From Bacteroidales bacterium (GTDB lineage Bacteria; Bacteroidota; Bacteroidia; Bacteroidales; PUMT01), in the NCBI GenBank assembly GCA_007132225.1, contig SLPB01000038.1, positions 1 to 40,152 of the forward strand: a stretch of DNA of 40,152 nt, given 5' to 3'. Both the position numbers and the translations under genes were made by a program. Below the pieces are notes generated by a model that saw nothing but the letters and a program-made list of their open reading frames with translations, was not told where the DNA came from and searched no databases. This document shows, piece by piece, positions 1 through 40,152 of this stretch (its first letter is position 1; each line of letters begins with the position of its first letter).

Positions 1-436
1 CAGGTAATCTGCTCAGCACCTCATTCCTGGATATTCTTTTTGATCTTCCCAGGCTGTATCGGCCCGCCATCAGATCATAGATAGTTAAGCCCACAGTATA
101 TAACAGCTCGTCATACAACCCGTAAGTTGGTATTATGAAAGGTTGGTTACGTACAATATGCGGGGCATTTTTCAACAACAATCCACGCTCAACGCAAGCT
201 TCCCGTACCAGTGCAATATCGCCCTTCGCCAGATAGCGAACCCCCCCGTGTACTAGTTTGGTGCTTTTACTAGATGTGGATTTTGCAAAATCTGATTTTT
301 CAAATAATACAACAGAATATCCCCTGCTGGCAGCTTCCAGGGCAATACCAACCCCGGACGCTCCACCGCCGATAACAATGAAATCATAAGGTTCTTTGCT
401 ATCATGCAGCTTATCTAACATTAATTCCCGGTTCAT
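1..436 (-). CDS. glpD: Glycerol-3-phosphate dehydrogenase, N-terminal part (cut by window edge)
   Basis: FAD-dependent oxidation of sn-glycerol 3-phosphate to dihydroxyacetone phosphate, normally at the cytoplasmic membrane with electrons passed to quinone. I translated this by hand from the ATG at 436-434; 145 codons are visible and the frame is still open at base 1. Seen: a dinucleotide-binding loop VIGGGASGVG at residues 21-30, the acidic end of the second strand (LFEK, 44-47), and the family signature SSKSTKLVHGGVRYL at about 55-69, which is typical of GlpD. The gene diverges from a DeoR-type regulator, the arrangement expected for a glycerol-phosphate-responsive switch. The C-terminal half lies outside the window, so completeness cannot be judged. 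Confidence 0.9.
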   Translation of the reverse strand, partial: MNRELMLDKLHDSKEPYDFIVIGGGASGVGIALEAASRGYSVVLFEKSDFAKSTSSKSTKLVHGGVRYLAKGDIALVREACVERGLLLKNAPHIVRNQPFIIPTYGLYDELLYTVGLTIYDLMAGRYSLGRSKRISRNEVLSRLP

Positions 437-759
437 TCGAATAAAGTATAGTTATCTAATATGAGAAGATTTTTTTAAAGAACTAAATAAACCAATCGGG
501 TTCCATCCGTTTTGAAACACCTGGTATAATTTAAATCCAAAATATAATTCACTGACTGTTAATTTTATTAACCAGAGTTTTACGGATAGATCGATATTCG
601 GAGGTACAATAATATTAATAAATCTTTAACTAACAAAACTTTTAGAAACATTTTACTTATCTTTTCTTTCTTTTTAGATCTATTCTGGCTTTGCTTTTCT
701 TTCTTTTTGCTTTCTTTGATTATTAACAAAATTCAATATATTTTTGAGAAAAAACACTC
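437..759. other. Divergent intergenic region between glpD and the DeoR-type regulator
   Basis: This 323-nt AT-rich stretch separates two divergent genes. The half near the regulator (about 656-717) is very rich in pyrimidines on the plus strand, with repeated CTTTCTTTTT-like runs. A promoter reading toward the regulator is listed separately. On the glpD side there is only a partial match to the TAnnTTTG box. I see no open frame, strong hairpin or clear palindromic operator. Confidence 0.6.
715..746 (+). promoter_or_regulatory. Bacteroidota-type promoter of the DeoR-type regulator
   Basis: TTTG at 715-718 and TATTTTTG at 739-746 match the -33/-7 consensus TTTG...TAnnTTTG with a 20-nt spacer. 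Transcription would begin near 752, leaving a leader of only about 10 nt before the ATG at 763. Confidence 0.6.
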
Positions 760-762
760 GTG

Positions 763-1530
763 ATGACAATAAGTATAGCAGAAAGACACCAGCATATACT
801 CACCCGGCTCCGGGAGCAGGGTCACGTGAATGTTCTCAAACTGAGTCAGGACCTTAACGTATCAACTGTAACAATACGCAAGGATCTAAAATATCTGGAA
901 GAGCGCAAACTCCTTTTCAGGGCACACGGAGGTGCCTCTGTTAACAATCCCTACATAAACGACAGGCCTGTAAACGAAAAAGAGAAAATAAGGGTTTCAC
1001 AAAAGCAAAGAATTGCAAGATATGCCGCCGGACTTATAGAGCCCAAAGACAGCATCATAATGGCATCAGGCACCACAATTATTGAGCTTGCAAGGCACAT
1101 TAAAGCAGATAATCAATTAACGGTAGTAACCGCATCCCTTAATACCGCGCTTATATTGTCAAAAAATACCCAAACAGATATAATTCAGCTTGGAGGAATG
1201 ATCAGGAAAAGTTCATCTTCAGTAATTGGTAATTTTGCAGAAAAAATGTTGACAAACTTTTCCTGCAGTAAACTTTTTCTGGGTGTTGACGGTATTGATC
1301 CGGATTTCGGATTTACCACGACCAATGATATGGAAGCCACACTCAACCAGCAAATGATTAAGGCTGCTCAAAAGGTTATTATACTGGCTGATTCTACAAA
1401 ATTTGGAAAAAGAGGCTTCAGTAAAATATGCAGCCTGACGGATGTTGATATGATTATTACAGATGACGAAGTTGCTTCTCCTTTTGTCAGCAGCATAGAA
1501 GAATCGGGTATTGAAATAATTCAGAGGTAA
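763..1530 (+). CDS. DeoR/GlpR-family transcriptional regulator
   Basis: Sugar-phosphate-responsive repressor of the DeoR family. Residues 1-55 form the family winged helix-turn-helix, with the hallmark VSTVTIRKDLKYLEE and the GGA turn that closes the wing. Residues from about 70 form the DeoR effector domain, related to ribose-5-phosphate isomerase, with a phosphate-binding SGTT loop and the LGVDGID motif near residue 170. At 255 residues it has the usual length. An in-frame GTG at 760 directly precedes the ATG at 763; I prefer the ATG. Divergent position to glpD suggests it controls glycerol-3-phosphate metabolism, like GlpR. That effector assignment is inferred from context only, because DeoR paralogs control many sugar pathways. 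Confidence 0.88.
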   Translation: MTISIAERHQHILTRLREQGHVNVLKLSQDLNVSTVTIRKDLKYLEERKLLFRAHGGASVNNPYINDRPVNEKEKIRVSQKQRIARYAAGLIEPKDSIIMASGTTIIELARHIKADNQLTVVTASLNTALILSKNTQTDIIQLGGMIRKSSSSVIGNFAEKMLTNFSCSKLFLGVDGIDPDFGFTTTNDMEATLNQQMIKAAQKVIILADSTKFGKRGFSKICSLTDVDMIITDDEVASPFVSSIEESGIEIIQR

Positions 1531-1585
1531 TTTATTAAAGGTTCAAACTTCCGGCTGAGTCATGCCTTTCAGTAATCTAAAAAAC

Positions 1586-1620
1586 AAAAACAGAGCATAA
1601 AAAATTCCTGCTCTGTTTTT
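1586..1620. terminator. Bidirectional intrinsic terminator between the convergent regulator and TonB-receptor genes
   Basis: A perfect 12-bp stem (1586-1597 with 1609-1620, AAAAACAGAGCA/TGCTCTGTTTTT) encloses an 11-nt loop, with T runs on either strand. It lies after the end of the plus-strand regulator (1530) and after the end of the minus-strand receptor (1720), so it can serve both. Confidence 0.8.
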
Positions 1621-1628
1621 TCATTAAT

Positions 1629-1700
1629 CCTAAACTTAACCCTAAAACTTTAAAAACTACCTGAAAAAAACCCTTTAACCTGACCTAACCTAAAACCTAA
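1629..1700 (-). repeat. Irregular AGGTT/TTAGG repeats in the 3' untranslated region of the TonB receptor
   Basis: CCTAA occurs five times on the plus strand (from 1629, 1641, 1684, 1689 and 1696), with near copies between them. In the receptor transcript this reads as irregular TTAGGTT units just before the terminator. No stable hairpin is obvious. It may simply be low-complexity spacer. Confidence 0.4.
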
Positions 1701-1719
1701 CTTTATTAAGTAAACTAAT

Positions 1720-4137
1720 CTATAATCTGACTGAAACCCCTATAAAAAAATGTCTTCCAGCTTGCGGAAAGAACCCATCCATTCGTTGTTCTTCTCCTTG
1801 ATTTATGTAACGATAAATCCACGCATTTGTTTCATATTTTGCATTAAAAATATTCCCAATCATTAAATTAAATCCCAACTGGCCGAACCACGGGCTTTCC
1901 ATTAAATAGTCAAATCGCAGATCACTGAAAAAATATTCATCAAGCATTCTTTCGCGACTTGAAGTATTGTCAATGAACTGCCGGTCAACATACTTACCCG
2001 ACAAGTTTATGTTAAAATTTCCCGCTGGATTCCATAAAATATTACCACCGGCAATTAACGGGGGAGAAAAAGAGAGTTCAGTATTGCCAAGATGACGTTC
2101 TACCTGTTGGGGTTCATTTTCAGGATCACTCCAGTAATCCCAGTTATCAACATATTCGGTAAAACCTTTAATCCTGTTTTCACTGAGTGTCATGTTAAAA
2201 GAAAATTCAAGCCGTGATGAAAGTCTCATTCCGGCCAGCAATTCTATCCCGGTACGATAACTTTCAGGGACATTTGTCATAATTGCAGCGCCAACATCAT
2301 TTATCTCACCGGTCAGAACAAGCTGATCACGGTAGTTCATATAAAACAGGTTGGCATTTAAATTGATGCTCTTTGCCCGGAGGTTATAGCCCGTTTCGAT
2401 GTTGCCAAGTCTTTCCGCTCCGGGAATCTCTCCCGGACGTGAATCCTTAAAATTACTCCTGCTGGGCTCCCGGTGGGCCACGGCATAGGAGAGATAAACA
2501 TTCTGTCTGTCATCAAATTCAAAATAAATACCTGCTTTGGGATTAAAGAAATGATAATCATGATCACGTGAAATATCGCGTAAATCATCATCTATGCCGC
2601 CTATTACATAGTTGATCGTGCGATACTGCAAATCACCATATAAATTTATATTGTCGACCAGCCTGTAATCCGCTTTACCAAAGATATTGAAATCCTTTTT
2701 ATCGCCTGCATTAAAATACCACTTGTAGTCTTTAGGGATATGATCGGCGTATCCTGCCCATATAATATGCCCGTAATGATCGCCTGTATAATTGTTCCAT
2801 GCTCCCCCAAGTGTAAAATCATATTTTTTCCTGCTGTATTTAAGAGAATACGTCATTCCGTAAAAATCGTTGTCCAGTATCTTTCTTCGTATCAGGTCGC
2901 TGCTTTCAATTATTTCACCTCCCAGCTCGAATCTTCCAAGACCATAATCAGCGAAGTCTTCATCTGCCTTATATTGCTCGTAAAAACCATACCCGCGTGT
3001 ATAATGAATAGCAGTATTCAGATGAAGGGCGGATGAAAATTCTTTTGAATAAAACATCTGGAAATGATCCTGCTGATAATTATCGGTTTCATTGTCATAG
3101 TATACCGTTTCGCCTGCATCATTGGTGTATCTCCCGGCAGGGTTGTATTGCCGCCGGTCAATATCAAGCATTGATGAAGGCACCCCATACCAGGCCTGAT
3201 AGGTTTTTTCCATGCCGGAAAATACATTCACCTTGAATATGCTCTTTTCATTATGCATTCCACCGGACACAAAAAAGGACTTCAGATCAGAGCTTGCCCT
3301 GTTGATATACCCGTCAGAGGTGACCTTTGAAAGACGTGCATCAAAAGTAAAGCGATCATTGATCATCCCGGAACCAAGCTTTAATGTGTTCCTCAGAGAA
3401 TTGAATGATCCCGCCGAGGTGGTTATTTCTCCATAGGGATTGGGGTTAAGGGTTGATGTCTGCAAATTCAGGCTGGCTCCGAAAGCCCCTGCTCCGTGAG
3501 AAGAGGTGCCAACTCCCCTCTGGATCTGGATATTCTCGACGGAAGAAGCCAGGTCAGGCATATTCACCCACCACACTCCGTGTGACTCGGAGTCATTAAG
3601 TGGGATACCATTGAGGGTTATGTTTATCCGGTTCATATCCGATCCTCTTATCCTGAAGCTGGAATAACCTATTCCTGTACCTGCATCCGAAGATGAAACA
3701 AATGAAGGAGTAAGATTAAGGATAAAAGGTATATCCTGGCCGAAATCACGCTTTTCAATCTCCTCCCGGCTAACATCAACATATGCCATTGGCACTTTTG
3801 AATGCGCACGGGTAGCAGAAACAATTACCTCTTCTGTCAAATATGAAAGTCTCTTTAAGGTGATCCGTATTCTGGTTTCATCATCAACGGTGATGTCTGT
3901 GAATTTTGTTTCATAACCCATATGCGAAACCCTCAGTGTATATTGACCCTCTTTTAAATTGATGTGAAACTCCCCCTCTGCATTTGTAGCAGTTCCAATA
4001 TAGGTTCCATCAACAACAACATTAACCCCGATAAGAGGTTCTCCTTTGGTATCTGTTACAGTACCATGAATAAAAGATCTTGCAAAAGTTGATAAACAAA
4101 ACAATTGCAATACAAGTAATCCTATTACGAGTTTCAT
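1720..4137 (-). CDS. TonB-dependent outer-membrane receptor, probable thiamin transporter
   Basis: Outer-membrane active transporter of 805 residues. In order: a signal peptide (about 1-19, ending near FARS), a carboxypeptidase-regulatory-like beta-sandwich (about 22-105, with GEPLIGVNVVVDGT and LRVSHMGYET), a plug domain (about 115-235, with the FRIRGSDMNRINITLNGIPLN motif and VENIQIQRGVGTS), then a beta-barrel whose last residues VSVRL suit assembly into the membrane. A TPP riboswitch and promoter lie directly upstream. Thiamin-regulated outer-membrane receptors are known from comparative genomics of Bacteroidota. The substrate is therefore inferred as thiamin or a precursor from the riboswitch, not from the barrel sequence. 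No SusD partner or inner-membrane thiamin permease is adjacent. The gene stands alone between two terminators. Confidence 0.9.
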   Translation of the reverse strand: MKLVIGLLVLQLFCLSTFARSFIHGTVTDTKGEPLIGVNVVVDGTYIGTATNAEGEFHINLKEGQYTLRVSHMGYETKFTDITVDDETRIRITLKRLSYLTEEVIVSATRAHSKVPMAYVDVSREEIEKRDFGQDIPFILNLTPSFVSSSDAGTGIGYSSFRIRGSDMNRINITLNGIPLNDSESHGVWWVNMPDLASSVENIQIQRGVGTSSHGAGAFGASLNLQTSTLNPNPYGEITTSAGSFNSLRNTLKLGSGMINDRFTFDARLSKVTSDGYINRASSDLKSFFVSGGMHNEKSIFKVNVFSGMEKTYQAWYGVPSSMLDIDRRQYNPAGRYTNDAGETVYYDNETDNYQQDHFQMFYSKEFSSALHLNTAIHYTRGYGFYEQYKADEDFADYGLGRFELGGEIIESSDLIRRKILDNDFYGMTYSLKYSRKKYDFTLGGAWNNYTGDHYGHIIWAGYADHIPKDYKWYFNAGDKKDFNIFGKADYRLVDNINLYGDLQYRTINYVIGGIDDDLRDISRDHDYHFFNPKAGIYFEFDDRQNVYLSYAVAHREPSRSNFKDSRPGEIPGAERLGNIETGYNLRAKSINLNANLFYMNYRDQLVLTGEINDVGAAIMTNVPESYRTGIELLAGMRLSSRLEFSFNMTLSENRIKGFTEYVDNWDYWSDPENEPQQVERHLGNTELSFSPPLIAGGNILWNPAGNFNINLSGKYVDRQFIDNTSSRERMLDEYFFSDLRFDYLMESPWFGQLGFNLMIGNIFNAKYETNAWIYRYINQGEEQRMDGFFPQAGRHFFIGVSVRL

Positions 4138-4180
4138 AATTTAAGATTTAAATTAAACTTATTATTGCAATGAGGTGTGT

Positions 4181-4268
4181 GATCTGGTTCTATTCCCTAC
4201 ACCGGCATTACCCGGATCAGGTTCAAAGGGTATGATCTCAGCCCGTTATATTAAGGCACCCCATTTTT
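4181..4268 (-). promoter_or_regulatory. TPP (THI-box) riboswitch
   Basis: On the minus strand the conserved blocks occur in order: GGGGTGCC (4262-4255), GGGCTGAGATCATACCC (4246-4230), GAACCTGATCCGGGTAATGCCGG and finally GTAGGGA, which ends at about 4194. These are the pyrimidine- and pyrophosphate-sensing arms of the thiamin pyrophosphate aptamer. The predicted transcription start (about 4270) falls right at the aptamer's 5' end. About 44 nt separate the aptamer from the receptor ATG and contain no T-tailed hairpin, so control of translation initiation is more likely than termination. Confidence 0.95.
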
Positions 4269-4275
4269 GACAGGA

Positions 4276-4307
4276 CAAATATACTAATTCCCGGTAAAGA
4301 CAACAAA
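4276..4307 (-). promoter_or_regulatory. Bacteroidota-type promoter driving the riboswitch and TonB receptor
   Basis: On the minus strand, TTTG at 4307-4304 and TATATTTG at 4283-4276 are separated by 20 nt. The start point would be about 4270, just before the first conserved aptamer block. The upstream box overlaps the arm of the thioredoxin terminator. Confidence 0.7.
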
Positions 4308-4334
4308 AAAATCCGGTTGGTCAACCGGATTTTT
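4307..4334. terminator. Intrinsic terminator downstream of the thioredoxin gene
   Basis: A perfect 13-bp stem (4307-4319 with 4322-4334, AAAAATCCGGTTG/CAACCGGATTTTT) with a 2-nt gap at its tip, which would open to a tetraloop. T runs flank it on both strands. It ends thioredoxin transcription before the riboswitch unit begins on the same strand. Confidence 0.85.
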
Positions 4335-4404
4335 TATTTATGTGAACCCGAAAAAATCTGCGTTTACTTTTTATAAGCATGGCTTTATCCGGATCTGGAA
4401 TAGA

Positions 4405-4764
4405 TTATTTTTCGATGTCAAGGACTTCCTTAAAGGCTTTTTCAAAGGTTTCCTTTGGCAATGCCCCCTGCGCCATTTGAGGTTTTCCTTCCCTGGGAAC
4501 AAAAAGTAATGAGGGTATGCTTTGTATCCCGAAAATACCGGCAAGCTCCTTTTCACTTTCTGTATCTACCTTGTAGATATCAAGTTTGCCTTCGTATTCA
4601 CCGGCAAGCTCTTCAAGCACAGGAGCTACCATTTTACATGGCTGACACCAGTCAGCATAAAAATCAATTATACATGGCTTGTCTCCTTCATAGTTCCAGT
4701 CTTTTTGATTCTCGTAATCAAAGACTTTTTCTTTGAATGTTTCGGCAGTCAGTTGCTCAATCAT
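4405..4764 (-). CDS. Thioredoxin with a CQPC active site
   Basis: Small cytoplasmic dithiol-disulfide oxidoreductase of 119 residues. The thioredoxin fold is clear: DFYADWCQPCKMVAPVLEEL at 34-53 with redox cysteines C40 and C43, the KVDTE strand at 65-69, and the cis-proline P84 in SIPSLLF. There is no signal peptide, so it should act in the cytosol. The dipeptide between the cysteines is QP rather than the classical GP. This should alter redox potential or partner choice, and is seen in several Bacteroidota thioredoxins. There is an extra cysteine at residue 31. It is a single-gene unit with its own terminator. Confidence 0.92.
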   Translation of the reverse strand: MIEQLTAETFKEKVFDYENQKDWNYEGDKPCIIDFYADWCQPCKMVAPVLEELAGEYEGKLDIYKVDTESEKELAGIFGIQSIPSLLFVPREGKPQMAQGALPKETFEKAFKEVLDIEK

Positions 4765-4916
4765 TATGTTAAATTTTTGATAGTTAAAAAATTACTAAAT
4801 CTTATACTGGTAACACAAAATCCATTCCAATGTTCAAAAGTGACCATCTTACAAGAATTAACATCTAATTATTGTAATTTTGTCATATTAATCGACAACA
4901 TTTGTCATATTTACAT

Positions 4917-6323
4917 ATGAATATATTTTTAGGTGATCCGGTTTTTAAGTTAATTTCCAAAACAGCTTTTGAAAATGACACGGAATTATATGCTATAGGT
5001 GGTTATGTCCGCGACAAAATTCTTGAACGTCCTACTAAAGATCTGGATATTGTTGTCCTGGGAAGTGGTATTGACTTTGCAAAAAAACTGGCAAATTCAA
5101 TAGGCGAAAACACCAATGTCACTATCTTTAGGAGCTTCGGAACTGCCATGCTCCGTTATAATGATCATGAAATAGAATTTGTGGGAGCAAGAAAAGAATC
5201 TTATAGGAAAAATTCAAGAAAGCCCATTGTAGAGGAAGGGACCCTTGATGACGACCAGAAAAGGCGTGATTTCACCATAAATACACTTGCTGTGGGACTG
5301 GGCAAAAAAAATTACGGACAGTTGCTCGACCCTTTCAATGGAATGGAGGATTTGAAAAACAAGATCATAAGAACACCTCTTGACCCCAACATCACATTTT
5401 CTGATGATCCCCTTCGTATGATGAGAGGTATAAGATTCTCGGCCCAGCTGGATTTCAAAATTGAAAAAGCTACATTAAATGCAATCAAGGCAAACCGTGA
5501 ACGCATAGAAATAGTTTCACAGGAAAGGATAACGGAAGAACTCAATAAAATAATCGAATCTAAAAAACCCTCAACAGGTTTCAGTCACCTTGACAAGACA
5601 GGGATGCTGGAAATCATCCTTCCCGAAGTGCATGCTATGAAAGGGGTTGATGTAATGAATGGCAAAATGCACAAAGACAACTTTCACCATACTATCAAGG
5701 TTCTTGATAATCTTTGTGAAAAATCAGACAATTTCTGGCTGCGCTGGGCTGCACTGTTGCACGATATCGGTAAGCCAGGTACAAAAAGATACAGCGGGGA
5801 GTCGGGCTGGACTTTTCACGGCCATGAATATGTCGGAGCAAAGATGATTCCCGGAATATTCAGAAGGCTCAAACTTCCACTGAATGAAAAAATGAAGTAT
5901 GTTCAAAAAATGGTCGAGCTTCATCTAAGGCCTATTTCACTTACCGGGGATGAAATTTCAGATTCTGCAGTCAGGCGGTTGCTTTTTGAAGCCGGAGACA
6001 ATATTGATGATCTGATGACCTTATGTGAAGCCGACATAACATCCAAGAACAGGGAAACAGTAAAGAGGCATATGGCAAACTTCAGGCAGGTAAGAAAAAA
6101 GCTGCACCAGATTGAAGAGAAAGATGCTGTACGAAATTTCCAGCCCCCGGTAAAAGGAGATGAGATAATGGAAATATTCGGGTTGGCTCCCGGACGGGAA
6201 GTAGGCATAATTAAAAAAGCAATTAAGGAGGCGATACTGGACGGCATAATAAGTAATAACCGGGAAGATGCCCGGAAATATATGATAAAAAAAGCAAGGG
6301 AAATGGGAATTGAGCCACAATAA
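4917..6323 (+). CDS. CCA-adding tRNA nucleotidyltransferase with C-terminal HD domain
   Basis: Adds or repairs the 3'-CCA end of tRNAs. Seen: the class II nucleotidyltransferase head GGYVRD (28-33), catalytic acidic pair D42/D44 in KDLDIVV, and the RRDFTINTLA motif (116-125) of the CCA/poly(A) polymerase family. Next come the RNA- and nucleotide-binding helical region (DDPLRMMRGIRFSAQL) and an HD phosphohydrolase domain with LLHDIGKPGT at about 283. At 468 residues it is a full-length CCA-HD protein. A TTG at 4902 would add five residues, but the ATG at 4917 is the natural start. The one tRNA gene in this window has no encoded CCA, which fits a need for this enzyme. Confidence 0.92.
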   Translation: MNIFLGDPVFKLISKTAFENDTELYAIGGYVRDKILERPTKDLDIVVLGSGIDFAKKLANSIGENTNVTIFRSFGTAMLRYNDHEIEFVGARKESYRKNSRKPIVEEGTLDDDQKRRDFTINTLAVGLGKKNYGQLLDPFNGMEDLKNKIIRTPLDPNITFSDDPLRMMRGIRFSAQLDFKIEKATLNAIKANRERIEIVSQERITEELNKIIESKKPSTGFSHLDKTGMLEIILPEVHAMKGVDVMNGKMHKDNFHHTIKVLDNLCEKSDNFWLRWAALLHDIGKPGTKRYSGESGWTFHGHEYVGAKMIPGIFRRLKLPLNEKMKYVQKMVELHLRPISLTGDEISDSAVRRLLFEAGDNIDDLMTLCEADITSKNRETVKRHMANFRQVRKKLHQIEEKDAVRNFQPPVKGDEIMEIFGLAPGREVGIIKKAIKEAILDGIISNNREDARKYMIKKAREMGIEPQ

Positions 6324-6517
6324 CCTGAAACCTTCTCACCAGCTACCTGTAGATTAATGATCCCTTCACAAAACCTGAAAAATAAAGCATAATCTCCCTA
6401 TCTTATTTGGTTTTAACTGGTATTACTTTTTTTTGTTTCTTGTTATGATGTTAGTGAAAATATTTCAATAGCAAAAACCGGGGAAACTTTTACCGGGCAG
6501 GATTATGTACCTGGATA

Positions 6518-6919
6518 TCAATCAGCCCTGGTCATGGTTAATTTGCCATGCTGGATCCCTTTAACTGCAATTAATTTATTTGCAAGTTTAGTCAATACTG
6601 CAGCCTTACCTTTTACTGCCACGATTTCCAGGCAAATATCCTGATCCAGGTGAATATGTTGTGAGGATAAAACAACATCATGAAAGTCATGCTGCACATC
6701 TGTCAGGTTCTTGCTTAAATCCCTTTTATTATGATTGTAAACCAGTGTAATAGAGCCTGCAACAATGTTATTGCACTTCCATTTACTTTTTACAATATTG
6801 TCATTGATCAATTGCCTTAAAGCCCGGGACCGGTTTGAAAACTGATTATCCGACACATAGTCATCCAGTGCATCTAGTAGTTCTTTTTCCAATGATACGC
6901 CAAAACGTACAACAGACAT
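6518..6919 (-). CDS. nikR: Nickel-responsive transcriptional regulator NikR
   Basis: Ribbon-helix-helix repressor that binds DNA when loaded with nickel. Residues 1-45 form the RHH domain (VVRFGVSLEKELLDALDDY and SNRSRALRQLI). Residues 55-133 form the ACT-like tetramerisation domain. The four square-planar nickel ligands of E. coli NikR (His76, His87, His89, Cys95) are all present, shifted by one: H77, H88, H90 and C96 in QHIHLDQDIC. At 133 residues it is full length. There is no nickel transporter, urease or hydrogenase gene nearby, so its targets must lie elsewhere. I found no GTATGA-N16-TCATAC-like operator at its own promoter. Confidence 0.93.
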   Translation of the reverse strand: MSVVRFGVSLEKELLDALDDYVSDNQFSNRSRALRQLINDNIVKSKWKCNNIVAGSITLVYNHNKRDLSKNLTDVQHDFHDVVLSSQHIHLDQDICLEIVAVKGKAAVLTKLANKLIAVKGIQHGKLTMTRAD

Positions 6920-7106
6920 GGTGTTGGTTTTAAGTTAACAGCTTCACTTATGACGGGTAAAACTACTGTTTAATTTTTGGATTATCTTTTTAATTATAAG
7001 GGGCATTATATATAACTGGAATAAACCCAAAAATATATTTGATATGCCTTGCTGCATTATTGCCGGGTTGCAGGCACAACCAACCAGGCTAATAAAATAA
7101 AAAACA

Positions 7107-7143
7107 AAGCCGGAAGCTTTTCTGTACGAAAAATTTCCGGCTT
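7107..7143 (-). terminator. Intrinsic terminator of the candidate small RNA
   Basis: On the minus strand a 9-bp stem AAGCCGGAA/TTCCGGCTT (7143-7135 with 7115-7107) has a 19-nt loop and is followed by TGTTTTTTATTTTATT. The T-rich tail lies only on the minus-strand side, which fixes the direction. Confidence 0.75.
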
Positions 7144-7167
7144 ACTTTAACGGCAAGCCGTTAAAGT
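7144..7167. repeat. Perfect 11-bp inverted repeat
   Basis: ACTTTAACGGC and GCCGTTAAAGT are separated by AA. It abuts the terminator stem, so the RNA would end in two stacked hairpins. It could equally be a protein-binding palindrome. Confidence 0.7.
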
Positions 7168-7418
7168 ATCAAGCTACAGTTATTGTGACTGACCTCTTAT
7201 GACAAATCCCGGAGGATATGTTTAGAGAGTCCGGACCTTGTTCCTGTCAGCTTTTTATGGCTGATATTCACTCCGGTCCCCGTTCCTGTAATGCGGCCTC
7301 AGATTTCTCCCGGGGGATAGTCCTGTGCGGCCTGGCTTAAATCATTAATCCCGGGGGAGTTTTCTGATTTAAGTTTGACATCTCAAAGAACAAGCCTTTT
7401 ATCTCTCACTTGATGAAT

Positions 7419-7451
7419 CAAATATAGTATAAGAAACCAATATAAAGCAAA
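7419..7451 (-). promoter_or_regulatory. Bacteroidota-type promoter of the candidate small RNA
   Basis: On the minus strand TTTG at 7451-7448 and TATATTTG at 7426-7419 are separated by 21 nt. The -7 box is identical to those of the tRNA-Val and riboswitch promoters in this window. Confidence 0.65.
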
Positions 7452-7499
7452 CTTCCGCCTCTTTTGATATAAACAAGAAAGGAACACCGGTAATCAACA

Positions 7500-7579
7500 A
7501 ATTGTTAATACCCGGATATGCCTGTTTTTCAAAGATTTTAATATTATAAACAGGTTTTAAACCGGACTTATTAACAATT
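7500..7579. repeat. Nested 80-nt inverted repeat (imperfect long palindrome)
   Basis: Outer arms AATTGTTAATA (7500-7510) and TATTAACAATT (7569-7579) are a perfect 11-bp inverted repeat. Inside them CCGG (7512-7515) pairs with CCGG (7562-7565), and CCTGTTT (7521-7527) pairs with AAACAGG (7548-7554). All three pairs nest in one hairpin or cruciform with an AT-rich tip. No T run follows on either side, so it is not a classical terminator. It lies between the nuclease gene's stop and the small-RNA promoter. Confidence 0.7.
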
Positions 7580-7668
7580 CACTTTATTGCCATAACCCTT
7601 TCGCCTGTAACGGGATTTATGATTACATTCTGGAAAATGACATTTATATTAACATAAAAGTGCAGATT

Positions 7669-8760
7669 TCACCACCACAGGTCCAGTATCACCGGCAAAT
7701 GGTCACTGAATCCGCCGGTATGACGGAAACCTTCATAGGTCCTGAAAGGTTTGTAGCCAAACCAGATGTTATCGGTTGTCAGTAAAAAATCTGCGGAGAA
7801 TATCTTTGCAGACAGGGGACACGTTTTTAGTCCTCCCCGTCCATCCATTAAAGATCCCGAAACTATAAACTGATCAAAAAGAAACCACTCCCCCTGGAAT
7901 TTAAGGGTGCCCGACACCTTTCCCTTTTTACTGTGAGAAAGGTTGTAAAGCTTCCCCGGCACGGATTGATCATAATCAAACCTGGCCCCAAGGTAGAGCC
8001 TTAAACTTATATCTTCAGGCTCATCGTTAAAGTCTCCCATAATAATAATGGAGGCCCGTGGATTAATCCGGAACACCGAATCTGCAAGTGAACGAAGAAC
8101 AGATGCAGTATAATTCCGGTATGGCTCGGTGGCAGCCTGTCCGCCCCATCGTGAAGTCCAGTGGTTAACAAAAAAGTGCACTGTATCTTTAGCTCCTGCA
8201 ATACCTTTGACATATAGTATATCCCTGGTAGTGGCCAAACTGTCGAAAGGAAACCTTATGACCTTAAAGAGAGTGTCGAGAACAACAAAATCATCGCTCC
8301 TATATAAAACTGCTACATCAATACCCCTGCTGTCAGCAGAATTACGGTGAATAATCTCGAAGCCGGCACCTGCAAACCCGGTCTCATTTACCAGCTTTTC
8401 AAGTACATATTTGTTTTCAACTTCGCATAATCCTATTACAGAGGGGAGTCTCCATCCACCGGCAGCTGCCAGGGCCTTATACAAATTATTCAGCTTATTA
8501 TCCAGACGATATGAATTCCAGCGCCTCTCACCTGATGGCGTAAAAGCATCATCATTCCTGTCCGGCTCATTTACTGTGTCAAATAGATTTTCAACATTAT
8601 AAAAAACAATCCGGAAAACCCCGGAAGGCGACTTTAGTGACGGAAAACTGTTTTCACCGGCAAACAAAGCAGCAGAAGAAAAACAAAGGGTCAGGATAAT
8701 CATTACATAGATTAATTGATCCTTATTGTTTCCTTTTATCCAAACTTTAAAACTAATCAT
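7669..8760 (-). CDS. Secreted endonuclease/exonuclease/phosphatase-family protein
   Basis: Member of the EEP fold (DNase I, exonuclease III and phosphatase superfamily); probably a metal-dependent phosphodiesterase or nuclease outside the cytoplasm. Seen: an N-terminal hydrophobic signal (about 15-35), FYNVENLFD (53-61, Asn55), metal-binding Glu in LCEVEN (E113), SRGIDVAVLYR, GDFNDEPED, and the terminal SDH motif D353-H354 in FSDHLPV. All catalytic positions of the fold are present in 363 residues. A shorter start at Met20 would still keep a signal sequence. The gene follows the beta-helix lipoprotein gene by 15 nt on the same strand, so the two are likely cotranscribed. The substrate cannot be told from sequence. 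Confidence 0.85.
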   Translation of the reverse strand: MISFKVWIKGNNKDQLIYVMIILTLCFSSAALFAGENSFPSLKSPSGVFRIVFYNVENLFDTVNEPDRNDDAFTPSGERRWNSYRLDNKLNNLYKALAAAGGWRLPSVIGLCEVENKYVLEKLVNETGFAGAGFEIIHRNSADSRGIDVAVLYRSDDFVVLDTLFKVIRFPFDSLATTRDILYVKGIAGAKDTVHFFVNHWTSRWGGQAATEPYRNYTASVLRSLADSVFRINPRASIIIMGDFNDEPEDISLRLYLGARFDYDQSVPGKLYNLSHSKKGKVSGTLKFQGEWFLFDQFIVSGSLMDGRGGLKTCPLSAKIFSADFLLTTDNIWFGYKPFRTYEGFRHTGGFSDHLPVILDLWW

Positions 8761-8775
8761 GGCCGGTCTGTAAAA

Positions 8776-10194
8776 TCAATCCTCTGGATGCCTCTCAAAG
8801 GCGCCCATGTCCGGGCCATCTCCAAAAGGCCTGGCCCTGCCATTATAATCAAGGGGATGTAACCGGGAAATATCAGGGTTGCCGGTATTCAAAGCCGGAG
8901 AATCCCCGGTGAGCTCAAAATTATATTTACCGGGATCAACAAATTCGGGAGGCAACCCAAAGATACAATTCTTGAATTTTACGGGTATCTGGGTATTATT
9001 TCCCGTTTTTAAAAGCGAGTGGTCAAAAGTTACATCAAATCCTCCCTGCTGATCTATGTGGAAACCGAGTTCATTGCTTTGGGAGCCATGAATTATTGAA
9101 TTTCCAAAAACTGCCGTTACCGGGCTAAGTAGCCTATTTCCTGAACTGTCATAATAGTAATTTTCAATATGCACTGATGGAAGAAGACGGGGAGAGAGCC
9201 TCCAGTAATTGGTTATGGTAGTATGATAGAAGGTATAATCCCCTCCCCGGGTTAGTGCAAGTGCATAATGACCACAATTATTGATTACCGTGTTGAAAGA
9301 GTAGATAACAGCATCCCTGGCAAATATACCTGCATATGTCATATTTTCAATACGGCTGCCGGCAAGGTGCAGTTTAGGATCAGATTCACTTGCCCCGGGA
9401 TCAACAACAATCCCGTTAAAAGCATTTCTGATCCTGGCATTCACAAACCTGTTACCGGTGCTGACAGGCATAAGCCATATTCCTTCCCATTGCCCCGGAA
9501 TATTCCGGTATTCCCTTTCAGTCCGCGCCCCCTCAAAAACAACAGGATTATCCGGGTTACCCGCGACTATAATGGTTCCTGCAACCAGCAGGCGGGAATC
9601 ACTGGCAAAATGCATCTTCACACCGGGGGAAAGAGTGAGAACATGACCGGTATCAACAAGTAAATAATCATAAACAAGGTATGGCTTTTCAGCTGTGAGT
9701 GTTGCTGTTTCAAATGTTTCTCCCCTGATAACCTGAACATCCTGTCCCCATGATAATAGTTTAACATCCTGCGTATTCCCGTTAGTAACGAAAACAATTG
9801 AATCTTCAACTATTATTGGAGAATTGCTTTTTAAAGGATCAATGGTAGTCTCCACGAAAATGTAAATGCTGTCTCTCTTTCTTAACAAGACATTCACAAA
9901 TTCGTGGCCGGAAATGCCGTCTACATTTATCCGGTAGGAGGAATTCTCACCACCTGAAAGTATTATACTGGAAATTTCCAGGTTTTTGTCATAAGGATTA
10001 TAAACTTTGAAATGCCGGGTTGAAGAGCCGATAGTGCTGAATACGGTATCAAAAAGAATGGTATCGGATGAGAAAACAAGGCGTGCTGACTGGTCGTTAA
10101 ACATTTCTTCCTTTTCACATGATATCAGCACAAGAGCAGCAAAAAAAATAAATAAAGGAAAGAGAAATTTATATGACCCGCTTTTATAACCCAT
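8776..10194 (-). CDS. Lipoprotein with right-handed parallel beta-helix
   Basis: Predicted surface or periplasmic lipoprotein of 472 residues, function unknown. The start is ATG at 10194; the longer frame at 10212 begins with TTG. A hydrophobic stretch ends in LVLISC with lipidation Cys26, followed by EKEE. Residues 40-170 look like an immunoglobulin-like beta domain. From about 185 come repeated short strands with N/G turns (pectin-lyase-like beta-helix, for example GTIIVAGNPDNPVVFEGA and NTVINNCGHYAL). The C-terminus has PLDYNGRARPFGDGPDMGAFE, the closing motif common in secreted Bacteroidota beta-helix proteins. I see no obvious polysaccharide-lyase catalytic residues. It is paired with the downstream EEP-fold gene. 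Confidence 0.75.
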   Translation of the reverse strand: MGYKSGSYKFLFPLFIFFAALVLISCEKEEMFNDQSARLVFSSDTILFDTVFSTIGSSTRHFKVYNPYDKNLEISSIILSGGENSSYRINVDGISGHEFVNVLLRKRDSIYIFVETTIDPLKSNSPIIVEDSIVFVTNGNTQDVKLLSWGQDVQVIRGETFETATLTAEKPYLVYDYLLVDTGHVLTLSPGVKMHFASDSRLLVAGTIIVAGNPDNPVVFEGARTEREYRNIPGQWEGIWLMPVSTGNRFVNARIRNAFNGIVVDPGASESDPKLHLAGSRIENMTYAGIFARDAVIYSFNTVINNCGHYALALTRGGDYTFYHTTITNYWRLSPRLLPSVHIENYYYDSSGNRLLSPVTAVFGNSIIHGSQSNELGFHIDQQGGFDVTFDHSLLKTGNNTQIPVKFKNCIFGLPPEFVDPGKYNFELTGDSPALNTGNPDISRLHPLDYNGRARPFGDGPDMGAFERHPED

Positions 10195-10248
10195 TTTATA
10201 TAATGTTGGCAATTTATTATGAACGATAAAGACCGGAGCAAATTATTT

Positions 10249-10280
10249 ATAAAAACAGTAATTTAGCAGATAAAAACAGT
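10249..10280. repeat. 11-nt direct repeat in a divergent promoter region
   Basis: ATAAAAACAGT occurs at 10249-10259 and again at 10270-10280. The centres are 21 bp apart, two helical turns, as expected for tandem sites of a DNA-binding protein. It lies between the beta-helix gene and the amidohydrolase gene. Confidence 0.4.
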
Positions 10281-10355
10281 TCCGCAGGTTTACAATTACA
10301 GGACCATTTTATTAAGTTACAAAAATAATTTCAAACGTTCAACTTTTTATTTATC

Positions 10356-12044
10356 ATGGTGAAATTCATTACTCATGTTTTAACCTGGCGCAGCCGCGGA
10401 AAAAATTTCGCACTAACATCTATATTAACCATTTTATGTAGTATAATATTTTCATGTAATGAAAAAAAACAAGAGATGGACCTTATAATTTATAATGCGA
10501 CCATATATACTGTTGACCCCTCTTTTACCAAAGCTGAATCAGCGGCAGTAAAAGATGGAAGGTTTATTGCTACCGGGAGCAACAAGGAAATTGCCCGGAA
10601 ATACATTGCCGGGACTACCCTGGATATGGAAGGCAGGTTTGTTTATCCCGGACTAATTGACCCGCATTGCCATTTTTATGGTTATGGTTACAGTCTTATT
10701 AATGCCGATCTGGTTGGCTTACGCTCCTTCGGTGAAATAATCGAAACTATAAAACTCCATAATAATGAATTTCCCTCTGAATGGATACTGGGGCACGGCT
10801 GGGACCAGAATTTGTGGCCATCACAGGAATTCCCCGACAAAAATCAACTCGACAGGGTTTTCCCTGATAAGCCCGTATTACTGACCAGAATTGACGGACA
10901 TGCAGCCATAGCAAACTCTGAAGCCCTAAGGCGTGCCGGTGTTAACAGGGAAACAACAACACCGGGAGGAGAGCTCATAAAAGAAGACGGTGAGCTGACA
11001 GGAATGCTGATAGACAATGCCATCGAACTTGTAAGAAAACATGTTCCTGCACCAGAATATGAGGAAAAGGTGGCTGCGCTTATGAATGCCCAGAATAACT
11101 GCTTTGCCGTTGGACTTACAAGCCTGGGCGATGCCGGTCTTGACAGGGATATAATAATGCTTATGGATTCCCTTCAAAAGTCAGGTGATCTGAAAATGCG
11201 CATTTATGCAATGATAAATCCCACGCCGGAAAACTTTGAAAGTTTCATGAAAAAGGGTGTTTATAAAACTGAACACATGAATATAAGGTCTGTCAAATTG
11301 TTTGCTGATGGAGCCCTGGGATCTAGAGGAGCAAGGATGATAGAAGAGTACAGTGATGATCCCGGCAATTATGGACTATTACTGGAAACTCCTGAATATT
11401 TACGTGATATTTCCCAAAAAGCCTGGGAAAATGGTTACCAGGTCAACACCCATTGTATCGGAGATTCAGCAGTACGATTAATGCTGAACATCTACGGGGA
11501 AATTCTGCATGAAGAAAATGACCGCAGGTGGAGAATAGAACATGCCCAGGTTATTCATCCAGAAGATTTTGATCTTTTCCGGAAATACTCTGTTATACCT
11601 TCTGTGCAGACCACTCATGCAACCTCCGACATGAAGTGGGCAACTCACCGTATTGGCCCTGACCGCATGAAGGGAGCCTATGCATACAGACGGCTCCTGG
11701 AAAAAACAGGCTGGCTGCCTAACAGCAGTGATTTTCCTGTAGAAAACATTAATCCTGTTTTCGGGTTTTATGCCGGGGTTGCCAGGAAGAATCATGATGG
11801 CTTCCCTGAAGGAGGGTTCCGGATGGAAAACTCAATTACCAGGGAGCAGGCATTGAGAGCAATGACAATATGGGCAGCAAAAGCAAATTTTGAAGAAAAA
11901 GAAAAGGGAAGCATAGAACCAGGCAAATTCGCGGACTTTATTGTAACCAATGAAGATTTGATGCAAATGGAGTTAGACAGGGTACCTCACCTTAAGATTC
12001 ATAAAACTTTCATAGGGGGGAAAGAGGTGTATTCCCGGGAATAA
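10356..12044 (+). CDS. Amidohydrolase-family lipoprotein (YtcJ-like)
   Basis: Metal-dependent hydrolase of the amidohydrolase superfamily, in the YtcJ-like (Amidohydro_3) branch. It is likely anchored to a membrane: hydrophobic residues 18-33 end in IIFSC, with lipidation Cys34. Seen: the composite beta-sandwich start (LIIYNATIYTVD), PGLIDPHCHF (His104, His106), the GHGWDQNLWP motif of the YtcJ group, the FADGALGSRGA loop at about 320, metal histidines in NTHCIGDSAV and RIEHAQVI, and PSVQTTHA. At 562 residues it is full length. The substrate is unknown for the family. The last 35 nt overlap the convergent TolC-like gene. Confidence 0.85.
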   Translation: MVKFITHVLTWRSRGKNFALTSILTILCSIIFSCNEKKQEMDLIIYNATIYTVDPSFTKAESAAVKDGRFIATGSNKEIARKYIAGTTLDMEGRFVYPGLIDPHCHFYGYGYSLINADLVGLRSFGEIIETIKLHNNEFPSEWILGHGWDQNLWPSQEFPDKNQLDRVFPDKPVLLTRIDGHAAIANSEALRRAGVNRETTTPGGELIKEDGELTGMLIDNAIELVRKHVPAPEYEEKVAALMNAQNNCFAVGLTSLGDAGLDRDIIMLMDSLQKSGDLKMRIYAMINPTPENFESFMKKGVYKTEHMNIRSVKLFADGALGSRGARMIEEYSDDPGNYGLLLETPEYLRDISQKAWENGYQVNTHCIGDSAVRLMLNIYGEILHEENDRRWRIEHAQVIHPEDFDLFRKYSVIPSVQTTHATSDMKWATHRIGPDRMKGAYAYRRLLEKTGWLPNSSDFPVENINPVFGFYAGVARKNHDGFPEGGFRMENSITREQALRAMTIWAAKANFEEKEKGSIEPGKFADFIVTNEDLMQMELDRVPHLKIHKTFIGGKEVYSRE

Positions 12045-13371
12045 AGCCTTCACCAAGGTAAAAATCAATAATACGGGAACAGAGATGATACTCATATTTA
12101 GCTTGTGCCATATTTGACTCTGCCCTGAACAGGCTTGACTGTGCGTACTGATAATCAACGAAGCTTATCAGTCCGAGTCCGAACTGTTCCTTTGCAAAAT
12201 CAAATACCTCTCCTGCAGCCAAAGCTGCTTTACCTGCATAATTATAACGATTATAAGCATTGATTGCATTTTGGTGCATCTGATGAATTTCAGCATACAA
12301 ATCCTGGCGGACAGCATCAAGCTGATAATTTGCATCCATATATGAAATTCTGGAATTACTTATCCGGTTTCTGACGGTCCAGCCGTCAAGAATCGGGATA
12401 GTGAGACTTATTCCCAGCTGACGGTACTTATTATCTCTTATCTGGGTTGAATAGGGGTATTCTCCACCGTCAAGCGGATTAACAGCAAGCTCGGAATACC
12501 TGCTGTAAAACAGTCCCCGAAGATAAAGCCGTGGACTTTGCTGACCCCGGATCACTGCCATTTCTCTCTCTTTGCTTTCCAGATAGTATTCGGCACTTCT
12601 GATTTGCGGAAGATTTTTCCCGGCCTCTTCAAAGATGTTATCAACAGAAATAAGCATGACAGATTCATCTATATCCGTAATACCAGGTTTTGCAATCTGA
12701 AAATCATAGTTAGTATCCAGTTGCATAATCTGCGCCAGATCAAGATAGGAACTGTTTAGATTATTTTTAGCCTGGATAAGCTGATATTCATCAGCAGCTA
12801 CCTGGGATTCCATCTCAAGTAATCTTCCCCTGGGCAGATTGCCAACCTGAAAATTGGTTCTGACAGCTTCCATCTCATTACTTGTAGCTTCCAGCATCCG
12901 TTCGGCAATGTCAACCATCTCCATATCCAGCAATATCTGGAAATAAGCTGCCGATATCCGAATGGATATGTCGTTCATCTGACTTTCAACATCTTCAAGC
13001 CTTGATAAGAGTAAAAACTTTTGTTGCTGAATATTGTTATAATTCTGAAATCCCCCAAACAATTTCAACCTGCTCTCAATACCCATATTACCCTGCTCAA
13101 ACTCCCTGTTTTCCCACTGATAGGTTTCATAATTCAATGCCCTGCCGGAATTGAAGTCGTGGTTGGCAAAAGCGGTAAGACCGGGCAGTACACTTATCAT
13201 GGACTGGTTGTAATTATTCCGGGCACTTTCTGAATAGAGCTGTTGTCTTTTAACCTGAATATTGTTATCAAGTGCGTATTTTATGCAATCCTCCAGTGTC
13301 CATAATTTTTGTGAACGGCCTATGGTAACCGTTATCAGTACAAGTAATAGTATCGCTCCAAACCGCTTCAT
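12010..13371 (-). CDS. TolC-family outer-membrane efflux channel
   Basis: Outer-membrane factor of a tripartite exporter, 453 residues. A signal peptide covers about 1-20. The OEP-fold start LWTLEDCIKYALDNNIQVKRQQL is typical. Two halves each combine long amphipathic helices with membrane strands (first half GRALNYETY..., second half about 230-440 with LSLTIPILDGWTVRNRI). The internal duplication and length fit the TolC family. It is the last gene of the leftward set adaptor-ATPase-channel, 38 nt after the ATPase. The 3' end runs 35 nt into the convergent amidohydrolase gene, so there is no room for a terminator between them. Confidence 0.9.
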   Translation of the reverse strand: MKRFGAILLLVLITVTIGRSQKLWTLEDCIKYALDNNIQVKRQQLYSESARNNYNQSMISVLPGLTAFANHDFNSGRALNYETYQWENREFEQGNMGIESRLKLFGGFQNYNNIQQQKFLLLSRLEDVESQMNDISIRISAAYFQILLDMEMVDIAERMLEATSNEMEAVRTNFQVGNLPRGRLLEMESQVAADEYQLIQAKNNLNSSYLDLAQIMQLDTNYDFQIAKPGITDIDESVMLISVDNIFEEAGKNLPQIRSAEYYLESKEREMAVIRGQQSPRLYLRGLFYSRYSELAVNPLDGGEYPYSTQIRDNKYRQLGISLTIPILDGWTVRNRISNSRISYMDANYQLDAVRQDLYAEIHQMHQNAINAYNRYNYAGKAALAAGEVFDFAKEQFGLGLISFVDYQYAQSSLFRAESNMAQAKYEYHLCSRIIDFYLGEGFIPGNTPLSPL

Positions 13372-13409
13372 AATTTATAATTTATCCCTGGTTACCGGCT
13401 TATGGTTGT

Positions 13410-14093
13410 TTATAAAAGTTTCCTGACATTTTCAGTCACAATATGTCCGTCAAACAGCTGCACTATCCGGTGTGCATTCTCCGCATCCGATGGAGAGTGT
13501 GTAACCATTACTATTGTAGTCCCTTCACCATTTAGTTCACCAAGAAGGTTCATCACCTCTTCCCCATTGGCAGAATCGAGGTTCCCTGTAGGTTCATCAG
13601 CGAGGATAAGCTTTGGCTTTGTAACAACTGCCCTTGCAATGGCCACACGCTGTTGCTGGCCTCCTGAGAGTTGCTGGGGGAAATGCCTGGCCCTGTGCCC
13701 TATCTTCATTTTATCAAGCACTGCCTCTACTTTCTTCCGCCGCTCTGAAGACGGAACATTCAGATAAAGCAGGGGAAGCTCTACATTTTCAAAAACGGTC
13801 AGTTCATCAATAAGATTAAAACTTTGAAAAACAAACCCAATGTTCGATTTACGCAGATTGGTGCGCTGGCGTTCAGAAAATTTCGAGACCTCAGTATCAT
13901 TGAACCAGAATTCACCGGATGAGGGATTATCAAGCAGTCCGATAATATTAAGCAAAGTGGACTTGCCGCAACCCGAGGGACCCATTATAGCAACGAATTC
14001 GCCGTTATTTATTTCCAGACTAACTTTATTAAGGGCCGTGGTCTCAACCTCATCAGTCCGAAACACCTTTAGCATTTCATTTGTTTTGATCAT
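13410..14093 (-). CDS. ABC exporter ATP-binding subunit (MacB/LolD type)
   Basis: Cytoplasmic ATPase of a lipoprotein-release or macrolide-type (type VII) ABC exporter, 227 residues. Walker A GPSGCGKST (38-46), Q-loop GFVFQSFNLID (87-96), signature LSGGQ (142-146), Walker B LILADE (162-167) and the H-loop TH in VMVTHSPSDA are all intact. MacB-class ATPases usually pair with an FtsX-like permease that is either fused or adjacent. Here the protein is ATPase only, and neither neighbour is a permease. It sits between the adaptor gene (57 nt upstream) and the TolC-like gene (38 nt downstream). Confidence 0.92.
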   Translation of the reverse strand: MIKTNEMLKVFRTDEVETTALNKVSLEINNGEFVAIMGPSGCGKSTLLNIIGLLDNPSSGEFWFNDTEVSKFSERQRTNLRKSNIGFVFQSFNLIDELTVFENVELPLLYLNVPSSERRKKVEAVLDKMKIGHRARHFPQQLSGGQQQRVAIARAVVTKPKLILADEPTGNLDSANGEEVMNLLGELNGEGTTIVMVTHSPSDAENAHRIVQLFDGHIVTENVRKLL

Positions 14094-14150
14094 GATTATA
14101 GTATTTAATTGCAGCCATGAGAACTTTCTTATATTATTTGCAGATTAGTA

Positions 14151-15407
14151 TTATCTTAAAATCAACCGGTCAACATCCCCAAAATTGTCATAACTGGAAA
14201 CTATCACCCTCTCACCCGGTTCGAGGCCTTCCAGCACCTCATAGAATCTCGGATTCTGTCTTCCTATCCTTATTTGCCGGCGGTATGCGTGTGAACCTGA
14301 AGGATCCACGACAAAAACCCATTGGCCTCCGGTGCTCTGGTAAAAACCTCCACGCGGTATAAGTATCGCTTTTCTTGATTCTCCAAGCTCAAGGCGAATA
14401 CGAAAGGTTTGTCCAATACGCAGCTGGGCGGGAACGCCGTTGGTAAATTCCATATCCACTGCAAACCTTCCCGCCTGCACTTCCGGGTAAATCCTTGTTA
14501 TAACAAGCTCATACCTGTTGCCTGCAAATTCAAAATCGCCTTTTAATCCCTGTGTAACTCTCGATATATAGTGTTCATCAACCTCAACCCGGAGTTTATA
14601 AGAATCAAGAATATTTATTCGCCCCAGTCTTTCTCCGCGATTAATCATCTGGCCTATCTCCAGGTTAAGAGTGGCCAGTTCTCCATATACAGGAGATGCA
14701 AGCTCCATGGCCTCAAGTCGCTGGTATACAAGCTCCATGTTTTTCTCCATATTTGTCAATGTAGTTTCCATGGCTCCAAGCTGCAAAATCCGGTATAAAG
14801 AATCCTGTTTGTAAGTATCACGGAAAAGATCCAGTTTCTTTTGAGTAATCTCAAACTGTTCTTTGGAAATCTCAAATTCTTCTCTCGATATGTGCTCCTG
14901 CTCCATCAGAACTTTATTATTTCTGTATCGCCGCTCATATTGACGCATAGACAGGTTAAGGTCAAGCAGCTGGCTTCTGGAGCTGAGATTCTGCTGTTCA
15001 AGCTGAACTCGAAACATGCGCAAATCATTTACGGTTCTCGCATAATTTGTTTCTGCATTAGAGATATCAAGCAACAGTGATGTATTGCTTAACTGTGCTA
15101 AAGGCTCGCCTGCCTCTACCATAACTCCTTCTCTCTGGTATATTTTCTCGACCCTGCCCCCTTCTACGGCATCCAGGTAAATTGTTTGTATAGGCTCAAC
15201 TGTACCAATTACGGCAATAAAGTCCAGGAAAGCATCTTCCCTGATCTGTTCTACGGTTATTTTATCTGTATCGACATTTAGCCGCGAACTTTTATCACCA
15301 AAAACAATTTGATAAAATACAAGAATAACTATAACTCCAGTTCCGCCAATCCATGCTAACCTTCTCCATTTTTTCCCTTTATTCTCTATCTTTCGGTCCA
15401 TGCTCAT
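14151..15407 (-). CDS. Periplasmic adaptor (HlyD/MacA-type membrane-fusion protein)
   Basis: Bridges the inner-membrane pump and the outer-membrane channel. 418 residues: one N-terminal membrane anchor (about 16-36), a biotinyl-lipoyl-like half (VEPIQTIYLDAVEGGRVEKIYQREGVMVEAGEPLAQLSN, about 68-108), a long helical hairpin (about 110-235), the second lipoyl half (ASPVYGELATLNLEIGQMINRGERLGRI), then beta-barrel and membrane-proximal domains with GLEPGERVIVSSYDNF near the end. It is the first gene of the leftward exporter unit and diverges from the NtrC-type regulator across 278 nt, so it is the obvious regulatory target. Confidence 0.9.
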   Translation of the reverse strand: MSMDRKIENKGKKWRRLAWIGGTGVIVILVFYQIVFGDKSSRLNVDTDKITVEQIREDAFLDFIAVIGTVEPIQTIYLDAVEGGRVEKIYQREGVMVEAGEPLAQLSNTSLLLDISNAETNYARTVNDLRMFRVQLEQQNLSSRSQLLDLNLSMRQYERRYRNNKVLMEQEHISREEFEISKEQFEITQKKLDLFRDTYKQDSLYRILQLGAMETTLTNMEKNMELVYQRLEAMELASPVYGELATLNLEIGQMINRGERLGRINILDSYKLRVEVDEHYISRVTQGLKGDFEFAGNRYELVITRIYPEVQAGRFAVDMEFTNGVPAQLRIGQTFRIRLELGESRKAILIPRGGFYQSTGGQWVFVVDPSGSHAYRRQIRIGRQNPRFYEVLEGLEPGERVIVSSYDNFGDVDRLILR

Positions 15408-15502
15408 TACTGAAAATTTAAATTAATTCAGTTAGTTGCAACCATTAATTATGCCAAAACAAACAACTTCCTGTTTGCCTGATTCTTAATAAAGGGCATG
15501 CT

Positions 15503-15558
15503 ATGTTTCATATTTATAAAGTGTACGGTAATGAAACATGAACAGTACGATATCGTAC
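15503..15558. promoter_or_regulatory. Inverted repeats in the exporter/regulator divergent region (candidate operators)
   Basis: Two signals lie side by side. One is ATGTTTCAT (15503-15511) with ATGAAACAT (15531-15539), a perfect 9-bp inverted repeat with a 19-nt spacer. The other is the perfect 14-bp palindrome GTACGATATCGTAC (15545-15558). Their position between adaptor and regulator genes suits binding by the NtrC-type regulator. I found no correctly spaced sigma-54 -24/-12 element on either strand. Confidence 0.5.
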
Positions 15559-15685
15559 ATTTCCCCTAAAGCCGTCTATTAAGATGGATAATATTTTTAT
15601 ATTTACGTATATTTATTCAGGGGATTTTGAATAAATATATGCTTACATAATAATATTTTAAATAATAACCCATCCTGAAATAATT

Positions 15686-17062
15686 ATGACTAAAAAAATC
15701 GGGAGAATTCTTGCAGTAGATGATAATGAAGATATTCTCTTTGCCCTTAAATTGCTGTTAAAGCCTCACATTGAACTCATCGAAACCACTGATGACCCTT
15801 CCAGAATTCCTGAGTTGATGAAAAATGATAGTTTTGATGTCATTCTTCTGGATATGAACTTTACCAAAGATGCTATAAGCGGACAGGAAGGATTTGACTG
15901 GCTACAGAGAATATTGGAAATAGATCCTGAAGCAGTGGTGGTTTTTATTACAGCATATGGTGATGCCGAAAAGGCTGTTAAATCAATAAAATCCGGTGCT
16001 ACTGACTTTGTGCTTAAACCATGGCAGAATGAAAAACTTATTGCCACCGTATCTGCCTCAGTGCAGCTTAAACGTTCCCGTATGGAGGCCAGCGGACTGA
16101 AAATAAAGCAGAAAGAGATCAGTAAAGTTCTGGATCAGCCGTTTCAGGATTTCATTGGTATCTCTCCGGAGATGCAGGAAGTTTTTACTACCATAAAAAA
16201 AGTTGCCAAAACTGATGCCAATGTACTTATACTGGGAGAAAATGGCACAGGCAAAGAACTGGTTGCCAGGGCACTGTACAGAAATTCTCCACGCAGGGAT
16301 GAGGTTTTCATTAGTGTGGACCTTGGCAGCATTAGTGAAACTTTATTTGAAAGTGAACTTTTCGGACACGTTAAAGGGGCATTTACAGACGCCATTAAAG
16401 AAAAATCCGGACGTTTTGAAATTGCTTCGGGAGGGACTCTTTTCCTTGATGAAATAGGTAATTTATCTCTTCCCATGCAGGCCAAGTTACTTACCGTAAT
16501 TGAAAGGAAGGAAGTTATCAAGGTGGGTGCAAATAAGCCCATCCCCATTGATATAAGACTTATATGCGCCACCAATAATAATATTCATCAGATGGTGACA
16601 GATGAGAGTTTCAGGCAGGATTTACTTTACAGGATAAATACTGTCGAGATCCAGCTTCCTCCGCTGAGAGAACGCACAGGAGATATCCCCGTGCTTGCAG
16701 ATCATTTTCTTAAGATATACAACAAAAAATATAAAAAGGATGTGCCCAGGATAAGTAATGAGGCCGTCAACAAGCTCAACCGTTACCCCTGGCCCGGTAA
16801 TGTACGCGAGCTGCAGCATGCCATTGAGCGTGCAATCATAATGACAGAGTCCGGCACATTGCAGGCAAATGACTTTATCCTTTCTTCCAGGCAAAAGAAA
16901 TCCGATGAACTTGAGCTGGAAACATATAATCTTGATGAGATAGAAAAAAATATAATAATGAAGGTAATGAAGCAAAGCAGGGGAAATATATCCCAGGCTG
17001 CTTCCGAACTCGGACTTACTCGAACCTCTTTGTACCGCAGAATGGAAAAATATGATCTATAG
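15686..17062 (+). CDS. NtrC-family response regulator with GAFTDA in place of GAFTGA
   Basis: Phospho-activated transcription factor of 458 residues. The receiver domain (about 5-125) has the acidic pocket D12/D13, phospho-acceptor D56, T89 and K111. The AAA+ domain (about 155-385) has Walker A GENGTGKE (184-191), loop 1 GAFTDA (231-236), Walker B LFLDEIG (252-258) and R-finger region FRQDLLYRINTVEIQLPPLRER. The C-terminal Fis-type helix-turn-helix (NISQAASELGLTRTSLYRRMEKY) closes the protein. In sigma-54 activators the GAFTGA loop touches sigma-54; the Gly to Asp change is notable, although other Bacteroidota members may share it. It overlaps the kinase gene by 11 nt and diverges from the exporter unit. 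Confidence 0.93.
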   Translation: MTKKIGRILAVDDNEDILFALKLLLKPHIELIETTDDPSRIPELMKNDSFDVILLDMNFTKDAISGQEGFDWLQRILEIDPEAVVVFITAYGDAEKAVKSIKSGATDFVLKPWQNEKLIATVSASVQLKRSRMEASGLKIKQKEISKVLDQPFQDFIGISPEMQEVFTTIKKVAKTDANVLILGENGTGKELVARALYRNSPRRDEVFISVDLGSISETLFESELFGHVKGAFTDAIKEKSGRFEIASGGTLFLDEIGNLSLPMQAKLLTVIERKEVIKVGANKPIPIDIRLICATNNNIHQMVTDESFRQDLLYRINTVEIQLPPLRERTGDIPVLADHFLKIYNKKYKKDVPRISNEAVNKLNRYPWPGNVRELQHAIERAIIMTESGTLQANDFILSSRQKKSDELELETYNLDEIEKNIIMKVMKQSRGNISQAASELGLTRTSLYRRMEKYDL

Positions 17063-18404
17063 GAATTTCAGATTTGTCACTATTGTCAGGATATTACTGA
17101 TTACAGCAAGTATCTTTTTATTCGTATATTCTATTCTGAATTTCGATTACCACATCACTCCGGTTTTAATAGGACTGGTAATAATTATTCAGATAATCCT
17201 CCTCTTTAAATATGTTGATAAAGTAAACCGTGATCTCACCTCTTTTCTGGAATCCATAAGATTCTCTGAATTCACGTTAAACTTCCAGACAAAAGGACTT
17301 GGTTCGTCATTTGATAATCTGAACAAAGCTTTCAACGATGTTATAATGGATTTTCAAAAGGTGAGATCCGAAAAAGAAGAACATTTTCAATATCTGCAAA
17401 GTATAGTTCAGAACATAGATGTCAGTATTTTAGCCTACCAGCGTGACGGAACAGTGGAAATGGTAAATAAATCGGCTAAAAAACTGTTCCAGGTAAGCAG
17501 CCTTCGCAACATAAATTCCCTTGATTCTTTAAGTGCCGAACTGGTAAAGACCCTTATTGAAATCAATCCTGGGGAGAACAAGCTGGTAAAGATACAGGAA
17601 CAGGATGATCTTTTGCAGCTGGCAATTTTTGCAACTGAATTAAGAATACATGATAAAGAGATCGTTCTGGCCACCGTTAAAAACATTCAGAATGTTCTGG
17701 AGGAACAGGAAACCGAATCATGGCAGAAGCTTATAAGAGTTCTAACTCATGAAATAATGAACTCCATTACTCCTATCGCCTCACTTTCATCAACTCTTGA
17801 ATTGATGCTAAAAAGTATCACCAGCGAAAAAAGTGATCAATCTCTTGATATGGAGTCTGTAACTGAAATACAGCAGGCCCTGCAGACAATAAATAAGAGA
17901 AGCAGCGGCCTGCTTCATTTTGTTAACACCTACCGTAACCTTACCAGGATACCAAAGCCCAATTTTAAAATTTTCCCTGCCAGTGAACTGATAAGCAATG
18001 TGCAGTTACTGATGGAACAGGAACTCAGGCAAAACGAGATCAAGCTTATAACATCCGTTAACCCTCCGGACATAGAATTATCGGCCGATGAACAGTTGTT
18101 GGAACAGGTTATGATCAATATTGTTAAAAATGCTGTCCAGGCACTCGGCAACACTCCTGATCCCAAAATAGTTATCAGGGCAATGATTAATAAGCGCGGG
18201 AGGTTTATAATACAGATTACAGATAACGGGCAGGGTATACTTAAGGAGGTTCTGGACAAGATATTCATTCCCTTCTTCACCACCAAACCAAAGGGATCAG
18301 GGATAGGACTAAGCCTAAGCCGCCAGATAATGAGATTGCACGGCGGTACAATCACAGCAACTTCAGAACCTGAAAAAGGTACCACTTTCACCCTTACTTT
18401 TTAA
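17052..18404 (+). CDS. Sensor histidine kinase with minimal extracytoplasmic loop
   Basis: Partner kinase of the preceding regulator, 450 residues, beginning inside the regulator gene (11-nt overlap), so translation is probably coupled. Two hydrophobic segments (about 9-29 and 36-53) are separated by only a few residues, so there is no periplasmic sensor domain. Then come a HAMP-like linker, a PAS-like domain (about 110-215), an H-box with His233 in LTHEIMNSITPI, and the HATPase domain with N-box NIVKNAVQAL, G1 ITDNGQGI, F-box FIPFFTTK and G2 GSGIGLSLSRQI. All catalytic motifs are present. The architecture suggests sensing within the membrane or through the exporter itself. Confidence 0.92.
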   Translation: MIYRNFRFVTIVRILLITASIFLFVYSILNFDYHITPVLIGLVIIIQIILLFKYVDKVNRDLTSFLESIRFSEFTLNFQTKGLGSSFDNLNKAFNDVIMDFQKVRSEKEEHFQYLQSIVQNIDVSILAYQRDGTVEMVNKSAKKLFQVSSLRNINSLDSLSAELVKTLIEINPGENKLVKIQEQDDLLQLAIFATELRIHDKEIVLATVKNIQNVLEEQETESWQKLIRVLTHEIMNSITPIASLSSTLELMLKSITSEKSDQSLDMESVTEIQQALQTINKRSSGLLHFVNTYRNLTRIPKPNFKIFPASELISNVQLLMEQELRQNEIKLITSVNPPDIELSADEQLLEQVMINIVKNAVQALGNTPDPKIVIRAMINKRGRFIIQITDNGQGILKEVLDKIFIPFFTTKPKGSGIGLSLSRQIMRLHGGTITATSEPEKGTTFTLTF

Positions 18405-18457
18405 CCTTTAGAGTTCTAAGTGACTAATAGAGCAACACCCCTTAAATAATACTGTTT

Positions 18458-19225
18458 TCAACCAGATGGTGCAGCTTGTGAATCCAGGAATAATGTAGCT
18501 TCAGGATGAGTCCTTAGTATTGTAGCCGGGCAACGTTCATTGATTTCTGAATTTAAAGTGTCAGAAACAGCGCGGGCTTTTCTTTTACCGGGAACAATAC
18601 AGTTAATGGCTTTGCAATTCATAATAGCGGTTATTGTAAGAGTGACAGCTTTTTTGGGCACCTCCTCCATTGAAGGAAACCATCCCTCGCCCATCTGTTG
18701 TTTGCGACATGCTTCATCCAATTCGACTGCCTTCACCCATAAAGGATCATTAAAATCGGCTACCGGAGGGTCATTAAAAGCTATATGACCATTTTCGCCT
18801 ATTCCTATACAGGCAATATCCACTGGGTGTCTAATTAAAAGATCCTGGTAGGTATTCATTTCAGCTTCAAGATTTTCAGCATCTCCGTTAATCAGATATA
18901 CTTTGCCGGGAGATACAATATCCAGTATACGTTCCCTGAGGAATCGCCTGAAGCTGGCAGGGTGATTATCTGACATACCAATGTATTCATCCAGGTGAAA
19001 AACAGTGATCTTTTTCCAGTCAATATCCTCCTTTTTCAGAGACTCAAGCAAAGAAAACTGCGATGTTCCGGTAGCAAGTATCAGATTAGCCCCCCCCTTT
19101 TTTTCAATAACCGAACGAAGCCTTGATCCGGTGGCATCTGAAGCAGCTTTTCCCATATCGGATTCTGAATTAAAAACTTTCACTGTGAGCTGATCTCTCT
19201 TAAATGTGTTGATTGGCTGTGGCAT
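18458..19225 (-). CDS. NagB-family amino-sugar-phosphate deaminase/isomerase (divergent active site)
   Basis: Member of the glucosamine-6-phosphate deaminase family, which turns GlcN-6-P into fructose-6-P and ammonia in the cytosol. 255 residues, with the phosphate loop ATGTSQ (51-56) and VFHLDEY (75-81, general base Asp79). The catalytic loop reads GIGENGHIAFNDP (141-153). By my alignment to E. coli NagB (VDGHIAFNEP), Asp141 becomes Asn145 and Glu148 becomes Asp152, while His143 is kept as His147. This points to a NagB-like subfamily whose substrate may not be GlcN-6-P. It is the last gene of the leftward cluster, 130 nt after the deacetylase gene, so it may have its own promoter. Confidence 0.85.
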   Translation of the reverse strand: MPQPINTFKRDQLTVKVFNSESDMGKAASDATGSRLRSVIEKKGGANLILATGTSQFSLLESLKKEDIDWKKITVFHLDEYIGMSDNHPASFRRFLRERILDIVSPGKVYLINGDAENLEAEMNTYQDLLIRHPVDIACIGIGENGHIAFNDPPVADFNDPLWVKAVELDEACRKQQMGEGWFPSMEEVPKKAVTLTITAIMNCKAINCIVPGKRKARAVSDTLNSEINERCPATILRTHPEATLFLDSQAAPSG

Positions 19226-19355
19226 GATTATAAAATTTTGTAAAGTTAAAAATATAATATCCTAAAATACTGAAACAGAGCTTATCATCTCTTGGGCAAC
19301 GGCAAATGCCTTATCACTGCAATACTACTGTGAGCCGGACAGGTAAGCTTAACTC

Positions 19356-20531
19356 TTAAGTCTGTTCATTCTGGTTCCAAACAGGTTTCCCCCTTTTAAA
19401 AACCTCAGAAATAATGATTCTTCCATCTCTGATATTAAACATCACCAGGTCACTCCGGTTTTCCTTGTTTATATGTATATTTCTGTTTTCCAGCAATTTT
19501 GCGGGACCGGCCGATGCCATGTACCAGGCTGTTGAAAGCCCGGCCAGATTATTGCTGAAGATATACTGCACATTCTCGGAAAGAAGCTTGGTCGCACCTG
19601 CCAGTAAGCCATCCTGGCCCTTCATGCTTAAACGGCCACCCTCTTCGAGCACAACTTCCTTTCCAATATGTGTCTCGTATATTCCCGGTGGCAGTCCGGA
19701 AAAACAGGTAGCATCACTTACCAGTATGGCCTTATCCTGTTTGGTTTTTAACACCACCCGGATAAAAGAATCGGGGAGATGGTACCCGTCAGCAACAATG
19801 CTTGCATACAGCCTGTCCTCCGACAACTGATCCCAGATAATATTAGGATGACGGGGAAGCATAAGGGGAACGGCATTGCCAAGGTGCGTGGAAAGGATGG
19901 CCCCCGCATCAACTGCCCCGGAAATGTGACGTGACTCTGCCTTTGAATGAGATATGCCAACAATCACATCCTCATTGCGGCATTTTCGGATAAATTCATT
20001 GGAATCATCCCATTCAGGAGCAAGGCTTATGATCTTTATCCTGTTACCCGAGGCTTTTTGAAAACCACAAAACAACTCCCAGTCAGGTGGCCGGACATAT
20101 CTTTTTTTATGGGCCCCCCTGTATCCGTCAGCTCCTGAAATAAAAGGCCCCTCAAGGTGAATCCCTCCGATGCATTGTTCAAGCAAAGGATGTTCAGTGC
20201 ATGCCCTGTCAATTACTGACAATATCTGATTAATATTTTTTGCCGAGTTAGTTATAATGGTAGGAAAAAAGGTAGTAACTCCCCTGCTCAGGAGAAATTT
20301 GGCAGCAAAAAGCAACTCCTCATCGTTAAGGGTGCTCTCATTAAAATCAACACCTTTAACACCATTTATCTGTATATCAATAAGTCCCGGGCCAACAAAA
20401 GGAAGACTATTCTCATCACCAGTTGTTTCCCGGAGGGAGGGCACAATAGAGCCACCTTTGAGTAAAACGGTATTTCCACTGATACAGTCCCTCGCTATCA
20501 ATCCCTTATCTTTATCGTTCCCTGTTTCCAC
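19356..20531 (-). CDS. N-acetylglucosamine-6-phosphate deacetylase family (NagA)
   Basis: Removes acetate from an N-acetyl-amino-sugar 6-phosphate in the cytosol. 391 residues with PGLIDIQINGVKG (48-60), HLEGPF (125-130, metal ligand Glu127), His195 in GISHS, His216 in THLGNA and Asp273 in LVSDAT. These match the E. coli NagA metal and catalytic positions (Glu131, His195, His216, Asp273). The start is awkward. The only usable in-frame start is GTG at 20531, yet the frame continues eight sense codons upstream to a TAA. A good-looking ATG at 20546 is in another frame. It sits 64 nt downstream of the symporter gene. The substrate could be GlcNAc-6-P or a relative. Confidence 0.87.
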   Translation of the reverse strand: METGNDKDKGLIARDCISGNTVLLKGGSIVPSLRETTGDENSLPFVGPGLIDIQINGVKGVDFNESTLNDEELLFAAKFLLSRGVTTFFPTIITNSAKNINQILSVIDRACTEHPLLEQCIGGIHLEGPFISGADGYRGAHKKRYVRPPDWELFCGFQKASGNRIKIISLAPEWDDSNEFIRKCRNEDVIVGISHSKAESRHISGAVDAGAILSTHLGNAVPLMLPRHPNIIWDQLSEDRLYASIVADGYHLPDSFIRVVLKTKQDKAILVSDATCFSGLPPGIYETHIGKEVVLEEGGRLSMKGQDGLLAGATKLLSENVQYIFSNNLAGLSTAWYMASAGPAKLLENRNIHINKENRSDLVMFNIRDGRIIISEVFKRGKPVWNQNEQT

Positions 20532-20595
20532 ATTGCCAAATATTTTCCATTTGATTTAAATCAACAGTTGCAAATATTTCCACCTCCAGGACCCT

Positions 20596-22068
20596 TTACC
20601 TTTCAATACTGATAGATTCCAGTAAAGCCAAAACCTTTTCAGGAACCGGTTTATTCCTGTTTAAAAGTCCCATCAAAATATATGTAACCGTTGATACCAG
20701 GACAGGCAGGGCAATGGATAAAGCTAAACTTTCAATTGTGATTATTCTTGTTAAGGCAAAAGTCAAAAATCCCAGGACAATTGAAGTTATGGCGGCCGCT
20801 GATCCGCATCTGGAAAAGAAAGGCAGGAGTCCAAGCAGCATAGGTATGGCAACCGGGCCAACAAGTGCCCCGAACCAGGAAACAATAAGTCCAAGAACAC
20901 CTCCGAAATGTTCATGCTGGGAGGCAAGAATTATCGTTAACAATGTAAAGGAAAAAGTGGTAGTCCTAGCTATACGTAATGAAATGCCGGCCTTTTTTAA
21001 TTTAGCCGATAACATTGGAAGTATATCCCGGGTTATCACAGCAGAAATTGTATTAATATCTGATGAGGTCATGGACATAGTATTGGCAAACAGCGATGCA
21101 AGAACCAGGCCTATCAGTCCGGCTGGCAATAGCTCCAGTGTAAGCAATCCGTATGATTGTGTCGGATCAGTAAGTTCAGGCAACAGGAGTGGGGCAGCCC
21201 ACATCGGTAAAAAAAGAATAAGGGGCCATACCAGGTATAAAGCACCTGATAGATAAGCTGCCTTGGCAGATTGTCTCTCATCGGGAGAGGATATATACCT
21301 GGTTGCCAGGTTCCATGTACCTCCGTTGTAGCTGAGAAAGTTTATTAGAAGAAAGGCAAGGGCAAATCCAACAGTATAAGGATCATTAAAAGGCTGAGAG
21401 TGTCCTTCCGGAAGCCTTTCCCAGAAAGTGAATACGGAATCGATACCACCGAGGTGAATCACCACTATTACAAACATTATTATCCCGGCAACAAGCTGCA
21501 CTATGAATTGTGCAAAATCGGTAAGTATTACTGCCCAAAGACCACCAAAGGTCACATATATCAATGAGACACCGCCGGCGATCAATATACCGCCAATAAG
21601 CGGTATTCCGGTAAAAACATTCAGCAAAATTGCAATAGCTGCCCATTTTGCTGCCACATCAAAAAGTTTAAGGATCACACCGCTCCAGGCCATTATCTGC
21701 TGAGTTACCAGGTTATACCTGTTTACAAGATATTCAAGAGGGGATTGGATATGGTACCTTTTCCTGAGACGAACCCAAAGGACCGGGAAAATTTTCGCAG
21801 ATGCTATTATTGCAATACCAATAGTAAATGCCCACCATATGTAGAGCGAAAAGCCATGTGTATAGGCAAGGCCTGCATAGGCGACAAAAACTGCACCGCT
21901 ATATCCGGACACATGATGCGATATTCCTGATAACCACCAGGGAAGATTCCCTCCGGCAACAAAATAATCTTCCAGAGTTTTATTTTTAATCCATGACCAC
22001 AGTCCAATAACTATCATGGATAGGAAAAACAGGAAAATCACAAAAAAATCGATAGTAGTAAGTCCCAT
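20596..22068 (-). CDS. Sodium:solute symporter (SSS family)
   Basis: Inner-membrane Na+-coupled transporter, 490 residues with about 13 hydrophobic segments. The N-terminus (DFFVIFLFFLSMIVIGLW, then KTLEDYFVAGGNLPWWLSGISHHVSGYSG) and the central VTFGGLWAVILTDFAQFIVQL are hallmarks of the SSS family. SSS members in amino-sugar or sialic-acid gene sets commonly import the sugar. Here it lies 5 nt after an exported-type oxidoreductase gene and 64 nt before the NagA-type gene, so the cargo is probably an N-acetylated sugar or a derivative made in the periplasm. No sugar kinase lies next to it, although the two downstream enzymes act on phosphorylated sugars. Confidence 0.9.
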   Translation of the reverse strand: MGLTTIDFFVIFLFFLSMIVIGLWSWIKNKTLEDYFVAGGNLPWWLSGISHHVSGYSGAVFVAYAGLAYTHGFSLYIWWAFTIGIAIIASAKIFPVLWVRLRKRYHIQSPLEYLVNRYNLVTQQIMAWSGVILKLFDVAAKWAAIAILLNVFTGIPLIGGILIAGGVSLIYVTFGGLWAVILTDFAQFIVQLVAGIIMFVIVVIHLGGIDSVFTFWERLPEGHSQPFNDPYTVGFALAFLLINFLSYNGGTWNLATRYISSPDERQSAKAAYLSGALYLVWPLILFLPMWAAPLLLPELTDPTQSYGLLTLELLPAGLIGLVLASLFANTMSMTSSDINTISAVITRDILPMLSAKLKKAGISLRIARTTTFSFTLLTIILASQHEHFGGVLGLIVSWFGALVGPVAIPMLLGLLPFFSRCGSAAAITSIVLGFLTFALTRIITIESLALSIALPVLVSTVTYILMGLLNRNKPVPEKVLALLESISIER

Positions 22069-22073
22069 AATTA

Positions 22074-23111
22074 TTAATTTATCCCTGCCCCGGCAGTCCC
22101 CAGCACCATTTCAATCTCCACAGGCCGGCCACCTTTGCGCTTACTCTCATCGGCCGCTTCCATAAAAGCAAAAATCTCAATAGTTTCCAGAAAACTAACC
22201 GGAGAAGTTCCGGTTTTAAAAAAATCAATTATCTCTACAACTAATTGGCGGTATCCTTCATATGGCCCTATTTCATGAATTCCTGTCTCCCCAAAGGCAT
22301 TTCCTCCATAACCGCCCCTTCCCTTTCTGATTCCACGGAAAGTCCCTGTCCTTCCATCATCCCAGGTGCCAACGACAATATCGGTATCCGGGTGATAAAT
22401 TCTGACCACCTCCCTGCAACCCGGGCCCATGACAGTGAAGAGGCTTTCAATTCCATGTATCCCATACCAGAATAAGTCGGGGTGAGAAGGTTCAATCCTG
22501 GCAGGGCTATATGTGTCGGCACCCAAAATTTTTCCTATAAGTTCGCCATTTCTGAGCTCATAACTATTCTTTGACCATCGCAGGGAAGATGACGAAAACA
22601 CAGGAACATTATACTTTTCTGCATTATTATAAATGGCTATGGCATCTTCAAGTGAGCCGGCAACAGGCTTGTCGATAAATACGGGTTTTCCTGCTTTAAA
22701 AACCTCAAGCGACTGTTCAAGGTGGAGATTACCATCATTGGTTTCCAGAAGAATGACATCAACAACATTCAATAAGCCCTGGATAGAATCAACTATTTCC
22801 ACGCCCAGCTTTTTGATATCTTCAATATATCCCGGAATTCTGCTATAACTGGATTCAATGGTCCTGCTTCCATAGGGATAGGCAGCGGTAACCCTGTAAC
22901 CCTTCATGGCCTCATCGCCGGGATCATTAATAAGCCTGGTAAAAGCAATGCTGTGAGAAGTATCCAGCCCGATAATTCCTACTTTGACATCGTCATCCTG
23001 TAATTTTTTTGAAACAGACGGAAAGGCGGCGGTTGAACTTAATCCCAGGGAAATGCCGGTAAAAGCCGATTTCCTGAGAAAATCCCTGCGGTTCAGTTTA
23101 GAGTTTGACAT
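22074..23111 (-). CDS. Gfo/Idh/MocA-like oxidoreductase with twin-arginine signal (atypical Rossmann loop)
   Basis: Probable periplasmic NAD(P)-binding oxidoreductase or NAD-dependent glycosidase-like enzyme, 345 residues. The N-terminus NRRDFLRKSAFTGISLGLSSTAA is a twin-arginine signal. The first Rossmann motif reads VGIIGLDTSHS (44-54), where the usual GxGxxG glycines are largely missing, and the EKP motif is DKP (147-149). The family fold is still recognisable from ILLETNDGNLHLEQSLEVFKAGKPVFIDKP. It lies between another Gfo/Idh/MocA gene (16 nt upstream) and the symporter (5 nt downstream), so the three are surely one transcript. Substrate unknown; cofactor binding may be unusual or lost. 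Confidence 0.8.
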   Translation of the reverse strand: MSNSKLNRRDFLRKSAFTGISLGLSSTAAFPSVSKKLQDDDVKVGIIGLDTSHSIAFTRLINDPGDEAMKGYRVTAAYPYGSRTIESSYSRIPGYIEDIKKLGVEIVDSIQGLLNVVDVILLETNDGNLHLEQSLEVFKAGKPVFIDKPVAGSLEDAIAIYNNAEKYNVPVFSSSSLRWSKNSYELRNGELIGKILGADTYSPARIEPSHPDLFWYGIHGIESLFTVMGPGCREVVRIYHPDTDIVVGTWDDGRTGTFRGIRKGRGGYGGNAFGETGIHEIGPYEGYRQLVVEIIDFFKTGTSPVSFLETIEIFAFMEAADESKRKGGRPVEIEMVLGTAGAGIN

Positions 23112-23127
23112 AATAAAAAAAGATTAA

Positions 23128-24462
23128 TTATACTTTTGGTTCCCAGCCTGGCTCATAGTATCTTTTCCACAATCTCATTGCCGAGTCATCACCTATTATC
23201 TTACCATCAGAGGGATCACACTTCAGTGATCTGTTTACCCTGTGCGCAATATTACCAAGGTGACATAACAAAACACTTTTATTTGAGTCCTGAAAGTCAG
23301 ACCTGGGTTTTTTGCCTGTACGTATGGCATTTGCAAAATCCATTATATGATCGGCATCCATATCAAAACCGGCTCCTGTAAGATCTACCTCAGCTTCCTG
23401 GCCGGTGGTATATTTCTTTATCTCATTGTTATCATTGTCATATACAATATAATTACTGTTACTGATCACCATAGTTCCCTTCTCGCTGTGAAAGGAAACA
23501 GCAGCCCCAAGCCCTTCGATAGGTCTCCTGTTGCAGCTTTTACCCTCCCATGAAATAGTTTTGTTATCAGCAAAATCAAAAACCGCTATTTGTGTATCCG
23601 GAGTTTCCCAATCATCCCGATATGCATAGCGGCCACCATGAGAACTAACTTTTACCGGGTAATCCACACCCAAACCAAGTCTGGCCAGATCAATAAAATG
23701 AGTTCCATTATTGAGCAGCTCTCCCGTTCCCCAGTGCCAGAACCAATGCCAGTTGTAATGAAGAAGGTTGTCCCTGTATTCGCACCTGGGAGCAGGACCC
23801 TGCCACAGATTGAAATCCAGCTCCGGGGGAACAGGAACATTCTTGCCAAAACCTATAGGAGCCCTGTTTGCTCCATACCAGGTCCTGGCAAAGTGAGGAT
23901 CTCCTATTATTCCGGCGCTGAGATCCTGCAACGCCTTTTGCACATTGGGCCATGACCTTCGCTGGTTGCCCATTTGGACCACTCTTCCATATTTAATTGC
24001 AGCCTGGGAAACAAGCTCTCCCTCATATGGATTATGGCTTCCTGGCTTTTCGACATAAACATGCTTCCCTGCCTGCAAAGCCATAATGGCCGCTGAGGCG
24101 TGCCAATGATCAGGCATTGCAATGACTACTGCATCCAAAGACTTGTCATCCAGAACAGTCCTGAAGTCTTTAACACCGGTAACTTTTCTCTGCTGCCCGG
24201 AATTTCTAACTGCATCCAGGCCTTTTGCCAGTGCCTTGTCATCAACATCGCAAATATACATTACATCAATACCCTCTGTTTTGGCAAATCCACTGGCGAG
24301 TCTGTTACCCCGCGAGTTTACACCTATAACGGCTACGGTAATAGTGTCATTTGCTGAAACACGGCTTAAAGCTGAAGCGCTGTAACTCCCCATCAAACCG
24401 AAACCAATTGCAGATGTGGTTGCTTTTTTTACAAATTCCCTCCGATCATAATATGTGCTCAT
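23128..24462 (-). CDS. Gfo/Idh/MocA-family oxidoreductase with twin-arginine signal
   Basis: Exported NAD(P)-dependent sugar oxidoreductase candidate, 444 residues. The N-terminus DRREFVKKATTSAIGFGLMG is a twin-arginine signal. The Rossmann motif VIGVNSRG (45-52), DHWHA (118-122) and EKP (138-140, in VYVEKPGSHNPYEGE) follow the large secreted group of this superfamily common in Bacteroidota and Planctomycetota. A possible catalytic histidine lies in NNGTHFIDLARLGL. Members oxidise sugar hydroxyls (for example to 3-keto sugars), and some use NAD-assisted glycosidic cleavage (GH109). I see no close GH109 resemblance. It is the first gene of the leftward amino-sugar cluster; 237 nt of AT-rich DNA lie upstream, with a CTGAATTCAG palindrome at 24523-24532. 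Confidence 0.85.
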   Translation of the reverse strand: MSTYYDRREFVKKATTSAIGFGLMGSYSASALSRVSANDTITVAVIGVNSRGNRLASGFAKTEGIDVMYICDVDDKALAKGLDAVRNSGQQRKVTGVKDFRTVLDDKSLDAVVIAMPDHWHASAAIMALQAGKHVYVEKPGSHNPYEGELVSQAAIKYGRVVQMGNQRRSWPNVQKALQDLSAGIIGDPHFARTWYGANRAPIGFGKNVPVPPELDFNLWQGPAPRCEYRDNLLHYNWHWFWHWGTGELLNNGTHFIDLARLGLGVDYPVKVSSHGGRYAYRDDWETPDTQIAVFDFADNKTISWEGKSCNRRPIEGLGAAVSFHSEKGTMVISNSNYIVYDNDNNEIKKYTTGQEAEVDLTGAGFDMDADHIMDFANAIRTGKKPRSDFQDSNKSVLLCHLGNIAHRVNRSLKCDPSDGKIIGDDSAMRLWKRYYEPGWEPKV

Positions 24463-24672
24463 AATAAGATCTGTTTAGATTATATATTTATTTAAATAAA
24501 CTTACTCTTAATATTATATTTGCCTGAATTCAGCCTGGGTAAAAGGTCAGGGCAAATTAATTTACCTGCAATATATAAAATTATTTATTATTGAGATTTT
24601 GATTCTTAAATAAAATTAAAAACATTTTGATAACTAAAACTTTTAATGTCCCGGCAACAGCATAGAATAAAA

Positions 24673-24720
24673 AAGGCACCAATATCTATTGCATTAGTTT
24701 CACCTGCTAAAAAGTGCCTT
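24673..24720 (-). terminator. Probable terminator overlapping the end of the glycosyltransferase gene
   Basis: On the minus strand AAGGCAC (24720-24714) pairs with GTGCCTT (24679-24673), followed by TTTTATTC. The loop is long (34 nt), and the 5' arm lies in the last codons of the glycosyltransferase gene. It ends the block starting with MtaB. Confidence 0.55.
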
Positions 24721-25752
24721 AGAAAAAAAACCATCTTTATCAAGCATGGAAAAATATTTCTTCTTCCGCAAAAAGAATTCAATCACAATACTTTTTGAAT
24801 ATATTTCATCATGATCTGATAATCCGCTGGTTTTTCGCAGCTCGCTTCTTTTTCTCAAACAGTAAGGAACAAGACTGAAAAATGCTATATGCGCCCTGAC
24901 CACAGCCAGGGCATTTGCAAAAGATAATGAAAGCAGGAATTTAATTATTGAAAGCCAGTCAGCCAATAAGCGGACAAAGATCAGGCTGATTTTCCCGTCA
25001 GGTAAATTTTTCAGTAACATCAGGAGGCTGTTGCGAAAATTAAACCAGGTTTTTCTTGGATTACTGACGGGAAGAGTTCCACCGCCATGATGATAAACCA
25101 CCGAGGAGGGTACCACCCTTATATTCTTCCCTGCATTTTTAAATCTCCAGCACAGATCTATCTCCTCCATATGTGCAAAGAACTTCTCATCAAATCCTCC
25201 GGCCTCATGCCAGTCCGACGCCCTTAACATCATACAGGCCCCGGTGGCCCAGAATATCTCATATTCGTTATCATACTGACCACTGTCTTTTTCAACAACA
25301 TCAAATATTCGCCCCCGGCAAAACGGATATCCCATAAAATCAATAAATCCACCGGCAGCTCCGGCATATTCAAAATATTCCTTTCTGTTCAGATCCTTCA
25401 CCTTTGGCATGCAGGCAGCAATGCCCGGGTCAGCCTCCATTAGTTTCAATAATGGTTCCGTCCACCCCTTTGTTACTTCAACATCAGAATTTAGCAGGAT
25501 ATAATACTCAGCTTCAATAATGTCAAGGGCCCTGTTGTACCCTCCTGAAAACCCGTAGTTCCAATCCAGCTCCATAAGGGATACCTCAGGAAAATGCTCT
25601 TCAAGAAATTCAATTGAGCCATCTGAAGAAAAATTATCCACAACCCATACTTTAACTTGCTCCCCCTGAGAATTTTCGATAATACCTGGCATAAACCTTT
25701 TCAGATATCCCAGTCCGTTCCAGTTCAGTATTACTACGGCCAGTTTTATCAT
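24700..25752 (-). CDS. Family 2 glycosyltransferase
   Basis: Inverting GT-A transferase that likely builds cell-surface glycan, 350 residues. MIKLAVVILNWNGLGYL starts the nucleotide-binding fold; WVVDNFSSDGS (36-46) and LLNSDVEV (86-93, the DXD-like site) follow. EIFWATGACMMLRASDWHEAGGFDEKFFAHMEEIDLCWR is the classic rhamnosyl/dTDP-sugar-type acceptor half. Hydrophobic C-terminal segments suggest membrane association. The ATG at 25752 overlaps the acyltransferase stop as ATGA and has a good GGAGG 9 nt upstream, which settles the start; the frame continues upstream to 25779 but this is unlikely to be used. Linkage to LpxL-type genes suggests a role with lipid A or outer lipids. Confidence 0.88.
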   Translation of the reverse strand: MIKLAVVILNWNGLGYLKRFMPGIIENSQGEQVKVWVVDNFSSDGSIEFLEEHFPEVSLMELDWNYGFSGGYNRALDIIEAEYYILLNSDVEVTKGWTEPLLKLMEADPGIAACMPKVKDLNRKEYFEYAGAAGGFIDFMGYPFCRGRIFDVVEKDSGQYDNEYEIFWATGACMMLRASDWHEAGGFDEKFFAHMEEIDLCWRFKNAGKNIRVVPSSVVYHHGGGTLPVSNPRKTWFNFRNSLLMLLKNLPDGKISLIFVRLLADWLSIIKFLLSLSFANALAVVRAHIAFFSLVPYCLRKRSELRKTSGLSDHDEIYSKSIVIEFFLRKKKYFSMLDKDGFFSKALFSR

Positions 25753-26651
25753 GGCTGAACCTCCTTCATATGTTTCCACCGTTTATGCGACCAGAGCCAG
25801 TATTCAGGTCTTTTCCGGATCTGATCTTCAAGCAGCCTGGTATGTCGTTCGGTTATTTCATACATTTTGGTGGACTTTGGATTTTCGGAAACAGGAATAA
25901 TTTCAATTTCATAATACCCTCTTTTCAGTTTATTCATCTTAAAAAACACAACAACCTGATTAAGTCTTTTGGCAATCTGTTCACTTCCCAGCATCACAGG
26001 TGTATCCTGGTTAAGAAATGTTGTCCAGTATCTGATATGTTCCTTCACAGGCCTTTGATCGCCAAGGAAAAAGGTAATAACAGGAATATTTTCATTATGA
26101 TATTTCAGGATAACAGGATAACTACGTATAACAGGAACTGTCTGCAAACCAAACTTTTGACGCAGCTTTTTCATAAAACGGTCAAAATAAACATTGTTCA
26201 ACGGTTTGTAAAGGGCTAAAACCTTATAATCGGTATAAAGAGGCAGAGTTAATAACCATTCCCAATTACCATAATGCCCAAAAACAGCAACCACACTTTT
26301 TCCCTCATCATAGTACTTTTTAAGGATCCCGGGATTTTTCCAGGCACATCTTTTTCTCAGTTCCCTTTTGCTCATATTTACTGCAGCAAAAGATTCAATA
26401 AATGAGTCGCACATATGATGATAATAACTCCTTGCTATTTTTTTCAATTCCTGATCGGATTTTTCGGGAAAAGCGTTCCGCAGATTGTTAAAAACAACTT
26501 TCCTTCTGTACCCGGGTAAATAATAGGCAAGAATAAATAGAAAATCAGAAAGAATATATAAAACCCTCAGGGGCAGCCATAGCAAAGGACGTGATAATCC
26601 ATAAAACAAGTAGAATCCGGTAAAATGGAAAGCTGACCTGATGCTCGTCAT
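25749..26651 (-). CDS. LpxL/HtrB-type lysophospholipid acyltransferase (copy 1)
   Basis: Inner-membrane acyltransferase of the lipid A late-acyltransferase family, 300 residues. There is an N-terminal membrane segment (about 12-45), the SDFLFILAYYLPGYRRKVVFNNLRNAFPEK signature of the family, catalytic HX4E as H126-E131 in FGHYGNWEW, and a basic C-terminus with the YWLWSHKRWK motif (about 280-290) seen in LpxL homologs. It is a close paralog of the gene 153 nt upstream; the two share most motifs but differ in detail. It is translationally coupled to the glycosyltransferase by a 4-nt ATGA overlap. It probably adds a secondary acyl chain to lipid A or acylates an aminolipid. Confidence 0.88.
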   Translation of the reverse strand: MTSIRSAFHFTGFYLFYGLSRPLLWLPLRVLYILSDFLFILAYYLPGYRRKVVFNNLRNAFPEKSDQELKKIARSYYHHMCDSFIESFAAVNMSKRELRKRCAWKNPGILKKYYDEGKSVVAVFGHYGNWEWLLTLPLYTDYKVLALYKPLNNVYFDRFMKKLRQKFGLQTVPVIRSYPVILKYHNENIPVITFFLGDQRPVKEHIRYWTTFLNQDTPVMLGSEQIAKRLNQVVVFFKMNKLKRGYYEIEIIPVSENPKSTKMYEITERHTRLLEDQIRKRPEYWLWSHKRWKHMKEVQP

Positions 26652-26804
26652 AAAGCTGGGAATATTTAAATGGGGTTAAATCAATAATAAAGATGCTTTG
26701 TCTACCTGAAAAGCGATAAAGATAAAAATTACTTATGTTGTAACTATTTTTTATGAAATAAAAATATCATCTCATCACCGGGGAATTTGATTATGACTGA
26801 ATAA

Positions 26805-27680
26805 TCAGCGCCGGATCTTCCACCTTCGGTGCGACCATAGCCATAATTCAGGCTGGTCCCGGATAAGTTTTTCAAGTTCCTTAACATGAGCATCCGTTAT
26901 CTCATAATCAGGGGTTTCTGCAGAATTATCAAAGAGGGGAATAAAATCAAATTCATAATATCCACGCCTGATCTTTCTCATTTTAAAAAAAACTACAGCC
27001 ATATTCATTTTCCGGGCAACTTGCTCCACACCCAGGTAAACCGGTGTGTCCTGGTTCAAAAAATCAATCCAGTAGCGGGCTTTCGCCCTGGGAGGTGCCT
27101 GATCAGCCATAAAGGCAGTAAGAGTAGGAATCCCTTTATTGTCAAGTTGGTATATCTTCCTGATTGCCATCTTCATAGGAACCAGTCTGGCACCAAACCG
27201 GGAACGCATAGTGGTAATCAGCCTGTCAAAAACCTTGTTTCTAAGTTGTCTGTAGATTGTGATACATTCATATTCAGTTATAACAGGAAACCCGCACATC
27301 CATTCCCAGTTTCCGTAATGCCCCAACACCGCGGCCACATGTTTTCCTTCACCAAAATATTTTTCAATGATCTCGGGATTATTATACCTCACTCTCCGTC
27401 TGATTTCATCTTTCCCCATTCCCATAAGGTATATTGTCTCAACCAGCAGATCACATAAATGGCTGTAAAAACCCTTTGCGATATCCTCAATATCTGTATG
27501 ATCCTTTTCGGGAAAAGCATTGTAGAGATTTTCAAAAACAACATTCCGCCTGTATTTTGTTATGTAATAAGCCAGATAATAAATCATATCCGAGATCACA
27601 TATAATGCACGCAAAGGCAGCAAACTAATCAGGCGAAGAAAAAAATAAACGAGATAATAGAAGATACCTGTCATATCCAT
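26805..27680 (-). CDS. LpxL/HtrB-type lysophospholipid acyltransferase (copy 2)
   Basis: Second tandem member of the late-acyltransferase family, 291 residues. It has N-terminal hydrophobic residues 5-40, YRRNVVFENLYNAFPEKD, catalytic H121-E126 in LGHYGNWEW, a DQAPP motif near residue 193, and ELWLWSHRRWK at the C-terminus. The tandem pair presumably differs in acyl donor or acceptor position, as LpxL and LpxM do. It lies 12 nt downstream of the inositol-monophosphatase-like gene, so it is cotranscribed with it. Confidence 0.88.
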   Translation of the reverse strand: MDMTGIFYYLVYFFLRLISLLPLRALYVISDMIYYLAYYITKYRRNVVFENLYNAFPEKDHTDIEDIAKGFYSHLCDLLVETIYLMGMGKDEIRRRVRYNNPEIIEKYFGEGKHVAAVLGHYGNWEWMCGFPVITEYECITIYRQLRNKVFDRLITTMRSRFGARLVPMKMAIRKIYQLDNKGIPTLTAFMADQAPPRAKARYWIDFLNQDTPVYLGVEQVARKMNMAVVFFKMRKIRRGYYEFDFIPLFDNSAETPDYEITDAHVKELEKLIRDQPELWLWSHRRWKIRR

Positions 27681-27692
27681 TAAGGTATAAAC

Positions 27693-28490
27693 TTAATCAG
27701 GCTTCATGAAGTGCCGCACAGCAGATTGAAACTCATTAAAAACTTTTGCATTGGAGGCAACCAGTTCACCTCCGAAAAGAAAATCTTCACCACCGGCGAA
27801 ATCACTAACACTTCCACCTGCCTGCTTAACAATAAAAACTCCGGCTGCAACATCCCATGCCTTGAGTCCATATTCATAAAAAGCATCAAAGCGTCCGCAG
27901 GCAACATATGCAAGATCAACAGCCGCAGAGCCGAGTCTTCGCAAACCGTGCGAATTTTCCATTAAATATTCAAATGATCTGATAAATGGACTCATATGCT
28001 TAAAATCAGTATAAGGAAAACCTGTTGCAATAAGTGAATCTTTAACCATGGCAGTCTGAGAAACCCTTATCTCCTTCTCATTAAGATAAGCCGGAGCTCC
28101 TTGCCAGGAGTAAAAACACTCGTCAAGGTTAATCTCATAAACAACACCCAGCAGAGGTTTTCTGTGTTCAACAAGGGCAATACTGACAGAAAATGGTGGT
28201 AACCCATGAATAAAATTAGTGGTGCCATCCAGCGGATCAATAACCCAGTTCAGTCCGCCCTGATTTTTATCTCCGGACCCTTCTTCAGCAATAAACCCGG
28301 CTTCAGGAAGAAGCATGCCCAGTTTTTCAACCAGCCTGTCTTCAGCTTCCTTGTCCACGTAAGAGACATAGTCATGTATTCCCTTTGATTCAATGTATTC
28401 CTGCTTAAAACCTTGTCCCTCTTTTCTGATAAATTCACCGGTTTCTTTTGAAATACTTATAACTTCCCTGCAGATACTTTTAACATCCAT
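27693..28490 (-). CDS. Inositol-monophosphatase-family phosphatase
   Basis: Mg2+-dependent sugar-phosphate phosphatase of the IMPase/SuhB/CysQ family, 265 residues. Motifs: acidic EE at 69-70, WVIDPLDGTTNF (82-93, metal ligands D85 and D88 and phosphate-binding G89-T90), and AWDVAAG toward the C-terminus with the third metal aspartate. The ATG at 28490 is preferred over the TTG two codons upstream; it lies 2 nt after the mtaB stop. The exact substrate (inositol phosphate, another sugar phosphate or PAP) cannot be told. The SuhB type is the nearest in overall form. Confidence 0.87.
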   Translation of the reverse strand: MDVKSICREVISISKETGEFIRKEGQGFKQEYIESKGIHDYVSYVDKEAEDRLVEKLGMLLPEAGFIAEEGSGDKNQGGLNWVIDPLDGTTNFIHGLPPFSVSIALVEHRKPLLGVVYEINLDECFYSWQGAPAYLNEKEIRVSQTAMVKDSLIATGFPYTDFKHMSPFIRSFEYLMENSHGLRRLGSAAVDLAYVACGRFDAFYEYGLKAWDVAAGVFIVKQAGGSVSDFAGGEDFLFGGELVASNAKVFNEFQSAVRHFMKPD

Positions 28491-28492
28491 TG

Positions 28493-29809
28493 TCAATGAT
28501 TTTTATTATTATTTTTAACCATTCCTTTCATTATTCCATCTTCACCTGCTGCCAGAAGCTTAACTTCAATGATACTGTTTATAGCCTTCCTCTCCCCTGG
28601 CGCCTCAACCCTGATGTAATTGCCGGTAAACCCAAGCATCCGCCCCTTTTTGTTAAATTCCTCAAACAATACCTTATGAGTTTGTCCTCTGCATCGATCA
28701 AGAAATGAATTATGTTTTTCTTCAGAGATCCGGTGAAGAATTTTACTCCGTTGCTCCTTCTCTTCAGGTGGTACTTTCCCGGGAAGTTTCGATGCTATTG
28801 TATTATTTCTCTCAGAATAAGAAAATATATGTAAAAAGGCGATATCCGCATTCTGAAGAAATTCTGCAGTTTCATTAAAATCCATTTCCGTTTCACCTGG
28901 AAAACCTGTTATAACATCAGCCCCAATGCCCGCATCCGGAATTTTTTCCCTTATCTTTTCAACCCTTTCGGTGAAGAGAGATTTCCTGTATTTACGGTTC
29001 ATGGATTTAAGGATACGGTCACAGCCTGACTGGAGCGGAAGATGGAAATGGGGAGCAAATTTTTGACTTTGAGCCACCAGGCTTATTATTTCATCATTTA
29101 AAAGGTCGGGTTCAACAGAAGATATCCTGTATCTTTCAACAACTGTTTCTTCCTGAAGTCTTATAAGTAACTCAGGCAGCTTATAGGGAGCGGATCTGCC
29201 AAAATCTCCAATATTAACACCTGTGAGAACGACTTCCTTTACTCCGCATTCTGCAATTTTGTTTGCCTGCAATATGATCTCTTCTATAGAAGCACTGCGG
29301 CTGCGGCCTCTTGCAAGGGGTATGGTGCAATAAGAACAAAAATAATCACAACCATCCTGGATCTTTAAAAAAGAACGAGTTCTTCCTGATAATGAGTATG
29401 ATGAAGTGAAGGCACTTTCATCAGTTATTTCAGAGGAATAAACAACTGGTTCACCTCCTTTTTTAAAATTACCTGCATAGTCAAATATCCTGAATTTCTC
29501 ATCCGATCCAAGAACAAGATCAACACCGGATATTTTTGCAATATCATAAGCCTTTAACTGGGAATAACATCCGACAACAATTATATAAGCCCCGGGAGAC
29601 CTCCGGATAGCCTTATTGATAATATTCCGGCATTTCTTTTCAGCACTGGATGTTACCGTACAGGTATTTATTACAACTATATCCGCAGAACTGTTAAAAT
29701 CAATTTTATTAAAACCTCTTTCAACAAACATGCGTTCGATGGTGGAAGCTTCAGCAAAATTCAGTTTACAGCCCAGGGTATAAAAAGCAACTCCCGGAGT
29801 ATGGTCCAT
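28493..29809 (-). CDS. mtaB: tRNA t6A37 methylthiotransferase MtaB
   Basis: Radical-SAM enzyme that converts N6-threonylcarbamoyladenosine at tRNA position 37 to its 2-methylthio form. 438 residues. The N-terminal MTTase domain has three cluster cysteines C14 (TLGCKLN), C50 (NTCTVT) and C81 (VGCYSQ). The radical-SAM motif CX3CX2C is C154, C158 and C161 in DGCDYFCSYC. A TRAM-like C-terminal domain starts near residue 370. YTLGCKLNFAE at the start is characteristic of MtaB rather than MiaB. It heads the leftward block ending with the glycosyltransferase and is separated from the ppx gene by 146 nt. Confidence 0.92.
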   Translation of the reverse strand: MDHTPGVAFYTLGCKLNFAEASTIERMFVERGFNKIDFNSSADIVVINTCTVTSSAEKKCRNIINKAIRRSPGAYIIVVGCYSQLKAYDIAKISGVDLVLGSDEKFRIFDYAGNFKKGGEPVVYSSEITDESAFTSSYSLSGRTRSFLKIQDGCDYFCSYCTIPLARGRSRSASIEEIILQANKIAECGVKEVVLTGVNIGDFGRSAPYKLPELLIRLQEETVVERYRISSVEPDLLNDEIISLVAQSQKFAPHFHLPLQSGCDRILKSMNRKYRKSLFTERVEKIREKIPDAGIGADVITGFPGETEMDFNETAEFLQNADIAFLHIFSYSERNNTIASKLPGKVPPEEKEQRSKILHRISEEKHNSFLDRCRGQTHKVLFEEFNKKGRMLGFTGNYIRVEAPGERKAINSIIEVKLLAAGEDGIMKGMVKNNNKNH

Positions 29810-29932
29810 ATATATTAAATGTAATTACAGAATTACCAGTAAGGTTGTTGCGAAATAAGATAAAAAAGATTGAATATCCATAAAAGCTGTCCCCAAAATA
29901 ATTTAAAGTTGCTATATGTCACAAAACCAATG

Positions 29933-29961
29933 CTGTGATTTAACCACCCATTAAATCACAG
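29933..29961 (-). terminator. Hairpin at the end of the ppx gene
   Basis: A perfect 11-bp stem CTGTGATTTAA/TTAAATCACAG (29933-29943 with 29951-29961) has a 7-nt loop, and its arm includes the ppx stop codon. On the minus strand it is followed by CATTGGTTTTG, a weak T tract. It is a probable terminator or 3'-end stabiliser. Confidence 0.55.
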
Positions 29962-30861
29962 TACTGGCTTGCTCTTGCAGTAATCATTATATAGCTGGTG
30001 GACAATTCCGTCGGATACACCAATCTTGGGCACAAGTATCTTTTTTGCCTGTGTCCATTCCATTATTTTAATAAATAGCTGTGTTGCAGGAATTATAACA
30101 TCTGCCCGGTCCGGATTAAATCCAAGCACCCTTATTCGTTCATCAATGGTAAATGAATCGATATGGAAATAAATTTTTATTAATTGCTTCAGGGTAAGTG
30201 GTATCCCCTCTTTATTGCCTGAAAGCCGGAAGACTTTATTGATATTGCCCCCGGAGCCAATTAATTGAATGGGCCTGTATTTTCTTTTTAATCCCTTTAA
30301 AAAAACTTCCATTCTGAGATATTCAGCATTGCTGACCTCCCGGTTGAGAAGCCTTATAGTTCCTATATTGAAAGAACCGGAAGTTATAACCTTTCTGTCC
30401 GAGAACAATGTAATCTCAGTGCTTCCGCCACCTACATCCACATACAGGTAGGATTTTTCACTATTAATCATCTCCACTATCCGGTTGGAGTAAACAAGTT
30501 CAGCTTCCTGCTGGCCGTCAATAACCTCAACAGAAACGCCGGTACGGTCTTTAATATACTGAACTACATTTACAGAATTAACCGCTTCCCTCATGGCCGA
30601 TGTAGCACATGCCCGGTAACTTACAACATCCTGCACTATCATCAGATGATTAAATGCAGATATTGAATGCATCAGCTTTTCGATTTTTTCCGGTTTTATG
30701 GCTCCTTCTCCATAAAAAGCATCCTCCCCAAGCCTAACGGGCATCCGGATGAGTTCCGATTTTTTAAACAAAACCTCATCCTCATATTCGATGACGTTCA
30801 TGAAAAGCAATCTCACGGCATTTGATCCAACATCTATGGCAGCAAATTTTAACAGATCCAA
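29956..30861 (-). CDS. Ppx/GppA-family exopolyphosphatase
   Basis: Releases phosphate from the ends of polyphosphate, or the gamma phosphate of pppGpp. 301 residues, the short two-domain actin-like form. Seen: phosphate-1 loop AAIDVGSNAVRLL (7-19), ATSAMREA (86-93), catalytic glutamate region DGQQEAELVY, and phosphate-2 loop YVDVGGGSTEI. The only start keeping the first strand is TTG at 30861; an in-frame TAA lies 5 codons upstream. The gene begins 12 nt after ppk on the same strand, so synthesis and breakdown of polyphosphate are encoded together. The C-terminal helical and RNA-binding domains of long Ppx forms are absent. Confidence 0.88.
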   Translation of the reverse strand: MDLLKFAAIDVGSNAVRLLFMNVIEYEDEVLFKKSELIRMPVRLGEDAFYGEGAIKPEKIEKLMHSISAFNHLMIVQDVVSYRACATSAMREAVNSVNVVQYIKDRTGVSVEVIDGQQEAELVYSNRIVEMINSEKSYLYVDVGGGSTEITLFSDRKVITSGSFNIGTIRLLNREVSNAEYLRMEVFLKGLKRKYRPIQLIGSGGNINKVFRLSGNKEGIPLTLKQLIKIYFHIDSFTIDERIRVLGFNPDRADVIIPATQLFIKIMEWTQAKKILVPKIGVSDGIVHQLYNDYCKSKPVL

Positions 30862-30873
30862 AACAGTAAATTT

Positions 30874-32952
30874 TTATTGATTTTCTTTAGAGGCTTTCCC
30901 ACTTAAATAATTATAAAACTCAATTTGAGAGCGGATCCTGGAATTTTCATCATCTGCCCTGTATTGATTGTCCTGATCCCGGTTCAGTATTCTGGCCTTT
31001 ACATTATCACGCCATTGCATTTCAATCTGTGTCCTAAGCTCATCCTGAAGATCCTTATCATAAACAGGAGCAGTAACTTCTATCCGGTGATCCAGATTCC
31101 TTGACATCCAGTCGGCCGAAGAGATAAAATAACGGTTCCTGTTATTGTTACAGAATATAAAAATCCTTGAATGTTCCAGAAAAGTATCCACAATACTAAT
31201 TGCCCTGATGTTTTCACTAAGTCCGGGTTCATTAGGGACAAGTGAGCAGACACCCCTTATTATCAATCTTATATCAACCCCTGCATTGCTTGCCTGATAA
31301 AGTTTCTTTATTATATCCTTATCAACGAGACTGTTGGTTTTTACAATAATCCAGGCATTATGACCAGCCACCTTATTTTTTATCTCATTATCTATCAGAC
31401 TGGTAAAGCGCCGCCTCGTATAATTGGGAGAAAGTATAAGTGATTTATAGACAAAGGATTTAAAGGAATTGTCAAAAAAGAGGAACACTTTTTTGACTTC
31501 AGATGATATCCTTTTATCCCTGGTAAGCAGGGTGGTGTCTGAATAGACCTTCGCGTTGCCCTCATGGAAATTGCCGGTACTGATTCCCGCGTAGTTTACA
31601 AGGGTCCTGCCCTCCCTTCGGCTTATCAGGATGAGTTTGCAATGAACCTTTAATCCGCGGATACCAAACAAAACCCTTACACCAACCTCTTCCATCTTTC
31701 TGGCCCAGTAAATATTTGATTTTTCATCAAACCTGGCCTGAAGTTCAATTATAACAGTTACATCTTTACCGTTTCTTGCTGCATTTATCAGGGCATTGAT
31801 AACCCTGGAGTTTTTTGCTACACGGTAGAGCGTTATTTTTATTGAAACCACCCTGGGGTCAATAGCTGCCTCCCTGAGCCAGTTTATAAAATCCATGAAT
31901 CTCTGATATGGATAATGAAGCAAAAGGTCTTTACTGGCTATCACATCAAAAATGCTGCTGTTTGGTTGAATCCTCCAGTGATGCATGGGGGTGCAGGGGC
32001 GATTTACCAGGTGAGGCATCTTAAAATCGGGAAATTCCATAAAGTCCTTGAAATTATGATATCTGCCCCCGGGGATCAGGTTATCTTCATCATCCAGGTT
32101 CATCTCCTCTATAATATATCCTATCATATCCTCAGGAATCGCCCGGTCATACACAAACCTGACGGGTTGCCCCTTGTTCCGCCGGCTGACACTAACGGAA
32201 ATCTTTTCTATAAAACTCTGAGACAAATCATTATCAACATCAAGTTCTGCATCACGGGTAATTTTTATTGCATATGCCTCAAACTTATCGAACCGGAAAA
32301 TTGTAAAAACATCCTTAAGACAAAATCTTATTACATCATCAAGTATTATAAGGTATTTTCTCTGTCCGTCTGCAGGCAAAACCAAAAAGCGGGAAATGTT
32401 TCCCGGTATCTCAATAAGTGCATATTCGGTTTTAACCGAATCATCACGGCTCGTGAGCTTAGTGGCCAGGTATATTGCCTTGTCTTTAAGATAGGGGAAG
32501 GAATCAACATTGTGCAGCATTATGACAGATAAAACCGGGTTTATATGTTGATCAAAGTAGCGCTTAACAAATTCGGACTGCCGGGCATTCAGCTGTGTCT
32601 CATTTATGAAAAATATGTTCTCTTTTTCCAGTTCTTTGATTATTCCCTGGTATATCCTTTGAAACTGAACCTGATGATCAATAACAATTTTTTGTATCTG
32701 CTTTAGTACATTTTTGGGTTTGTCACCAATCATTTTCCTCATATCACGGCTTACGTTACGGTCGTAATCCATCATACGTTTTACCGTGGCAACCCTGACC
32801 TTGAAAAACTCATCCAGGTTATTTGAAAATATCCCAAGAAATTTCATCCTTTCTATTAATGGCAGGGAGACATCAGCAGCTTCCTGCAAAACCCTGTGAT
32901 TAAAAGAAAGCCAGCTGATCTCCCGGTTTATTATTTTCTTTTGCTTTGCCAT
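30874..32952 (-). CDS. ppk1: Polyphosphate kinase 1
   Basis: Makes inorganic polyphosphate from ATP. I chose ATG at 32952 (MAKQKKIINREISW), giving 692 residues, the usual PPK1 size; a longer frame from 32964 adds four residues. The four PPK1 parts are visible: N-domain (INREISWLSFNHRVLQEA), head domain (100-315), and two phospholipase-D-like domains. The autophosphorylated histidine is H437 in LKVHCKLILI, with support from H594 in FLEHSRIFIF (E. coli His435 and His592). YAGISTGNFHEGNAKVYSD is fully conserved. It is flanked by sixA (27 nt upstream) and ppx (12 nt downstream). Confidence 0.95.
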   Translation of the reverse strand: MAKQKKIINREISWLSFNHRVLQEAADVSLPLIERMKFLGIFSNNLDEFFKVRVATVKRMMDYDRNVSRDMRKMIGDKPKNVLKQIQKIVIDHQVQFQRIYQGIIKELEKENIFFINETQLNARQSEFVKRYFDQHINPVLSVIMLHNVDSFPYLKDKAIYLATKLTSRDDSVKTEYALIEIPGNISRFLVLPADGQRKYLIILDDVIRFCLKDVFTIFRFDKFEAYAIKITRDAELDVDNDLSQSFIEKISVSVSRRNKGQPVRFVYDRAIPEDMIGYIIEEMNLDDEDNLIPGGRYHNFKDFMEFPDFKMPHLVNRPCTPMHHWRIQPNSSIFDVIASKDLLLHYPYQRFMDFINWLREAAIDPRVVSIKITLYRVAKNSRVINALINAARNGKDVTVIIELQARFDEKSNIYWARKMEEVGVRVLFGIRGLKVHCKLILISRREGRTLVNYAGISTGNFHEGNAKVYSDTTLLTRDKRISSEVKKVFLFFDNSFKSFVYKSLILSPNYTRRRFTSLIDNEIKNKVAGHNAWIIVKTNSLVDKDIIKKLYQASNAGVDIRLIIRGVCSLVPNEPGLSENIRAISIVDTFLEHSRIFIFCNNNRNRYFISSADWMSRNLDHRIEVTAPVYDKDLQDELRTQIEMQWRDNVKARILNRDQDNQYRADDENSRIRSQIEFYNYLSGKASKENQ

Positions 32953-32979
32953 TATAATGTGCAATTTCTGAAAGCGGGA

Positions 32980-33480
32980 CTATTTGTTTTTGGGAAAGTC
33001 AATAATGAAATCGACAAGATTAACACGGTTAATATCATTCCACCCGGGTACATCAAATACCATCCGTACCAGTCCACATGTAGGCAAATTATTTATCTTC
33101 TCATCAGGAAAATGATTGGCAAGATGAGTGAAGTCCGGATTATGTCCGAATACCATGAGTGAATCCACCTCATTATCTGTATCCATAATAATCTGAAGAA
33201 TTGCATCTTCACCACCCATATATAGTTCTTCATTAATCAAAATCTGATAAACGGGAAGCTGCAGTTCCCTTGCAAAAATTATTGCAGTATGAAGGGCCCT
33301 GTTGGCAGGACTCGAGATAATTTGATCAGTCTTATGCCCTCTTTGCTTCATCCTCTTTGCCATATCATAGGCATTTTTCAAACCACGTTCAGCAAGAGGG
33401 CGGTCAATATCAGGCCTGCCCGGTGAATCCCAGGAGGATTTTGCATGACGTACTATGTACAGAACTTTTTCCATTGCCAT
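32980..33480 (-). CDS. SixA-type phosphohistidine phosphatase
   Basis: Small histidine-phosphatase-superfamily enzyme, 166 residues. The catalytic RHG-type motif is RHAKSSW with His12. SSPANRALHTA is the second arginine-containing motif, and FGHNPDF holds the second catalytic histidine. SixA removes phosphate from histidine phosphotransfer domains (ArcB, or NPr in the nitrogen PTS). In Bacteroidota sixA often neighbours ppk, as here. Whether it acts on a phosphohistidine protein or on PPK1's phosphohistidine is open. A second ATG (residue 3) could also be the start. Confidence 0.85.
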   Translation of the reverse strand: MAMEKVLYIVRHAKSSWDSPGRPDIDRPLAERGLKNAYDMAKRMKQRGHKTDQIISSPANRALHTAIIFARELQLPVYQILINEELYMGGEDAILQIIMDTDNEVDSLMVFGHNPDFTHLANHFPDEKINNLPTCGLVRMVFDVPGWNDINRVNLVDFIIDFPKNK

Positions 33481-33521
33481 ATAACCATTAGTTTTATTTA
33501 AACCGGTAAAGTGAATTTAGT

Positions 33522-34844
33522 TTATAATAAATTGCTTGCCAGCTCCGACAAATAACTTCTTTCTCCTTTGATAAGATTAACATGGGCAAAAAGATCCTGC
33601 CCCGACATCTTATCTGTCAAATAGCTTAATCCGTTGGACTTCATATCAAGATAAGGAGAATCTATCTGGTGTATGTCACCTGTTAAAACAATCTTTGTAT
33701 TCTCTCCCGCCCTGGTAATAATTGTTTTCACCTCATGGGGAGTCAGGTTCTGTGCCTCATCAACAATAAAGAATGCGTCTGAAAGACTTCTCCCGCGAAT
33801 ATAGGCAAGCGGAGTAATCAGAAGGTTTTCATTACGCTCCAAATCTTCAATAAGTTCAATTTCGTTACTATGAGCCTTAAATTTATTTTTAATTACCGAA
33901 AGATTATCAAACAGCGGCTGCATATAAGGGCCTATTTTATCATTAACATCACCTGGCAAAAATCCTATATCCCTATTAGCCAGCGGAATAACAGGCCGGG
34001 CAAGAAATATCTGTTTGTACCTGTTACTCTGTTGCAGGGCTGCTGCAAGTGCAAGCAGGGTTTTGCCTGTTCCTGCCTTTCCGGTCAGCGATATTAACTG
34101 AATATCACCTCTTATAAGTGCGTCAATTGAAAATGTCTGCTCAGCATTTCTTGGTTCAATCCCAAAAACCCTGTTCTTTTCAACACGGTCAAAAGCCATT
34201 CTGAGGGGATCATAATGAGCCAGCACCGACATCCTGGAACTTCTAAGAATATAATACTGGTGGGGGAAAGGACTTAAACTGAATTCCCCTGCAGGTATCC
34301 CTTCCGGCTCTTCATACAATCTGGAAATAAGTACCTCATCAAAGTTTTCATGAATTTCAACAGGTTTTTGCAATGAATCCAGGTTGGCAACCTTATCGGA
34401 TTCATAATCCTGGGAAAGAATATTCATTGATTTGGCTTTCATCCTGAGATTAATATCCTTTGTTATCAGTACAACCTGTCGCCTGGGGAATTTGTTCTTT
34501 AGGTGTTCCGTAATGGCAAGAATCCTGTGGTCAGGGGTTTTTTCGGGAAAGGACTGGGACATTTCTTCTGAAAAAGGCTTGCCGGTTTCAATGGATAGCT
34601 TTCCCAGTCCGCGGCCCAGGTTTATCCCACTATTAAAAAGATTGTCTCCTGATATTTTATCAAGTTCACGGGTAAATTCTCTTGCATGGAAATTAATCAG
34701 ATCATTGCCTCTTTTAAGTTTATCCAGCTCTTCAAGAACCACTATTGGTATGACAATATCATTTTCCTGGAAATGGTAAATGCAATTATAATCATGAAGA
34801 ATAACATTTGTGTCAAGAATGAATATCTTTTTTCGATTTCCCAT
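33522..34844 (-). CDS. PIN-PhoH fusion protein (PhoH2-type ribonuclease/helicase)
   Basis: 440 residues combining an N-terminal PIN ribonuclease domain and a C-terminal PhoH P-loop ATPase domain. The PIN acidic tetrad is complete: D11 (LDTNVILHD), E39 (LEELDKLK), D105 (PDHRILA) and D130 (TKDINLR). The PhoH domain has Walker A GKAGTGKT (255-262), Walker B FIVDEAQNL and sensor VLTGD. PhoH2 proteins of actinobacteria unwind and cut RNA, and the same architecture (YlaK) is widespread. It is expected to be cytoplasmic and RNA-directed. It is 41 nt upstream of sixA, so perhaps expressed with the phosphate genes. Confidence 0.9.
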   Translation of the reverse strand: MGNRKKIFILDTNVILHDYNCIYHFQENDIVIPIVVLEELDKLKRGNDLINFHAREFTRELDKISGDNLFNSGINLGRGLGKLSIETGKPFSEEMSQSFPEKTPDHRILAITEHLKNKFPRRQVVLITKDINLRMKAKSMNILSQDYESDKVANLDSLQKPVEIHENFDEVLISRLYEEPEGIPAGEFSLSPFPHQYYILRSSRMSVLAHYDPLRMAFDRVEKNRVFGIEPRNAEQTFSIDALIRGDIQLISLTGKAGTGKTLLALAAALQQSNRYKQIFLARPVIPLANRDIGFLPGDVNDKIGPYMQPLFDNLSVIKNKFKAHSNEIELIEDLERNENLLITPLAYIRGRSLSDAFFIVDEAQNLTPHEVKTIITRAGENTKIVLTGDIHQIDSPYLDMKSNGLSYLTDKMSGQDLFAHVNLIKGERSYLSELASNLL

Positions 34845-35009
34845 TGACCTTAGAGCAATTAAAAGAGTTAACTAAAATCAAAAATAAGGAAATAAAATGG
34901 CATTCGTCAGTGGAATGCTTGCTAAATAAGTCTTAATTTTGCATTGCAAAAAAATACTATCCATTTTAATTTTTGGAATCTTTTAACACCTACCTTAAAA
35001 TTCATTGTG

Positions 35010-35531
35010 ATGGAAACTCTGGAAGCTATATATACAAGAAGAAGTATAAGGAAATTCACCGGTAAGCCTATTCCCGATAATCTGATACGAATCATACTGG
35101 AAGCCGGTATGTTTGCACCTTCGGCACGGAACCAGCAACCCTGGCATTTTATTGTAATAAACGATAAGTCGCTCAAAAACCGGCTTATGAAGGCTCATCC
35201 CTATGCTTCCATGCTAAGTGAAGCCCCGTCAGCCATTCTTGTATGCGGAGACACTGACCTGGAGTTAAGTCCCGGATACTGGCCAATTGACTGTGCAGCA
35301 GCCACACAGAATATACTTCTTGCAGCTCATGCTCACGGACTGGGTGGAGTGTGGCTTGGAGTTCAGCCCAGGCAGGAAAGGAAAGATGCAATACGGGAAA
35401 TTTTCAAGCTTCCTTTAAATATTCAGCCTTTTGCGTTAATAGCACTCGGTTACCCGGGTGAATCGAAGCATAAGCCGGAAAGGTGGAAGCCGGAAAGAGT
35501 TCATTTTAATCAATGGCTTGATAATAAGTGA
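35010..35531 (+). CDS. Nitroreductase-family FMN oxidoreductase
   Basis: Small flavin enzyme of 173 residues with the typical opening METLEAIYTRRSIRKFTGKPI (FMN phosphate contacts RRSIR), AGMFAPSARNQQPWHFIVI and DCAAATQNILLAAHAHGLGGVWLG. It probably uses NAD(P)H to reduce quinones, nitro compounds or similar. The ATG at 35010 is chosen over an in-frame ATG at 34944, because the extra 22 residues (QKNTIHFNFWNLL...) do not belong to the fold. folC follows after one nucleotide, so the two are cotranslated. Confidence 0.88.
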   Translation: METLEAIYTRRSIRKFTGKPIPDNLIRIILEAGMFAPSARNQQPWHFIVINDKSLKNRLMKAHPYASMLSEAPSAILVCGDTDLELSPGYWPIDCAAATQNILLAAHAHGLGGVWLGVQPRQERKDAIREIFKLPLNIQPFALIALGYPGESKHKPERWKPERVHFNQWLDNK

Positions 35532-35532
35532 T

Positions 35533-36834
35533 ATGGATTACCAGCAAACTCTGGAGTATCTATATAACCAGTTACCAATGTACCAGCGCATAGGAAAGGC
35601 GGCTTATAAATCCGATCTCACTACCACCATAGCCCTGGATCAATATTTCCGGAATCCGCACAAATTGTTTAACAGCATTCTTATTGCCGGAACCAACGGT
35701 AAAGGCTCTGTTTCCCACATGCTTGCTGCAATTTTGCAAAAGGCAGGTTATAAAACCGGCTTATACACTTCACCACACCTTAAGGATTTCAGGGAAAGGA
35801 TAAGAATAGACGGAGTCCCTGTATCCCGGCAATACGTGGTGGAATTCGTTAACCAGCACCGGCAGGTATTTCAACAACTGAGGCCCTCCTTTTTTGAAAT
35901 GACCGTAGCCATGGCTTTTGAATATTTCGCCCGGGAAGAGGTTGACATTGCAGTTGTAGAGGTGGGAATGGGAGGCAGGCTGGACTCAACCAATATTATC
36001 ACCCCCCTTGTATCTGTTATTACCAATATTGGTATGGACCATACAGAGTTTCTCGGTGAAAGCCTGCCGCTAATCGCAAAAGAAAAAGCGGGAATAATCA
36101 AATCGGGAATTCCTGTTGTAATTGGTGAGTTGCAGGAGGAAACAAAGGAGGTATTCATGGAAACAGCCAAAAAGAAAAAAGCCGGTGGGGTAACATTTGC
36201 TTCTCAAAAATATCAATGTGATTATGCACTCCAAAATAATAGTGGCCGGCAGTCTTTGTATATCAGTAAAAACGGGAAGCTGACATTTGATAAACTCGAA
36301 ACTGATCTTCTGGGGTTTTATCAGCAAAAAAACGTAATCACCTCCCTTTGTACTGTTGATATTCTCAATCAGTCAGGCCTGAGTATTAACACCGTGAATA
36401 TTTACGAAGGACTGAAGCAAGCCGGGGAAAAAACCGGACTGCTGGGCCGCTGGCAGGTAATCGGAGCTAATCCGAAAATTGTTTGTGATACGGCCCATAA
36501 TATCGAAGGAATAAGATGGGTGTTAAATCAGATTAATTCTACCCCCTTCCAAAAGCTCCATATGGTAATAGGATTTGTTGATGATAAAAATACAGCAGAG
36601 ATACTTTCGTTTTTTCCCACTGAACCGACATACTATTTTACCCGGGCTGCTATTCCCAGGGCCCTTGATGCTTTTGAGCTTCAAAAAAGGGCACTTGCAG
36701 CAGGACTTCGCGGAGACTCATACAAGTCCGTTAAAACAGCGCTTGAGGCAGCAAAAAGGAATGCAGGAGAAAATGACCTGATCTTTGTGGGTGGAAGCAC
36801 TTTTGTTGTTGCTGAGGTGGTTGATAGTTATTAG
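35533..36834 (+). CDS. folC: Folylpolyglutamate synthase/dihydrofolate synthase
   Basis: Mur-ligase-family enzyme that adds glutamate to dihydropteroate or folates, 433 residues. It has the P-loop AGTNGKGSVSHML (about 52-64), SPHLKDFRERI (family signature YTSPHL), VEVGMGGRLDSTN, and the IGMDHTEFLG and KAGIIKSG ATP/Mg motifs. The C-terminal domain contains DTAHNIEG. The real start is ATG at 35533; the open frame reaches back to 35458 inside the nitroreductase gene but lacks family resemblance there. It lies 1 nt after the nitroreductase stop. Confidence 0.92.
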   Translation: MDYQQTLEYLYNQLPMYQRIGKAAYKSDLTTTIALDQYFRNPHKLFNSILIAGTNGKGSVSHMLAAILQKAGYKTGLYTSPHLKDFRERIRIDGVPVSRQYVVEFVNQHRQVFQQLRPSFFEMTVAMAFEYFAREEVDIAVVEVGMGGRLDSTNIITPLVSVITNIGMDHTEFLGESLPLIAKEKAGIIKSGIPVVIGELQEETKEVFMETAKKKKAGGVTFASQKYQCDYALQNNSGRQSLYISKNGKLTFDKLETDLLGFYQQKNVITSLCTVDILNQSGLSINTVNIYEGLKQAGEKTGLLGRWQVIGANPKIVCDTAHNIEGIRWVLNQINSTPFQKLHMVIGFVDDKNTAEILSFFPTEPTYYFTRAAIPRALDAFELQKRALAAGLRGDSYKSVKTALEAAKRNAGENDLIFVGGSTFVVAEVVDSY

Positions 36835-36935
36835 CCTTTTGTAATAATCACGAATAATGTCAGGTTCAAAAATACATTACTAAAAAAGATTCAGCCCGAT
36901 TCCGGAAATTATTTACCTGGACGGCAGCAAAATGT

Positions 36936-36966
36936 TTTGTAATAATAAATAAGTCTTTTATATTTG
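36936..36966 (+). promoter_or_regulatory. Bacteroidota-type promoter of tRNA-Val
   Basis: TTTG at 36936-36939 and TATATTTG at 36959-36966 are separated by 19 nt. The start would be near 36973, where a small hairpin CTGTTT/AAACAG precedes the tRNA. Confidence 0.7.
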
Positions 36967-36986
36967 CAGCTCTGTTTTGGCAAACA

Positions 36987-37061
36987 GGGCGATTAGCTCA
37001 GCTGGTTCAGAGCACCTGCCTTACAAGCAGGGGGTCACTAGTTCGAATCTAGTATCGCCCA
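36987..37061 (+). tRNA. tRNA-Val (anticodon UAC)
   Basis: 75 nt. The acceptor stem GGGCGAT/ATCGCCC has discriminator A. The D arm GCTCAGCTGGTTCAGAGC, anticodon arm CCTGC-CTTACAA-GCAGG with TAC, and T arm CTAGTTCGAATCTAG all pair well. The 3'-CCA is not encoded. It stands alone with its own promoter and terminator. Confidence 0.96.
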
Positions 37062-37072
37062 CACTGATAACA

Positions 37073-37103
37073 AGCCCTTTACAAGACTATATTGTAAGGG
37101 GCT
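37073..37103 (+). terminator. Intrinsic terminator of tRNA-Val
   Basis: A 12-bp stem AGCCCTTTACAA/TTGTAAGGGGCT (one G-T pair) with a 7-nt loop, followed by TTTTCTTTT. Confidence 0.85.
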
Positions 37104-37165
37104 TTTTCTTTTGGATACACAAACAGAGACACAGAAGTGATTTTGATGAATATAAAGAGTTGTAT

Positions 37166-37200
37166 AAAAAAAGAGTCCCCTTAACGGGGACTCTTTTTTT
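37166..37200. terminator. Bidirectional terminator downstream of the GH92 gene
   Basis: A perfect 15-bp stem with A-tract and T-tract (37166-37180 with 37186-37200, core GAGTCCCC/GGGGACTC) and a 5-nt loop. It lies 24 nt past the GH92 stop and also backs up the tRNA terminator. Confidence 0.88.
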
Positions 37201-37223
37201 ATATTTGCATACAGGGATAAACA

Positions 37224-39599
37224 TCATCTGCTGCTCAGCGAAGGGGGGACGTCGCCAGGATTGCTTCCCCAGGTTTTGTTTGGCTCCGGTCCCATCTCAA
37301 AAGTCAATACACCCCCGTCGGTAATTTCCTGGTGGCCTATCCATGTCCGGGTGAAAGACTCTCCGTTTAAGGTGGCTGATTGTATGTAACGGTTTGATGG
37401 TGAATTATTATTGGCCCTTACAGTGAACTTCTTCCCGTTGTTCAGGTTGACAGAAGCCTCTTCAAAGAGGGGACTGCCAATTACATATACAGGATCGCCG
37501 GGTGTTACAGAATAAAACCCCAATGCACTGAGAACATACCAGGATGATAAAGACCCCATATCTTCATTACCACATAGTCCGCCAGGCCCTGTTTTATACA
37601 TCTGATCCATTATCTGCCTCACAAGGGACTGGGTTTTCCATGGTTGTCCTGCATAGTTATAAAAGTAAGCCACGTGGTGAGATGGCTGGTTGCCATGCAC
37701 GTACTGTCCGATGGTACCCACTACGCCAACATATTTGGGAGGTGTAATTGTGGGGCTCATTGTAAAAAAGGTGTCCAGTTTGTCAACAAACTCCTCTTCC
37801 CCGCCAAACAGATTAATTAATCCCTGTACATCATGCTTAACAGCCCATATATATTGCCATGCATTTGATTCGGTATAATGGCGGTTTGGTCTGCGCCCGA
37901 CCAGCAGCGGGTCAAAATATCTGTAATAGGAAAAATCACCGTCAGTAACAATTTCCTGTTCGCGGCCGTTGAGGGCTTCAAGCCACTCTCCATTTTCAAG
38001 ACGGGGTCGCATAAATTGTGTCTCTTCATGCCAGAGGTTGCGGTAAAATTGTGCCCTGGCTGTAAAAAGCTCATAATCTTCAGTCTTGCCCAGCTCCTTT
38101 GCCAACTGAGCTATGCACCAGTCGTCATATGCAAGTTCCAGGGTATTTGGCACCGATTCCGGAACCCTGTCCACTGGTGTGTACCCCAGATCTATATAAT
38201 ATTCCAGTCCCGAACGGCCAAGATCTGATGGAATGGGTGGTGAGGGTTTTTCAAGCGCCTTTCTGCGCATTGCCTGAAAAAGGAACTCTGCATCATAATC
38301 GCGAAAACCTTTTCTGTACGCATCCACAATAACAGGTACCAGGTGGTCGCCAACCATCGCTTCACCAAAAACATTCAGGAAGTGTTGGGCCGGAAGCCAG
38401 CCAAACTCCCTGGTCTTAGCCTCTATTGACTTTATATAATCGTTTACATGATCTTCTGCAATCAGTGTCATCAAAGGATGCTGCGACCGGTATGTGTCCC
38501 AGCAGGAAAAAGAGCCATAAAAATTGAATCCCTCAGCTGTATGAATTTCATTATCAGCGCCAAGATATTTGCCGTCAACATCCTGAGAAATATATTGGGA
38601 CAGCAATGAACGGTACATTGCAGTATAGAATATCTGCTTTTCTTCATCGGTCCCGCCCTTTACAGCTACCCGTGATAACTCATCGTTCCATATATCGCGG
38701 GCATCAGCTCTCACCTGGTCGAAATTCCATCCCGGTATCTCTGTGGCAAGGTTTTTGGATGCGCCCTCAATACTAACATACGATATACCAACCTTAACAA
38801 GTATCTCTTCGTTTTCCGAGGTATTAAAACAAAGAAAAGCCCCGATATTTTTCCCTCTCTCTGCATTTTTATAGGGGAAAGTGCTCTCCCCTGATTCAGG
38901 AGTCTTATAATCATTGTCGAAAGTGCCGTAGTAGTGAAAAGGTTTGCTGAACTCGGCGACAAAATAGAGTTTGCCGCCGGAATTGCTTTTTGTTCCTTCT
39001 ATACGGTTATTTCCTGTGATAACAAGTTCTGATGGTTCGTCAGAAGTGTTTTGGCCAAGTTGGTGCCCAAGGTCAAGAACTATCTGGGAAAATTTGGATT
39101 CCGGAAATGTATAACGATGAAACCCCACTCTTTGAGTTGTTGTCAGCTCGGCTTTTATATTGTAGTCCTTTAACATTACAGAGTAGTAACCCGGAGAGGC
39201 TGTCTCCTCTGCGGGATCGAATCTGGAACGGTAGCCCTCATCGGGATTTTCGAGTGATCCGGGTGTTGTCACCTGGGCTTTACTGATAACAGGCATCAGA
39301 AGCACCTCGCCTCCGTTTACCATACCCACACCACTCCAGTGGGTGTGGCTGAAACCCATAATTGAACTATCACGGTAAAGGTAACCGGCAGCATAGGACC
39401 ACCCCTGGGTGTGTGTATCGGGGCTAAGGTGTACCATAGCATTCGGGAGTGAAGGTCCGGGGAATGTATGCCCAAAGAAGTCGGTGCCGATAAACGGATC
39501 CACATAATCAACCGGATCTTGTTTCTCTGTACATGAGTTAAATATTATAGCAGTGGCAATAACAACAATTCTAAAACTTGACAAATATGAAATTTTCAT
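37224..39599 (-). CDS. GH92-family alpha-mannosidase lipoprotein
   Basis: Ca2+-dependent exo-acting alpha-mannosidase family, 791 residues. ATG at 39599 is chosen over GTG at 39605. A lipoprotein signal ends in IIFNSC (Cys23), so it is anchored to the envelope. GH92 hallmarks in order: DYVDPFIGTD (31-40), PGPSLPNAMVHLSPDT, MGFSHTHWSGVGM, the SCWDTYRSQHPLM motif of the catalytic (alpha/alpha)6 domain, and GNEDMGSLSSWYVLSALGFY near residue 690 with a likely catalytic Asp. The exact linkage (alpha-1,2, 1,3, 1,4 or 1,6) cannot be read from this. It is downstream of the truncated gene at the window end (about 70 nt) and probably in the same operon. Confidence 0.93.
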   Translation of the reverse strand: MKISYLSSFRIVVIATAIIFNSCTEKQDPVDYVDPFIGTDFFGHTFPGPSLPNAMVHLSPDTHTQGWSYAAGYLYRDSSIMGFSHTHWSGVGMVNGGEVLLMPVISKAQVTTPGSLENPDEGYRSRFDPAEETASPGYYSVMLKDYNIKAELTTTQRVGFHRYTFPESKFSQIVLDLGHQLGQNTSDEPSELVITGNNRIEGTKSNSGGKLYFVAEFSKPFHYYGTFDNDYKTPESGESTFPYKNAERGKNIGAFLCFNTSENEEILVKVGISYVSIEGASKNLATEIPGWNFDQVRADARDIWNDELSRVAVKGGTDEEKQIFYTAMYRSLLSQYISQDVDGKYLGADNEIHTAEGFNFYGSFSCWDTYRSQHPLMTLIAEDHVNDYIKSIEAKTREFGWLPAQHFLNVFGEAMVGDHLVPVIVDAYRKGFRDYDAEFLFQAMRRKALEKPSPPIPSDLGRSGLEYYIDLGYTPVDRVPESVPNTLELAYDDWCIAQLAKELGKTEDYELFTARAQFYRNLWHEETQFMRPRLENGEWLEALNGREQEIVTDGDFSYYRYFDPLLVGRRPNRHYTESNAWQYIWAVKHDVQGLINLFGGEEEFVDKLDTFFTMSPTITPPKYVGVVGTIGQYVHGNQPSHHVAYFYNYAGQPWKTQSLVRQIMDQMYKTGPGGLCGNEDMGSLSSWYVLSALGFYSVTPGDPVYVIGSPLFEEASVNLNNGKKFTVRANNNSPSNRYIQSATLNGESFTRTWIGHQEITDGGVLTFEMGPEPNKTWGSNPGDVPPSLSSR

Positions 39600-39671
39600 A
39601 ATCACTAACTAGGTTGTTCAGATTTATAGCACTATAATTAAAAACAATGACAAAAGGGCCGCCTGAATTAA

Positions 39672-40152
39672 TCAGAATCCCACATCGGGCCTTGGCGGTC
39701 CGTCCCAGGGTTTTGCACCAGGATAGTAATTTTCCCTTCTCTCCACTGAGATCAGTTCAGGATCGGTAGTTTCAGGCGCTTCTATCATGCCATAATACCT
39801 GCCCATCCAGTAATCCCTCAAAAACCCGCTGGGTTCTGTTATCCTGGCCCCGGAACCACCACCGTCAAGGTGGATACCCCTTCTATACGCTCTTATAATA
39901 GAAGTTTCACGGAAATTAAGCCTTTTTAATCCCCCCTCATAAGATTTATAACCATCTTCTACAAAGAGGTCATCACGGTGTGAGTTGGAAAAGTTGTGAA
40001 TGGTGCAATCCAGCGGCCACTCCCTGAGGTGTTGAACCGCAGGCCCTGTTTCACAATCATTACCGGTATATGCCCCATAAGTGAAATTAAACCAGGGCAT
40101 CTGTTCTATCCTTTTAATCTCCCAGCTGCGCTCAAGGCTGCGCATATAAATA
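39672..40152 (-). CDS. Unrecognised protein, C-terminal part (cut by window edge)
   Basis: The frame is open through the right edge (codons read through 40152), so 159 residues plus a stop are visible and the true start is outside; an internal ATG at 40145 is probably not the start. The tail is rich in aromatic and charged residues (MPWFNFTYGAYTGND, REWPLDCTIHNFSNSHRDDL, GIHLDGGGSGARI) and ends with a proline-rich stretch (PWDGPPRPDVGF). I do not recognise the family. It resembles the end of a large secreted carbohydrate-active protein, and the downstream GH92 gene agrees with that, but this is inference. Confidence 0.75.
   Translation of the reverse strand, partial: IYMRSLERSWEIKRIEQMPWFNFTYGAYTGNDCETGPAVQHLREWPLDCTIHNFSNSHRDDLFVEDGYKSYEGGLKRLNFRETSIIRAYRRGIHLDGGGSGARITEPSGFLRDYWMGRYYGMIEAPETTDPELISVERRENYYPGAKPWDGPPRPDVGF

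Follow-up and report, generated by a model that had tools for sequence, protein, structure and literature searches.

Sponge RNAs such as CsrB and RsmZ act in trans, are sometimes present in several copies per genome and have a variable hairpin body, and the palindromic GacA site upstream of the rsmXYZ genes is found at almost no other genes. We know of no Hfq or CsrA in Bacteroidota, a phylum of which few noncoding RNAs are understood. Trans-acting small RNAs have been reported there, namely GibS (PMC7366714) and Rfp18 of Flavobacterium (PMC9723704), and the 6S RNAs of Bacteroides and Flavobacterium are reported as transcripts in these two papers. 6S-Flavo (RF01685) and Bacteroidales-1 (RF01693) are listed for Bacteroidetes/Bacteroidales in Table 1 of PMC2864571 (Weinberg 2010), where several Bacteroidetes motifs, Bacteroides-2 and GUCCY-hairpin among them, are without an Rfam number; these lie outside the Rfam comparison made here. 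OLE, ROOL and GOLLD are long, extensively covarying noncoding RNAs whose function is unsettled (PMC12286853).

The RNA described here is likewise noncoding with its own promoter, as are 6S, 6S-Flavo and Bacteroidales-1, but its family in the class Bacteroidia differs from them in outline, and none of their covariance models matches in its region. Rfp18 and other structured small RNAs of Flavobacterium, likened to it by description (PMC9723704), are also conserved, strongly folded, independent and from the same class. Length, extensive covariation and unsettled function are shared with OLE, ROOL and GOLLD, whereas the Bacteroidia RNA is shorter, has a hypervariable body, lacks an Rfam match in the scanned loci and is essentially restricted to Bacteroidia in our searches. 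CsrB and RsmZ, as commonly described, resemble it in the proposed action in trans, in multiple copies in some genomes, in the hairpin body and in a near-private upstream palindrome; their signature is GGA in a loop, whereas the enriched loops of the Bacteroidia RNA are UUCG and GNRA, and we know of no counterpart in CsrB/RsmZ-type RNAs to its conserved closing core and internal loop. The novelty lies at the level of the RNA class, as the RNA matched none of the known families tested, and a new mechanism is not claimed.

The window, a stretch of 40,152 nucleotides from a Bacteroidales genome (contig SLPB01000038.1), had been predicted to carry an unannotated structured RNA of about 320 nt on the minus strand, with its own promoter and terminator. 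Sequence, conservation and in-register promoters bear this out, and positions 7101-7414 almost certainly hold a real, autonomous noncoding RNA gene, with the following features.

7101-7414, minus strand: noncoding RNA gene, from the inferred 5' end to the terminator; full length in seven congeners, with a fold supported by 23 compensatory pairs
7448-7451, minus strand: -33 promoter element TTTG, read in the sequence; TTG in register in 107 of 112 members
7419-7426, minus strand: -7 promoter element TATATTTG, read in the sequence; TAnnTTT at -12 to -14 in 95 of 112 members
7394-7414, minus strand: 5' core ATCAAGTGAGAGATAAAAGGC (P1 strand 1, internal loop, P2), a motif recurring in many families
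7408-7413, minus strand: P1 closing stem, 5' strand, pairing with 7169-7174
7383-7391, minus strand: boxA-like GTTCTTTGA; the same 9-mer is in the 16S leader of congener G002
7365-7373, minus strand: conserved 9-bp stem, 5' strand (stem test in the congener alignment)
7336-7344, minus strand: conserved 9-bp stem, 3' strand (same test)
7166-7189, minus strand: 3' core GTCACAATAACTGTAGCTTGATAC, a motif recurring among family members
7169-7174, minus strand: P1 closing stem, 3' strand, pairing with 7408-7413 (consensus fold)
7144-7167, minus strand: 3' hairpin ACTTTAACGG...CCGTTAAAGT, helices 14-15 of the congener fold
7107-7143, minus strand: intrinsic terminator hairpin, from the sequence and helix 16 of the consensus fold; T-rich tail at 7094-7106
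7491-7511, no strand assigned: degenerate upstream palindrome GTATTAACA-N3-TGTTGATTA, centred near -87; intact forms in relatives
7568-7576, minus strand: further half-site TGTTAATAA, at -162
7669-8760, minus strand: Exo_endo_phos_3 nuclease gene (Pfam), the upstream neighbour, outside the RNA
6518-6919, minus strand: nikR-like gene (Pfam NikR_C)

Read directly on the minus strand, the promoter TTTG-N21-TATATTTG precedes ATCAAG, the first bases from 7414. Its exact -33/-7 motif is presumably that of the Bacteroides promoter. In 90 of 112 family members both elements precede the RNA in register, an arrangement seen at 25 of 2340 random positions, the members being related and the counts not independent; this set is the 117 rows used for the closing stem minus four chance rows and one locus without upstream sequence (L232). 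The window promoter also fits the -33/-7 outline described for Bacteroides in PMC7366714. A simple consensus scan, the consensus of which represents another promoter type, missed the window promoter, and the same scan returned an overlapping terminator-like site at 7138-7160 (one found, 0.8 expected) rather than the hairpin at 7107-7143. The predicted start near 7412 held as a start, though not to the exact base, since the family alignment places the probable 5' end at 7414. We infer that the gene is transcribed. Stop codons interrupt all three of its frames, and the minimum free energy of the RNA strand, -105.8 kcal/mol, compares with a shuffled mean of -78.8 (z -5.69; reached by 0 of 100 shuffles). 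Given that the opposite strand also folds well (z -4.67), folding alone does not assign the strand.

Alignment of 11 congener RNAs, one of them truncated (alignment A3), gave a consensus fold of 89 pairs with 97.6% of cells paired and compensatory changes in 23 pairs, counts that somewhat favour a structure predicted from the same alignment; none of 500 shuffles reached these values, and slid versions drop to 33-50% paired. The original prediction had also seen two competing stems and, in them, the pattern of a switch. The 9-bp stem 7336-7344/7365-7373 is upheld: it belongs to the consensus fold, 86.9% of its cells are paired, a percentage as high in 0 of 500 shuffles, and both sides have changed in five of its nine pairs. 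The long stem 7299-7318/7348-7367 is not conserved in the congener alignment (65.4% paired; 36 of 500 shuffles as high) and, by eye, seems to stem from two separate hairpins with CCCGGG-type loops in the window genome. Since this stem lacks conservation, a two-stem switch is not supported. The recurrence of ACAGGAAC and AGGCCGCA on the minus strand, remarked on at the same time, found a place in the structure and the family: AGGAAC pairs with the boxA stretch, and CCGCA recurs in the bodies of other lineages.

Matches to the window RNA were found in nine of its 12 congeners (60 genomes searched, its own included), seven as full units at 75-79% identity and two as fragments lying at contig ends (G004 and G011); G003, G005 and G009, with completeness of 74, 85 and 93%, gave none, and G022, from another family, has a match at the 5' core. 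Two copies are present in G002, 1.5 kb apart, and in G008, on different contigs. Pairs of RNA gene copies within about 0.7-2 kb were also observed in L211, L218, L225, L246, L174 and L188.

The nuclease gene lies upstream of the RNA, on the same strand, in nine further congener loci (directly in seven, beyond a 738-aa ORF in two), and a nucleotidyltransferase gene lies downstream in six. Between RNA and nucleotidyltransferase, none of the 12 congener loci fetched has an equivalent of the window's nikR-like gene, apparently a local insertion or one lost elsewhere. The proposal that the RNA is a regulatory leader or riboswitch of nikR was rejected, given its own terminator before nikR, the missing nikR in the congener loci and the different neighbours in other families. 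Because the neighbourhood varies with lineage, action in trans is suggested, and because no gene common to all neighbourhoods was found, no partner protein is indicated. A gene of the SRAP (HMCES/YedK) type was considered as a common partner: it lies near the RNA in two arrangements in 15 loci (L028, L195, L214, L147, L156 and others), L028 and L171 being the same contig and the Pfam test covering the protein of L028 only, and other groups have different genes there, none of them universal.

Allowing up to one mismatch, the 5' core pattern was found in 31 of 395 genomes of the class Bacteroidia; the reversed control matched about 20, so that about half of the matches at this setting are chance. 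A 3' core follows at 200-540 nt in 15 of the 30 loci fetched, the window's own among the 15, the place in L040 carries a variant 3' core, and most of the remaining loci look like gene-internal chance matches. R1, a covariance model of the 3' module built from 21 sequences, matched 84 of the 395 genomes at E up to 0.05, with 27 reaching 1e-6, among them 13 sources of training rows. With E limited to 0.001, R1 picked out 77 of 295 genomes in the window's order, and at 1e-7 or better 56 genomes from 29 families, four of these genomes being sources of training rows. Weak R1 matches are often plain terminators, and they were counted as members only for L094-type loci, the 5' ends of which were read by eye. 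These loci (L094, L097, L102, L106, L088 and L087) represent a second subtype, with a 5' end near ATCAAGAACGACGTACTTTGACA and a 3' end near AAACTTGATGC, placed in the family by outline and not by core motifs. The R1 search of 247 genomes of the phylum confirmed no member outside the class: five of these genomes lay outside it, and the matches read in three were gene ends with terminators and without cores, G699 and G833 being the remainder.

Scanning the genome collection with the 5' core returned at least 119 stretches which, among the matches listed, are mostly titled Bacteroidota and include Algoriphagus, Cyclobacterium, Aquiflexum, Marivirga, Roseivirga and many Bacteroidales assemblies. 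Matches in Marininema, a Rhodobacteraceae record and Hallella have no convincing 3' core and look like chance. One locus titled Chlorobiota (L148, JAADHC010000034.1) carries both cores; either its title is wrong or the family extends beyond Bacteroidia. A loose pattern found the 3' core in 77 of 83 5'-pattern matches; inspection by eye marks L181, L207 and L209 as chance, L187 is truncated, and the six without a 3' core comprise five cut by the locus end and the chance match L154. A mobile element or phage was dismissed as the carrier, with 0 matches of the 5' core in viral contigs and the window RNA unmatched in plasmids. A structured RNA family across the class Bacteroidia is well supported.

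Members share the 5' core AYCAAGTRAGNGATAAARGRC and the 3' core AATAACNGTAGCTTG, and a covarying stem between the two closes the molecule. This stem, P1, joins the 5' end and the 3' core over 6-7 bp. In the 117 rows compared, L049, L057, L181 and L207 are chance and L083 has an incorrect 3' end. The outer pair of P1 is standard in 113 of these rows, against a shuffled mean of 96.3 and with 0 of 2000 shuffles as high, and in 111 it takes the form C-G, T-A or T-G. By eye, divergent members keep P1 with other bases: CAGG/CCTG in L080, CAAAC/GTTTG in L077 and L090, and CTAAG/CTTAG in L085 and L093. An internal loop, GAGNGAUAAA against AAUAACNGUA, is conserved between P1 and P2. The support for P2 (GRC/GYC) is weaker, with standard pairs in 98-102 of the 117 rows, values reached by 0.6-4% of 2000 shuffles. 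At the other end, all 14 pairs of the 3' hairpin before the terminator covary in 20 Cyclobacteriaceae-type RNAs (14 rows so titled among the scan matches listed and six placed by sequence), and 41 of the 64 pairs of this set show compensatory changes, a result that none of 500 shuffles reached. Measured from the 5' end to the end of the 3' core, members span 146-554 nt among the pattern matches and up to 621 nt in L075.

The boxA-like element was discarded as a family-wide feature, its strict form occurring in only 18 of 112 members and in few lineages. The 16S leader of congener G002 carries the GTTCTTTGA 9-mer identically. BoxA-like stretches were found in three among six 16S loci (one in G002, two in G099), neither G384 locus contains one, and the 16S start was unlocated in one of the six.

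The body between the constant ends is lineage-specific and full of hairpins capped by UUCG or GNRA loops: in 104 non-redundant bodies, CTTCGG occurs 97 times (8.2 expected) and CGAAAG 85 times (22.5 expected). No single short binding motif common to all bodies was found and, since the enriched loops are generic stable tetraloops, an architectural fold fits them equally. Each of the 20 short Cyclobacteriaceae-type RNAs has one bulged GNRA hairpin unit, CUGARACGG-GNAA-CCGCAGAAGU, near body position 87, with changed stem bases in some of them. RNAs of 500 nt (L192, L159, L068, L252 and L258) carry the unit three times each; a fourth, diverged copy, its stem rewritten as GAG/CTC, is present in L192 and L159, and the repeats of these two show longer flanking similarity around the unit. 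With one unit in short and three to four in long RNAs, length follows unit number in this lineage. Repeated units were seen in Cyclobacteriaceae-type members only and were not found in the window's genus.

None of the 4227 families of Rfam 15 matches the window RNA above its cut-off, the models for 6S (RF00013), Bacteroidales-1 and riboswitches included, in agreement with the earlier statement that no tmRNA, RNase P or SRP landmark could be found in it. The region 6930-7680 gave seven weak matches (E 0.42-8.4), five of them overlapping the RNA, which lie far below the cut-offs and were judged to be chance. The suggested identity as a divergent 6S or Bacteroidales-1 RNA fails here, as neither is among these seven at E up to 10 or was found at the RNA in 20 genomes. 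Rfam 15 likewise gave nothing at the RNA in 48 further loci, some of which are tentative and four of which (L091, L101, L103 and L104) show no core; L093 matches AaHKsRNA41 (E 0.0046) some 120 bases past the RNA's terminator. At the genome level, RF00013 had no match over threshold in 20 genomes and a single weaker one, at E 0.08, at another place in G000, its control matching in 5 of 14 and not in Bacteroides; 6S-Flavo (RF01685) matched in 0 of 21 genomes and its control nowhere; and Bacteroidales-1 (RF01693), the control of which matched in Bacteroides ihuae, gave sub-threshold matches in five of 20 genomes, none at the RNA. These comparisons were made with covariance models. Full-length sub-threshold RF01693 matches far from the RNA, at G384:C1:6442608, G186:C6:607588, G324:C43:65943 and G029:C197:5361, are perhaps divergent homologues. 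A literature search found no description of the family, with thin coverage of subscription papers and preprints, so that an earlier description is possible; five Bacteroidota terms are absent from the main text of a 26-genome discovery paper (PMC8632094).

Half-sites sit upstream of the RNA at recurrent positions: of 115 members, 55 have TGTTAATAA (2.0 expected), 22 have TGTTGATAA (0.9 expected) and 15 have TGTGGATAA (0.9 expected). Some half-site lies within 400 bases in 62 of the 83 pattern matches, and 21 have none; a dyad, TTATTAACA-N2/3-TGTTAATAA or near variants, occurs at -85 in 19 of the 83, and a half-site at -104 in 13. Among 25 genomes selected as carriers of the RNA, all three exact copies of the palindrome, four of six with one mismatch and six of 37 with two lie within 1 kb of the RNA, and the 46 sites compare with 19 for the reversed pattern. 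The palindrome stands beside the RNA in 13 of these genomes and not in the other 12, with none anywhere in six. The sites of some Bacteroidales members form a near-private dyad, suggesting a dedicated regulator, on which the palindrome offers a direct handle. DnaA is a possible alternative: we take TGTGGATAA of Cyclobacteriaceae to be the classical DnaA box, and DnaA-box-like 9-mers number 58 in 43 regions upstream of the RNA, or 2.90 per kb against 0.22 elsewhere. A replication origin at the RNA was rejected in G289: the RNA lies at 2.69 Mb, and the cumulative GC skew, sampled at 20 points, is lowest near 0.75 Mb and highest near 3.1 Mb, though the skew is weak and follows an almost level course around the RNA. 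GC skew in the window shows local sign changes and no lasting switch at the RNA.

Considering the constant ends and the multiplying units of the body, we favour a role as a scaffold or decoy. The conserved internal loop would dock or protect the RNA, the hairpin array would bind several copies of an RNA-binding protein, for which the RNA would serve as scaffold or decoy, and a dedicated regulator would set its amount. To the explanation as a whole, an autonomous, trans-acting Bacteroidia RNA with constant ends and a hairpin-array body used in this way, we assign a probability of roughly 0.4; the scaffold or decoy function for an RNA-binding protein, read from sequence, is about as tentative. 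A Bacteroidia-wide multivalent particle, made of RNA only or with a dedicated protein, with invariant docking ends, gain and loss of hairpin modules and a private regulator, seems rather doubtful. An ornate architectural RNA, the GNRA/UUCG body of which would form a compact tertiary or homo-oligomeric particle like OLE, GOLLD or ROOL, with protein secondary, would account for the extensive covarying secondary structure in both lineages analysed, for the strongly enriched GNRA and UUCG loops and for the non-canonical internal loop conserved between P1 and P2; we consider it unlikely, given that, unlike a single conserved cage, the body differs radically in sequence and length from family to family, with 146-554 nt separating the ends. 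Just as unlikely, in our estimate, is a base-pairing regulatory RNA with lineage-specific antisense segments against mRNAs in its body: the body does change fast, and GibS and Rfp18 of Flavobacterium are precedents in Bacteroidota (papers cited above), but 97.6% of cells preserve the predicted pairing and, by eye, neither alignment A3 nor A4 contains a conserved single-stranded seed beyond the core loop.

The scaffold or decoy reading is set still further apart from three other explanations. It is improbable that the RNA is a divergent 6S, sequestering RNA polymerase by imitating an open promoter: its own promoter, a closed hairpin-like outline and short members of similar length would suit it, and the absence of 6S matches over threshold in 20 genomes says little, as the model misses the Bacteroides control too, but P1 has merely 6-7 bp, the ends are sometimes more than 550 nt apart, the region yields no 6S, 6S-Flavo or Bacteroidales-1 match up to an E of 10, five of 20 RNA-carrying genomes have Bacteroidales-1 matches below threshold at other loci, and Bacteroides and Flavobacterium have their own reported 6S transcripts. 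Slightly less probable again is a link to ribosome synthesis or transcription, in which the boxA-like element would recruit NusB/S10 and the RNA would compete with pre-rRNA for assembly factors; the GTTCTTTGA common to the window RNA and the 16S leader of a congener speaks for it, against which stand the rarity of strict boxA among the members, the pairing of the boxA stretch in the consensus fold and the fact that antitermination of a long untranslated transcript accounts for boxA equally. That the RNA is a 3' untranslated region or read-through of the nuclease transcript, with no independent gene, is very improbable: in the window and in most congener loci the RNA does stand behind the nuclease gene, on the same strand, yet the promoter is in register in 90 of 112 members, other families have different neighbours, the second copies of G002 and G008 are found at other places, and promoter, RNA and terminator move as one unit through different neighbourhoods.

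The presence of the RNA in 77 of 295 genomes of the order, with constant ends and a modular body, points to a shared process, and named genera with cultured strains among the matches listed (Algoriphagus, Cyclobacterium, Marivirga and Roseivirga) should make deletion, RNA-seq and pull-down feasible. Elsewhere in the window, a TPP riboswitch above the Rfam cut-off (4177-4273, minus strand) lies directly ahead of an 805-aa ORF (1720-4137, minus strand) that by eye looks like a TonB-dependent receptor, and a tRNA-Val (TAC) is located at 36987-37062 on the plus strand.
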